In this document: positions 1-64,000 of the stretch, piece by piece
Layout of the letters: every line of letters begins with the position of its first letter
Position numbering within the stretch: the first letter of the stretch is position 1
From: Siphonodentalium dalli
Lineage: Eukaryota; Mollusca; Scaphopoda; Gadilida; Siphonodentaliidae
Assembly: GCA_032622095.1 (NCBI GenBank)
Contig: CP136063.1
Coordinates: forward strand, 33,482,987-33,546,986
Reading direction: 5' to 3'
Length of the DNA stretch: 64,000 bases
Program-made: the position numbers and the translations under genes
The notes under the pieces: model-generated
Databases searched by the model: none
What the model was told of the DNA's origin: nothing
What the model saw: only the letters and a program-made list of their open reading frames with translations

Positions 1-56
1 TATGGGGTTATATTTTGTGGACAATGTGGACATAACTTTCAACATCTGTGATTGTT

Positions 57-600
57 ACACTGCCAAAAATAGTTTCTCAATTCAGGAAAAAAAAAGACTT
101 GAAATGAGATATTATCTTGGGAGAATAGCTAGAAAAATAAGATCAACATATTTTCTAGGTCAAGAAATGAAAGGGTGGGAAAATTTCTTGTCTGAGAAAA
201 TCTCTTTAAGAAAACACCGTAATCTTAGTAAGAAAATCATAGTAAAAAAATCTTAGTATATATTTTTGTTCTTAATGTAGGAAAGATTGTTTTTCTCACA
301 TAAGTTTATTTTTCTTGAAATAAGATAAGTTTAAGACACTGCGATTATCTTGGGAGAATAGCTAGAAATTTAAGAAAACTATACAATTAATCTAGAACAA
401 GAAATTATATTTTCTATAGTTAGAAATATCGTCAAGATATTTTTTCTTAAGTGATGTCAATTTTTTCTAGAATGAGATTTTCTCAAGCAGGAAAATAAAT
501 CTAAGTAAGGAAAACAAGTTTTCTTAACTAGGAATATTTTCCCCAATTAGGAAAGATATATTAGAAAACAATTCTTAATTAAGAAAAACATTTAATTTTA
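57..600. repeat. AT-rich dyad-rich repeat, left copy
   Basis: The stretch begins ACACTGCCAAAAAT and is made of many short dyads such as TTCTTAATTAAGAA and repeated TATCTTGGGAGAATAGCTAGAAA (about 114 and 348). The reverse complement of its start recurs at 12,611-12,624, so the two copies face each other across 12 kb. It looks like a decayed non-autonomous transposon. An apparent 84-codon reading frame at 2-256 has no protein-like features. Confidence 0.5.
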
Positions 601-716
601 AATTAATATATAATTTCAATTGTGTTTTAAAATATACAATTGACATTTATTCCGAATATAAAAACTTCTTTGTAAATATCATTGTTAAATGTATAATAGA
701 GACAATAAGGGGGCTT

Positions 717-1217
717 AAAGGCACGGGAGGCCTTAGTTGTCGAAAATATTCATATTTGTTTCAATCACCGTAATAAAACATAAAAACATTAAAACGCATA
801 CAGTTTTGTTCATAGATATCATGACCATCGCGTAAACAGCATGCTATCATAAATACCTATTATATTTTACCTAAGCATGAGCCTGATTGTGTTACAGAAG
901 GCAGCACAGTGTTACTGGCTAATCACACACAAATTATATAAACGCTCTTTATTAGTTCCATATCAAAATTTAGCAACAAAGAACGCTCTTTATGTTTACC
1001 ATCATAATATAAACAAACACCAGGAAAGTAACTTTTTATGTTTTTGTTTACATAACAATGGTCAAACATATGACAATAACATACTATTTATGCGATATTT
1101 CTTATTTGTATACGGACAAAGTCTGTCTACATTTTAATATTCTTTCTGTTTGTGGCGGTTTTTGACCGGTGGAGATATTTTGACAGCATACCCACCGCCA
1201 AGGCCTCCCGTACCTTT
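717..1217. mobile_element. Short terminal-inverted-repeat element (MITE-like)
   Basis: AAAGGCACGGGAGGCCTT at 717-734 is matched as a reverse complement by AAGGCCTCCCGTACCTTT at 1,200-1,217, enclosing about 500 bp. The interior has short reading frames (877-1,137; 1,150-1,515) with no recognisable domain, so it is probably non-coding. The superfamily is not identified. Confidence 0.5.
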
Positions 1218-1644
1218 AAACTTTAAATATACAATCAACAATTTCTCGTTACAGTTATGGGTTTCTAAAATTGCAAGTGGCCAAACAAGATACTGTGTAC
1301 ATTCGCGAAATGAAACTATACAAATTACCTGTATCTTGTTCTGCCTCTTAAAATTGTATAAACCTATATACGCAACAAAACATATATTGATTGCTAATAA
1401 CTACATCCCGACACATGATTTTCAATATATTTATAGAAAGAGTTACCTCAAATCTGTCGGTTGCAAACAAATATATAACAATTTCTGTTATTTGAGTATC
1501 CAGTTCAAACGATAGGAAAAAAAATCATCACACATGACAAAAAAGCCCTGTATGTGCCTTAATAAACATTGTAACCCTGTATTTTTAAATGCACATATTC
1601 TAGGACGGGTGATGTGTAATAAACACAGAAAGACACTTGTATTA

Positions 1645-1752
1645 ATGGATTTGTTGATACGGCACTTGTGCCATTGAGGAAAGATAGAACTCTAGGGCGT
1701 GCTGTTCATTCTATCATTGTGCGCTAGCACTCGTGTCATATCAACAAACCCA
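1645..1752. repeat. Imperfect hairpin repeat
   Basis: ATGGATTTGTTGATACGGCAC near 1,645 pairs with the reverse complement of the segment ending TATCAACAAACCCAT near 1,752. An inner dyad (GATAGAAC...GTTCATTCTATC) sits between them. It resembles a small foldback element. Confidence 0.45.
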
Positions 1753-1878
1753 TAAACAAAATTGTGTAATTCTGTGTATATACAGCATGGTTGCAATAGC
1801 TGTTTCATGAATCATGCAGATTTACTGTTCAGGTACTAACCCAAGTCTTTTCGGCATGCAACAGCTTGAGATATCGAA

Positions 1879-2098
1879 TACAGTAATGCCCCCGAGTATA
1901 ATCGACTCCTTAAACACAGTAGAATTATGGGTAACTTTTGAGGATTTAGTCGGAAATATGGCTTGTTGCCATTCATCGGAAAGCTCTGAGAGCTTTCCGA
2001 TGAATGGCAACAAGCCATATTTCCGACTAAATCCTGAAAAGTTACCCATAATTCTGCTGTGGTTAAGGAGTTGATTACTTAGAGCATTACTGCAGTTG
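1879..2098. repeat. Long near-perfect palindrome, about 220 bp
   Basis: The two halves are reverse complements with only scattered mismatches and are centred near 1,988 in GGAAAGCTCTGAGAGCTTTCC, with essentially no spacer. Single-strand DNA or RNA would form one long hairpin. The overlapping reading frames on both strands are products of this symmetry. Confidence 0.8.
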
Positions 2099-2196
2099 AA
2101 ACTGGATCGAGTCCTGTCCGGCTACTCTTCTATAACCTCTCAAGATTTTGAAGTGTTGATTGGGTCACCATGAATCGCCCAATTAAACAATCGCAA

Positions 2197-2412
2197 CGGT
2201 GTTGAGTGTTTTGCTTATCGCTCACTATTTACTGCTGTATATAAACAAACGATTGACTCACACAAAGTGTGTTTTGTGGATAATAACGCATTCATATGAA
2301 CATTATCCTATACTATTAGTATATTCTTGGGGAAACGTTTTGTAAATGTTATTTATAAGTTATAACCTATAACGAAGGCCATCCATTCCTTTAAGTTCCA
2401 AAGATATAAGGA
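2197..2412. repeat. Dispersed repeat, copy 1
   Basis: It runs from CGGTGTTGAGTGTT through CTGTATATAAACAAA, GACTCACACAA and ATAACGAAGGCCATCCAT. A diverged copy in the same orientation lies at 36,268-36,506. No coding capacity is seen. Confidence 0.6.
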
Positions 2413-3255
2413 GAATCACTGCATTTTAATTGCATACCGCATCCATCGTGGTGCTGTTTTGTGTTCAAGCGACAACCTTACCATGGTGTTGGAAATTACT
2501 GCAGTGTAATACCACAGCATTACCGGGGTAACACCACGTTAGAAATGGTCAATTACTTTAAGTATATGCAGGTTTGAAATCATCATGCCTGGGAAAGGCT
2601 GCCCTCTATGTTCTTATTAAAGAGCGTCACTTTGACCTAATCTGACGAAATACTGGTAGTGGTACAATCAAGATAACTTCAACCCACAATTCTGGGCATA
2701 AAGTCCATTATAGAAGAGTATCGGGATGGAACTCGGTCCAAAACAGCCCAACCGATACCACAAGTTGTGGACAGGGAAAACTTGGTCTAAACAGGTACTA
2801 GTACATGCATGTAGTACAAGCATTAAAGGGTACACTAAATCCGGCCATTTATGAGACAATCTCCTTTTATACTCAACAGAATATATGTAACAAATGAATG
2901 AATTTGGCCCACGGATAAGTGCAACACCTGTGTGTTCTATGAACAATGCAAACATTGTATTTATAATGATAATGAATTATTGGCTGGAGTCATAAATTCA
3001 TTTTCATTATAATGTATACCATGTTGTTTGCATATATTCTCCTGAGTATAAAAGGAGATGCTCTTAATGCTCAGTGTAAAACACTGCAAATATGGAACTT
3101 AAAGAGCTTTTGTCCATCTTCTACTGGAAACAACTGTTAAATTTATTAAGACTTTATCAAGTCTTTTCACAGTATATAGTCTACATGTTTAATAGTATAG
3201 CACTAGTACTCAGTAGTATTTCCAGACTTTTTATGATAAAAATGCTGATAAAAGT
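2413..3255. other. Unassigned A+T-rich interval
   Basis: No gene, RNA or clear repeat was recognised. Short open frames on the minus strand (2,668-2,955) show no domain or coding character. Confidence 0.4.
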
Positions 3256-3340
3256 GCAGAATTCTAAATTGATGCATTAAGTTGCAGAATTTTAAATTGA
3301 TGCATTAAGTTGCAGAATTTTAAATTGATGCATTACGTGC
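3256..3340. repeat. 28-bp tandem repeat, 3 units
   Basis: GCAGAATT(C/T)TAAATTGATGC followed by ATTAAGTT recurs at 3,256, 3,284 and 3,312 with a constant 28-bp spacing. Confidence 0.8.
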
Positions 3341-3779
3341 ATGAGCGGCTTTAGAGTTCTTTGAAATGCGGTCATGCAAAATAACATAAAAGTTTGTAAA
3401 ACAAGGTACATGTACATACTATGATTATAGCGGTATGAAGTGTCTGGAGCACCTTTGATGGATAAAAGCGAATGTATACAGGCCTTAAAATTTTGCAAGA
3501 ATCAAACTATAGCATTTCTACATCAAATCAGCTGCTTTTTACCAGACTCAAACGAAGAATCATGATTCTGACTCTCATCACACTAAAATCCCTACAAAAT
3601 AATCTACTGGTGTGCATATATTTCATTGAGTGTTTCAAATCATTTTAAAGGGACCCAAGGCACTCATAGTGAGTAAATATGCCAAACATATATTACATAT
3701 AACATACAACAGTTCGTAAAAACATCACCACTCAGAAAAACATGAATTACTGATTCCTATATTAATTATTGAAATTTCT

Positions 3780-3925
3780 CCTGTTGGAACCATTGCTATG
3801 TAAACAAAACTGTTACAGTGATTTGTCAACAAACATTGCTACTAGTAATCGCGTAGAAGGTTAAACATATTTTAGTCTATTAAAATATTATTCTCAGAAT
3901 ATTTTTCAATGCTTTGGCCATGCAA
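3780..3925. repeat. Dispersed GTAAACAAAACTGTTACAGTG repeat, copy A
   Basis: A block containing TATGTAAACAAAACTGTTAC, then GATTTGTCAACAAA, then CAGAATATTT recurs twice in tandem at 11,937-12,235. The interior GTTACAGTG overlaps a short palindromic CACTGTAAC motif seen again near 4,247. Confidence 0.55.
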
Positions 3926-3928
3926 TGT

Positions 3929-4190
3929 TTAACCCTTTCATGATGGGAGCTGCGTTGGTACAGCATTAAAGATCATGTACCAGTGAATTCTTGTATATAT
4001 GCAAGTCTCACATAGACAGCCTCACATGTATAAAAGAATGCACTGGATTACAAGGTCAAGGTAAATATTGTTAGGCCATGCATTCTCTTATATATGCGAG
4101 GCTCCACTTTGAAGACTCGCAAATATAAGAGAATGCATTGGCGCAGGGTTTTAGCAACATTTCAAGAATCTCCAGTCATGGGAGGGTTAA
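3929..4190. mobile_element. TTAA-flanked MITE (piggyBac-like ends), copy 1
   Basis: The left end TTAACCCTTTCATGATGGGAG and the right end (reverse complement of CCAGTCATGGGAGGGTTAA) form imperfect terminal inverted repeats flanked by TTAA. The interior is a foldback built on ATTCTCTTATATATGCGAGGCTC. A second, minus-orientation copy lies at 30,848-31,052 and a partial one near 5,795. TTAA targets and CCC ends are typical of piggyBac elements; assignment by that alone is inference. Confidence 0.6.
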
Positions 4191-5240
4191 GTTTTTATTA
4201 AACTTTGGCATCTTATTGGACTTATTCAACATTGGATGGTAATGTCACTGTAACAGTGATGTTTATCAGAATTGCTAGCATGCAATGATATTCTTTCATA
4301 TAAATTAATTAAGTCACAGAATATCGAAAGGCCAGATGTGAGTACAATATAAATTTATCACCCCACTTTATGCAGGGATACAGAAAAAATAAAGATAACA
4401 TATGTTATGCTTTAAAGTCAACAATTAAAGGTAAACAATCTGAATTGATGGTCTCCATACAATCAGATTACAAGAACAACAGTTCTTAATCGATTAAATA
4501 CCAAAACATAATGCTAACTACTGTCAACTCTAGTGTAACATTTTCCAAAACATGTTATATATCAACATTTTGTTCATCGCAACTTGGTATCAAGATTAGG
4601 TCAGTCGACTCGTTGAATATTTGCTAGGCCGGGAAATAATCAAGGCGGTGAAAAATAACAGATTTAAAAAAATTATATTTTATAACTCAGAACTTTAATG
4701 TCACCTCCGGGGCTCCATACCTTTATATATATACAATTGTCTTTTAAGTTATATTTTCAATAAATGTGACCTTTTTGTCTTCCAAATAGTATTGTCATAT
4801 TAATATCGACCGACAATACACAGCAAGTATGGCTTTATGCCAGAATTTGATTTTGCAGAATAAAGATTCCCATTCACGGAATACTTTCCTTTTATATAGC
4901 AAAAAAATTAAGCACAAATTATAATTTAATAAAAACCGTTTTTGCAAAGTTTCCCAGTTTTGCGAATATTGTGTAGGGGTACATATATATATGAATGATC
5001 AATGCGTATAATCATAGTCCATCAGATGTTACTATCTTAACATGATAAATCATAACATATCACAACCCGATCATCGTTTTCTAAAATTTCGTACATATTT
5101 CACGGACAGTAAAATTCACGTTGATTTCATTTGAAGAATATGAATAAATCACGCAATTTTAATGGTCGTTCAATTAAGTATATCACCCGTAACAACATGT
5201 TCGTAAAGAGAAAACACTTCAACAGTTTACATATTAAGTT
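4191..5240. other. Unassigned A+T-rich interval
   Basis: No gene, RNA or recognisable transposon end was seen. Confidence 0.4.
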
Positions 5241-5241
5241 C

Positions 5242-5330
5242 ACTTACCTGAATAGTTATATCAAGCGAAGAGTTTATTTCCGACGTTGAAAATAATTTGT
5301 TGTCAAAATGGATGAAACAAACCGACCGCG
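5242..5330 (-). other. Possible first (non-coding) exon with splice donor
   Basis: On the minus strand the sequence reads TTCAG|GTAAGTGAAC around 5,248, an excellent match to the metazoan 5' splice consensus. The 80 bp upstream on that strand are comparatively G+C-rich (CACGCGGTCGG) and contain stops in the frames I checked, so any exon would be untranslated leader. No further exons were found, so this is weak. Confidence 0.2.
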
Positions 5331-5609
5331 TGACTTGAGGGGGGCACACTAAAAGTTGTAGTCCGAGTCCGAGTCCAGTAAAAATTGTAGTTGGGATTAT
5401 CAATTTCGTCCATCCCAGAGATCTAGTATATTTTATAAAAGAGACATTTTCTGCACAGATCTATACCATTTGCATGGTCATAAAAGGTATATAGGGATTA
5501 ATGGGATTACTTATATGGTGGGCCTATATAGACTTGAGTGATGTGTTTTGGCCTGTGCCATTTAAAATTAATTAAGGGGGGGGATCAATGCATATTATTT
5601 TTTATTTGC

Positions 5610-5755
5610 GATTAAGCGCAAATGATTTACGCTTAAATATAAATATTTGCACTTAAGCCCAAATGATAGAGGTTATTTGCACTTAAGCGCAAATATTTGT
5701 GCTTAAGCGCAAATAGTTGTGCTTAAGCGCAAATAGTTGTGCTCAAGCGTAAATA
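5610..5755. repeat. 20-bp palindromic tandem repeat
   Basis: Units such as TTGTGCTTAAGCGCAAATAG repeat head to tail every 20 bp. Each contains the dyad TTTGCGCTTAAGCGCAAA or a close variant. Confidence 0.7.
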
Positions 5756-5794
5756 AATTATAAATGTGAAAAGGGCCTCCCATATATATGACCA

Positions 5795-5915
5795 TTGCCG
5801 GAATTGCGCTGGTGCAGCATTAAAGAACATGTGCTAGAGCCTTCTCTTATATATGTGACTCATCCATATGGAGCCTCGCATCATATATAAGAGAATGCAC
5901 TGGCTTACAAGGCTT
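5795..5915. mobile_element. Partial copy of the TTAA-flanked MITE
   Basis: GCTGGTGCAGCATTAAAGAA, TCTCTTATATATGTGAC and ATATAAGAGAATGCACTGGC match the foldback interior of the element at 3,929-4,190. The outer inverted repeats are missing or decayed. Confidence 0.5.
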
Positions 5916-5926
5916 GCCAATAAACT

Positions 5927-8202
5927 AAACATTTCTCAGGTTATTGCATGCAATTATAATACACAGAGCAAGGTAGATTACACCATTTGATAGATATTCT
6001 AGAATTTCTAGTTTGTGAAAACTAACTTAAAGCCATAGTTTATGCACCCTGTCTAGCCGACTGAACTATGAACTACAGACATGTTATTATTTTTATTATC
6101 AGAGACATACCTTCTGCAAAGATATAGCCTTATACATTATAAACATGCAAATAGTTGCTTCATTTGGACTAACTTCCATCATTTAGCGAGTCAAATCTGA
6201 GGAAATTCCCTTAGTTTGAAAGTTGTAGCATGCCTGGCCCGCTGAATTTATGTCACAAACATCAAATGTTAGTACTTCTTGTCAGATGGACATTTCTGCC
6301 AATAAACTAAACATTTCTCATTGCAATTGTATGCATTTTAATACACAGAGCAAGGTAGATTACATCATTTGATGGATATTTTACTTAAAATAGTCTGTGG
6401 AAACAACCTAAATGCCATATTGTATGCATCCATGTATAGAACAATGAAATACAACTATGGATATTTTATTGTTTTTTTCCATCAAAGACAATCATTGCAT
6501 GGATTTGAATGTGCAGGGCAAGGTAGATTACATTATATTTTGGATATTTTACTTAAAATATTTTGTGGAAACTACCTAAAAGCCATATTGTATGCATCCA
6601 TGTATAGCCAAATGAAATACAACTATGGATATTTTATTGTTTATTTCATCAGAGACATGTATTCTGTTGAGATATAGCCTTATATATGTTATAAACAGGC
6701 AAATAGTGGCCTCATTTGGGTTTTCTTCCATAATTTAGAGAGTCAAAGCTGCATAATTCCCTTATTTCACATTTATAAGATACCAAGCCAGCTGAAATGG
6801 TGTATCAAACCTCAAATGGCAGTATTTCTTATCATATGGACATCTCTACTAATAAATTAAACATTTATCATGGTCGTTGCATGCATTTCAATGTAGAAAA
6901 CATAACTTGATGGATATTTTACTCAAAATAGTCTGTGGAAAACTGGTGGAAACTACATAAAAGCAATAATGTATGCATCCCTGTATAGACAAATGAAATT
7001 AAACTATGTATATGTTGTTGTATATTTTACCAGAGACATGTATTCTGTTGAGATATAGCCTTATATATGTTATAAACATGCAAATAGTGGCCTCATTTGG
7101 GCATTCTTCCATAATTTAGGGAGTAAAAGCTGCATAGATTCCCTTATTTCACATTTATAAGATGCCAAGCCAGCTGAAATGGTGTATCAAACCTCAAATG
7201 GCAGTATTTCTTATCATATGGACATCTCTACTAATAAATTAAACATTTATCATGGCCATTGCATGCATTTCAAGGTAGAAAACATAATTTGATGGATATT
7301 TTACTCAAAATAGTCTGTGGAAAACTGGTGGAAACTACATAAAAGCAATAATGTATGCATCCCTGTATAGCCAAATGAAATTAAACTATGTATATGTTGT
7401 TGTATATTTTACCAGAGACATGTATTCTGTTAAGATATAGCCTTATATATGTTATAAACATGCAAATAGTGACCTCATTTGGGCTTTCTTCCATAATTTA
7501 GGGAGTCAAAGCTGCATAGATTCCCTTATTTCACATTTATAAGATGCCAAGCCAGCTGAAATGGTGTATCAAACCTCAAATGGCAGTATTTCTTATCATA
7601 TGGACATCTCTACTAATAAATTAAACATTTATCATGGTCATTGCATGAATTTCAAGGTAGAAAACATAATTTGATGGATATTTTACTCAAAATAGTCTGT
7701 GGAAAACTGGTGGAAACTACATAAAAGCAATAATGTATGCATCCCTGTATAGCCAAATGAAATTAAACTATGTATATGTTGTTGTATATTTTACCAGAGA
7801 CATGTATTCTGTTGAGATATAGCCTTATAAACATGCAAATAGTGGCTTCATTTGGGCTTTCTCCATAATTTAGAGAGTCAAAGCTGAAGAGATTCCCTTA
7901 TTTCAAATGTATAAGATGCCAAGCCAGCTGAAATGGTGTATCAAACCTTAAATGGCAGTATTTCTTATTAGATTGACATCTCTATCAATAAATTAAACAT
8001 TTCTCATGGTCATTGCATGCATTTTAATATACAATGCAAGGTAGAAAACATCATTTGGTGGATATTTTACTTAAAATAGTCTGTGGAAACTACATAAAAG
8101 CAACATTGTATGCATCCCTGTATAGCCAAATTAAATTAAACTATGGATTATTTTATTCTTTATTTCACCAGAGATATGTATTCTGTTGAGATATAGCCTT
8201 AT
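5927..8202. repeat. Satellite-like tandem array, left part (372-382 bp unit)
   Basis: The landmark AATAAA(C/T)TAAACATTT recurs near 5,927, 6,300, 6,851, 7,233, 7,615 and 7,987. The three units from 6,851 are spaced 382, 382 and 372 bp, while the second is longer through an internal duplication. Each unit carries TGGATATTTTACT, AAATAGTCTGTGGAAA, AGAGACATGTATTCTGTT and AAGCCAGCTGAAATGG. Neighbouring units are very similar in the middle and more diverged at the left edge, as expected for unequal exchange. There is no conserved long reading frame. The array resumes at 10,023. Confidence 0.85.
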
Positions 8203-8660
8203 GGAATCAGGGAGCTAAATGTGTTCTAGAGTCGGGGAGCGAGTACACCGTGGAACCCTAAAGGTGAAGGTAACTGAAGAATGACCTTCACCTGATACAT
8301 GCGACACGTTGTTAAAGGATGACATCGCGTTTATTTGATTTGTACATAATATCTAAATAATTTAAACTGGTGAATGAATGGGGGAATGGATTTTTGTGAG
8401 CGGGAAATTTATTTAACTAGCTGCTGTAGTTCTGGATTTTTCCAGATCAAATTTGGCTGTGGGATAGCCCCGTCGTACACTTGGAGATTTATTTTTAAAA
8501 GTAAACACATGACCGATGATTTTTCTTGCATTTTCGTGATCAACTGGTGTCAATCTAGCTGGGTAAACATCACTGGTATGGCCTGCAGGCTTCAATTCAG
8601 TGAATTTGGCGGAAACGTTAACACTGTCGCCTATGGGAAACCATTTAGTTCAGTGATTCC
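8203..8660. repeat. 458-bp terminal direct repeat, left
   Basis: It is nearly identical to 9,565-10,022, with about five substitutions seen by eye. It begins GGAATCAGGGAGCTAAATG, and the reverse complement of its end reads GGAATCACTGAACTAAATGG, an imperfect 20-bp inverted repeat. A 100-codon open frame at 8,374-8,676 is shared by both copies but has no recognisable domain. Confidence 0.8.
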
Positions 8661-9564
8661 TATAGGAAAAATATGAATTTTACGAAATTTCACGTCTCGT
8701 CATGATAAGTTGTTAATTCCATATTTTCTTATTTTCAAATGATAATGACCACATTTTGGACAGATTTAAAGAAGAAACGCATGGATTCGCCTGTAGATAG
8801 TAAAGAAAGTGATAAATCTGGGAATTTTGCATGGACATCAGGTACCATTAGGGGGTCAGGGGGGGGGGGGGGGGGGGGCTAAAGCCCCCCTCCCCAAAAA
8901 TTTGAGTAGTGTTACCCCCCCCCCATTGGGAAAAGGTGGCAGTTAACCCAATTAAGATTTCCCGGCACCCAGTAGCCTTATCGGGGACCGTAGTCCAACC
9001 CCAAGTCGGGGGGGGGGGTGATGGCATCGCCAGTAGTGTTAATGTCGTGCAAAACTGTCATGGCAGGTTTGTTAAACAGACAGTATGCCCTGCCATCTGG
9101 TCAAATTTCATGCCTGAGACTGTGGCTGATGTTGTATGATTATGTTTAGATATTTAAATTGACTTATAGTTGCTTTATTATGCTATTAAAGTATTTTTTA
9201 TTTAAATTTTCTGTTAAGTTTTGTAAATGTTTATTATAAATTGACAAATTTTCCATGAAAAGGGTTTAAAATTGGACAAGTTATCCCACTCAAAATGTAT
9301 ATTAACATATCCTCTTCAATTTAGTAATAGTATGGTATATAAGGGCATTCTTCAGTTATACGAGATGCATCAGCTAGTAAAATTGAAAAAAAAAATCTAT
9401 TTTTTTTGGCTTTATTTTGAGGATTGACACTAATTTTCAGGATGCCTCATATTGGACAAATAAACAACTACTGCTCGATATAATCCATTTTTTATTTCAG
9501 TAAGGTCTATATTTTGATAAAATACTATAAGAAGCGCTGTGTTTCACACATATACATATATATA
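8661..9564. other. Internal segment of the 1.8-kb insertion
   Basis: It holds a G-run of about 20 (8,859-8,878), C-runs and a second G-run (9,008-9,017). An ATG at 8,745 opens a 32-codon stretch (MTTFWTDLKKKRMDS...) that ends at a possible splice donor (TCAG|GTACC, about 8,841) just before the G-run. A separate 76-codon frame at 8,909-9,139 ends MPETVADVV. No family could be assigned, and the pieces may be relics of a transposase gene. Confidence 0.35.
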
Positions 9565-10022
9565 GGAATCAGGGAGCTAAATGTGATCTAGAGTCGGGGA
9601 GCGAGTACACCGTGGAACCCTAAAGGTGAAGGTAACTGAAGAATGACCTTCACCTGATACATGCGACACGTTGTTAAAGGATGACATCGCGTTTATTTGA
9701 TTTGTACATAATATCTAAATAATTTAAACTGGTGAATGAATGGGGGAATGGATTTTTGTGAGCGGGAAATTTATTTAACTAGCTGCTGTAGTTCTGGATT
9801 TTTCCAGATCAAATTTGGCTGTGGGATAGCTCCGTCGTACACTTGGGGATTTATTTTTAAAAGTAAACACATGACCTATGATTTTTCTTGCATTTTCGTG
9901 ATCAACTGGTGTCAATCTAGCTGGGTAAACATCACTGGTATGGCCTGCAGGCTTCAATTCAGTGAATTTGGCGGAAACTTTAACACTGTCGCCTATGGGA
10001 AACCATTTAGTTCAGTGATTCC
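9565..10022. repeat. 458-bp terminal direct repeat, right
   Basis: This is the second copy of 8,203-8,660. It is preceded by an alternating ATATACATATATATA stretch instead of a polypurine tract, which argues against a classical LTR element. Confidence 0.8.
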
Positions 10023-11640
10023 TTATATATGTTATAAACATGCAAATAGTGGCCTCATTTTGGGCTTTCTTCCATAATTTGGAGAGTCAAAGCTGAATAG
10101 ATTACCTTATTTCAAATTTATAAGATGCCAAGCCAGCTGAAATGGTGTATCAAACCTCAAATGGCAGCATTTCTTATCAGATGGAGAGCTCTACTAATAA
10201 ATTAAACATTTATCATGGTCATTGCATGCATTTCAAGGTAGAAAACATAACTTGATGGATATTTTACTCAAAATAGTCTGTGGAAAACTGGTGGAAACTA
10301 CATAAAAGCAATAATGTATGCATCCCTGTATAGCCAAATGAAATTAAACTATGTATATGTTGTTGTATATTTTACCAGAGACATGTATTCCGTTGAGATA
10401 TAGCCTTATATATGTTATAAACATGCAAATAGTGGCCTCATTTGGGCTGTCTTCCATAATTTAGGGAGTCAAAGCTGCATAGATTCCCTTATTTCACATG
10501 TATAAGATGCCAAGCCAGCTGAAATGGTGTATCAAACCTCAAATGGCAGTATTTCTTATCATATGGACATCTCTACTTATAAATTAAACATTTATCATGG
10601 TCATTGCATGCATTTCAAGGTAGAAAACATAATTTGATGGATATTTTACTCAAAATAGTCTGTGGAAAACTTGTGGAAACTACATAAAAGCAATAATGTA
10701 TGCATCCCTGTATAGCCAAATGAAATTAAACTATGTATATGTTGTTGTATATTTTACCAGAGACATGTATTCTGTTGAGATATAGCCTTATAAACATGCA
10801 AATAGTGGCTTCATTTTGGGCTTTCTCCATAATTTAGAGAGTCAAAGCTGAAGAGATTCCCTTATTTCAAATTTATAAGATGCCAAGCCAGCTGAAATGG
10901 TGTATCAAACCTTAAATGGCAGTATTTCTTATCAGATTGACATCTCTATCAATAAATTAAACATTTCTCATTGTCATTGCATGCATTTTAATATACAATG
11001 CAAGGTAGAAAACATCATTTGGTGGATATTTTACTTAAAATAGTCTGTGGAAACTACATAAAAGCAACATTGTATGCATCCCTGTATAGCCAAATTAAAT
11101 TAAACTATGGATATTTTATTCTTTATTTCACCAGAGATATGTATTCTGTTGAGATATAGCCTTATATATGTTATAAACATGCAAATAGTGGCCTCATTTT
11201 GGGCTTTCTTCCATAATTTGGAGAGTCAAAGCTGAATAGATTACCTTATTTCAAATTTATAAGATGCCAAGCAAGCTGAAATGGTGTATCAAACCTCAAA
11301 TGGCAGCATTTCTTATCAGATGGACAGCTCTACTAATAAATTAAGCATTTCTCGTGGCCATTGCATGCATTTTAATATATAGGACAAGGCAAAATACATC
11401 ACTTGGTGGATATTTGACTTAAAATACTTTGTGGAAACTACATAAAAGCCACATTGTATGCATTTATATATAGCCAAATGAAATTCAACTATGGATAAAT
11501 TGGATATTTTATTGTTTGTATCATCAGAGACATGCATTCTGCTAAGATATAGTATTGTGTGTGTTATAAACATACAATAGGTGCATGGCCTCATTGGGTT
11601 TGCTTTCATAATACATATAATACAAGAGAGTCAACTCTGA
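10023..11640. repeat. Satellite-like tandem array, right part
   Basis: It continues the array interrupted at 8,202, with landmarks near 10,196, 10,577, 10,951 and 11,335 (spacing about 374-384 bp). The last unit decays into unique sequence after about 11,600. There is no coding signal. Confidence 0.8.
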
Positions 11641-11936
11641 AGAAATACCATCGGTTTGAAATTGGTAGCATCTTCCATCCTTATATAGGAGGGGTATATA
11701 CCAGCTTGAAGTACCGGTTTAATTAATAACTTCAATGCAAGGGGCCACCAGAGAGGTTTGTCTAGTTCGTGATGGTGTGGCAAACCGCCAACTGGAGTTT
11801 TCAAGGGAGGCCTCCTCAATGGCGACCCACTATATTGTGCAAACAAAATTTTATTGAAATTGTATAAAGGTCAGCATGCCCTAAGATCATTGGGAAATAG
11901 ATAAAAACACTGACTGACAGATTACCAATTACAAAA
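11641..11936. other. Unassigned interval
   Basis: No gene or repeat was recognised. A 71-codon minus-strand frame (11,631-11,846) shows no domain. Confidence 0.35.
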
Positions 11937-12235
11937 TTACATCTGTTGAAACTATTGTTATGTAAACAGAACTGTTACAGTGATTTGTCAACAAATATAT
12001 AATTCTAGCTGTATTATGAGTTCAAATATTTAACTATGAATAACATTTTCAGAATATTTAATCAACAGTTTGGACCTTTTCCAATGTTATGTAAACAAAA
12101 CTGTTACAGTGAGTGACTTGTCAACAATAATATAATCCTATAGCTGTAGTATTACATGTAGTTCAAATATTTAAGTATGAATTTCAGAATATTTAATCAA
12201 CAGGTTGGACCTTTTTCAATGTTCACCATAAATTT
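11937..12235. repeat. Tandem pair of the GTAAACAAAACTGTTACAGTG repeat
   Basis: Two units about 131 bp apart share TTATGTAAACA(G/A)AACTGTTAC, TTGTCAACAA, AGTTCAAATATTTAA and CAGAATATTTAATCAACAG. They match the single copy at 3,780-3,925. Confidence 0.7.
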
Positions 12236-12289
12236 TTTATCACAATTTTGCTCTCGTTAGACTTTTACAGTTATTCCAATACAGCAGTA

Positions 12290-12624
12290 ATTTGTACATG
12301 ACAATTAATTCTTGGTTTAGAAATATTTTCAGTATTTTCTTTAAGTATTTCTTAACCTAGAAAAACAATCTTGAAACAAGAAATATATATTTAATTTTTG
12401 AAGCCATTTTCTTAGTAAGGAAATTGTTTCTTGTTTCAAGACTAAAATCTATCTTTTTTGAGAAAACTGTGTCTTGTCTGGTGGGAGTTTCTTAAATTTT
12501 CTTGATGTAGCAGACTTGGGGGGTATATTTCCCAAAATAAGATTTATTTTCCTGTTTCAGGAAATAGTTTTTCTTGTTTCAAGATATTTTATCTTATTAA
12601 GAAATTATTTTTGGCAGTGTACTT
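12290..12624. repeat. AT-rich dyad-rich repeat, right (inverted) copy
   Basis: It ends TTTTTGGCAGTGTA, the reverse complement of the start of the repeat at 57. It contains many TTCTTGTTTCAAGA dyads and AAGAAA/TTTCTT pairs. Confidence 0.5.
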
Positions 12625-12850
12625 GACCTGTTGTATCAAGTGTACACATACATTATATGTCCGCTGCGTATACTTATGTTATGCATGCATATTATAGTGC
12701 ATAATATATATGTTCCGGACTGCTATCCATAAATATAAATGATGATCGTGTTAATATGTTGTTATAAAATATTATTTAACTGTGTGCCTGGGGCCAGGCT
12801 TGGGTGTGATAACTCTTCGCGGCTATTGTTTATTTAAGTGACTACCATCG

Positions 12851-12943
12851 GTCCCCAGAACAAAATTTACCACACCCCAGTAATACTTAATCCTATAGGA
12901 TTAAGTATTATTGGGGTGGGGTCATTTGTTTCTGGGGCTCTGT
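12851..12943. repeat. Near-perfect 90-bp palindrome
   Basis: GTCCCCAGAACAAA...ACCCCAGTAATACTTAATCC pairs across the centre CTATAG (about 12,898) with GGATTAAGTATTATTGGGGT...TTTGTTTCTGGGG. This is a foldback MITE or cruciform-forming site. Confidence 0.75.
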
Positions 12944-13512
12944 GGTGACTGCACACATGAGCATAATTATTGGATTTAATTGAATTCTTTATTATAATCT
13001 AATTTAAATATAGTATACTCAACAAGTTACAAAACATTGAAAATGCACATATGTATATACAGTATGCACCAATTCCATGGGACGTGTATACTAATAAATC
13101 AATATTCAAACCAAACAATATTTACAGAACCAATATACACACATGTAGTATTAGATGTGCCTCCAAAATACAAGATAAATTAAAATGTTTGTTTTACCAC
13201 TGTGTAGGAACTGTTACATCGGAAATCGTTCTATCGCCGGTTTGTGATGGTTCTTGCCTGATTTGTGACGGATCTTGCTGATAGAAATTATACATTTTCA
13301 CGACTTTTTGACAGTTAAAACGCAATTTTGAGGCATCTAGGTGATAATTCGATTAGTGAATTTCGATCCCATAACAATATGTGGCACCAATGAGCGTGTT
13401 AATAACAACAAATTGATCGTGCGAGTCATAACAACGACAAGAACCGCGAATTTTTATTATTGTTTGGGTTCTCTCCTGATCGAGTCGGTTCTATCCCCAT
13501 TAATCGTTCTAT
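12944..13512. other. Unassigned flank of the LTR element
   Basis: No gene was recognised. Short open frames at 13,051-13,281 and 13,341-13,526 have no domain, and the second runs into the LTR. Confidence 0.4.
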
Positions 13513-13516
13513 ACGG

Positions 13517-13971
13517 TGTGAGATAACTACCCATTATAATCTCACAACTTGATTCAAACTATACGAATGTCCCAATATATAAAACCCCAAACTCAGATAT
13601 TCGTGTTCGGTTCTCGAAACCTCACACGTCTTACTCTCAGCGAAGATATACACACAATGAAGATGGCTCCCAAATATGGTCAAGGGAGATGACCATAACG
13701 GAAGAACCAATCCCGATGTGTATTGCCAAACACCTCATCTAATATGCATCCCTAATAGTATATAAGAAACAACTACATCCCATCACATCATGCTTTCACT
13801 AGACTCATCTCATACCTAGATCATATCCAGGCATCATTCACACCAGGCATCACCCATTCGGGGACACCAATTCGCGGCGACTATTGATCATTATATTTGT
13901 ACACACTGCATATCTTATTCACAACATAATAAAGACTTGTACCTACTATATCTATGTGTCATTACCTCACA
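13517..13971 (+). repeat. 5' LTR
   Basis: It starts TGTGAGATAA and ends TTACCTCACA, giving a 10-bp terminal inverted repeat with one mismatch and canonical TG...CA ends. TATA-like boxes are at 13,576-13,584 and 13,759-13,766 (TATATAAG), and a polyadenylation signal AATAAA is at 13,928-13,933. It differs from the 3' LTR at two positions (CCCTAATAG versus CCCAAATAG; GCTTTCAC versus GCTGTCAC). Confidence 0.95.
13759..13766 (+). promoter_or_regulatory. LTR TATA box
   Basis: TATATAAG lies 162 bp upstream of AATAAA (13,928). That spacing fits a U3 promoter with R/U5 starting near 13,790. A second TATA-like site is at 13,576. Confidence 0.55.
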
Positions 13972-13980
13972 TAGTATTAA

Positions 13981-13995
13981 TGGTACCGTGAGCAG
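13981..13995 (+). promoter_or_regulatory. Putative primer binding site
   Basis: TGGTACCGTGAGCAG begins 9 nt after the LTR. TGG is the expected complement of a tRNA CCA end. I could not assign the priming tRNA with confidence. Confidence 0.45.
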
Positions 13996-14158
13996 TTCTA
14001 CGTCTCACCACACAACTTGAAGTCTCGGCCACTAGACGATCACTACAGAGCAGAAACAATCTCAAACCGCTACTCAACCACGGGGATACAGCCTTACACT
14101 CCAGCCACGGATAGACAGTCTCACACACTAGACCACTGCACCGGTCAACCATAACTCA

Positions 14159-14320
14159 ACCATTCGGACACACAGGAACCCTTCGGACACACAGGACCGC
14201 ATACCAACCCTTCGGACACACAGGACCGCATACCAACCCTTCGGACACACAGGACCGCACACCAACCCTTCGGACACACAGGACCGCACACCAACCCTTC
14301 GGACACACAGAACCGCATAC
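14159..14320 (+). repeat. 29-bp tandem repeat in retroelement leader
   Basis: TTCGGACACACAGGACCGCA plus 9 further bases recurs every 29 bp (14,182, 14,211, 14,240, and on) for five to six units, with weaker edge copies. It lies between the primer site and the first ORF, where packaging or translation-control elements are expected. Confidence 0.85.
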
Positions 14321-14544
14321 ATACTCATCTGACACAGACGAATCAACCTTTTATTCTCATACAACCAGCTCACATCGTGTATCCAGCTAAAAACATTACT
14401 CACGCCTCTTGCAGACCAGATTCAGATCCACATAAACATTAACATCCGATTTGGACATCCTTCGGCTTCCAATAAACACGACAAGAACATTCTGTACATC
14501 ATTCATCATCACAGACTTGTGCACATTATTCTTCTCGGAAATTG

Positions 14545-14550
14545 GTGAGT
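14545..14550 (+). other. Candidate 5' splice site for env mRNA
   Basis: ATTG|GTGAGTGACC in the leader, upstream of the first ORF, fits the donor consensus. It could join to the acceptor at 25,025 to make an env messenger. Inference only. Confidence 0.35.
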
Positions 14551-14635
14551 GACCATCTTTTCTTTCCCATTTGCTGTCAAATTGCACACCCCCTATTTTT
14601 AGCATTCTTTTACTCCTTTTTTTTTCACGTGGGTT

Positions 14636-15127
14636 ATGGACACATCACCTGATTCTACTACACCTACACTACCTACCCATCCTACTACAATACATGCTTC
14701 AAACGATCAGCCCATACCACCCACCTCTTACAAACAACATTCAGTTCTTAATTTTAAAACTTACTGTAGATACGCTTTACCCCACCAAATAACTTTATCG
14801 CCACAACTCATTAAATATTGCAATCCCATTCGCATTGATATAACGCAAGATACAATCCGCTTATACGTGCGTTGTATGATTACAAATAACTACTCAGGAC
14901 ATACACTAGATTCTTGGAACGAGTGGCATACATTTCCGGCTCATTTTACGGATTATCCAAAACTTATCGTCAACTCTATAGTTGCGGCAATTCCCATAAA
15001 ACATCCTAATAAATCACCTGAATCGTGTCAAATACACCTGAATCGTATAATACACCGCCACGGCACTTGGAAAAAAATACAACATATTTCGCACCCATAC
15101 CATAGATCCCAAAACAGACACCGTTAA
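14636..15127 (+). CDS. Basic 163-aa ORF upstream of gag
   Basis: This intact ATG-started ORF lies between the leader and gag, ending 14 nt before the gag ATG and in a different frame. Residues 1-35 are rich in Pro, Thr and Ser. Residues 36-125 look like a folded domain with alternating hydrophobics and aromatics. The C-terminus is strongly basic and His-rich (ending YHRSQNRHR). I do not recognise a family. Extra ORFs ahead of gag are unusual in gypsy elements. It could be an N-terminal Gag domain (matrix-like) now encoded separately, or an accessory nucleic-acid-binding protein that compensates for the missing zinc knuckle in Gag. Conservation in related copies would decide. Confidence 0.55.
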   Translation: MDTSPDSTTPTLPTHPTTIHASNDQPIPPTSYKQHSVLNFKTYCRYALPHQITLSPQLIKYCNPIRIDITQDTIRLYVRCMITNNYSGHTLDSWNEWHTFPAHFTDYPKLIVNSIVAAIPIKHPNKSPESCQIHLNRIIHRHGTWKKIQHISHPYHRSQNRHR

Positions 15128-15141
15128 TCCTTAATAACATA

Positions 15142-16218
15142 ATGGAGTCACCACCTCCGCAGAGCAGCGATTATTTTCATCCAACCAATTATCAGCATCA
15201 CCTTGAATTAAACAGGGAAACGGACCGATCAACCGCCAGACCCCCCCACACAGACATTACTAATGAAATGGGCAAAGATAATCAGAACTTGCTATTGTCA
15301 CGGCTTACCCATGAAATTAGCCATTTCACTAGTTCTATCCGCGACCAGACTGAAAGTTTAAAAACACAGACAACAATAACAGCACTGCTGGGAATGAATT
15401 CCATTATTGAACCCTTCGATGGCAAGCCTGACGCTTTTCCCCAATGGGTCCATGCGGTGGAAAAATACTCCCGCGCGATTTCGGCACAAGATGAGACTAT
15501 CATAAAAATTGCCGCTCAGACATGTAAATCTCAAGTTTCTGAATTTATTCAACGCTTCATAAATGAAAATAACACAGACGGAAAATTCACGTTCACCTGG
15601 ACCGATCTGAAATCACAGTTACGCTCATTATTCAGTTCCATAACTGATTCGCCTCAAGCCATTTCCTCATTACGAGCCATTAGGCAGAGACATACGGAAA
15701 CAATTGCCATGTTTGCAGAACGCATACGTACCCTTGCTAAACACGCGTATACTGATGAAATTAACACAAGAGCAGTGCAAACACAATTAGTAGCATTTTT
15801 TTCCGACGGTATTCGCGACTCTAGTATTAAATTCAGGCTTCTCAAAGACGACCCCATAACGCTTGATAGAGCTACTGATATCGCCCTACGCGAAATGAAC
15901 CTTCGGCAACGCTATCGCTTACGTTACGGTGAACATCATAATGATTATAACCAATTCCCACAGTTACAATCCCCTCAACCAATGGATATCGACAATAACC
16001 ATCGGCACATTCCAAGAGGGCCATCACAATCCACTTACAACCCCCGTCAATCCAAAGACAGACACCGAATCAATGATCATCCCCACAGGCGCCAACCTTC
16101 AAATTCTCACCACCCCTACTCTGAACCAAGGGTCTCCCATCCAAACGCATCCAGACCATGGATGCAAGATATACTACAACAGCTCAACGACCCCTATTCT
16201 GTACATACTGCAGATTAA
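15142..16218 (+). CDS. gag: Gag capsid-type polyprotein (358 aa)
   Basis: Intact ORF starting at the ATG at 15,142. Residues about 85-270 have the helical Gag pattern of retrotransposons: EPFDGKPDAFPQWVHAVEKY, then IAAQTCKSQVSEFIQRF and SPQAISSLRAIRQRHTETIA, ending AERIRTLAKHAYTDEI. The tail (270-358) is basic and rich in His, Pro, Gln and Asn, and no CCHC zinc knuckle is present. The protein would form the particle and bind genomic RNA through its basic tail. The pol frame overlaps its last 290 nt in the +1 frame but is closed by a TAA at 16,259-16,261. Confidence 0.85.
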   Translation: MESPPPQSSDYFHPTNYQHHLELNRETDRSTARPPHTDITNEMGKDNQNLLLSRLTHEISHFTSSIRDQTESLKTQTTITALLGMNSIIEPFDGKPDAFPQWVHAVEKYSRAISAQDETIIKIAAQTCKSQVSEFIQRFINENNTDGKFTFTWTDLKSQLRSLFSSITDSPQAISSLRAIRQRHTETIAMFAERIRTLAKHAYTDEINTRAVQTQLVAFFSDGIRDSSIKFRLLKDDPITLDRATDIALREMNLRQRYRLRYGEHHNDYNQFPQLQSPQPMDIDNNHRHIPRGPSQSTYNPRQSKDRHRINDHPHRRQPSNSHHPYSEPRVSHPNASRPWMQDILQQLNDPYSVHTAD

Positions 16219-16279
16219 ACAATCATACCACAGACCAATGCAGACGTCGGCCTCAAAATAACAACCAATTTTTAAACAG

Positions 16280-19267
16280 ATGAGGACTCATTGCATCAAA
16301 AATTTCACCCCCACCCACCAACGCAAGGCAATGAGTCCAATAACACATCAAATTAGCACAATATACAACCACAATCATAGATATGCTAAAGATCATCGAA
16401 CATACGAATCTCAAAAGCATAGAGTCTATAATTCACAGCTGCAGTCCATTAATCATTACCCCACGCTACCACCAAACTGCCAAAACCAACGATATATTAA
16501 TTACCGTACGCGGCCTCCACTTGATCTCCCTCGCCACAGGCACGTAACACATACCACTTTCTGCCATAGCAGGTGTTCCTCTATGAAACCCAGATTTCAT
16601 AATTCTTCCAATAAGTCTATCTCACCACTTCTGGATTTAACCTTTCCTCCCCAATTTAAAACCCTGAATCGCCTTGAAAAGCCCAAGCACCAACACATTA
16701 CTAATTCTTACTCATCATCCAAAAGAAAATCAACATGCACCAGTTCTCGCGAATCACATTCCAATACTGCAATTAACCCTATAATACCACCAGTCAAACC
16801 CATACAACACACTATACCAGTACTTAAATATCCAAGTGATATGACAGATGGTGCTCTAAACCAAACACCATGCTCAACTATCATTAAAATACACAAACAA
16901 CGGATTAGATCACTATTAGACTCCGGGGCAACCACCAGTTGCTTGAAATACGACATTTATAGATCCATGCCAAATCGACCACCTTTAATTAAAGAACATG
17001 TGTTACTCACATCAGCCGATGGTACACCAATGAAAGTTTTTGGATCCACACATCTCACATTTAGAATCGGAAAACTCATTCTTACTCACAAATTTGTCAT
17101 ATGTGCAACCTTGTCACGTCCTTGCATTTTAGGGCGCGATTTTATGAAACAACACAGTATTAGACTTTACTTTGATCTAGAAAAATTCAGAATACAGAAT
17201 CAATTATACCCGATGTTAAGGGATGGTCACATTGCATCACTCATCCGATCAACAAATAACGTTTCAGTATCACCCCACTCATGCGCCATCATAACAGGCA
17301 GACTCATAGGGCCAAATGATATGTTTAACACACCTATAATCCGAATAGGCAAAGGTAACATGTCCATTTTCGAACACGAACCAAATGTACATGTAACCGA
17401 CACGCTAGCAGATGCAAATAATCCCAATATTTGCGTCATGATAGAAAACCAATCGGCGTCACATATGTCCATTAGGAAAGGCCGTGTGATAGCACAAGCA
17501 TTTGGCACTCAAGAGCAAATGATATGCACGGCATCCGATGAGCAAAACATTAACTCATCTCCGCCAAACAAACACAGTATAAACACCATAGGTGACCGGC
17601 AAGACATTAACCCTCCAGTCACCAAGACTCAACCTATATCTGTCAATGATATCGTGGCACCTCAACACCTTAAACAGCAGATATTGCAACTAGTATCACA
17701 ATACCCTGATGTTTTTACAAATGACATAAACAAGATAGGATATTGTCCAAAAATTAAAATGAAAATCGACCTCAAACCAAATACTTTACCTATTTTTTGC
17801 AAAAAATATCCGACACCACTGAACAAACAACGAATTATGGCTGCTGAGATAAAAAAATTATTAGATGCAGACATTATTAGACCCACTGCCCACTCATCGT
17901 GGGGATTTCCCAGTCTCCTCATACGCAAAGCCACACCCAATCCCGATGGTACTCCCAATTATCGATTGGTAATCGATCTCAGAAAACTCAATGATGTTTC
18001 CATTCCATTAAAATGGTCTATGCCTAGTTTTACAGAAATATCGTCCAAGTTACTCGGCTCAACTATTTTCAGTATCTTTGATTTATCAAATGCTTATCAT
18101 GTTATTGGAGTCGTACCCGAAGATGTTCCCATATTAACTATGAATACGTCCGAAGGACAATACAGTTATCAAATAGCCCCGATGGGATATGTCTCGAGCT
18201 CAGGGTATTTTTTAAAACTCATGAACATAGCCCTACACGATTTACCATTTGTAGAAGGATTTGTCGATGACCTGATCTGTCATAGCTCCGATCCTCAAAC
18301 GCATATACAGCAGCTCACAAAATTATTTGACAGACTCAGGGAATACGGCTTAATAGTTAAACTATCAAAATCTAAATTTTGCCAACCACAAGTCAAATTT
18401 TTAGGACATATTATTTCCGACAAGGGCACATCCCCTGACCCTGAAAAAATTTCAATTATCAAGTCTCTACCACCTCCGAAATCAGTTAAAGAAGTCCGCA
18501 GATTACTGGGAATTCTTAATTTTTACAGGTCATATTCTCCTACTTTCGCATCTACGGCATTGCCTTTAATCAAACTCACAGCCAAATATGCTAAATTTGT
18601 GTGGGATGCGCCGTGCCAAACAGCGTTCGACGCGCTTAAAGAAAGCTTAGCAACCGCCCCCATCTTAGCTTACCCAAATCCCGACAAACTGTTCATTCTG
18701 ACAGTAGATGCATCTATACATAGTATCGGGGCGATACTATCACAATATGCTCATAGCCAAGATGATAAACACGTTGAACTACCAATCGCGTTCGCCAGTA
18801 AAAAACTTAACAAATCACAAAGGAATTATTCTGTCACGGAAAAAGAAGCATTCGCGATATATACGTTTGCAAGGCAATTTAAATTTTACTTACAAGGATC
18901 CCAAGTAGAGATTAAAACAGATCACTTACCCCTCATCCACATGTTTAAAAAACAGGATCTGATAAACACAAAAATTCAAAAATGGTTTTTGGAAATATCA
19001 GCATTGAACCCAAAAATTACTTATATTAAAGGCACGAACAATGTTATGGCAGATTTTTGCAGTCGGATAAACCCCGACACACACCCGTGCATCAATTCTT
19101 GCACCGATAGCGACCCAAATCCACCCACCAATCCCCTTGTACAGGATATTAATATACTTGACATGAAAGATATTCAGGAATTTTCAAAACAAAAAAAACA
19201 ACCAAAAAGAAAACGGATTCCGAACCACCAGTTGATCTCGACGACAGCCCGGTCCTTCCTCCTATAA
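16280..19267 (+). CDS. pol: Pol part 1: protease, reverse transcriptase, RNase H (995 aa)
   Basis: The N-terminal 180 residues are basic and low in complexity. The aspartic protease motif is LLDSGATTSCL (catalytic Asp 214). RT carries YRLVIDLRKLND (from residue 561) and the active site FVDDL (Asp 663/664). RNase H shows TVDAS (Asp 810), TEKEA (Glu 854) and KTDHLPL (Asp 881), all retained. The start is the first ATG after an in-frame TAA at 16,259. The frame stops at 19,267, before integrase, which continues one frame back. An in-frame A AAA AAA heptamer at 19,192-19,198 is exactly where a -1 slip would enter the integrase frame. Gag is in frame 1 and this ORF in frame 2, so Pol needs re-initiation, shifting or readthrough. 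Confidence 0.93.
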   Translation: MRTHCIKNFTPTHQRKAMSPITHQISTIYNHNHRYAKDHRTYESQKHRVYNSQLQSINHYPTLPPNCQNQRYINYRTRPPLDLPRHRHVTHTTFCHSRCSSMKPRFHNSSNKSISPLLDLTFPPQFKTLNRLEKPKHQHITNSYSSSKRKSTCTSSRESHSNTAINPIIPPVKPIQHTIPVLKYPSDMTDGALNQTPCSTIIKIHKQRIRSLLDSGATTSCLKYDIYRSMPNRPPLIKEHVLLTSADGTPMKVFGSTHLTFRIGKLILTHKFVICATLSRPCILGRDFMKQHSIRLYFDLEKFRIQNQLYPMLRDGHIASLIRSTNNVSVSPHSCAIITGRLIGPNDMFNTPIIRIGKGNMSIFEHEPNVHVTDTLADANNPNICVMIENQSASHMSIRKGRVIAQAFGTQEQMICTASDEQNINSSPPNKHSINTIGDRQDINPPVTKTQPISVNDIVAPQHLKQQILQLVSQYPDVFTNDINKIGYCPKIKMKIDLKPNTLPIFCKKYPTPLNKQRIMAAEIKKLLDADIIRPTAHSSWGFPSLLIRKATPNPDGTPNYRLVIDLRKLNDVSIPLKWSMPSFTEISSKLLGSTIFSIFDLSNAYHVIGVVPEDVPILTMNTSEGQYSYQIAPMGYVSSSGYFLKLMNIALHDLPFVEGFVDDLICHSSDPQTHIQQLTKLFDRLREYGLIVKLSKSKFCQPQVKFLGHIISDKGTSPDPEKISIIKSLPPPKSVKEVRRLLGILNFYRSYSPTFASTALPLIKLTAKYAKFVWDAPCQTAFDALKESLATAPILAYPNPDKLFILTVDASIHSIGAILSQYAHSQDDKHVELPIAFASKKLNKSQRNYSVTEKEAFAIYTFARQFKFYLQGSQVEIKTDHLPLIHMFKKQDLINTKIQKWFLEISALNPKITYIKGTNNVMADFCSRINPDTHPCINSCTDSDPNPPTNPLVQDINILDMKDIQEFSKQKKQPKRKRIPNHQLISTTARSFLL
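19192..19198 (+). promoter_or_regulatory. Possible -1 frameshift site (A AAA AAA)
   Basis: Codons of the RT-RNase H frame read CAA AAA AAA CAA here, giving a homopolymeric slippery heptamer. Slipping back one base continues in the integrase frame, which is open from 19,198 onward. A one-base change in the A-run would look the same. Confidence 0.45.
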
Positions 19268-19323
19268 CTAATATAAGAGATGAACAATCAGGAGACCACA
19301 CAATCTCCGAGATTATCAAACAA

Positions 19324-21027
19324 ATGCAATCAACAAATATACCCGAAAAATTAGCAAAAACCTTTATTCTCAAAGAGGGTATCCTACACTATATATCAAT
19401 ATATAATGACATACCTAAATTACGTATATATATAACGGACAAAATAGCACAAGAAGTTATATCCCAATATCACAGTCTCGGCCATAGAGCGGTACAATCG
19501 CTATACGCGACCATACGGAACAGATATTACACACCTCAGTTGTTTGCAAAAATTGTCACATACATAAACAATTGTCATACATGCCGACAACGAAATGCTT
19601 ATAATCCAAAAATCCCGCTTCAACCAGTCACTGCCCCATCAAGGCCAGGACAACTCATAGCTATCGATCTTATGGGACCATTTTCCCCCAAAACACAGTC
19701 AGGAAATAGATTTATCTTAACTATTATTGATCAATTTTCATTACATACTTTAGCATACGCATTTCCTAACAAAATGGTGGATACAATTTTAGAAAGATTG
19801 AATTCAGAGTATTTCACTTTATTTGGATCAGTTGAAGAAATATTAACAGATAATGGGTCCGAGTTTGCAAACTCTACCTTCACTGAATTTTGTAAATATT
19901 ACCATATCAATCACCGCCTCACTTCGTTCTACAGACCCCAAAGTAACGGTAAGTCAGAACGTTCGCATAGAAGTCTAGCATCAATCATTTCAACAATCAC
20001 CCAAGCAAATGTAGAAAATTGGGACCTATATCTAAATTATGCATCACAAGCAATGAACTTCCATTGTTCCAGTGTACATACACATTCACCATTTTTTCTA
20101 ACTTTTTTTAGAGAACCACAGATAAGCATAGACCGAATTTTAACACACAGAGAAAAGTATTTAGGAGAGGATTTTTTAGCCACCACGCTTCAAAATCAAC
20201 ACATTATTTTTAAAACTACAAAATCTCTTCTCGAAACAGCCTCTCGCAACCACAAACAGAACAAAGGTGGATCTATTCCAACCTTTAAAATAGGCCAATC
20301 CGTCTATTACAAAATCCACCAACCAAATCACAAATTTTCATTTAAATATGAGCCGTTTTGGCGTATCTTGAAACAGACAGGCCCCATATCTTACATATTA
20401 AGACATGACCTATCTGCTAAATTAACAAAATCACATGCTAAACACATCAAACCATCCCCCATTGATTGGCCTACACCTCAAATTCCCAATCACTTAAAAA
20501 ATAAACGACATAATCGATTTGCATTTCCACCGAGTGAAGCCAGTGTCGATAATAATAGCTCTCAATCCACATTGGAATCAGACGATGACCTCAAAACCAC
20601 GGCAATTAAGCGCGCTCAACTTGAGCGCTCAAACACAGACGACAGCTCTTCAATACCATTGGCTGAATTAGCCAACAGACTCATGGCTTCGAAACATTTT
20701 AATAAAACAGACAGCCAATCACCCCCGGATTTTTCACCCAGCGACCAATCTAGGCCCCAAACACAGGAACCAAATGTCATAAAACACAAATTAATTACAC
20801 AAAATTCTTATAGTACGACGCCAGACACAAAATCGGATCGCGCAGATAACAAACGCGGCCGGCATCGTAAATTATATTCACCATACTCCAAACACACGCC
20901 TAAAGATTCATCGTTTTCTAATTCCTTCCAATATACATCACCCGACAGCCGTTCGACAAATTGGTCAAACGAAAGTACGGAAACATATGATTTATATCAG
21001 ATGACAACTGATATCGAACATTCATAG
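19324..21027 (+). CDS. pol: Pol part 2: integrase (567 aa from first ATG)
   Basis: The zinc-binding H-H-C-C set is His50, His54 (HSLGH), Cys84 and Cys87 (CHTC). The catalytic core has D115 (IAIDLMGPF), D176 (LTDNGSEF) and E212 (SNGKSER), the D,D35E spacing of gypsy integrases. A GPY/F-like region follows (residues about 330-380, FKYEPFWRILKQTGPISYIL). The last 190 residues are Ser/Asp/Lys-rich and unstructured-looking. The frame is open upstream of this ATG to 19,198, so the natural protein is probably a continuation of the RT frame and the ATG is only nominal. Confidence 0.92.
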   Translation: MQSTNIPEKLAKTFILKEGILHYISIYNDIPKLRIYITDKIAQEVISQYHSLGHRAVQSLYATIRNRYYTPQLFAKIVTYINNCHTCRQRNAYNPKIPLQPVTAPSRPGQLIAIDLMGPFSPKTQSGNRFILTIIDQFSLHTLAYAFPNKMVDTILERLNSEYFTLFGSVEEILTDNGSEFANSTFTEFCKYYHINHRLTSFYRPQSNGKSERSHRSLASIISTITQANVENWDLYLNYASQAMNFHCSSVHTHSPFFLTFFREPQISIDRILTHREKYLGEDFLATTLQNQHIIFKTTKSLLETASRNHKQNKGGSIPTFKIGQSVYYKIHQPNHKFSFKYEPFWRILKQTGPISYILRHDLSAKLTKSHAKHIKPSPIDWPTPQIPNHLKNKRHNRFAFPPSEASVDNNSSQSTLESDDDLKTTAIKRAQLERSNTDDSSSIPLAELANRLMASKHFNKTDSQSPPDFSPSDQSRPQTQEPNVIKHKLITQNSYSTTPDTKSDRADNKRGRHRKLYSPYSKHTPKDSSFSNSFQYTSPDSRSTNWSNESTETYDLYQMTTDIEHS

Positions 21028-21559
21028 TCATGTATCAAAGTATCTCACAATCACTAATGATAGATAATTTACATAACTTTTATTAATATTATATAAAACA
21101 GGTCTTACAAAGGCATAACCCTACTGCAATTCTCCCATCCCACCCCCTTCGGCACAGAGATAGACACCCACACGATAAACTTCGTTCATACCAGTGGTAT
21201 GATCATTAAACAGGGCATGATCTCGTTTCCCAAATCTCTAATTCAATTATCGCTAACAGGTGTGCATTGAGTCATGATGCCGAAGTAAATTTAACCAACA
21301 TGTAATATATATCTTTCGCTAAGGACTGACACTCGGCGTCTTTGACTAAATGTTTATTCACGAAACATGCCAACCTGTCGATCATTGCCTCTCGCACCAA
21401 TCTCCGAAATATGGCAAACTCCCGTCCATGACTCAGTTACATCTTCATTCCCTCCAATATGCTTAACTCAATCATATATTCATTGACATAGCAAACGAAT
21501 CCTACAATACACTATATATTATACAGTAGGTTATACAGTGATCACGGCATATTTCCCTC

Positions 21560-22170
21560 AATACCACCCCCCCCCCCCCTCCTGCCAAACAACGCTCTTT
21601 ATCATAAGAACGATTGGTACAGAAACCACGGCATATTATCCCTCAATGTAGACACCCCCACCCACCAACGCCACAATACACTATATATATTATATAGTAG
21701 TTGATACAATAATCACGGCATATTTCCCTCAATATCACCCCCCCCCAATACCGCCACAAAACGCTCTTCATTATAGAACGATTGGTACATAAACCACGGC
21801 ATTTCTCCCATCAACAACACTTCCCCAATCCCGATCTCATTGTAACGGACATTTGTCCGACCTTATTTGAGGCCATGAAACCATAAATACCGCCACAAAA
21901 CGCTCTTCATTATAGAGCGATTGGTACATAAACCACGGCATTTCTCCCATCAACAACACTTCCCCAATCCCTACCTCATTTTACGGACATTCGTCCGACC
22001 TTATTTTAGGTCATGACACCCTAAAACTGCCACTAAACGCCTTTTGTTATATGGCGTGTGGAATATTAACCACGGCATGCATCACCCAGATATTCAGTAT
22101 TTCCCAATCCTAATATGAAAGTCACCATTACACCGCCCCCCCCCCCTCGAACAAACAAACGCTCTTCATT
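21560..22170 (+). repeat. 139-bp degenerate tandem repeat in the pol-env interval
   Basis: Units share ACGCTCTTCATTATAGA, CGATTGGTACA, AACCACGGCAT and the hairpin CGGACATTTGTCCG. The clearest pair starts at 21,747 and 21,886 (139 bp apart), with diverged units on either side. Each unit ends near a poly-C or poly-A-rich stretch. Confidence 0.75.
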
Positions 22171-22348
22171 CTAAAACTTAGATAACCCAATCAATAACAG
22201 TATTGAACGCTTGGCAGCGGTCTAATAATATATTTATCTCTTTACATTTCAACCAATCTTAGACTATAATTAAATAATCTTTGGCGATTTAGCACGTTTA
22301 CAAAAGTTACTCTTTGTAGCTCAACCAATATTAACACCTTTGGGCCAT

Positions 22349-22392
22349 TACCACGATTACAACAATAACAACAACAACAACAACAACAAAAA
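22349..22392. repeat. AAC microsatellite
   Basis: About ten AAC trinucleotides with minor interruptions lie downstream of the first antisense ORF. Confidence 0.8.
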
Positions 22393-22549
22393 CAATACAT
22401 TTCTTTTCACTGAATTTGTCAGCAAGATGTTATTTCTACAGGCTAACACGGTGAATAACCACAAAAACAATTCAATTCAGAATGCAAGCCAGCTCTTGAT
22501 CCAGGGACGGTCCGAATTCTTCAGGGGCAGCAGTCACACCAACATCTTC

Positions 22550-22825
22550 TTATAGCACTCTCCGATGTTGGCTCCATAGGTCTACTTTCCTCTGCCTCTC
22601 ATCTATAATCTCCAGCCGGAGATTTATCACCTTGTGGCATCGTTCTAATTCAGACACGGTACTCAAATACCGTGCCCAATCTATACTGGTCCCTCCAGCC
22701 AGGCACACAGCAACTATAACATCATAAAATGCCAATATGTGATCCACATATTGCATTGTTACCTCATATTGGCTCGTTTCTAACACAGCAACCTCAGCCT
22801 CCAAAAATCGCAGGTAATCAGACAT
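22550..22825 (-). CDS. Antisense ORF A1 (91 aa), candidate accessory gene
   Basis: It runs against all other genes of the element. The open frame continues upstream to 22,867, but only through a GTG. The first ATG is at 22,825 (MSDYLRFLEAEVAVLE...). A minus-strand TATA box, TATATAAGG (22,877-22,869), would place transcription start near 22,847, about 20 nt before this ATG. The protein is helical-looking, with a hydrophobic middle (VDHILAFYDVIVAVCLAGG) and a charged C-terminus (DERQRKVDLWSQHRRVL). It resembles ORF A2 at aligned positions: MS..L..LE, VD.I...Y, G.S....RYL.T and LE. No known family is recognised. Confidence 0.55.
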   Translation of the reverse strand: MSDYLRFLEAEVAVLETSQYEVTMQYVDHILAFYDVIVAVCLAGGTSIDWARYLSTVSELERCHKVINLRLEIIDERQRKVDLWSQHRRVL

Positions 22826-22868
22826 AATGAAAATTATGTCAGAAATAACCCTTGTCGATATTCCCACA

Positions 22869-22877
22869 CCTTATATA
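22869..22877 (-). promoter_or_regulatory. Antisense TATA box for ORF A1
   Basis: TATATAAGG on the minus strand lies 52 nt upstream of the ORF A1 ATG, a normal TATA-to-start spacing for a short leader. Confidence 0.45.
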
Positions 22878-23489
22878 CTTATCTCATATTGGCAGATAGC
22901 GTCCGTATCGAATCGGGACGCTGTGCCAAACCAAGCAAGCACTCTCGAAGATTCCCGAGGGACATGCTAGGCACTATCTATCTCAAATATATATTACAAA
23001 CCCCTGTTCCCGCTAACATCTAACCAGCTATCAAGCGATATCTCTTCGATACATCTAAACATAATATCCAATGATAAATAAACACACTAAACATCATCTA
23101 ATAATCAGATATAACTCAATGCTGGCAAGTCCAGTGTGCATCGGTGCACCATGCACACAGGGCTAAACTTGCTTCCCTCAAAAAAATAAAATAAATAAAT
23201 ACAATAAAAATATGTTACACAAGTATCATATCAATAAATAGGAATATTTCAACATAAACTAATAACATAAACAAACATTACCCAGCCAATTTATCTGCCT
23301 CGTAACATAACCAAAACTATCCATAATTATTCATCAAACTCAAATAATCCTATTTAGATGAAATAATTAACCAAGGTTCACAACCTCACAAGTGTATCAT
23401 AATATCAAACTTAAGTGACACACACACACCAATTATTATGACATGAACACCGATAGGTGAACCTTCCTTAACGATTTAGTATGCTTACC

Positions 23490-23792
23490 CCCCCCCCCCC
23501 ACGTATCTAGTGAGATACAATTCCCCATCCAATTTCCATAACACCCAAACCCCCTTCCACAAGAAATTCCCAATAACGTACATGTTAACGGCCAATCAAG
23601 GCCTAATTAACTTAACATGTAACCTATAACACACGACAAACGTGTGTACACAGTTACCCATCAAATCCTCATATACCATTCCCCATCCAATTCCCATGAT
23701 ACCCGAACGCCCTTCCACAAGAAAATCTCCAAATACAACGTACATGTAACGGCCAATCAAGGCCCAGTTAACTTAACATGTATAGAACACAC
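23490..23792 (+). repeat. Duplicated 114-bp block
   Basis: Copy 1 (23,520-23,633) and copy 2 (23,678-23,792) share ATTCCCCATCCAATT, CCCTTCCACAAGAAA, ACGGCCAATCAAGGCC and TTAACTTAACATGTA, with scattered differences. A poly-C run precedes copy 1. Confidence 0.75.
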
Positions 23793-24445
23793 AGTGCACA
23801 ATCGTGCATAAAAATCCCAGATACATGTACAGAGCTAACTGAAGCTCACTCTTACATACATGTAACGCGCAATACACGGACCCCACATGCATCTATATCG
23901 TGCATAAAACAAAAATCCAATACACGTGAACACGAAATTCACGTACAAACTTCACCCAATACCGCCGCTTACCAAAATGTGCATATACAGTGCCAAAATA
24001 GGCTCACCATGTGCACTTTATCCCAAACGACACAAATATTGTCAGTCCTTAAGCAATATTTTTCATATTCTTCCCTACCCCATATATTATTGTCAAATAT
24101 ACTTGCCAATGATTAACTGTCATTAATAACATATTCATATACGCCCTATATCGGATCTTATAACTCAAATTAACACATGTCCAACATCAGTTCATACTAC
24201 CATTACTATTCATTAAGGCGAAACGATGTATAGAACCCACGTATATAGAAGCATCAAGTTTCTTCATCCAAATCCCACACACGTACAATCATCGAGTTGT
24301 CCCAATAGGACAACGGAATACAAATTTCCGATATAATTTGTCCAGGAACAAAATATCACGTCAGGAACACATTTTGTTCAAATATATCAATACAATTAAA
24401 TAGGAACATACAATTACCATTCATATACAATGCTACCGATATAGA

Positions 24446-24700
24446 TCACCATGCAAAATATCTCCCAACACCACCATATTGTATACATACATTTTCCTCC
24501 AGCCACAACGTACACAGATATCGATCGCTCTTGGATGATACCCCAGTCCGGGCGTGCTCATTTCCCCGCTCAAATTGATCGACTATCTGATCATTCACGT
24601 ACGTCAGATATATCGAATCGACGATCACCCCAAAATAACCTAGACCAGACGCCCTCGCATGGCTTAACTTACACTCTAACTCACTTAAAAGTTGACTCAT
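24446..24700 (-). CDS. Antisense ORF A2 (84 aa), candidate accessory gene
   Basis: The first ATG on the minus strand is at 24,700 (MSQLLSELECKLSHAR...), ahead of which only a TTG extends the frame to 24,751. A minus-strand TATA box, TATAAAAG (24,762-24,755), predicts a start near 24,732, about 30 nt before the ATG. Residues VDSIYLTYVNDQIV align without gaps to the matching segment of ORF A1, and GVSSKSDRYLCT aligns to its GTSIDWARYLST, suggesting an ancient duplication. The end (GGVGRYFAW) is unlike A1, so splicing or a C-terminal change is possible. Function unknown. Confidence 0.55.
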   Translation of the reverse strand: MSQLLSELECKLSHARASGLGYFGVIVDSIYLTYVNDQIVDQFERGNEHARTGVSSKSDRYLCTLWLEENVCIQYGGVGRYFAW

Positions 24701-24754
24701 AACTGCAAAGATTGAAAGACAGGCCCGTAATATTTTCCAGCCATCATACAAATG

Positions 24755-24762
24755 CTTTTATA
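24755..24762 (-). promoter_or_regulatory. Antisense TATA box for ORF A2
   Basis: TATAAAAG on the minus strand lies 62 nt upstream of the ORF A2 ATG, the same arrangement as for ORF A1. Confidence 0.45.
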
Positions 24763-24951
24763 CCGCTATACCACTAATTACCTTTATCGACACGCCTAAT
24801 ACACGCAGCGCTGCTAATTAGTATCCACACTGGCATCGCGTGACGTCATTTTTCGTCGATTTCTGGGGGTACCCAGATACACAGTAAACAGTAAACTTAC
24901 ACCGGCCGAAAAATCTCATTGATTAATCAAACCAGTTAACCCATATAAGCC

Positions 24952-27228
24952 ATGCCCACGCGAATCTATCTTTATAATCAGATACCGGCTAACCCGCTAA
25001 TACACACCTATATTTTTACTTATAGGGGTGCAAGCGATATGAAGCCTAAAGAAAACTTCGTTAAAGCGACCCTCTTCATACTTATCATCGGCTTTCAAAC
25101 TAGTGACGCTATGTTAACTCGACAGAACATGTTATTTTTGCATCACCGGCAAATTGCTGTCTCAAATGAAAATTGGGTTCTCAGTTTTCTCATCGAACTC
25201 ACACCATATTATACCTACATAGCAAGACTCGCTACCGACATAAGGATGGCCCAAAATAAACTCAATAGCATTTGTGCCACGTTTCATCAAAGCACATATC
25301 ACCATAACAAACCTCCATTCAGGAACGAGACAAATAACATTAACTTTAATCTCATCAACATTTTGACAGATTTACAAACTGAATTAGCAGCGGCTCTCAC
25401 GGAAACAAAACAAATCCAATATGAATATCATAATTATTATCAACTCCATAATACCAAAAGACTCAAACGAGCAATATTACCCGTAATAAGCGATATTGCC
25501 AAGTTTCTATTCGGCACCCCTTCGATGTCAGATATTACACATGTAGAAGATAACATACGAACCCTCTACCAAAACCAAAAAAAAATCCAACACGATACTC
25601 AAACCGCTTATTCTATCATGAATATCACACGCGTCATTTCAAACGAAAATCGCCAACGAGTCAACACATTATCAACAACAATATCCAATATTCAAGCCAC
25701 ACTTCGAAAAGAAACACATCGAACTCAAAAACACGTACATACAATTGAAATATTCACAATCATCAACACTAAGTTTCTAGTAATATTACATGAAATACAA
25801 CAAGATGTTATCCAAGCAAAATTATATTTGCGACATCTTAAAGTTCAAATTGCCTCTCTAATTAACCACCGATTTACACCGGAGATCATAAGCCCAATAC
25901 ATTTAAAAAAGGCACTTGACAGTATAACGAAATTACTTCCAGCCCATTTGAAGTTACCATTCCCCATAGAATCGGGAATTGCAAAATATTACCAACATTT
26001 GAAGACACAAACCATACTCACAGACAGCAGACTAATCATTACCATAACAATTTACTTACGCGATATCAGAATGCAGTTTGACATATTCCGCGCTATACCA
26101 TTTTTTTATCCATTAGACCCTCGAGACCCAAGACTCAGACACAACAATAAATATACAGTTGCCCGAATCGATATTACTCATAATTACCTGCTATTATCTC
26201 CCGACCGATCCAAATATACCACCATTGGTGACAATCACCCGTGTATTTTAAACAAATTACCATATTGTAAAATTCAAAAAATTTCAATCGCCGCATCACA
26301 TAATCATAACTGCCTACTCAACATATTCACCAATGATACAAAAAATACCGCCACAAATTTCCCTATAGCCATTTACCCTCAGTATAATTTACCATCCGCT
26401 ATTAAGCTGGCGGCATGTACATGGCTTATAACAACCACGAAAGCTCATACATTTACAGTAAACTGTCATCACAATCTCTTAAGAAAACGACCGTATAGAA
26501 TCACAATTTTACCCCCCATCGCAACGATAACTTTACCACCAAGGTGCATAGCTACATCAGCTAGTATCAAACTAATTGCATTCACAACTTTGAACTCATC
26601 AAACATCACCATCAAGACACAAATAACCCAATTACAATCAACTATTGAATTACATAAATTGCCACAATGGAAGCCATTATTTTCCCAAATTCATAACTTG
26701 CCCCCTCAAGTATCGATTCCAAACAAGTTACCCCCCATAAAGCAACTATCATTATATGATTTTCTGCAAACAGTCACATCCCTGCAACCCATCAAACAAA
26801 AGAAAAAACAGAATTATTACCAAATTATCATTCCCGCGGTCATTACGTTCGTATTAATTTTACTGATTGCCATCTCAAGTCGCAAATACATTATTCAGTG
26901 TATCACGAAAATTTCCCAATACCAGACTCAACGCAATCACAACACGCGACGAATTAAAATCGCAAAGCGACGAAATAAACTTAACCAAATGATAAAGGGA
27001 ACTGATATGCAACTTCGTCACAGACTAACCCCACCAATACCCAATGAAGCCACGAAAGATATTCATTTGTCTCCAGCTAAGGAACCTCAAATACAAATCA
27101 CACAAGAAGATTTGACATTTCCCAAAAAACACCCGCGAGATGTCGATGAAGAATCATCCACACTACGACCTATGAAAATAATGAAAACTCACGCGTCCAT
27201 CCATAACCCACCACTTAATCTATATTGA
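24952..27228 (+). CDS. env: Envelope fusion glycoprotein, F-type (758 aa)
   Basis: Likely real start is Met30 (25,039): it begins a signal peptide (hydrophobic LFILIIGF, cleavage near A53) and lies 13 nt after a splice-acceptor-like TTACTTATAG|G. A furin site RLKR (170-173) is followed by a fusion-peptide-like ILPVISDIAKFLFG, the hallmark of baculovirus-F/errantivirus Env. A long helical region (about 185-300) follows, then a Cys-rich ectodomain, a transmembrane segment IIIPAVITFVLILLIAISS (about 626-645) and an unusually long basic tail of about 110 residues. N-glycosylation sequons are present. It would mediate membrane fusion. The ORF is uninterrupted. Confidence 0.85.
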   Translation: MPTRIYLYNQIPANPLIHTYIFTYRGASDMKPKENFVKATLFILIIGFQTSDAMLTRQNMLFLHHRQIAVSNENWVLSFLIELTPYYTYIARLATDIRMAQNKLNSICATFHQSTYHHNKPPFRNETNNINFNLINILTDLQTELAAALTETKQIQYEYHNYYQLHNTKRLKRAILPVISDIAKFLFGTPSMSDITHVEDNIRTLYQNQKKIQHDTQTAYSIMNITRVISNENRQRVNTLSTTISNIQATLRKETHRTQKHVHTIEIFTIINTKFLVILHEIQQDVIQAKLYLRHLKVQIASLINHRFTPEIISPIHLKKALDSITKLLPAHLKLPFPIESGIAKYYQHLKTQTILTDSRLIITITIYLRDIRMQFDIFRAIPFFYPLDPRDPRLRHNNKYTVARIDITHNYLLLSPDRSKYTTIGDNHPCILNKLPYCKIQKISIAASHNHNCLLNIFTNDTKNTATNFPIAIYPQYNLPSAIKLAACTWLITTTKAHTFTVNCHHNLLRKRPYRITILPPIATITLPPRCIATSASIKLIAFTTLNSSNITIKTQITQLQSTIELHKLPQWKPLFSQIHNLPPQVSIPNKLPPIKQLSLYDFLQTVTSLQPIKQKKKQNYYQIIIPAVITFVLILLIAISSRKYIIQCITKISQYQTQRNHNTRRIKIAKRRNKLNQMIKGTDMQLRHRLTPPIPNEATKDIHLSPAKEPQIQITQEDLTFPKKHPRDVDEESSTLRPMKIMKTHASIHNPPLNLY
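25011..25025 (+). other. Candidate 3' splice site for env mRNA
   Basis: A pyrimidine-rich TATTTTTACTTATAG ends at 25,025, with branch-like CTAAC/CTAAT upstream at about 24,990-25,000. The next ATG (25,039) opens the signal peptide. Confidence 0.45.
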
Positions 27229-27340
27229 TCATTTTCCCAATAATACCATTTTGTTTTCCTATAAGGGGCACAAACCCACAGACTAATTCTAATATCGTTA
27301 CTGCATGCATACCACGTCAGCTGCATATAATAACGCCATT

Positions 27341-27700
27341 ATGACACGTGCCAACCCCAAGAGTTGGACAACTGACCGCCGATTATCTTCAATAACATTG
27401 GTCACGGATCTCCCCACCTATCAACAAATGCATTAATTAATGACTCATATACCACACTCCAAACAATATTTCACCTCTGACCCATGCTCTCAACAATTCC
27501 CTGAGCAATTAACGGCAGATATGACACGTGCCAACCCCAAGAGTTAGACAACTGACCGCCGATTATCTTCAATAACATTGGTCACGGATCTCGCCAACTA
27601 TCAACAAACGCATTAATCAAAGTCTCATATACCACACTCCAAACAATATTTCACCTCTGACACATGCTCTCAACAATTCCCTGTGCAATTGACGGCAGAT
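27341..27700 (+). repeat. 180-bp tandem duplication downstream of env
   Basis: Two units, 27,341-27,520 and 27,521-27,700, each begin ATGACACGTGCCAACCCCAA and end GACGGCAGAT or AACGGCAGAT, with few differences. Each contains an E-box CACGTG. A U3-proximal enhancer role is possible but unproven. Confidence 0.9.
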
Positions 27701-28204
27701 GAGAAACATTTGGTCTCTCATTACCACAATACCGAATGTATACATATCGTCATGATTTTATTAACAATACAACATGCATTTATATAATACATCACCAATG
27801 TTCATCATTTACAAAACATACCATGCACTATTACCGTATTGTTATATTCATTACTTCTCATACTTGTATCTCTATATTCTATTATCATACCTTAGCCTAC
27901 ATATCAATATAGCACGCATTATGACTGCTTGCACGATCATTTTATATACCAACCCATATATGCTTTTCCCACCATTTATTTCATAATCTCATAATATTGC
28001 GTATCATCATTTTAAGACAACTTAATATCGCATATCATCATTTTAAGACAACTTTGTTCCACATGTATTAATCATAACTTCACCACAATCAATGTTATTA
28101 TACTTCATTTCAGCCTCATCCACATTACATGATCACAATTACCCCAGTTAGGTCCATAATTTTGATGTTACATAAGATTTTCCGCTGCGCTAAAAATCTT
28201 ACAC
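27701..28204 (+). other. 3' untranslated region of the LTR element
   Basis: A+T-rich, with a short imperfect duplication (GCGTATCATCATTTTAAGAC / GCATATCATCATTTTAAGAC, about 27,999-28,050). A 70-codon frame at 27,774-27,986 is hydrophobic but unrecognised. Confidence 0.5.
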
Positions 28205-28218
28205 GGGTGGGGGACATA
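28205..28218 (+). promoter_or_regulatory. Putative polypurine tract
   Basis: GGGTGGGGGA followed by CATA lies directly before the TG of the 3' LTR, the usual position for plus-strand priming. Confidence 0.6.
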
Positions 28219-28673
28219 TGTGAGATAACTACCCATTATAATCTCACAACTTGATTCAAACTATACGAATGTCCCAATATATAAAACCCCAAACTCAGAT
28301 ATTCGTGTTCGGTTCTCGAAACCTCACACGTCTTACTCTCAGCGAAGATATACACACAATGAAGATGGCTCCCAAATATGGTCAAGGGAGATGACCATAA
28401 CGGAAGAACCAATCCCGATGTGTATTGCCAAACACCTCATCTAATATGCATCCCAAATAGTATATAAGAAACAACTACATCCCATCACATCATGCTGTCA
28501 CTAGACTCATCTCATACCTAGATCATATCCAGGCATCATTCACACCAGGCATCACCCATTCGGGGACACCAATTCGCGGCGACTATTGATCATTATATTT
28601 GTACACACTGCATATCTTATTCACAACATAATAAAGACTTGTACCTACTATATCTATGTGTCATTACCTCACA
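28219..28673 (+). repeat. 3' LTR
   Basis: 455 bp, with the same ends (TGTGAG...CTCACA) as the 5' LTR and two substitutions. AATAAA at 28,630-28,635 would serve as the polyadenylation signal. ACGG follows as the target duplication. Confidence 0.95.
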
Positions 28674-28677
28674 ACGG

Positions 28678-30481
28678 GTAAAACTATTGCTAATATTTCC
28701 CATGTGAAAGTATACAAAGATAAACACAACAAACTATGCTTAAGTTGAAATTTGCACCACTTGTCATCAATTTTGATGTATTACACTGCTTTCCTATGCT
28801 TATTCAATAACACGTGTTACGCCTATCAAAATTGACGAAGTCGCTAGCTAATTTGAAAAATAACGCACATTGTACGCCAAACATTGGCATGAGTCAATAG
28901 CCGGTTAACTGTAGTGAAATTTCATGACAATGGAGCGTAGACTTCGCAAAGCGTGAGCGTAAACGGGATATATAGAGTTATCTGTATTTTATGTTTTGTT
29001 ATCTATTTCCGTTGAAGGATTTCAACTCAACAAAATTACCAAAAAAAAACAAAAATAACAAATTAAAAGTTAGTTGACACACATACACCCATTCTGATTA
29101 CGCAATTTATGAAGTTTATGTTGGGCATCTGCTTGCTGGGTGCTGATTACATAGGTTAGGTTGTTGTTTAGGTGCTAGAATTTGTCATTTTTTTACCGTG
29201 CGTGTTCACTCGATCTGACCGGCAATCACTCAGGGTTTGCTCTCTAACTTCAAAGCCTCTGGACAGACTCAGATTCCCATTGAGAGATACCTGGTAACAA
29301 CCACTGACGCAACTAATTGTATCCAGTCGACTGTAATATGGAATAATTTCTTTATACGAGTCAATTATATCTTGTTTAATATTAAATTATTAAAGTGATG
29401 TGAAACATTCAGGTAGGGTGATGAAATAGAAATATAGATTAACCTTGATCAAAGTTGTTATTTTTACGAACATACATCCAAATTTACAACACACACATTC
29501 ATTCTTATATATCAATTAAATTCAATGACTCTCGTTGGCGAAATCATTTGCGGTCATTTATCGCAGTTTGTTGTGTCCCGAATCGAGATGTAAATATTTA
29601 CAATTGCGCGTTGTTCAGGCGATGTTTTCACTTTCAGTGGAGTGGTGTGGTCAATTTAATTGAGTTTTTCGGGGATGTTAGAATCTTACAATCCACCAGT
29701 TGACCCAGTGCTTGAGTTCTAACTTGACAGTTTAATGCACCCGAACAAGTCCGTAATATGTCTATAAATAAAATTAAATAAAAAATTTGATGAAGTGAAA
29801 AAATTTAATTATGTCACATGCCTTTGACTTACTAGTAGTCGCTCCGAACATGCAAAATCACCCCTGGACAACTGACCTTGATTTGGTAGTCAGGCATCCT
29901 CAGGGATAATCCGGAAACAGGTAAATACCGGAACTAATACTAAACCTTTAACTTTGACTCAATCAGCCAATGGAAGTTTTACAAAATCATGTGACCATTA
30001 TTCAAAAGAGAACAAGTGAAGTCGACCCCATGATTATGAAGATGACCCAATAAAAAGATGACCCGACGCGAAGTCGGCCCCGATGATTAGATGGGCATTG
30101 AATTTTCCCAAATTTTCTTTCCAATATAATCTGATCATAGTCTAGTTATTTATCATTTATACAGTAACTTAATGTATTACGTTACTGTGCTGAAAATTTG
30201 GGTGAAATGTTTTCGAATTTATATGATAAAGAATTATTTTGTTTTAAAATTCTGTCATTCATGGGGGGGGGGGGGGCGAGTTCAAATGGGTCAACTTTTC
30301 CCGATACAGATATCAAAATACTCAAATACCTATGTCAGAAGGGAAAATACTCAAAACCAGCAATGATACTAACATAATGAGTAGTAACACATTTTACATC
30401 ATTCATTGTCGATCACTCACTGCTTAGTATATATACATGTACCTAAGTTGAGGTTATTAACGCTGAAATGGTTACTATCAC
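28678..30481. other. Unassigned interval
   Basis: No gene was identified. It includes A-runs (29,040), a G-run (30,264) and short frames (29,455-29,703; 30,172-30,366) without domains. Confidence 0.4.
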
Positions 30482-30821
30482 CCCCTTTCGTTCAGTTGGG
30501 TACCCAGCTTTTTTTAATTTTCAGTTAGGTATCCAGCTTTTGTCAAATTTACATTTGGGTACACAGAGAGTGATTTAATTAGTGATTGCCATCAGTTGAT
30601 TGCGAAATGAACCTGTTAAATTTGTGTATACTTGTTTATATATGAATTATGATGTATATTCATCGCTATGCTTCATACTATAGCAGAGAAGAATTGTATG
30701 CATAGGACATAGGCATTTCAGATCGACTGCTCATAAAGCTGGGCACCAAACTGTAAATTTTTGTAAAACCTGGGTACCCAACTGATTTTTTTTTAAAGCT
30801 GGCACCCAACTGAACTAAAGG
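30482..30821. mobile_element. MITE-like element with about 85-bp inverted ends
   Basis: CCCTTTCGTTCAGTTGGGTA at the left pairs with the reverse complement of the right end (TGGCACCCAACTGAACTAAAGG). Both arms continue for about 85 bp with repeated CAGTTGGGTACCCAGCTTTT motifs, also internally duplicated within each arm. Confidence 0.7.
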
Positions 30822-30847
30822 AGGAGACAATGACCATGTTAGCGTTA

Positions 30848-31052
30848 TTAACCATTTCATGGCTGGAGCTTCCTGAATTTTGGCAAAAACCCTGATATAA
30901 GAGAATGCATTGGCTTAACAATGTTAACCTTGATCTTGTAAGCCAGTGAATTATCTTATATATGCGAGGCTCCCTATCGCATATATAAGATAATGCACTG
31001 GTACACAACCTTTAATGCTGCACCAGCGCAGCTCCCGCCATGAAATGGCTAA
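30848..31052. mobile_element. TTAA-flanked MITE, copy 2
   Basis: Ends TTAACCATTTCATGGCTGGAG and GCTCCCGCCATGAAATGGCTAA form inverted repeats. The interior foldback (ATTATCTTATATATGCGAGGCTCCC...CATATATAAGATAATGC) matches 3,929-4,190. Confidence 0.65.
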
Positions 31053-32570
31053 GTAGGCCTTCATTGTTTTTTTTGTATTTTCCTGACCTGTCAATTACCC
31101 ATATAAAATGATCAGATGCATCCTTGCCAGAAAAGTTATTGTTAATCTCATTCTGTGTAGACAGAAGTGGTTGACCCTAGTTAACAGATATTTGGTATCT
31201 ATCTTGTTGACTGTGTCAGAGTACCGGTATACATATACATAACAAGCATTGATATACAATTATACTGTATTCTCCTGTTAATGATGTGCCATACATACAT
31301 TTATACATTTACTGTCATAATTTATGAGAAATGAAATAATTTTTGTTTCAAAAATACACGATCTTTCGATCATTGTTTATTGGTTGACTATGTTCACAGT
31401 AGACAGTACAGATTCTTCTGAATATATATATATATGCATATGTTGTTATAAAACAAGAAATGTTATTAATCTACCAGTAGGTAACTTTATTACAATTATA
31501 CCCAACCTGAGTAACTTTATCACAATTTCGGGAACCTCAGTAACTTCGTCACACAAAAAACCGATGAGTGACCAATTCAACCCAAATAAATTAGGCAGAA
31601 TAGTGGTACACGGGTGAAATTCGCATAACATAAACAAACAAATGAATCATTATTTCTGTTAAATGGTATATTATATGCCATATAACAACAATTGAGTGGA
31701 AATATACGCCAGAATTACTCCTCACGAACTTGCAAAGTGTAACACGATTGCGATGTAAGAAATAGACGATGGATAGTACTCGAAAATCGAAAACTTACCT
31801 ATCTATTAAGTAATGTTTTCGACCAGTCAGGACAGCTCCGTGCTTCGCAAGTTATATCTTAAATTTCTTTATGGTATATTTATTATAATCATTTGAAGAC
31901 ATATCTCAATAGTTTTGTTGCGTTAGTATAAATAATTATCGGATGGATACAAAATACGCGTGTCGACTGAGGTAAACAAACGCCGATAGCGAAATCGAAA
32001 GTAATGCTATAACCAATCAGACAACAGCGCCGCCCTGGCGAGGCCTCGCGCGGTTCCTCCCATTGACATATGTCACATATTGTTACGCAACATACGGGTA
32101 TTCTCTGAAGTCTGAGGAATGTATTGAAGAAAAGAAATAGTCAATTGATAAACAGCAAAGAGTGGCTATTTGATCTAGTACATAAACGTAGTTGCAATGT
32201 ATGTACATCGTATGTGCAATTGTCTGCAGCACATACCAATTGCATAATAATGTTTATCTATTTGTCCCTCGGTCTTTATTATTGATATAAAACGGTCCAA
32301 TAGGAACATTACACCTTATAACGGATGTGTGTCAGTGAATAACTGTGATAACACCATTTATACATAGCGTGCCTTAATTGCAAGTAAAAAAAACACACAA
32401 TTATGCAAATTACCAAACTCCACAGTTCGCGGTTGTTATGAAACAGTGGGGTTTATAAAAAACAGTGTTTTTCGATATTATTAGAGAGCTGTCAGAGAAT
32501 CTCTGCGCGTTGAGTTCTTCGTAGTTCTATGTTTACTGGTAACAACTGAGCGGTCAATAACTGAGCCAAT
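31053..32570. other. Unassigned interval
   Basis: It holds a (TA)n stretch (31,424), a three-unit degenerate repeat of AGTAACTTTAT(T/C)ACAATT (31,478-31,553) and a CCAATCAG box (32,013) beside GCGCCGCCCTGGCGAGGCC, a G+C-rich patch. No coding region was recognised. Confidence 0.4.
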
Positions 32571-32587
32571 GTTACCCTCGAGGGTAA

Positions 32588-32767
32588 TAAGGTGATTTAC
32601 GGCCCGCCACGTGACGCACTCTCAGCCAATCAGAAGAGAGGGAATGGGATGAAGGATAACAAATGTTATTACCATAGTTATTCTCGTAAAGCTCAAGCTT
32701 ATCATACTGAATCATACTAGATTGGGATGCAGTAACCTGAACAACGATCTTGTCACAAATCACCTTA
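32588..32767. repeat. Small inverted-repeat element
   Basis: TAAGGTGATTT (32,588) is inverted at 32,757-32,767, enclosing 158 bp that include a CCAATCAG box. The palindrome CCCTCGAGGG lies just outside. Confidence 0.35.
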
Positions 32768-32879
32768 AAGGTGGATTATCTCTTTGTAAACATGTATTAT
32801 AGAAAACTTAATCAGATTTCGCGAACGGTAACGCGCATGAGATCCGTATACCTATGAAGCTGTATTATTGTGTTCTATA

Positions 32880-33155
32880 TATAGTTCACGTTACCTGAGA
32901 ATAGAATCAGAGCACGCGCTTAACGTAACGTAAAGTGGCGCTCTCTTAAATGAAAGTCGCAATATAAACGATTTTCCAATTGGTCAGATTGTCTATCTTA
33001 ACCAATCAGATTTGACGTTGCATAGACATGGTTGTTGCTAAGCCTTGTAGAATGTAGTTCAAATACAGAACTCACCACCTCGGCGTTAGTATTTCCACAA
33101 ATTACCTATTATCACACAACAAAAGGATGAGATGAAAACTATATACATAGAAGGT
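32880..33155 (+). promoter_or_regulatory. Possible promoter with CCAAT boxes and first splice donor
   Basis: CCAAT motifs in both orientations (CCAATTGGTCAG about 32,977; ACCAATCAGA about 33,000) precede AGAAG|GTGAGTG (about 33,152), a good 5' splice site. The short stretch before it opens MKTIYIE. No downstream exons were recognised. Confidence 0.2.
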
Positions 33156-33926
33156 GAGTGATCTAAATAAAAAATTGTACTTCATATATTGTATCGGACC
33201 GAAAAATGTCACCAAAACACTTCTTTTACTGTGATTTGAGACTTCCGTTGTTTGAGTCTGACTTGGTCAAGTTTGTGTTTGAAACTGAAAGTTTCAAACT
33301 CTGAGTCTTTGTTATTGCCGTTCATGTTTCAATGAGTGATTAACTGAAAGTTAACTTGGCAAGATAACTAGATCATATGTGCCATCAACTGAATGAATAT
33401 AATCGCAAAAATGCGTCTAATTTATCAATTCTCAGCAGTCTCTGTTCCAACTCCAAAGCTTAACAGTTGTCATTAGCGAGGACCGGAAACAAATCAAAAC
33501 ACATTTCCGGTTATTCCAACAAGGTGAAGGACAAGGTCGGGACAATTCTCAAAACAAAAATTAAAATCCTTGAAATTGAAATGAAATTAGGCTTCATCTT
33601 GGACGTGAGGAATTATTCTGACTTCGTCTTTTCAACGTGGATTTAGCGGGCGTTAGTTCAAAATGGCCACATTTTCGGTGAATACCGTGAATCGTGATCA
33701 CATTTACCAGTTTACACTACTCACTTGTCACAACGTGAATTCAAGGATTGTACTATTTGTATATAAATTCCGCTTTGTTTAATTTGAATGTGAATACTAC
33801 TAGTGCTAGTTTTGTGAAAGTAACATAAATATGATACATAGATACACGGAGACATGCTTGTCCCAAACGACATATCAACACAAGTAAGAAGAAGTAAGAT
33901 TGATGCTGATTGTTTATATCTAGTCT

Positions 33927-35169
33927 AGATCATGCCATGATCATGGATGATGATTCATGAATATCTACTAAAGCCGTAGAGATCATATTCCACCTTTACA
34001 ATTCCCAGGAAGTTTTTTTAAGTTTTGACAGGGAACCTTATAAAGTAACGCGAGGAATGTACTTCTTTGTTCATACCTGTTGCTTAATGATTTATTCATC
34101 GGTAAGTGAAGTTCCCATCTCGAGATTATATTATTTAAGTGCCTGTTGAGACCCAATTCCACGATAAATATTTATTTTATTCGCTGTCACGAAAATTATT
34201 GTCGTAAGGCCAAAGTAAAAAGATACTATGTTTCCGTACATCGACCGACACTAAAAATAACCCGCCGACCATAAACTTTTTATTGATATTTTGAGAAAAA
34301 GTCAAAATTTTCTAAAATTTACTGTTTTTTACCACTAATGCTCATAAATATTGATGACCTTTAGTGTGCAAACACATGGTTTCTAACATATCCCTGTGAA
34401 AAGTGACCATGAATTGACGGCTGTCTCGAAGGCCCCAGGTGTGTGATGGGTTGTGGATTGATGGGCAGGTAGCCAGTGATTTCGACCCAAAGTGATTGGC
34501 TACCCCCAGACAATGGGATGTAGTCGTCACAATACAAGTACAGTACAGTACAGTACATATAATGGCGGTGTTATTGGTAAAATTCGTATAAAAAGTTAGT
34601 GACATCAATTTTCTACCAAGTTTATAGCCAAATTTATGAATATGTGCTACATGTCATGTACTAGTATGTGAAAAATAAAAAAACATACCTAAGCATGAAA
34701 TTTGATTTTTTTTTGGTCAACCTTAATGTATATTTCCAGTTTCCACTGTGTTGATCAAGTAATACTTTCCCCACAACACGGGTTGACATTTTATGTCACT
34801 TCGGTCGATGTAGTTCAATATCTCTGCAGCTGGATAAAAAATATCGAAATAAAATTAAAAACAAAAATTTCCCTACCTACATACCCTAATTTTTTCGCTC
34901 CGTTACCGGAAACATACAATCTTTTTTCTTTGGCCTAAGCGACATAACGCGAAAGCAATTCTGTAATATCGACCTGGGAACTTCACGTACCGATGAATAA
35001 ATCATTAAGCCACAGGTTCATGTATGAACAAAGAAGTACATTCCCCATGTTATTTTTTTGGACTTTATAAGGTTCCCTGTCAAAACTTAAAAAAAGTTCC
35101 CGGGTTTTGTACAGGTGGAATATGATCTCTCCGGACGTCAGCTTTAGTAGAGATTCATGGCATGATCTA
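33927..35169. mobile_element. 1.24-kb element with about 190-bp terminal inverted repeats
   Basis: 33,927-34,117 pairs with 34,975-35,169. Shared blocks include ATCATGCCATGA, GATCATATTCCACC, CAGGGAACCTTATAAAGT, GAATGTACTTCTTTGTTCAT and AATGATTTATTCATCGGTA. The 857-bp interior has overlapping minus-strand frames (34,342-34,608) without recognisable domains. Layout fits a non-autonomous DNA transposon; target duplications were not identified. Confidence 0.75.
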
Positions 35170-36267
35170 ATTTATGTCATGATGACATGTAAATCCCACC
35201 ACACAGTGGCGCTCTCTAGTTGTGGAACTTTTGGGCAAATTGCATGCTGATTCGGGGAAGTTTGTGATAACTTACTGTAATTTATACATTTCAGTCCATT
35301 TATACCTATAATCCAACTTATTTGAAATATGTTTTGCTGCGTACATACAATTCATATTCTGAACTGATAGTGTGCCCTTTTCGTGGGACTTCTCCGGGTA
35401 CCAAATGCATTTGTTACAGAGTGTTTATTTTAGCTTAGGCATGGAATAGGATGCTATTATAAATGAGAAACAAAATTATCATTATACGAGGTCACCATTC
35501 GTCACTGCGTGCTGAAATTTCAATAATTTTTCCAAGTCTAAAAGACCAAATTGAATCGCGATATGCATATAATATCATATCATTAGCACCAATAGTGCTA
35601 TCAAGTACCAATCACTGTAGCAGAAGTGTACATGCAATATCCAGTTCATTGAATGAATCATGAGTATAGCCTGGTTGAAATACTACTGTGTGGCGAGTCA
35701 CACTCGTCTTCGGGCTTTTGAGGCCATGTATGCATGGTGTTATGAACGGTTTGTATTGTGAATGGGTTAAATTATCTGCTCGTAAACCCTCACAGTAGAC
35801 AATTTTATACCAGGTTCTATTCAGTATTCAGAAATAGCTCGCAATGAAAATTTGCATGGTACATATTTTGTTAAGACTTTTTGGTCAAAGGTGGTAGCCG
35901 GATATTTGGTTTAAATAACAATCAGTGGCAGTGCTTTGGTTTGTTTTGTCCATCAGTCTGTCTGGATCACTTTATGTTTTACTTTTACAAACATATTTCA
36001 GAGTTAATAAATGGCTGATATATATAGTCCTGACGAATCTTCCAAAATGAGGACTTAGACCACAGGTACAATGAACCTAAATGCATGACTTAAATAACTA
36101 ATAGTTGTTTTAAATGCTATTTCTAAATCATGTATATGAACCCCATGTTATGTACACAAACAGTATGTAAATAGTATGAGATAACCAAAACATTAATCGC
36201 CAGATATACCCCATGCATTAAGTGAACTTTGGTTAGAAATTCCACCAAATTGTTTCAACACATTTCC
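35170..36267. other. Unassigned interval
   Basis: No gene or repeat was recognised. Confidence 0.35.
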
Positions 36268-36506
36268 TCGGTGTTGAGTGTTGTTCTTATTGCTCACTCT
36301 CTATGTGCTGTATATAAACAAATGCTCGACTCACACAATGTGTGTTTTGAGGATAATATGGCATTCATACTATCATAGTATTATACTATTATAGTATAAT
36401 ATTAGTGTATTCTTTACAACATACATGGTCAGGGTATTATAATTTAGTAAATTATAACCTATGACGAAGGCCATCCATGTCTTAACCAATAAGGTCCAAA
36501 TAATAT
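36268..36506. repeat. Dispersed repeat, copy 2
   Basis: It matches 2,197-2,412 in the same orientation (GGTGTTGAGTGTT, CTGTATATAAACAAA, ACGAAGGCCATCCATG) and carries an extra internal dyad ATAGTATTATACTATTATAG. Confidence 0.6.
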
Positions 36507-36948
36507 GTATGCTTTCAGTAACAGTGCGTGGAACATACATTCAATTGTTATATACCGGTACATGTCCGTGAAATATAAATACACTGCACCATTGAAACCG
36601 AATTTAAACCGGCACATGCGACTTGAGAATATACTTCAAAGTATCAACCTGTGCGGGTACAATTATTATTCATCTAATCTAATTGTATATTTACATATCA
36701 TGGCCTTGGATGGAGTAAGTTTTTGAATAACGTAGTACGTTCTTATCATATTATAGTTACCGGGGTATAAAATATTAGATTTGAATCGAAGACTCCTGTC
36801 CGAAAATGTTTCTATCGATTAATATTAATTTTATTTCGAATATTGTCTGGTCTAAAAAGGTGTGTTTGTTCAGCTAAAGAACAACAGTGGTTACTGTTAA
36901 CAGAGACTAGAAATTTTATTTAACCATTTTGTCACAAATAAACGTTAA

Positions 36949-37551
36949 TTATACTTATTAGCGCTTATATATGTGGAACAAAATAATACAAACAACCAAT
37001 CTGTGACATTTGACTTTCATTGCGTAGCCGTAGGAACAGCCCAGTGCTCTATATCGCAATATGGTATCATCCGAATGGTCTGTTCTAAAAATAGTAACAT
37101 GAACGGTCCCGATTTAATATTCGAAATAATATCAATACTAATTGATAGATGCTTTTCCGGACAGGGGTCTTTAGTTCATATCTATTATTTTACACCCACG
37201 CATGCCGGCTGTTGTACAAAATCCAAAACGATCATTTCTATACCACAATCGTGGGACACACAGTCGCTCGAAATGCAACCACAGTGCGACGTCGCAAATA
37301 ATACTAAATCATCCGAAACGGCTAAATTTGTCGAATCGCACCAGAGTGATAATACTTCGTCCAGTACTGACATGCCAGAAACACGTGTTATCAGAGTAGG
37401 GCCTTGCGTAATCAAGAAAGAAACAAGGCGCACTAACTCTATATTTTCAATATGTTCAAATACTGAAACCACAGTCGAACAAACTAAGAAAAAACAAATT
37501 TGCAAAAAGTCAACCAAAATGAATGGTCCTCGCTGTTTCCTGCAAAAATAA
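36949..37551 (+). CDS. Unrecognised open reading frame (about 200 codons)
   Basis: The frame is open from 36,949 to the TAA at 37,549-37,551. The first ATG within it is about 40 residues in, and the earlier initiator is only a GTG at 36,973, so it may be an exon entered by splicing (a weak TACTTATTAG acceptor ends at 36,961). Residues include several Cys, then a Ser/Thr/Glu-rich stretch and a basic C-terminus (EQTKKKQICKKSTKMN). Amino-acid use looks protein-like, unlike neighbouring frames. No family is recognised. Confidence 0.4.
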   Translation, partial: LYLLALIYVEQNNTNNQSVTFDFHCVAVGTAQCSISQYGIIRMVCSKNSNMNGPDLIFEIISILIDRCFSGQGSLVHIYYFTPTHAGCCTKSKTIISIPQSWDTQSLEMQPQCDVANNTKSSETAKFVESHQSDNTSSSTDMPETRVIRVGPCVIKKETRRTNSIFSICSNTETTVEQTKKKQICKKSTKMNGPRCFLQK

Positions 37552-37587
37552 TTGAAATGTTACACTAGTAATGAACTAGTAGCCAGG

Positions 37588-37711
37588 GCTGTAATCACAC
37601 CATTTTCGTCATTATGGATGTTCACACTGTTATGGCTAAAGAAATCAAAAAGCTTCTTGCACTAACACTCTCCATGCAAGGCACGGTCCTCGTATACCGT
37701 CGCGACAATAA
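37588..37711 (+). CDS. Candidate short exon
   Basis: It is open from an AG near 37,588 to AATAA|GTAAGTT (donor at 37,712), in phase with ATG at 37,614 and giving MDVHTVMAKEIKKLLALTLS and 13 more residues. CpG-containing codons and a strong donor make it stand out from its A+T-rich surroundings. No partner exon was found and the protein is not recognised. Confidence 0.25.
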
Positions 37712-38590
37712 GTAAGTTGTGATCTCATAGGAAAATACTTTTTTCTATTTTTAACGGGGTAAATGGAGTGATTAAAAAGTGTGATAGATATGTGGCCTGT
37801 TTTTTATACAAATTTTCATTCACCAAAGCCAGTTGGTTTTTGGGCACACATGTAGATAAATTACATATGTATCGACATATAATTAGGGTGTTGACTACAT
37901 CCACGAGCATTTCGTCACAATTTTTGTGCATTCCAAATCAATGTTTGCCGATTTGTGCACGTCAATTTAATCAATTGACGTATATTTGTATACCTCATAT
38001 CCCTCATTGTCTAATTTTTCCTTGACCATGGTGGATAATAATTAATTATTGTTCGGTAATTATATTCCACATATATATAATGGCTGCATTGGTTCGGTGA
38101 CAACTGCTGTTTCAACGCGATGCCTTGCGTCTAAAGGAAAAAGGGGAAATGGAGTCATATAATGTCAAACTGTATATATATAGGACCACCAGCTATTATG
38201 CGTTTTCCAGCACAGGGACACATCTAACCTCAAACATTGCACCCATTGGGCTCCAGTAACTATATTACAATGTGTTAACAAAAGTCCTAGTTACAATACA
38301 AATCAGTCGTAACACAGAACAGGGGCGTGTAACACAAGACAAACGGGACAGAGCTGTTGCTCTCGTTCCCAATCTCCTGCATCTAATTATAGTGACGACC
38401 CTTCCTTAAATGTAGGCGTCCATCAAATGTAGGATTGATACTGAAATGATCACGCAAGCTCACAAGCATCTTGTCTATTTTGACCTGCTGTTCAGAAGAG
38501 AATACTCAAGCTATTGTTAAAGGCACACCTGCATTGCATGGAGTTGCAGATATGGTCAGCACAGAAATATATAGCAACAGAAAGTAATGT

Positions 38591-39178
38591 TTACAAGAAT
38601 TGAGATGAACCATAATGAACATCTGAACTTTCTGTTTTTCCGAGAGTGCCTAATTGAAAAATAGTTACAACATTATGCCTTATCCTAACCTCCATTCTGC
38701 TCTGCTGAATAGACAATAAAGAACGTTTAATCACACGACCATAATGAAAACTATTACGGATTAAGGCTCGAATCTTACCAATGAGTTTCTTTTTAAATCT
38801 TATGTTTCTAGTTACCTTTCTTGGGTCGTGTCTAGTGGATTGGCGTTCGGTAGAAATTAAATAGGGATTAACTAATTTCTGTGTTTCTTCCAATTCACCA
38901 CTAATATTGCCTTCATTTGTATTTGTATCATTATAAGTGCACGGGAGTCGGCTCTCGTTGCTGAAGTTAACATTATCACCCAACAGTATAGGACCAACTA
39001 ACACTATCACCCATTGGTCCAGATTAGATATGATAGTATGGTGTTGTTTATGTTGTAAAGTATGCACCCTCTTTTTCGTGGCATACGTAGGCACCCGCCA
39101 ATCATCAAGTTGTTGTATTCCTACTTTCTGGTAACAGTACATTGTTGGGAATGTATATATATTTGACACCCAGTCCAT
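38591..39178 (-). CDS. Unrecognised minus-strand ORF (195 aa)
   Basis: ATG at 39,178 (MDWVSNIYTF...) opens an uninterrupted frame to 38,591. The middle is hydrophobic (QWVIVLVGPILLGDNV). Residues about 120-165 are very basic (RHDPRKVTRNIRFKKKLIGK). The composition is protein-like and no family is recognised. It may be a fragment of an unknown mobile element or a single-exon gene. No TATA box or polyadenylation signal was clearly placed. Confidence 0.4.
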   Translation of the reverse strand: MDWVSNIYTFPTMYCYQKVGIQQLDDWRVPTYATKKRVHTLQHKQHHTIISNLDQWVIVLVGPILLGDNVNFSNESRLPCTYNDTNTNEGNISGELEETQKLVNPYLISTERQSTRHDPRKVTRNIRFKKKLIGKIRALIRNSFHYGRVIKRSLLSIQQSRMEVRIRHNVVTIFQLGTLGKTESSDVHYGSSQFL

Positions 39179-39189
39179 GATATCCACTC

Positions 39190-41420
39190 ACAAAATGGTT
39201 TCCAATCGTATTATCATCATCATCCAATTGTCAGAACTCAAGAATCGTTAACAGTAACATTTAACAAAGAACAATAACTCTAAAATAAAACAAAATATCA
39301 AAACATCGCACGCACAATAGACCAGCTCAGAGATGGGCCGATCCCATGGAAAGTTTATGATCATCAATGGTCTACAATAATGTTGGAATAATCGCATAAA
39401 TATTGAAGATGGTTTGACTGCAGCTGAAGTCTGAATATGATGCGGTTCAATTGAATATATGATGCGGATCGGGGCAATATATCAAATCAAACTTAGCAAG
39501 AAATAAGTAAAACGACATAGGTTAGAGCTTATCTCATACACAGGCGCTAGTTTTAATTAATGCTAAAGTCAGTGATTTGACATGTTCCCGATGAAGAGGA
39601 CTGCTGTTCTTTTGACGCAAAACACGCCCACATGAGAGACATCTCAGGACACGAAAACTATGCCAGATTCAAAAGATCTCGTCACAAACACTCGTTCCTC
39701 ATATTACTATCAGCTGATGGTAATAAATTTACCTCATCCTACGATTGAAGTTCAAAATTCTGTAGTTCAAAATTCATTTAGTTGGAATTTGTTAAGGGTT
39801 TAACGTTAGCTAATATGATCGCACGTGACACGTAGTGGAGCAACCACACAAATACATCAAACTATCACAACAATTTCCATCTATATACGTAGTTTCCAAC
39901 TGTTGCTGTGTCAGTCATGGGATTTCAAAATGTTGAATACTTTCACCAAAGTTGGAGGGGAGGATTCCGCAGAACACTACAGTACAACCACCCAGCTGCC
40001 ACCACGTATCTCGTTAAAACAACTCATATATATCCATGCCAAACTAAAGCTAGCAACTTCCCACGTTTATATATGACAAATATAAATGTTTACATGGGCG
40101 CTTTCTCCCAAAATATCACTGGGGAAATCTTTCGCGCGAACAGTTTCATGCGCTAGCTAGCTAGCTCTTGTCAATAGAAAACATCTCTCGTTTGAATCCA
40201 GTCTGTATTGTTCTAGAAAATGGTCTTTAGAGAAGTCTCTTAATTACATTTAAGTGTACATATTGTGGAAGGCAGCTGAATTAGCTCATTGCATGGTCAA
40301 AAATTCAAACTGATAGTCAAAATGACATTTGAAAACATGATGAAGAATATAATCTGATATGCACTCACTAGTTTTAAAAGAAGAACAAACAAAAAAGGAA
40401 CAATGAAAACCAAACAAACAAACAACACGTTTGTAGGGAGGGATCCCATATTTATTGTGTGCATATTGTATATAAAATGTCCTTTGGCCATTTTGTATAT
40501 ATAATTGCGTTTAGTCTAGCGATGTGAAATCGGTGTTTCCGGTAAAGACCAAATGTGTCTGGATTCTGGCCCACAAAACCAACTGACGTAAATGACGTCA
40601 TGGACCATGTAATGACGTCTTCGCTGGTTTTCGGTCAGCTAACCAACGAAAATGGTCAAAATGAAACTAATTCATAAGCCTACATAACATAGGAATTGTT
40701 CAGAAAAACTGAAGTTGCTAATTTGATAACCATCCCACTTGTTCCACTTCCGATTCCGTGATTTCACAATTTGATATTGTTGTTCCCAGGATGCTATGCA
40801 AAAGCGGTGCGGAAGTCACGTGATTTTTAACCCATTTTTCTTGTCCGGATTTTCATCGCGTCGAAATTCTGTTTCATGGTATTGTAAAAATTAATGACGT
40901 CATTCACGCCTAAAGGCGGTTGCTATTAACCCTGCTTTGGCTCGTGAGTTTGTAACATGGATTTTTGGAACCCATCAGAGCGATGTTCATTGAGAGGTCT
41001 CAGAGAGGTGTTAACCATGTCTCTGAGAACTATGCTGCCTCATTTTGGGCCAAGATGTGTTGGTATATCCACCTTCTCTGAATTTTAGAGTAGGTTGGTC
41101 GTTCTTTTTATTAAAATGGGGAAGAGTGTTGTATTTATGAGATTTCATAGTTAGGCCTGGTAGAGTAAGATCGGTACCAAATAGTTACGTCTCGGCAAAT
41201 GGCTCCAATATAGCGATATTGGAGCGAATATACGGGGAAATCCGGAAGCCATCGAGGATGCCCGAAGATATCCGGAAGCTCGCGAGATGACCAGGCTGAC
41301 GGAAACCCATCACTCTGAATCTGATATTCTTATTGACAACATGTATTGATGTATTGCTGTATTATTAAAAGGTAATATTTCACCCTTGCACTTCATGTAT
41401 AATTATTCACAATGCACTGT
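39190..41420. other. Unassigned interval with CRE-like motifs
   Basis: TGACGTCA occurs at 40,593 and 40,895 and TGACGTCT at 40,613, near CACGTGA (40,818). These resemble CREB/ATF sites but no promoter or gene was recognised. A (CTAG)n stretch lies near 40,154. Confidence 0.35.
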
Positions 41421-41509
41421 ACCCCAATACTATTACAGTGCGAAAGTATTCGCACGCACATATAAATATAATCCACGCTGGTGATCAACCTTTGCAAAGC
41501 GCTCATATA

Positions 41510-41830
41510 AAAATCCACGTTGGTCCCGCCGTGGTGGAACCTTGGTGACAGCACAGTAAAGTACATTTACAATGCTAGGAGGTATGATACCACCGCGGTG
41601 GCACCAATGTTTTACCAAGGTGGTAGCACATTAAAGTTTTTTCCACCAAGGTGGCACCTATTTCCACCACGGTGGCACCAATTTCCACCACGGTGGTAGC
41701 ACAGTAAAATGCATTTACCATGGTAGACTGTATGATACCACCGCAGTGGTAGCACAGTCAAAAAAAAAATACCAAGGTGGCATCAAATTCAACCATGGTG
41801 GTAGCAGAGTTTAATATTTTACCAAAGTAA
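41510..41830. repeat. Interspersed CCACC(A/G)CGGTGG palindrome array
   Basis: About nine copies of a 12-bp dyad (CCACCGCGGTGG, CCACCAAGGTGG, CCACCACGGTGG and variants) occur at irregular 20-60-bp intervals. Each is usually followed by CACC or TAGCACAGTAAA. The spacers are A+T-rich. Confidence 0.75.
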
Positions 41831-41839
41831 CATCATACC

Positions 41840-42711
41840 ATGGCCAATTACCCTAGTGGAACAAAGTATTTCACAATGACAATAGAGTTTTGCAATCAAG
41901 GTACCACAATTAAAGTGTGTGTCTCATCTACTAAATACTACTGTTATTATTTATATTTAGAATGGTACATGTGTATATTGTGTCATTATTGTTGAACATG
42001 TTAGTAACTTACAGTCTTTTACCAATGTTGCTTACTCCGGTATGTATATGTAGTAGGTTTAAATATATGTAATTTTGTGTCACACATACCATTTTATAGT
42101 CCAGAATCTTAAATACAGAATGGCAGATTTAAACAGGGTTTTGTATACCTTTGCAGATGATTTTGAAATTTAGTGGCCAATTGGAATAATTCAGTCAGAG
42201 TTAAGGTCATCGACAAGTGAAAAAAAGACAATTTAGAGTAATTCATGTGTTGTATAATTGGAAGTAAATTTATTTATTTTCATGACACACTGACCATATA
42301 TGGTCACTATTGAAATAATCTGATGGTATATTATGACTTAATATTAAACAAGCTAGTGCTAACTAATTTTTGGGATAGTTTGCAAGAATGTTTTTTCACC
42401 TGTCACATGGACCTTTACTTATATTGTTTCTTTTGTGATTTTGATGAAGGTTAATATTTAATCAAGGAGTCCATCATCTTAAAGTCAAATAATTTATTCA
42501 TCAATATTCAAAATGTTTGATTTATAATATTAATAAATTAGTACATGCATAGTCTATACATAAACAACAATGAAGACAATGGTATTATGTCAGTTAAATA
42601 TTTGTGGGAACACTGGCTTAACTGGACTAACAGTTATTTATTATTAACCTGCATCTTGTAGAGAATATAATACATTAAAATGAGTAATACACAATACATT
42701 AGAACAGCAAT
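41840..42711. other. Unassigned A+T-rich interval
   Basis: No gene or repeat was recognised. Confidence 0.35.
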
Positions 42712-43909
42712 GACAACTAGAGGTCAGATTCCATGGAATCAGATATACTTCCATGGTATTCCATCCCATCCCATCCCGACCTGACCTTGGTCTTCAAAAT
42801 GGTCAATCGAAGGTCAAATCGGGTAAAACAGACGGATTTCCACGAAATTTGATACCTAGGGCTACTTTTGTCCGGGGAGTCTTTTGGGCGGATCAAGTCG
42901 TGACCCCGACCTGACATTGACCTTCGAAATGGTCAGTTCAAGGTCCAAATGGAGTAAAACGATTGGATTTCGACGAAAATTTATACCTAGGAAAACTTTT
43001 GTCCGGGGAGTGTTTTGGACAGGTCAAATCGTGACAATAGGTTACTTTTACAGTAGAGCGGACATACCTATATAGTATATCGGTGAGCATATTCATGCAT
43101 TTGCCTTGCTTCTTGCTAAGTCCGTTTGAATTTGCGTCATGAAGAGAGGGTTTGAATTTGAGTAATATATATCACCCGTCACAACGTTATACGCTACCAG
43201 GGTTAAACCGTTCAATATAAATCATTAAAAAGTGTACTAATCTTGCGTTTATATACAACTTATCACATCCACTCATCGAAAAGTTTTTATCTCAATATAT
43301 GATTTTCGGAGTAATTTTGCCCATTTGATCTTCGGTGGAATTTTCCAAATCTGAACCCACCCGACACAAACACTCCCTTGAGAAGGTTGCGTTTATATTA
43401 GAGAGGTCAAATTTTAGAGTCATACCTACAGTATACCGGCTTATGTACCACCGCATTAAACTCGCTCCTACATCGGCCCGTTTGGATTTGGGGCTAAAAA
43501 TCGGCTAGTGATAGACTACAGAAGTATACATATTTATGATATATAGCGTTGTCACGAGTAAACCGTTCCATCTGAAAATTAGAAAATTGCGCTCTAGATG
43601 CGCGTGAACACTAGCTATCAGATATACTCGTAAAAAAAAATTACCTCGATGTTTGAATTTGAAGTATAGCGGTCAAGATTTGGGGGGGCGTGAATAGAAT
43701 ATCCAAATGTACCTGCTACGGCATTACCTTGCTCTTTAATTAGCCCTTTTGGATTTGGTGGGAAGAATAGGTGCATTTTCCTGTTCCCCGTATAGCGGAA
43801 AGGGGTATATATATATAGTCACGCATTTCAATCAGTTTGGATATACAGTTTAAATATACACAGTTATATGCCTATATATTTAATACTAATATATTTTCTT
43901 ATAAATTAA

Positions 43910-43996
43910 CAGCGCAGTGCGTAGTCCAGTGGTGAGAACGTCAAACCTTCAGTTTGTGTTTTATTGCGACGTGAGTTCGAATCCCGTCAAATTATC
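43910..43996 (+). repeat. tRNA-derived SINE-like head, copy 1
   Basis: It has a box A-like GTAGTCCAGTGGTGAGAACG (43,921) and box B GAGTTCGAATCC (43,973-43,984), with a spacing and long variable region like class II (Ser/Leu) tRNAs. Stems are too weak for a functional tRNA. It ends in a T-run. Confidence 0.65.
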
Positions 43997-44184
43997 TTTT
44001 TTTATTTTTTATTTTTAACATGTTTTGGTGTATTTTAATCATCAAATACGAATAATACCAAACTAAAGATAATGTAAAGATGCTTTTTATATTCGATTTC
44101 AATCAATTTGAATATAAAGTTTAAATATACACAGTTATATGCCTATATATTTAATACTAATATATTTTCTTATAAATTAACAGC

Positions 44185-44270
44185 GCAGTGCGTAGCCCAG
44201 TGGTAAGAGCGTCAAACCTTCAGTTTGTGTTTTATTGCGACGTGAGTTCGAATCCCGTCAAATTATCTTT
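44185..44270 (+). repeat. tRNA-derived SINE-like head, copy 2
   Basis: Box A GTAGCCCAGTGGTAAGAGCG (44,192) and box B GAGTTCGAATCC (44,244-44,255). It is a tandem copy, 271 bp after copy 1, including about 90 bp of shared 5' flank (TTTAATACTAATATATTTTC). Confidence 0.65.
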
Positions 44271-44580
44271 TTGTATTTTTTATTTTTAACATGTTTTGGT
44301 GTATTTTAATCATCAAATACGAATAATACCAAACTAAAGATAATGTAAAATGTGTTATTGAATCGGATATAAAACAATAAACACGTGGGTCGGTTTTCGC
44401 ATATATAACATGAAGCGCGCTTAATGAACGTTCGGTCCGAAGAATATAATGAGTGATTAACAACAACACACAAATAGTTTGAACGTAATCGAACAGAAAA
44501 GAGCGTTCTCTATAAGTAGATTCCTTTATGGTAGGAATAATGAGCGGTTGTTTCACGTTTGCTTTTTTGACAAGACTTAA

Positions 44581-44814
44581 ATGACGGAGTACGAAACTAT
44601 CAGTGGTGTTTTAGTTTGCGAAAGTATAAAAGGAGTCATTTCCAATTCGGCAGACATATACTCACGGAAAGAATTGAATGTCTATCAGCAGTATACTACG
44701 GTTTATAACAATATACAAATTGATCTTACGAAACTGATGATGTTTGCATGTTTCTATGTGTTTATCGTTGTTATCGCAAACGGAATAATTGGCTATACGT
44801 CGTCATTACGTTAG
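44581..44814 (+). CDS. Small ORF with one membrane segment (77 aa)
   Basis: The ATG-started frame encodes a charged N-terminus and a hydrophobic C-terminal helix (LMMFACFYVFIVVIANGIIG). The second composite copy retains the same C-terminal protein at 55,972-56,169, but its N-terminal half is out of frame through a small deletion. Either a short element-encoded membrane peptide or chance coding in a recent duplicate. No family is recognised. Confidence 0.3.
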   Translation: MTEYETISGVLVCESIKGVISNSADIYSRKELNVYQQYTTVYNNIQIDLTKLMMFACFYVFIVVIANGIIGYTSSLR

Positions 44815-44820
44815 TAGAAA

Positions 44821-46260
44821 TATACACCGTATAACGAAGGCTTGTTTGACCAAATTAATGTAATGTTTGTATTTTGTTTGGTTGTATATGATATGCAATG
44901 CGTTGAAGATGCGAAAGAAAATACAAAAGTGAAATGCACTCACGCAGATAGCTCATGACACACTATACACGATAAAATGATAATTTACCACACACCATGG
45001 GCTACACAATTTACGAATAGGTGGGTTTATATTAAAATCCAAGTTATTTGCTTTATAACGGCTCCGATATGAACTCATACCAATATACCACTCTGAAAAT
45101 GATTGTTGGAATTCGATGGGCGTTCTATCGGTTCTCAGGTAGAGGATTGAGACTGGCCCGCGGTAAGACGGGTGTATTCGAATCGGAGGTAGGTTCCATC
45201 CCATGGGGGATGGGGTAGCCGGAGGAAGGAGAGAGGGGAGTGACAAATTTTTGGCGTATATATAGATAATATATATTATATATATAAGCGGAATTATTTT
45301 GAAGAGCTCTTTTCACTTGACTGAGAAAAAATAATGTTCTAAGTCCAAAAGATTTTGTTGAAATATTGGAGCCTTTTTCAAAAAGTGAAAACAAAATGAA
45401 CGACTTTTCTGGAACAGGGCGATTTCGATCCGTTTTGGACTCTGGATTCCCCAAAAGTTATCTCCGTTTCGCGTGTAGCATAATATGACTTTTATGAATA
45501 AGTAACGGATAGTTTGGGGAATGAGATGTGAGCTTGTACAACATTCGTTCATAGTTCGCGAATTACATTTGGATAGACATATTTCTGTTATATCCCAAAT
45601 TTCATATGATTCGGAGAAGAATTAAAAATTGGTACCGCAGACCACCCCTCCCCTGACCCACAATACTGGACCGACACTTGCAAACTTTGAGGGCCCGTAA
45701 CTCTTGCATTTCTTCTCGGATTACAAAAATCCTTTCCGGTATGGGTTTGTTTTCGTTCAGGGAATCTACATACTTAAATAGATGAATGTCAATAATAAAA
45801 AAAAATTGCGAAAATATTGCCCCCACCCCAGTGTAAAAATATATGTCCAACCCTGTCAAATTTTCTTCCTCGGACTAAGCTGACAACGGTCAACACGACT
45901 ACAAAAACCAAATACAGTTATCTGGAATGATACGGGAGGACAACAGAGTACAATAAAATAGAGGTTTGCCAACTATGGGCGGTAACTCTTCAGGGAAAGC
46001 GCGGACCCAAGTTTTTATGCCCGTGGGCAGTAGTGCATATCGAGATGTGCATACGGTCTAATTTTCGATGCTCTGCTTCTTATAATTTCCGAGATAATAA
46101 AATGACATTTTTTCAAATAAAGGGAGATAACTCCTCGGTGAAAGCGCGGACAAAATCGTTATGGGCCATATGGTTAGAACTCATGTACCCCAACATACTT
46201 ACCAAGTTTTAGTGTCCTACTTCTTGTACTTTTCGAGTAATAGTGGTTACAAAAGTGTCA
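44821..46260. repeat. Body of composite repeat (shared with 56,170-57,470)
   Basis: Long blocks match the second copy: CACACACCATGGGCTACACA, GGAGGAAGGAGAGAGGGGAG, TATATATATAAGCGGAATTA and GGGCCCGTAACTCTTGCATT. Overlapping frames on the minus strand are duplicated with the DNA and use non-ATG starts; they are not considered genes. Confidence 0.7.
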
Positions 46261-46262
46261 AG

Positions 46263-46294
<32 letters not shown>
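46261..46294. repeat. AAT microsatellite
   Basis: About eleven AAT/ATA trinucleotides precede the first 225-bp tail unit. Confidence 0.9.
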
Positions 46295-46297
<3 letters not shown>

Positions 46298-46730
46298 AAA
46301 ATAATCGCAAAAGGGCCATAATTCCGCCAAGAAACATTGGGCGGAAATCCGGATACCATTATATCTAGTAAACCTTCGATGCCTACATTCGCTAGAGATT
46401 TCGCGTTCCTACTGCAATCAGTTTCTGAGTATTTCGAAATAAACGGAAAACGACCTCAGTAGAAAAACAATATACTTCCTTGGTTACACCATGGAAGTAT
46501 AATAATAATAACAATGAAAAATAATCGCAAAAGGGCCATAACTCCACCAAGAAACATTGGGCGGAAATCCGGATACCATTATATCTAGTAAACCTTCGAT
46601 GCCTACATTCGCTAGAGATTTCGCGTTCCTACTGCAATCAGTTTCTGAGTATTTCGAAATAAACGGAAAACGACCTCAGTAGAAAAACAATATACTTCCT
46701 TGGTTACACCATGGAAGTATAATAATAGGG
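46295..46730. repeat. Two tandem 225-bp tail units
   Basis: Each unit runs from AATGAAAAATAATCGCAAAA through GGGCGGAAATCCGGATACCA to TTGGTTACACCATGGAAGTA and a short AAT tail. The two are almost identical. Further single copies lie at 48,255-48,470 and 57,478-57,690. Confidence 0.85.
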
Positions 46731-48470
46731 CAAATCATGAGCTCAATAAATCGCAGTTAAGGGACGGAAAATATGAAGTAGGATGATTATATCTTTCCCT
46801 TAACATGTGTGGGTTGATCTCAAGTGTTTGGAAGTGACCCCACCCCTGCCTCGAAATTGGGTGACGGGATTGGGAAATAGTCAAACCCGGCCCAAAATGC
46901 GAATTTTGAGAGCCTGTAACTCCGTTATTTTCCAATAGATTTTAAAATTGTTTTGAGTATTGTGATCAGCTAGTTACATTGATTATTTGTTATAAATTTT
47001 GTCTCATTTAGAGACGAATAACATTTTGTTTATTAGAAAGAATACGGGCCCACATTCAAAGTTTGAGGGCCCAAATCTCCGCCATTTTTTTACGGATTTA
47101 CGATCTGTTTTCAGTTTTATGATCAACATATAAGGTAGATGTTATATACCAAGTTTCATATGATTCGGAGACAAACTAAATTTTGGTACCTCGGACCACC
47201 CCTCCCCTGACCCACAACACCGAACCGACACTTGAAAAATTTGGCACATCGCGTGCTCTCTTCAGACCGCGCGCACTGCGATATCAGATGACATCCTAAG
47301 TTTGTGATCTTCGGAGGAGATGAGGTCACAGGCACATGGGCCCAAATTTGCATTGTTTGAAGGACCGCAACTCCGTCATTTTTCAATGGATTTTCGAAAT
47401 TGTTTCAGTTTCTAGATCGGTTGGCGGTGTAGATGTTACACTCCAAGTTTCATCTGATTCGAAGAAGAATAAAAAATTGGTACCCCGGACCGCCCCTCCC
47501 CTGATCCACAACACTTAACCGACACTGGCAAAATTTGGCACATCGCGTGCTCTCTTCGGACCGCACGCACTGGGATATCAGATGACATCCTAAGTTCGAT
47601 ATCTTCGGAGGAGATGTGAGCACAAGCACATGGGACCAAATTGAAAACTTTGAGGGCCCGTAACTCTTGCATTTCTTCTCGGATTACAAAAATCCTTTCC
47701 GGTATGGGTTTGTTTTCGTTCAGGGAATCTACATACTTAAATAGATGAATGTCAATAAAAAATAAAAATTGCGAAAATTTTGCCCCCACCCCAGTGTAAA
47801 AATATATGACCAACCCTGTCCAATTTTCTTCTTCGGACTAAGCTGACAACGGTCAACACGACTACAAAAAACAAATACAGTTATCTGGAATGATACGGGA
47901 GAACAACAGAGTACAATAAAATAGAGGTTTGCCAACTATGGGCGGTAACTCTTCAGGGAAAGCGCGGACACAAGTGTTTATGCCCGTGGGCAGTAGTGCA
48001 TATCGAGATGTGCATACGGTCTATTTTTCGATGCTCTGCTTCTTATAATTTCCGAGATAATAAAATAACATTTTTTCAAATAAAGGGAGATAACTCCTCG
48101 GTGAAAGCGCGGACAAAATCGTTATGGGCCATAGGCATAGAACTCATGTACCCCAACCTACTTACCAAGTTTTAGTGTCCTACTTCTTGTACTTTTCGAG
48201 TAATAGTGATTACAAAAGTGTCAAGTATAATAATAAGAATAATAATAATAACAATGAAAAATAATCGCAAAAGGGCCATAACTCCACCAAGAAACATTGG
48301 GCGGAAATCCGGATACCATTATATCTAGTAAACCTTCGATGCCTACATTCGCTAGAGATTTCGCGTTCCTACTGCAATCAGTTTCTGAGTATTTCGAAAT
48401 AAACGGAAAACGACCTCAGTAGAAAAACAATATACTTCCTTGGTTACACCATGGAAGTATAATAATAATT
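46731..48470. repeat. Extra modules and tail of the composite family
   Basis: Diverged modules each pair a GGGCCC-containing start with an ACTCCGTCATTTTTC-like segment (46,905; 47,058; 47,345; 47,646). The part from 47,640 to 48,470 repeats 45,690-46,500 closely (GGGCCCGTAACTC to the ATGGAAGTAT tail). Confidence 0.7.
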
Positions 48471-48927
48471 TAAATACAAAAGAAATATATATTTATGTAC
48501 ATATTAAAATGATGTATTAATGACCACATCCGAAAAAACGAATCATATTCGTCTGTCACCCCAAGTGACCATAAATTAATTTCCCGTAATGATTTCTAGT
48601 TAATCGATAATGAGTGAAATATCCCCTTCCTGACCTCATCAATATGATATCGTTCAATACGTACCGGATGTTGATGGTTAATGCACGGTATGAATACAAC
48701 ATGAGATGAATAAATATTAGCAATCTGCCTTCACTTGCATATATTATCGACAAAACATCTTAATATGCCAGTTAATATAAATCGTACGCGCTGTAATCCG
48801 GGTCGGTATTCACTGGGATTGTCTCTAAAATCATACTTGCCTGTGGTCTGGAAATAACACATGACTCGCATTAACAAAGCCATAGCGTTAATCCGACTCA
48901 CTCCACGGAACACTGTCTAACCAAATA

Positions 48928-49279
48928 GCCGATAGTCGTTTATACTGGAGCCGATAGTCGTTTATACTGGAGCCGATAGTCGTTTATACTGGAGCCGATA
49001 GTCGTTTATACTGGAGCCGATAGTCGTTTATACTGGAGCCGATAGTCGTTTTTACTGGAGCCGATAGTCGTTTATACTGGAGCCGATAGTCGTTTATACT
49101 GGAGCCGATAGTCGTTTATACTGGAGTCCATAGTCGTTTATACTGGAGCCGTTTGTCGTTTATACTGGAGCCGATAGTCGTTTATACTGGAGCCGACAGT
49201 CGTTTATACTGGAGCCGATAGTCGTATATACTGGAGCCGATAGTCGTTTATACTGGAGCCGATAGTCGTTTATACTGGT
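48928..49279. repeat. 22-bp minisatellite, 16 units
   Basis: The unit GCCGATAGTCGTTTATACTGGA repeats head to tail 16 times with a few substitutions (for example GTCCATAG, GCCGTTTG, GTCGTATA). There are no unique spacers, so it is not a CRISPR-like array. Confidence 0.95.
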
Positions 49280-49615
49280 CAGACACCGAAATGATCGAAA
49301 ACTCCAATTACTGTACAGTCAATCTAAAACTACATATCCGAACACGAACAATTGTGTTTTTATGTGTAAGCAATATTTGCTAAGTGTGTGTCTGACCAGG
49401 TAACACGTTGTCCAGACGTAGTGAACACCAAACCTGGCACACCAGAATGACAAAAACAAGTCAAAGTGAGATGCCGGCAGGTAGAGCAAAAAACGGCTTA
49501 AAACATATTTGTCAAAAGAATCGTTCACGCAATACTGCTGGACACAAAATACACGAGCTATGTTGCAATGTCTCCTCTACACACACTATGCTTGGCAATA
49601 TTTTAAGTTCCCGTC

Positions 49616-49905
49616 CCGATGACTCAGTAAGTAAGGCACATGGTACTAAATGGAGGGGACCTCGATGACCCAGTCAGCAAGGCGCACGAACTCCCACGCG
49701 AAAACCCCGATGTCCCAGTCATCAACGTGTATGACCCTCTTACGGGTTGGACCCCGGTGCCTCAACCGGTAAGGTGCATGGTATTCTCATGGAAGGACCC
49801 GGGTGATATAATTAGTAAGTCGTATACAATCTTATGGAGGGGACCCCGGTGTCCAATATTATTACGGAGGCGGCCCCGGTGCTTCAACTAGCAAGGCGCA
49901 TGGCC
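49616..49905. repeat. Degenerate repeat of about 60 bp
   Basis: CCCGGTG(A/C)C, CAGTCAGCAAGGCGCA and TATGGAGGGGACC-like segments recur about five times with heavy divergence. The apparent frames 49,408-49,668 and 49,640-49,891 come from this G+C-rich repeat. Confidence 0.5.
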
Positions 49906-50154
49906 ATAAACACGAACAATTGTGCCTAATTAATATGCAGTTAATGCTACAAAACACACATAACATATAAAACATAGAATAGTATATCAACTAATATTCA
50001 GTGAATTGGCGATTGATGTGTTAGATATGTGTTATTACGAAATTATGATGAAATATGACACCACATGTAGTGAACATTTCATATAATACATTAACTATTC
50101 GAAGTGAATGAGTTCAATATGGCTTGACATTCGACTCCTCCTGATAAGCCCAAT

Positions 50155-50460
50155 TGGGTACCTGTGTAAATCCTATGTTTGTGAAGGTAACTGGGGACGT
50201 GCGTTGAAGGTTTTGATATATCACACACAATCATCCATGTGGGGACCTTTGTAAATTATGTGTGTGTGAAGGTAATTGGGGACGTGTCGCGTGTGTTGAT
50301 GGTTTTGATATATCACACACAATCATCCATTTGGGGACCTTTGTAAATCCTGTGTGTGAATGTAACTGGGGACGTGCGTCGATGGTTTTGATATATCACA
50401 CACAAGCATCCATGTGGGAACCTTTGTAAATTAAATGTGTGTGAATGTAACTGGGGACTG
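50155..50460. repeat. Tandem repeat of about 95 bp, 3.3 units
   Basis: GGGGACCTTTGTAAAT, GTGTGTGAA(G/T)GTAA(C/T)TGGGGAC and GGTTTTGATATATCACACAC recur in order. Confidence 0.85.
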
Positions 50461-51045
50461 CGTTTTAAAGTTGAAAACTACCTGACATTGCCCACCTTGT
50501 GAACTATTCAAACCCAGCAATACTGAGCATAAAATCATGGCTATGATCAGTCCAAACATATGACTAAAGTTTGAACATCAGATAATAAGATGAGAACCTG
50601 CTGTGAATTAAACTGTGGTGGGGTCTCAAGCAATCTACCCCTGCGCGTCAGAACAAAATTAACTCATTATTGTTTTCTTAAATTAACTAGCAGTTTTTGA
50701 CTGGCCACGGGGAGGGACCAGGACACAAGTTTTCCCAAGTGTTGGAAATATCTAACCTGTCAGCCACCCCTAAGGTACCGTATGAAAATTTCCAACTGAT
50801 GACCATTTCAGTCCAAAATATTGACAAAAATAGGAAAATATACAAATATTGGTCCAAAAACAATTACCGGTAATCCCCCCCATAAATTGTTTGAAAATCA
50901 GAATACAGGAACATTTTCAACCTACTGTTGGTGTGAAATCTCCAACTTATGTTTTGGCAGGTATGAAATTTCAAACTGTTGAAAATTTTGACCTAAGTTG
51001 TGGGGGATGAGACACCCTCCAAACCGCCCCTAGATTATCCCCGTT
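50461..51045. other. Unassigned interval
   Basis: No gene was recognised. A loose repetition of TCCAACTGATG / TCCAACTTATG / TCAAACTGTTG is visible (50,790-50,980). Confidence 0.35.
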
Positions 51046-52612
51046 GAAGACGATCAATGCTACAGAAGTAATTATTAAGCACTGTGGATTTTTCGTCGAC
51101 TGACGAAACAATATTTCCCTGCCAAATCAGGGGAAGTACATTATCGTTCCTATTTGATGTGAGGCGATTGAATGTTTTCCACCACTTGCAGTCCGACGTA
51201 TTGGGATTTATCAAAATTTATTGTACTTTTAGTAGATGAATACTTTTGGCCGTTCTCACTTCGGATATTACTACGTTACGAGTTTTTCGATATTTAGTCC
51301 AAATGGTGGGGGTTTTAACTCTTTTCGCTGTTTGGTGAATTCTTTTTCGTTGTCTAATTATATACTTAATTCAGAGATTCATCCATTCAGGCTCGTCTCG
51401 GCTAAATAGTATTGTTCTATGCGGAATATATTTACGCATGAGTTCTGTTATTTTGTCAGTTAAAGTACAACAAACATGTTCAATTGCTACATTACGGAAA
51501 GTTTTGGCCCATTCCGGTGGTTGTATTTCCTTGTTTATGCTGGTGAAGTTTGCTTGACCATAGAGGTATACAGTGCGTTTATTATGTTTTTCTTGTCTGG
51601 GTGGGTCACTTGAAGATATTTTGACGTAGACGGGGACATGGTAGCGGATCAAGTTACAGAAAAAGGGTTCTAGTGTGCCACTTTCCTTTCTAATACAGTT
51701 GTCATTGATAAGAATGACGTCTATGAGCGTTTCTGAAACTTCTGTGAAATTTGTCGAGTCTTTGATGACTTGATCAAGAGAGAACTGGGTACATAAAGAG
51801 GATACTTTTGTCTTTGCAAGATTGAATTGATTTTCATTCAGATCACCACATATCACTATTTTATGAGATGGATGAGCATTAGCTACATCACTAATATTTC
51901 CTTATATGTCGTCCCAGCATTGGGTATTTGGTGGGCGATAAAATGTACCGACTAACATGTTTGGGCCATTCATTGAAATTTCAATCCATATATTCTCTAA
52001 AGTTATTTTCTCTAAGTCCACTCTTCGTTTAAATGCAAAGTTATTTTTAACTTAACATACACTATGGCACCACCTCCGATTGTATCGGTTTTTCTATCTC
52101 TTCGTTCGGGTTCGTGGAAACCTCTTATGAGTAGGTCATTTTGATCAGTTTTGGCACCTAGCCAGAACTCCGTAAAACCACACACATCATAGTGTTGTAT
52201 CTCTGTAGAGAGAACGTCAAGTTTTGGGACTATGCTCTGCACATTTAAGTGGAAAATAGATAACCCCGAAATCAAGCCGAGGCCCAGGATTAGGTAAAAT
52301 GTTGCCAAATATTATTAACAGCTGTCTGAGCCATGCTGGTATTCCAATTATGTTCGTATATCTTGGTGTGTTTATTGGATTTCCAGTTCTATTAAATTTA
52401 CCATGGTGCATTGATATGTAAGTATAGTTCACAATCGACATGATTAGTAGTATGAGTACGGCTTTGATTTGGCTTGTGCCTTTAATTACTAGCTTTAAGA
52501 AATGGAGAAGTAATTTCGATGAATGCGAGTCAAAGCGCTCTTTATGCTTCGCATACCGCGCGCGGCAATAGAACGTGCCTATCCTCGAGCGGTAGTAGTT
52601 ATCCAGGATCAT
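51046..52612 (-). pseudogene. Decayed CR1/L2-like LINE fragment (endonuclease to start of RT)
   Basis: On the minus strand an ORF from ATG 52,612 carries LLIIFGNILPNPGP just ahead of an APE-type endonuclease. The endonuclease is recognisable as LSIFHLNVQSIVPKLDVL and TEFWL, then DRKTDTIGGGAIVYVK, GTFYRPP and ICGDLNENQ, ending TLIDVILI and RYHVPVYV. The linker to RT follows (RKYIPHRTI...WMN, then RTAKSIH and KWWKTF). Frame changes (about 52,260; 52,040), a stop near 51,890, a TGA at about 51,370 and another shift near 51,220 break it. The RT catalytic part is missing. Confidence 0.85.
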
Positions 52613-52798
52613 GTTGTTGGGAATGATTGACGTTGGTAAGGCGGAGGATAGGCTTTCTCATGTATTTGTTAATCCGTTTGAGTGGTGTTGGCTCGGTTAC
52701 AATTAGGTCATTACTGAACAGGCATAGGTACAGTGAGTTATAATAAAACAAGTACATTGAATAAATTAATGTGTATATGGTAGAACACATAATGCAAG

Positions 52799-52814
52799 AT
52801 AATAATAATAATAA
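52799..52814. repeat. AAT microsatellite
   Basis: A short AATAATAATAAT run abuts the left end of composite copy 2. Confidence 0.8.
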
Positions 52815-54420
52815 CTAGAGGTCAGATTCCATGGAATCAGATATACTTCCATGGTATCCCATCCCATCCCATGCGAGTGTTATGCGTTCCTCTTCATACG
52901 AATGCATATTGGTGCTTAATGATCCGATGGTGGACTTGCATTGACATTTCTAAATAATAAATATATTCCAAAGGTTTGTCATGATGATTAATGACTGTCT
53001 AATGCATCATGGTCCTGACCAACTGAGTCACCATTCACCCAGCCAATCAGTTCATTTGTATTCAGTAGGGTTACATTTTATGGCTAATTATAACCGCTCC
53101 CCTGGATGCCCAAATCCTGTTCTACGGTCACGAAATTTGTGTGTCTGATTATAGAGTAATCGGCATGTATATATATATCAAAAGGGTGCAAATCATATTA
53201 ATTTGAGTAATATATTTCACCCGTTAACAATGTTACGCGCTACCAGGATTAAACGGTCCACTCTAAAACTTATACAATCGTTCGAAAGTTGCACCTGGAT
53301 ACTTCTGACCACGTCAACACATTTTTGTCTCAAAGTTTTATTTTTAAAGTAATTTTCCACATTTGTTTCCGGTGGAATTTGCCAAGTCTGAACCCACCCG
53401 ACGCAAGCTCTCCGCTGAGCATGCATCTTGGAGGCGTACCTACAGTATACCGACGTACATGCTCCTGCATTAAACTAGATCTTTATTAGCACGTTTGGAT
53501 TTGGGGCTACAATTAGGTTAGTGATAGACTACTTAAGTATAAATATTTATATTATACTAGCAGGGTGACCCGACTTCGTCCGTGCTGTTTTCCCTATTGA
53601 CAATTTTGAAGGTCAAGGTCATGTCGGGGTCGGGGTCTCGATTCGAACCGTGTAAAACATTCCCACGACAAAATTACCCCTAGGTATCAATTTCATCAAA
53701 ATCCCGTCGAAAGGCGCGATTTGACCTTGAATTGACCATTTTAAAGGTCAAGGTCAGGTCGGGGACACAGTTTTACCGGTCCAAAACACTCCCCGGACAA
53801 GCGTACCCATAGGTATCAAATTTCGTGGAAATCCATCCGTTTTACACGATTTGACATTGAATTGACCATTTTTAAAGTCATGACCAGGTCGGGGTCAAAA
53901 ACACTCACGGGACAAAAGTACCCCTAGATATAAAATTTCGTCGAAATCCGTCAAGTCCCAAAATATGTAGTAGATAGCGTTGTCAAGAGTAAACCGATCC
54001 ATCTGAAAATTCGAAAATGGCACTTTAGATGCGAGTGAAAACTACCCATCAGATGTACTCGTCAAAATGTTTTTATCTCGATGTTTGAATTTTGCCCCTT
54101 TGCGATTTTCGGTGGAATTTACCAAAAGTCTCAACCCACCCCATCTTGCATTCTCCGCTGGGCAGGTTACTTTTAAAGTATAGCGGTCAAAATTTGGGGG
54201 GGGGGGGCGTGAATAGAATATCCAAATGTACCTGCTACGGCATTACATTGCTCTTTAATTAGCCCGTTTGGATTTGGTGGAAAGAATATGTGCATTTGCC
54301 CGTTCCCCGTATAGCGGAAAGGGGTATATATAGTCACGCATTTCAATCAGTTTGGATATAAAGTTTGAATATACAGTTATATGCCTATATATTTAATACT
54401 AATATATTTTCTTATAAATT

Positions 54421-54508
54421 AACAGCGCAGTGCGTAGCCGAGTGGTGAGAGCGTCATACCTTCAGTTGGTGTTTTATTGCGACGTGAGTTCGAATCCCGT
54501 CAAATTAT
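54421..54508 (+). repeat. tRNA-derived SINE-like head, copy 3
   Basis: Box A GTAGCCGAGTGGTGAGAGCG (54,434) is an excellent match to class II tRNAs. Box B GAGTTCGAATCC is at 54,486-54,497. Confidence 0.65.
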
Positions 54509-55495
54509 CTACTATTTTTTTTTAATTTTTAACATGCTTTGGTGTATTTTAATCATCAAATACGAATAATACCAAACTAAAGATAATGTAAAGATGCTTT
54601 TTATATTCGACAAATAACTGGAATATAAACGTCGATGTGTTATTGAATCGGGTATAAAACAATAAACACGTGGGTCGGTTTTCGCATATATAACATGAAG
54701 GGCGCTTAATGAACGTTCGGTCCGAAGAATATAATGAGTGATTAACAACAACACACAAAGAGTTTGAACGTAATCGAACAGAAAAGAGCGTTCTCTATAA
54801 GTAGATTCCTTTATGAATAAGTAACGGATAGCTTGGGGAATGAGATGTGAGCTTGTACAACATTCGTTCAAAGTTCGCGAATTACATTTGGATAGACATA
54901 TTTATGTTATATTCCAAGTTTCATCTTATTCGGAGAAGAATTAAAAATTGGTACCACAGACCACCCCTCCCCTGACCCACAATACTGGACCGACACTTGC
55001 AAACTTTGAGGGCCCGTAACTCTTGCATTTCTTCTCGGATTACAAAAATCCTTTCCGGTATGCGTTTGTTTTCGTTCAGGGAACCTACCTACTTAAATAG
55101 ATGAATGTCAATAAAAAACTACCCATCAGATGTACTCGTCAAAATGTTTTTATCTCGATGTTTGAATTTTGCCCCTTTGCGATTTTCGGTGGAATTTACC
55201 AAAAGTCTCAACCCACCCCATCTTGCATTCACCGCTGGGTAGATTACTTTTAAAGTATAGCGGTCAAGATTTGGGGGGGCGCGAATAGAATATCCAAATG
55301 TACCTGCTACGGCATTACCTTGCTCTTTAATTAGCCCTTTTGGATTTGGTGGAAAGAATAGGTGCATTTTCCCGTTCCCCGTATAGCGGAAAGGGGTATA
55401 TATAGTCACGCATTTCAATCAGTTTGGATATAAAGTTTGAATATACACAGTTATATGCCTATATATTTAATACTAATATATTTTCTTATACATTA

Positions 55496-55582
55496 ACAGC
55501 GCAGTGCGTAGCCGAGTGGTGAGAGTGTCAAACCTTCAGTTTGTGTTTTATTGCGACGTGAGTTCGAATCCCGTCAAATTAT
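55496..55582 (+). repeat. tRNA-derived SINE-like head, copy 4
   Basis: Box A GTAGCCGAGTGGTGAGAGTG (55,508) and box B GAGTTCGAATCC (55,560-55,571), with the same flanks as the other three. Confidence 0.65.
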
Positions 55583-55971
55583 CTACTATATATATTTTTT
55601 TTAACATGCTTTGGTGTATTTTAATCATCAAATACGAATAATACCAAACTAAAGATAATGTAAAGATGCTTTTTATATTCGACAAATAACTGGAATATAA
55701 ACGTCGATGTGTTATTGAATGGGATATAAAACAATAAACATGTGGGTCGGTTTTCGCATATATAACATGAAGGGCTCTTAATGAACGTTCGGTCCGAAGA
55801 ATATAATGAGTGATTAACAACAATACACAAAGAGTTTGAACGTAATCGAACAGAAAAGAGCGTTCTCTATAAGTAGATTCCTTTATGGTAGGAATAATGA
55901 GCGGTTGTTTCACGTTTGCTTTTTGACAAGACTTAAATGACGGTGTACGAAGCTATCAGTGGTGTTTTATT

Positions 55972-56169
55972 TTGCGAAAGTATAAAAGGAGTCATTTCCA
56001 ATTCAGCAGACACATACCAACGAAAGAATTGAATGTCTATCAGCAGTATACTACGGTTTATAACAATATACAAATTGTTCTTACGAAAATGATGATGTTT
56101 GCATGTTTCTATGTGTTTATCGTTGTTATCGCAAATGGAATAATTGGCTATACGTCGTCATTACGTTAG
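55972..56169 (+). pseudogene. Broken copy of the 77-aa membrane ORF
   Basis: It shares ELNVYQQYTTVYNNIQI and the same hydrophobic C-terminus with 44,581-44,814, but the N-terminal half lies in another frame. Confidence 0.3.
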
Positions 56170-57477
56170 TAGAAATATACACCGTATGACGAAGGCTTGT
56201 TTGATCAAATTAATGTAATGTTTGTATTTTGTTTGGTTGTATATGATATGCAATGCGTTGAAGATGCGAAAGAAACTACAAAAGTGAAATGCACGCACGC
56301 AGATAGCTCATGACACACTCTACACGATAAAATGATAATTTACCACACACCATGGGCTACACAATTTACGAATAGGTGGGTTTATATTAAAATCCAAGTT
56401 ATTTGCTTTATAACGGCTCCGATATAAACTCATACCAATATGCCACTCTGGAAATGATTGTTGGAATTCGACGGGCGTTCTATCAGTTCTCTGGTAGAGG
56501 ATTGAGACTGGCCCGCGGCAAGACGGGTGTATCGAATCGGAGGTAGGTTCCATCCCACGGGGGATGGGGTAGCCGGAGGAAGGAGAGAGGGGAGTGACAA
56601 ATTTTTGGCGTATATATAGATAATATATATTATATATATAAGCGGAATTATTTTGAAGAGCTCTTTTCACTTGACTGAGAAAAAAATAATGTTCTATGTC
56701 AAAAAGTTTTGGTTGAAATTTTGGAGCCTTTTTCAAAAAGTGAAAACAAAATGAACGACTTTTCTGGGACAGGTCGATTTGGATCCGTTTTGGACTCTGG
56801 ATTTCCCAAAAGTCATCTCCGTTTCGCGTGTAGCATAATATGAATCTTCGGAGGAGATGTGATCACAATCACATGGGCCCAAATTGCAAACTTTGAGGGC
56901 CCGTAACTCTTGCATTTCTTCTCGGATTTCAAAAATCCTTTCCGGTATGAGTTTGTTTTCGTTCGGGAAATACATAAACTTAAATATATGAATGTCAATA
57001 AAAATTTTATTTTTCAAAAAATTTGCCCCCCCCACCCCAGTGTCAAAATATATGTCCGACCCTGTCAAAAATTCCTTCTCTGACTAAACTGACAACGGTC
57101 AACACGACTATGAAAAGCAGTTATCTGGAATGATACAAGAGGACAACATAGTACAATCAAATAGAGGTTTGCCAACTATGGGCGGTAACTCCTCAGGGAA
57201 AGCGCGGACACAAGTTCTGATGCACGTGGACAGTAGGGAATATCGAGATGTGCATACGGTCCAATTTTCGATGCTCTGCTCCTTATAATTTCCGAGATAA
57301 TCAAATGACATTTTTTTCAGATAAAGGGAGATAACTCCTCGGGGAAAACGCGGACAATATTCGTTATGCGACGATGGCATACAACTCTTTGATCCCAAGA
57401 TACGTACCAAGTTTTAGTGTGCTACTCCTGTTACTTTTCGAGTAATAAGGGTTGCAAAAGTGTCCAGTATAATAATA

Positions 57478-57690
57478 ATAATGAAAAATAATCGAAAAAG
57501 GGCCATGACTCTGTCAAAAGATATTGGACCAACATCCGGATACCATTATTTTTAGTAGACCTTAAATGCCTTCATTCGCTAGAGATTTCGCGGTCCTCCT
57601 CCCATTAGTTTCTGAGTATTTCCAATTAAACAGAAAACGGCCGCAGTAGAAAAACAATATACTTCCTTGGTTACACCATGGAAGTATAAT
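57478..57690. repeat. 225-bp tail unit, diverged
   Basis: It starts after an AAT run (57,470) and ends CACCATGGAAGTATAATAAT. It is more diverged than the three at 46-48 kb. Confidence 0.75.
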
Positions 57691-58430
57691 AATACTAATA
57701 ATAATATGTATATAGCGCCTATCCCCCGCAAGGGGCCCTAATCGCTTTACACATAATATAAATACACAAGAAATGCACATGGAAAATAATCAATAGATAT
57801 GTGGAATTATATATAATCAGATTTTGTTAGTTTTCTTTGTGTCGTGGTAGCGTCGTCGGAATATGTGAGTTTTTAAAGCAGATCAAAAATCGGTTAGCAA
57901 GCAAGATTGTCGCATTTCATTTGGTAGAGAGTTCCAAATGTCGGGACAGGCTACAGAGAAAGCTCTGTCGCCGACGGTCAAAAGATTTGCACCTTGAGGG
58001 CAGAGAAGGGACGATTCACCAGAACGAAGTGTTCGCCGGGGAGTGTATGGATATATCAGACTGTTAATATATTCGGGAAGGGATTCAGAGACAAACATCC
58101 GACGGAAACCAAATGTTGCTATTTTGAATTGAATCCGATCTTTGATAGGTAGCCAGTGAAGGTCGGCGTGCATGGTTGTTACGCTACAGCCTTTCCTTCT
58201 TCGGAGTACAATTCTGGCGGCGGTGTCCTGCAAGCGTTGAAGTCTGTTGATTTGCGAATCGGGGAGCCGGAATAACAGTATGTTACAGTAGTCTAGACGA
58301 CTCATAACAAACGAGATATGGTGAAAAAAGAAATCATGCATAGCAAGATAACAATCTTGAGTTGGAAGACTAACATTGGTATTCGACGTTTGAATTCTAG
58401 AGTCTGAGGAGTCGGGTTTCGCATTTGTAC
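57691..58430 (-). pseudogene. 3' end of a CR1/L2-like LINE (RT C-terminus)
   Basis: The minus-strand frame (58,341 to 57,883, open further up to about 58,430) shows the conserved RT tail: SRLDYCNILLFRLPD, LQRLQDTAARIV, DLHWLPIKDRIQFKI, then PEYINSLI and GDRAFSVACPDIWNSLP. The 3' untranslated end reads GGCGCTATATACATATTATT on the minus strand and ends in an ATT-rich tail, typical of CR1/L2 3' ends. It is 5'-truncated and therefore dead. Confidence 0.88.
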
Positions 58431-58589
58431 GTCCTAAATAATTCGAATAACTGCTCTAAATGCCATACGACTGAAGTAAGAGAAGCCTTGTACAAGCACA
58501 AAATCATAATGAGAACATCAAAGAGAGGAACATTGTGTCGATTCGAAAACGAGATATACCGAAATAGGATTCTCTTTGAATCATCAAGG

Positions 58590-58800
58590 GTACAAAAACA
58601 ACCAATGGGTTATATCATGAACATGTGGCAAGCTATTTGTGGCATACCAAAGCAACAAATTGCGTGTATCAAGGAAATATGACAAGCAATGTGTCGGATA
58701 CCAAAACAACCAATAACTCGCCCCATGCAATGTGACAAGCAATGTGTGGGATACCAAAACAGACAGCTTGTATCATGACCAACTGGTAAGCAGTGTCTGA
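58590..58800. repeat. Degenerate tandem repeat of about 60 bp, 3 units
   Basis: ATGTGGCAAGCTATTTGTGG, ATGACAAGCAATGTGTCGGA and GTGACAAGCAATGTGTGGGA each precede ATACCAAA(A/G)CA. Confidence 0.65.
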
Positions 58801-59540
58801 ACCCAGCTAAAAGATATACTTGCTGATGAAATGTTATAACCTGTTAAGAAAATTGGTACAACAAGATATATACGTTTTACATTGAGAAGAGGATTGATAG
58901 ATATGGAAAAGACAATAATTTAATCACAAGGTGTCAATCCACGGAAAACTGTAAAACAATTGGCTGACAAACAGTTTGCCATTTAGCTTGTTCTCGATAA
59001 TCTAAATTTCTTCATCACCGCGCTACAAAAAATGACAACAGCGACGAGTGAATACGCCTGTACAGAGTGCCTAAATGTATGGAAACTGCTGGATACGTCC
59101 TTCAATTTAACATGAAATTTCGGCTTCTTATTTCCTTCGGGTATGACGACGCCCGGACTCTAGCTGGCTTAGTACGCATGTATTGCAGGCAACGAGTCGA
59201 AACATGATTTGGCATGCGCTTAGCATGACATAAGTCAGCAATCTGCAACTGATGACGGTCTTATCAAAACATTTTGGCATCGTTTTAACTCATTTGGAGT
59301 AATTTAAAAAAAACCTAGAAATTCTACCTTTGGCATTAAATGAATCTTGTTTTTGTGGGGTACGTTCTAAAACTATTTTCAAACTTCTAATAAACCGCTC
59401 CGGGATCCAGCTTCTACCTCAAAATTCATGTCATCAGAACGAGGAGCAATTTGTCTGCGAGAAATTGAGACCTTGGTCATCATCACTTTTAGCTTCGAAT
59501 CTTCTTTAATGCACCCAGGGCCGATAAGGTTCGGGGTGAT
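58801..59540. other. Unassigned interval
   Basis: No gene or repeat was recognised. It precedes the presumed 5' end of the LINE. Confidence 0.35.
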
Positions 59541-59894
59541 TTATGTGGTTCTTTGATCCTGTCATCCGGCAGACATTCCGGTTTTTCGGTACGATCCGTC
59601 CCGTATCGGCCGAACTTAAAGTCCGCATTTTACATCCGCCCGGAATGCTGCCTCCTTCCGGTAACTGGAAAAGCAAGTCACTCTTGAATTATACGTATCG
59701 CGACCGGTTGTGTGTCGTCAATTCTTATCTGTTTCCATCCGTCACCGTGTTTCTTCACCAGCCTTCATTTATGCGTCTATCATCTTGTTCCTTGTGCGTT
59801 CTGTCTGCGTTCTGTTCCGTCGGCGTTACCTATTTTCGTGGGTCGCGCACGTGTTTCCCTGTTTGTCGTTCGGTGGCACTCAAAACATTATCAC

Positions 59895-60722
59895 ATGGTT
59901 CGTACGGGATCTCGCGTTCGGGCCCGCGCCCGTTCGTCTCGAAGCAGTCGACAGGATGCATCTGCCAGATCGTCTCGTGCTGGTCCTGCTTCCAGTGACC
60001 GTGTTAGGCCTTCTTCTCGGGTGTCGGCCAGTGTGTCATCTGTGGCTGATTCACGGGTGCGTGGCCGTGGACAGCATTCGCGCGGCAGGCCTGCTCGTGG
60101 CTCTGGACGGGGACGCCGCGCCTCCCGTGGCCGGGTTTCACAGTCTTTCGTCAAACACGAGTCGTTAGATCGAAGACTATCTTCTCTCACAAGCAAATAC
60201 TCATCGACGGTTGGAACTATTAAGCAGCATGTTGACGGTGTAGAGAGACAGTTGTCTACAATGTTTGAGCTTTTGGCCCAAGATAATGTTGTGAAGTACA
60301 ATACACTGGGAGCAGTGGTACAGTCTTGCATGCAAACTGATCACACTCAACCAATCGATTTGCTGTGGAAAGCTCCCGACATGTCACATCATAATTTGTC
60401 AATAGGAGATCCTCAGGCAAACAGCAGTAAAAACTCTGGAACACTAAACCAACCTAGGACAACGGGTGCTCTTGCTACAAATTCCAATGATATAATTATT
60501 GACAGTATAGTGAATAACAGTCATGTTAGCCCTAAAATCCTGCCCGAACCGTCGGTCGATCCACTCGACCACTTATCTCCTATAAATTGGTCAAAGGATA
60601 CCAGCTCCCTAATGAGGGAAATTCTTGTCAAGACCAAAAAATCTACTGACTATACTACCACGAATCAAGCTGACATCAGTCAAGATCTCCAACATTCAGT
60701 AATATGCTGGCGAATACCGTAG
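59895..60722 (+). CDS. LINE ORF1, N-terminal part (275 aa)
   Basis: ATG at 59,895 is preferred over upstream ATGs because it begins the Arg/Ser-rich nucleic-acid-binding stretch (MVRTGSRVRARARSSRSSRQ...). A coiled-coil-like segment follows (LDRRLSSLTSKYSSTVGTI...VERQLSTMFELL), then a Ser/Asn/Thr-rich linker. The frame ends shortly after the natural protein appears to continue in another frame at about 60,690. ORF1 proteins coat LINE RNA. Confidence 0.7.
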   Translation: MVRTGSRVRARARSSRSSRQDASARSSRAGPASSDRVRPSSRVSASVSSVADSRVRGRGQHSRGRPARGSGRGRRASRGRVSQSFVKHESLDRRLSSLTSKYSSTVGTIKQHVDGVERQLSTMFELLAQDNVVKYNTLGAVVQSCMQTDHTQPIDLLWKAPDMSHHNLSIGDPQANSSKNSGTLNQPRTTGALATNSNDIIIDSIVNNSHVSPKILPEPSVDPLDHLSPINWSKDTSSLMREILVKTKKSTDYTTTNQADISQDLQHSVICWRIP

Positions 60723-61336
60723 GTGTTGGCAATTCGATTGCCTCTTCGAAAGCGCAATCTGACAATGTCGAATCGGGACAACATTCCTCGCATTCTAATT
60801 CAAACTATAACGAAAGTTTAAATAGCATTCCTGTCTTTTCAACAACCGAGCAGAATGAGGAGAGACAACGAACGTCCAACACAGACCGCACGCGCGACGA
60901 CATGAGAATGGCCCACAACTCGTCAGTTCGTAATAAATATGACAACTCGAAAATGCAAGTATACAATTCACACCACCAACAAACTTCAGCATCAGAAACC
61001 GATTCGACGCACATATTCCATGATGTCCCACCACGCGATTACCACGATGAAGAATATCGTCACGACGATACATGCGGCTTTAAAGGCGTGTTACCTAAAA
61101 GAGGTCGGAGAACCCGTAAAATCTGTATAGGAAGGATTGCTACAACTGCCAAAGAACGCGATCTTTGGACATTCTTCGAAAATAGAGGCATATTGCCCAC
61201 ATTCGTTCGACTCATGGCCAGTACAAGGAATGGCACACAATCAGCCCGAGTTAATTTAAACGCAGATGATATAAAATTGCTGTACCAAGAAGATTTCTGG
61301 CCCAAAGGCATCATTGCCAGACAATGGCGTTCCTGA
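60704..61336 (+). CDS. LINE ORF1, C-terminal part (210 aa)
   Basis: It overlaps the preceding frame by 19 nt in another frame. Residues about 138-205 form an RRM-like fold seen in LINE ORF1 proteins (RKICIGRIATTAKERDLWTF...ARVNLNADDIKLL) with the typical end FWPKGIIARQW. It probably joined the N-terminal part in the active ancestor. Confidence 0.7.
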   Translation: MLANTVGVGNSIASSKAQSDNVESGQHSSHSNSNYNESLNSIPVFSTTEQNEERQRTSNTDRTRDDMRMAHNSSVRNKYDNSKMQVYNSHHQQTSASETDSTHIFHDVPPRDYHDEEYRHDDTCGFKGVLPKRGRRTRKICIGRIATTAKERDLWTFFENRGILPTFVRLMASTRNGTQSARVNLNADDIKLLYQEDFWPKGIIARQWRS

Positions 61337-61938
61337 TCCACCTCAGCGTGACTATCATGGAGACACAGCCAAATAAGCTTAATATATTGACGTGGAATGC
61401 CACAGGCTTCATGTCATCCCAGCTATACATTTGTGATATTCTGAAAACATTAAAATACAGCTTCGTCGGAATATCTGAGCACTGGCTTAGTGAACAAAAT
61501 GTTATTTCACTTGAAACACTACATCATTCCTATTCCGCCGTGGTAAAGCCGGGGCGAACAATCAAAACTAAAACTAACGCCACGTTCACAAGAGACGGAG
61601 TAGCCATTATGATACGAAAAGACTTGCTCAACAGATGTACAGTGATCGATCTACCACACGAATGGTGCGCAGGCATCAACTTCAACGTTTCCCCCAGCAT
61701 GTCACTGGCATTCATTCAAGTATATATGCCAAACACAAACCATGGAGATGACGAATTTCAGAAGTGTTTAGCATCTCTGTTGGACATTTATTCCATGCTA
61801 TCACAAGAAGGTTCTGTTATTTTAATGGGTCATTTCAACGTACACCTAGGAGATGCCAGAGGTTTGTTCGCCTTCGTGCAAGGGTCCACGATTCACATTC
61901 TTTCCTTTCGCTGCAGTGGCCAGTCCAACCACTATTGA
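61324..61938 (+). pseudogene. LINE ORF2: endonuclease N-terminal part
   Basis: APE-type endonuclease motifs are LNILTWNATGF and GISEHWL (catalytic Asn and Glu regions), then DGVAIMIRKDL and FIQVYMPN. Where the family has GDFN, this copy has GHFN (His170, codon 61,831), losing a catalytic Asp. The frame goes wrong near 61,880. It overlaps the end of ORF1 by 13 nt. Confidence 0.8.
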
Positions 61939-62395
61939 TCATATCTTCATACCAGAATGTATGGTACATTTGGTATCGTCATGTCGCGTCTTGGATGATA
62001 TACCATCGAATGTGTCAAACCATCTGCCAGTGACATGTTCCATTACCGTGGACATGTATGACCACCAAACCACAGCCACCCGCAAACACATCCGCACTGT
62101 GTATAAATGGAAAGGTGGTGACACTCAGGGATACCGTCTAATCCTGAATACGGCGTGCTCCGAGATGTTAAAGCGACATATCGTTGACAATTCTGACGTT
62201 GATAAATTGTACGCGGATGTTGTATCCTCACTCCATGAGGCTGCCCTGTCAGCTATTGGTGAACGAAAGTTCCAGACACACATGAAGCCCTACTGGAATT
62301 CTGACCTATCTTCGCTACAACAAAATGTGAAAGCAAAACGATCAAAGTGGTATTGTCTGGGAAAAAACATTCTACGGAATCAAGTGATTATCTGA
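61853..62395 (+). pseudogene. LINE ORF2: endonuclease C-terminal part and linker
   Basis: TTIDHIFIPECMV followed by DDIPSNVSNHLPV is the end of the endonuclease domain. The family's final Ser-Asp-His is Ser-Asn-His here (codon 62,018). The frame ends in a shift near 62,360. Confidence 0.8.
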
Positions 62396-63987
62396 ACTAC
62401 AAGGACTCAAAACGTCGATTTCGGCGGGCTCTAAGGATAGCCGTGCGCAATCACGAGCAAAAATTCCTGTTAGATGTTGAAACTGCAGCAAACGAAAATC
62501 CCACTCGTTTCTGGAAAATGACGAATTCTAAAACTAACTCCCATGCAGTTACGAGTGGTATGGATTTCGGAAATGGTATGTGTAAAGAGCCTAGTGCGAT
62601 CTTATCAGGCTGGAAATGCTATTTTGAGAACTTATACACTCCCACAGTACACGCTGATCCCGTGTTCAACAAATTCATTACCAACAGCCTCTCGTCGGAA
62701 TTCGATCCCTCCTGCATAAATTATGACTCGACAGTATTTTGCAATGAAATTATGTCAGAAGATGTCAATGCTCAAATAAAAAACATGAAGAAAAACAAAT
62801 CATCGGGTCCGGATGGTATTGCTAACGAGCACCTGATATTTTCTTCTAAACTCATGGTGTCAGTGATTTGTAAACTCTTCAATAGTATTCTTTCACGGGA
62901 ATGGATTCCCACGGTTATGAAATCTGGTATCATAATTCCTCTGCACAAAGGCGACCCGAAGCCGCGGACAAAGCCAGACAGTTATCGTGCAATCACACTT
63001 CTCTCCTCATTGTATAAACTATTCGAGTCGGTCATCTTACACAGATTTCTGAAAAGTCCATCCCTTAATAAATTTCCACATGCTCTGCAATTCGGATTCC
63101 AGAAGGGAGTCAGCTGAACTATGACGTCGTTCAATGTGCAGGAAGCTATACACTATGCACGCGACAACCACTCCAAAGCTTATGTTTGCTACCTTGACTC
63201 TGCAAAGGCATTTGACTGCGTTTGGCACGAGGGCCTGCTGTACAAACTGAACAACCTCGGATTCAATGGGAAAATACTTCGGATAATCCGCAACATGTAC
63301 TCAAATTGCGCTAGCCGTGTGCTCCACAATGGTGATTTGTCAGAGTCATTTGAAATTCGCCAAGGAACAAGACAAGGGGCCGTAAGATCGCCTTTTTTCT
63401 ACTTGACATTCATTGGCGATCTCTTGTCTACTCTTGAAGTTTCAGATCAAGGTGCATCTATTGGCAATATCAACTGTACCTCACCAACATCTGCAGATGA
63501 TATTACTATAGTTTCCCTCACAAAAGCTGGTTTGGACAACTTGATGAAAATCTGCTTCAACTACAGAAAGAAATGGCGCTTCTGTTTTTCAAAATCTAAG
63601 AGTTCCGTTGTCGTATACAACGAAACGAAACAACAACACACAAACCAACAAAGATCGTGGATTTTTGGGAATGACACGATCGATGAAAGCACCGACTGTC
63701 GCCATCTGGGAATTTCTCAAGGAAAATTCGGCAATACTGTTAACCGTGCTACAAATATATCTGAAGTGTTGAGAAAAACATACTTTTCTATCGCTGGTAG
63801 GAAATCCTTAAGTATGTGCACCCCTCTCACAATGAATAATCTCCTACGCACAGTTGTGCTTCCAAAGGCTCTTTATGGCGCTGAACTCCTATATTCAACA
63901 GATGACAACGCTCTCTGCACATGCAGAATCTTCCAACAAGGGCGAGCACAAACCTCTCACTCAGTCTCCTGGGTGTTTTACCGATGA
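62347..63987 (+). pseudogene. LINE ORF2: reverse transcriptase with internal stop
   Basis: One frame is broken by a TGA at 63,115. Before it: KNKSSGPDGIANEHL, GIIIPLHKGDPKPRTKPDSY, RAITLLSSLYKLFE and FGFQKGVS. After it: VCYLDSAKAFDCVWHEGLL, GTRQGAVRSPFFY and the catalytic box TSADDITIV, where the usual YADD Tyr is Ser (63,490). The last 20 residues before 63,987 are out of frame with the family. The rest of the gene lies beyond the window. Confidence 0.88.
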
Positions 63988-64000
63988 GTCGCCAACTACA

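What the first reader, a model, noticed from the sequence alone, without database searches (positions are those of the whole stretch)
22550..24762. Two antisense, TATA-preceded, mutually similar small genes inside an LTR retroelement
Seen: in the 3.9-kb pol-env interval, two minus-strand ORFs start at ATG 22,825 (91 aa) and 24,700 (84 aa). Each has a consensus TATA box 52 or 62 nt upstream on the same strand (TATATAAGG; TATAAAAG). The only in-frame extensions upstream lack an ATG. The proteins align without gaps over the first 34 residues (M1, S2, L5, L8, E9, S18, V27, D28, I30, Y34 identical). After an 8-residue shift they share G.S....RYL.T and a downstream LE. Known: antisense genes exist in some retroviruses (for example HTLV-1 HBZ), but I know of none duplicated in gypsy elements. 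Inference: a duplicated antisense accessory gene family with its own promoters.
Basis: partly seen in the sequence, partly recalled or inferred. Interest (0 to 1): 0.88.

Follow-up and report, generated by a model that had tools for sequence, protein, structure and literature searches.

The report
Paired backward genes in an animal retroelement
Inside a retrovirus-like mobile element of an animal genome, two related small proteins are encoded on the opposite strand from the element's other genes, and the way copies differ shows that the proteins themselves have been kept by selection.

Summary
The element (13517-28673: 455-bp LTRs, gag, pol, env-like gene) carries two minus-strand ORFs, A (91 aa) and B. 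In the window they align no better than shuffles (p=0.43), because this copy lost about 0.58 kb inside B. In other copies of the genome B is 101 aa (12 of 14 copies with a B start) and aligns to A with score 103 (5000 shuffles: mean 26.8, maximum 60). Both frames are under purifying selection: A against two diverged copies pS/pN 0.84/0.10 and 0.71/0.13; B between subfamilies 0.25/0.03. A second element family (env 42% identical) has the same antisense pair, each behind a TATA box. TATAWAAG occurs four times in the window element: in both LTRs, and 52 and 62 nt before A and B. Against: 14 of 39 A-bearing copies lack B; no transcript data were available; function is inferred (accessory, probably regulatory). 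Antisense extra genes are known in plant and fungal LTR elements and in HTLV; a duplicated, TATA-led pair in an env-bearing animal element is a new variant.

The parts
13517..13971 (+). 5' LTR, 455 bp, TG...CA; preceded by target duplication ACGG (13513-13516)
   Evidence: 455 bp, 99.56% identical to the 3' LTR; flanks
28219..28673 (+). 3' LTR; followed by ACGG (28674-28677)
13759..13766 (+). TATATAAG of the 5' LTR, taken as its promoter (second copy at 28461)
   Evidence: one of only four TATAWAAG in the element
15142..16218 (+). gag
   Evidence: Pfam Retrotrans_gag 8.3e-7
16280..19267 (+). pol: protease, reverse transcriptase, RNase H
   Evidence: Pfam RVP, RVT_1, RT_RNaseH
19324..21027 (+). 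pol: integrase (frame open from 19162)
   Evidence: Pfam Integrase_H2C2, rve
22550..22825 (-). antisense gene A, 91 aa
   Evidence: open at full length in 38 of 39 fetched close copies; 118 of 126 genome matches spanning residue 1 to >=83 have no stop (recounted); pS 0.84/pN 0.10 and 0.71/0.13 against two diverged copies
22869..22877 (-). TATATAAGG, TATA box of A; a YYANWYY initiator has its A 31 nt downstream of the first T (22846)
   Evidence: TATATAAG kept in 38 of 39 copies and present before A' of the second family
24446..24700 (-). antisense gene B as truncated in this copy (84 aa): residues 1-70 (24700-24491) genuine, last 14 residues beyond the deletion junction
   Evidence: intact B is 101 aa in 12 of 14 copies with a B start
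24490..24491 (.). junction of a deletion of about 0.58 kb in the window copy
   Evidence: in the eight fetched B-bearing copies where both sides are in view (L049, L050, L052, L055-L057, L059, L061) window position 24489/24491 maps to both ends of an extra stretch of about 577-593 nt
24755..24762 (-). TATAAAAG, TATA box of B
   Evidence: TATAAAAG in 9 of 14 copies, TATAAATG in 4, TATACAAG in 1
24841..24848 (.). TGACGTCA palindrome (CRE/ATF-type site; name recalled), upstream of TATA-B
   Evidence: only one in the element; present in 14 of 14 copies; also upstream of env, so it could serve either strand
24952..27228 (+). env-like ORF, 758 aa; RLKR site followed by a hydrophobic stretch, and a C-terminal hydrophobic stretch (read directly from the sequence)
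   Evidence: no significant Pfam, PDB or protein-collection match; 42% identical over residues 39-477 to an env-like frame in the second element family

Best explanation
A and B are two paralogous, protein-coding accessory genes of an env-bearing Ty3/gypsy-type LTR element, encoded antisense to gag-pol-env in the long pol-env interval. Shown: homology of A and B, selection on both protein sequences, antisense placement, recurrence of the pair in a second, distantly related element family. Well supported but not shown: each gene is transcribed from its own TATA promoter, so that it can be expressed independently of the 5' LTR. Inferred mechanism: small proteins that act in trans as regulators of the element's life cycle (of sense transcription or RNA handling), in the manner proposed for HTLV HBZ and Grande gene23 (about 50%), or against a host defence (about 35%). 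Supply in trans would explain why copies lacking B occur in numbers. The duplication is probably older than the split of the two element families. The confidence given is for the antisense gene pair, not for the regulatory role.
Against: No transcript, 5' end or protein was observable. Of 39 A-bearing copies 23 have a B match (two of these broken: L019/L055 and L029/L062), 14 show a B-less junction, 2 are undetermined, so B is not needed in every spreading copy. Among the 39 young copies A shows 17 nonsynonymous and 6 synonymous variants and one frameshift, no sign of constraint, as expected of drift after insertion. No AATAAA lies within 1 kb downstream of A on the minus strand, and none between 22880 and 24460 (window copy). 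A' is a long branch, the tool warns that its place is unsure, the 90/93 fork is below its mark for strong support, and A is closer in raw identity to B (40%) than to A' (26%): the age of the duplication is less sure than the duplication. Matches were ranked by similarity and lists were capped, so open-frame counts are biased upwards. No known fold or family points to a function.
Confidence: 0.85

Rival explanations
1. The antisense units act as RNA, not protein: internal promoters make antisense transcripts that regulate or silence the element (as for Drosophila micropia), and the ORFs are incidental.
For: Promoter anatomy is as strong as the ORFs; antisense non-coding transcripts from LTR elements are described (micropia, passage of PMC7264820).
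Against: Third-codon-position differences dominate: A [15,10,50], B [4,2,17], B' [4,2,14]; the minus coding frame is the best conserved of six. An RNA role in addition is not excluded.
Confidence: 0.05
2. Chance ORFs in a strand-skewed interval; the similarity is a coincidence.
For: In the window alone: gapped alignment p=0.43, composition tests p 0.09 and 0.16.
Against: Intact B, conservation across copies and the second family.
Confidence: 0.01
3. The proteins are not regulators but host-directed or structural factors (for instance antagonists of a host restriction or silencing system, or parts of the particle) that happen to be coded antisense. This shares the gene pair with the best explanation and differs only on function.
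For: Nothing in the sequences tells regulator from antagonist; wide divergence between families (26-40% identity for A-A' and B-B') fits a host-directed factor as well; A, B and B' are acidic (pI 5.15-5.42), A' basic (9.35).
Against: Promoters separate from the LTR fit timing control better than a particle part; no direct evidence either way.
Confidence: 0.35
4. A and B are captured host genes rather than genes proper to the element.
For: Four fetched B-like loci (L096-L099) show no env within the 1.5-2 kb fetched on each side.
Against: L096-L099 match the second family's interval at 86-93% beyond the gene itself; the genes lie at dozens of dispersed places.
Confidence: 0.05

Closest known systems
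Antisense additional ORFs (aORF-3R) of plant and fungal LTR retrotransposons: maize Grande gene23, rice RIRE2, Silene Retand (TRP28 protein), Boty of Botrytis
   Same: Antisense gene between pol and 3' LTR, kept in many copies; own promoter reported for gene23 (passages and one section of PMC7264820); in Retand 104 antisense ORFs were counted over the cluster set, so some elements must carry more than one (passages of PMC11963269; the 'more than one' is my inference)
   Different: Here an animal element with an env-like gene, the pair lying between pol and env; two demonstrably paralogous small genes, each with a TATA box; no TRP28 or other Pfam domain
HTLV-1 HBZ and other retroviral antisense genes (APH-2, BLV AS1/AS2; HIV-1 ASP recalled)
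   Same: Antisense accessory gene in a reverse-transcribing element with env
   Different: HTLV-1 and HIV-1 antisense promoters are TATA-less and lie in the 3' LTR (passages of PMC10186651); here internal TATA boxes, two paralogous genes, no recognised bZIP domain
Drosophila hydei micropia antisense RNAs
   Same: Antisense transcription of an LTR element of an animal
   Different: Described as without coding capacity (passage of PMC7264820); here the protein is under selection
Errantivirus / env-bearing gypsy elements
   Same: gag, PR-RT-RH-IN, downstream env-like ORF with RxKR and a hydrophobic stretch (resemblance to errantivirus env recalled, not tested)
   Different: 15.2 kb, 3.9-kb pol-env interval with antisense genes
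Bdelloid rotifer LTR elements with extra ORF3 types
   Same: Animal LTR elements with additional ORFs (passages of PMC5408684)
   Different: In that paper 'antisense' and 'reverse orientation' occur once each, both about small RNAs; different proteins

Membership tests
LTR retrotransposon, Ty3/gypsy type (Metaviridae) | paired LTRs with short target duplication | tested here: met
   455-bp LTRs 99.56% identical, ACGG on both sides
LTR retrotransposon, Ty3/gypsy type (Metaviridae) | gag and pol with order PR-RT-RH-IN | tested here: met
   Pfam matches in that order
Errantivirus | env homologous to the errantivirus/baculovirus-F type | tested here: inconclusive
   no significant Pfam or PDB sequence match, no relative in the protein collection; motif resemblance recalled only
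Antisense aORF of LTR retrotransposons (aORF-3R) | coding ORF antisense to gag-pol downstream of pol | tested here: met
   position, selection on the frame
Antisense aORF of LTR retrotransposons (aORF-3R) | present in most copies of the family | tested here: inconclusive
   A open in 38 of 39 copies, but these were chosen by similarity to the A region; a B match in 23 of those 39
Antisense aORF of LTR retrotransposons (aORF-3R) | own promoter (as Grande gene23) | tested here: inconclusive
   TATA position, recurrence and conservation; no transcript data
Retand TRP28 antisense protein | PF04195 domain | tested here: not met
   no such Pfam match for A or intact B at E<=10
HBZ-type retroviral antisense gene | antisense promoter in the 3' LTR, TATA-less | tested here: inconclusive
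   start codons lie 5.4 and 3.5 kb from the 3' LTR with consensus TATA boxes 52 and 62 nt upstream, which speaks against it; a spliced transcript starting in the 3' LTR cannot be excluded without RNA data
HBZ-type retroviral antisense gene | bZIP domain | tested here: inconclusive
   no bZIP match in Pfam for A or intact B at E<=10; a diverged one could be missed
micropia-type antisense RNA | no protein-coding capacity | tested here: not met

The most novel reading that the evidence does not exclude
An undescribed family of antisense-encoded accessory proteins in env-bearing animal gypsy-type elements, duplicated before the split of at least two element families and still duplicating (tandem A-like pairs about 0.5 kb apart at five places), each gene with its own TATA promoter: an independent counterpart of HBZ that would let the element run an antisense programme while its LTR is silent.
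Probability: 0.6. Interest if true: 0.88.

Novelty: new variant of a known kind. Interest (0 to 1): 0.78.

Why it matters
Antisense genes of reverse-transcribing elements are known from delta- and lentiviruses and from plant and fungal elements, and outside HTLV their roles are mostly unknown. A paralogous pair in an animal gypsy-type element with env, under measurable protein selection and present in tens of young copies, makes the question testable in an animal: whether antisense accessory proteins arose repeatedly, and whether they control latency, silencing or RNA handling. It also warns that annotating LTR elements on one strand only can miss selected genes.

Full report
The element. The finding lies in a complete LTR retroelement at 13517-28673. 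The LTRs (13517-13971, 28219-28673) are 455 bp with two mismatches, start TGTGAG and end CTCACA, and are flanked by ACGG on both sides. [quoted passage not shown] an env-like ORF of 758 aa follows at 24952 after a 3.9-kb interval. The window lies in a 2.23-Gb assembly of 9 contigs, unnamed.

The observation. A (22825->22550) and B (24700->24446) are as described. A TATAWAAG box starts 52 nt before A and 62 nt before B. A's ATG is the first after its TATA; before B two ATGs lie 16 and 19 nt from the start of the TATA, that is upstream of the expected start site, and B's ATG is the first after it (sequence). TATAWAAG occurs four times in the element: once in each LTR on the plus strand and twice on the minus strand, before A and before B. 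In shuffles of the interval two such TATA-led ORFs appeared in 0.025% of 4000 trials; holding ORFs fixed and placing two sites at random gave 0.29%. Both tests were devised after the fact. A also has a full YYANWYY initiator 31 nt from its TATA; B and the LTR have an A at that place without a full match. On the window alone, protein similarity was not established: N-anchored p 0.005, gapped local p 0.43.

Why the window misled. The own genome holds many copies: 133 candidates, 40 scored, for a 501-bp stretch over A. I fetched the 39 others (L009-L047) and B stretches of 16 (L048-L063). In these, the window's 24490/24491 is the scar of a deletion: the eight B-bearing copies with both sides in view have about 577-593 nt more there. 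A B start is found in 14 of 16; in 12 of these 14 B is 101 aa, in L055 69 and in L062 65. The part missing from the window is the part most like A...ENERCYLVLNLRRQIREERRRLIDLWS... against ...ELERCHKVINLRLEIIDERQRKVDLWS.... Full B against A scores 103; 5000 shuffles give mean 26.8, sd 4.9, maximum 60. Thirty-six of 91 residues are identical and gaps are 2, 6 and 2 codons.

Both are protein genes. For A, the genome offers a gradient of relatives from 100% to 63% (243 candidates, 150 scored, list cut). Of 126 listed matches spanning residue 1 to at least 83, 118 have no stop (recount); the list is ranked by similarity and therefore biased. I could fetch three diverged ones. Against L102 (79% identical protein) there are 55 synonymous and 20 nonsynonymous differences (pS 0.84, pN 0.10), against L103 (76%) 44.5 and 27.5 (0.71, 0.13); by codon position 15/10/50 and 18/9/45; 3000 random placements of the same changes never gave so few residue changes, and 91-92% of them contained a stop. 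Against L104 the positions are 27/15/49 with 34 of 91 residues changed. For B, subfamily 1 and subfamily 2 differ at 22 codons of which 6 change the residue; in the other five frames 11-20 do; random placement mean 15.5, minimum 8 of 5000, pS 0.25 against pN 0.03. B' of L094 and L096: 5 changed residues against mean 13.7, minimum 7 of 5000. Among full-length B matches (269 candidates, 150 scored), 68 of 72 have no stop (recount).

Evidence against, and limits. Of the 39 A-bearing copies, 23 have a B match (two of them broken), 14 show a junction from which B is missing, 2 were not resolved. B is therefore dispensable in a copy or supplied in trans. In young copies A shows no constraint (17 nonsynonymous, 6 synonymous, no stop, one frameshift). 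No AATAAA is near on the minus strand downstream of A (nearest 21358) and none between 22880 and 24460 in the window copy. B's TATA varies: TATAAAAG in 9 of 14 copies, TATAAATG in 4, TATACAAG in 1; TGACGTCA lies upstream in 14 of 14. No transcript data could be reached. No known family or fold was matched convincingly. pS/pN for the most distant pairs is computed on protein-guided alignments near saturation and is only supporting.

Mosaic history. Between one copy each of subfamilies 1 and 2 (L066, L092) the B coding sequence differs by 7.6%, its leader from TATA to ATG by 21%, the stretch from there to env by 9.7%, but the env part by 1.2% and the far side of B by 2.8%. The B cassette with its promoter seems to have been exchanged between lineages.

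How it probably works (inference). Promoters separate from the LTR would let A and B be made when sense transcription is low or off. The proteins are small; A is predicted helical (one model of five), and nine positions are invariant among six aligned rows, two pairs of which are near duplicates. By analogy with HBZ and with what is proposed for plant antisense ORFs, I think a trans-acting regulator of the element most likely (about 50%), a host-directed antagonist next (about 35%).

Known context. Antisense extra ORFs downstream of pol are described in Grande, RIRE2, Retand, PvRetro13 and fungal Boty, with an own promoter for Grande gene23 (passages and one section of PMC7264820; passages of PMC11963269). 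HTLV-1 and HIV-1 antisense promoters are TATA-less and in the 3' LTR (passages of PMC10186651). Rotifer, annelid, Troyka and Kuafuortervirus papers were seen in passages only; the passages showed no antisense gene of this kind. Four paper searches were answered (listings and abstract starts seen) and six failed, so I do not claim that nothing is in print.

Noticed in passing
G000 C3:55774397/55774900, 55911701/55912200, 55918814/55919313, 56842472/56842975, 57157996/57157511: Five places with two A-like genes about 500 bp apart (66% and 78% to A), no stop in any of the ten matches: further tandem duplication of A.
   Followed up: no
L012, L016, L017, L025, L027, L033-L035, L039-L042, L046, L047: B-less subfamily: the B gene is missing while A and the rest of the interval are kept; in L051 (same copy as L012) the loss runs from near B's TATA to beyond its stop.
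   Followed up: partly
L066 vs L092: B cassette is far more diverged between subfamilies than env and the other flank, as if exchanged by recombination (one pair of copies).
   Followed up: partly
G000 C6:212385137-212391253: Two A stretches 3.5 kb apart in one place, perhaps a partial internal duplication.
   Followed up: no
L093: B is followed directly by gag sequence: a copy with a large internal deletion or rearrangement.
   Followed up: no
window 19162-19324: RNase H and integrase lie in different overlapping frames; whether this is a programmed frameshift or a broken copy was not examined.
   Followed up: no
window 13517-28673: Strong strand asymmetry throughout the element (GC skew about -0.35, A over T), largely absent outside.
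   Followed up: no
window 21504-22078 and 23515-23782: Short near-tandem repeats in the pol-env interval, some with hairpins.
   Followed up: no
window 10059-11497: Four copies of a ~380-bp tandem repeat upstream of the element.
   Followed up: no
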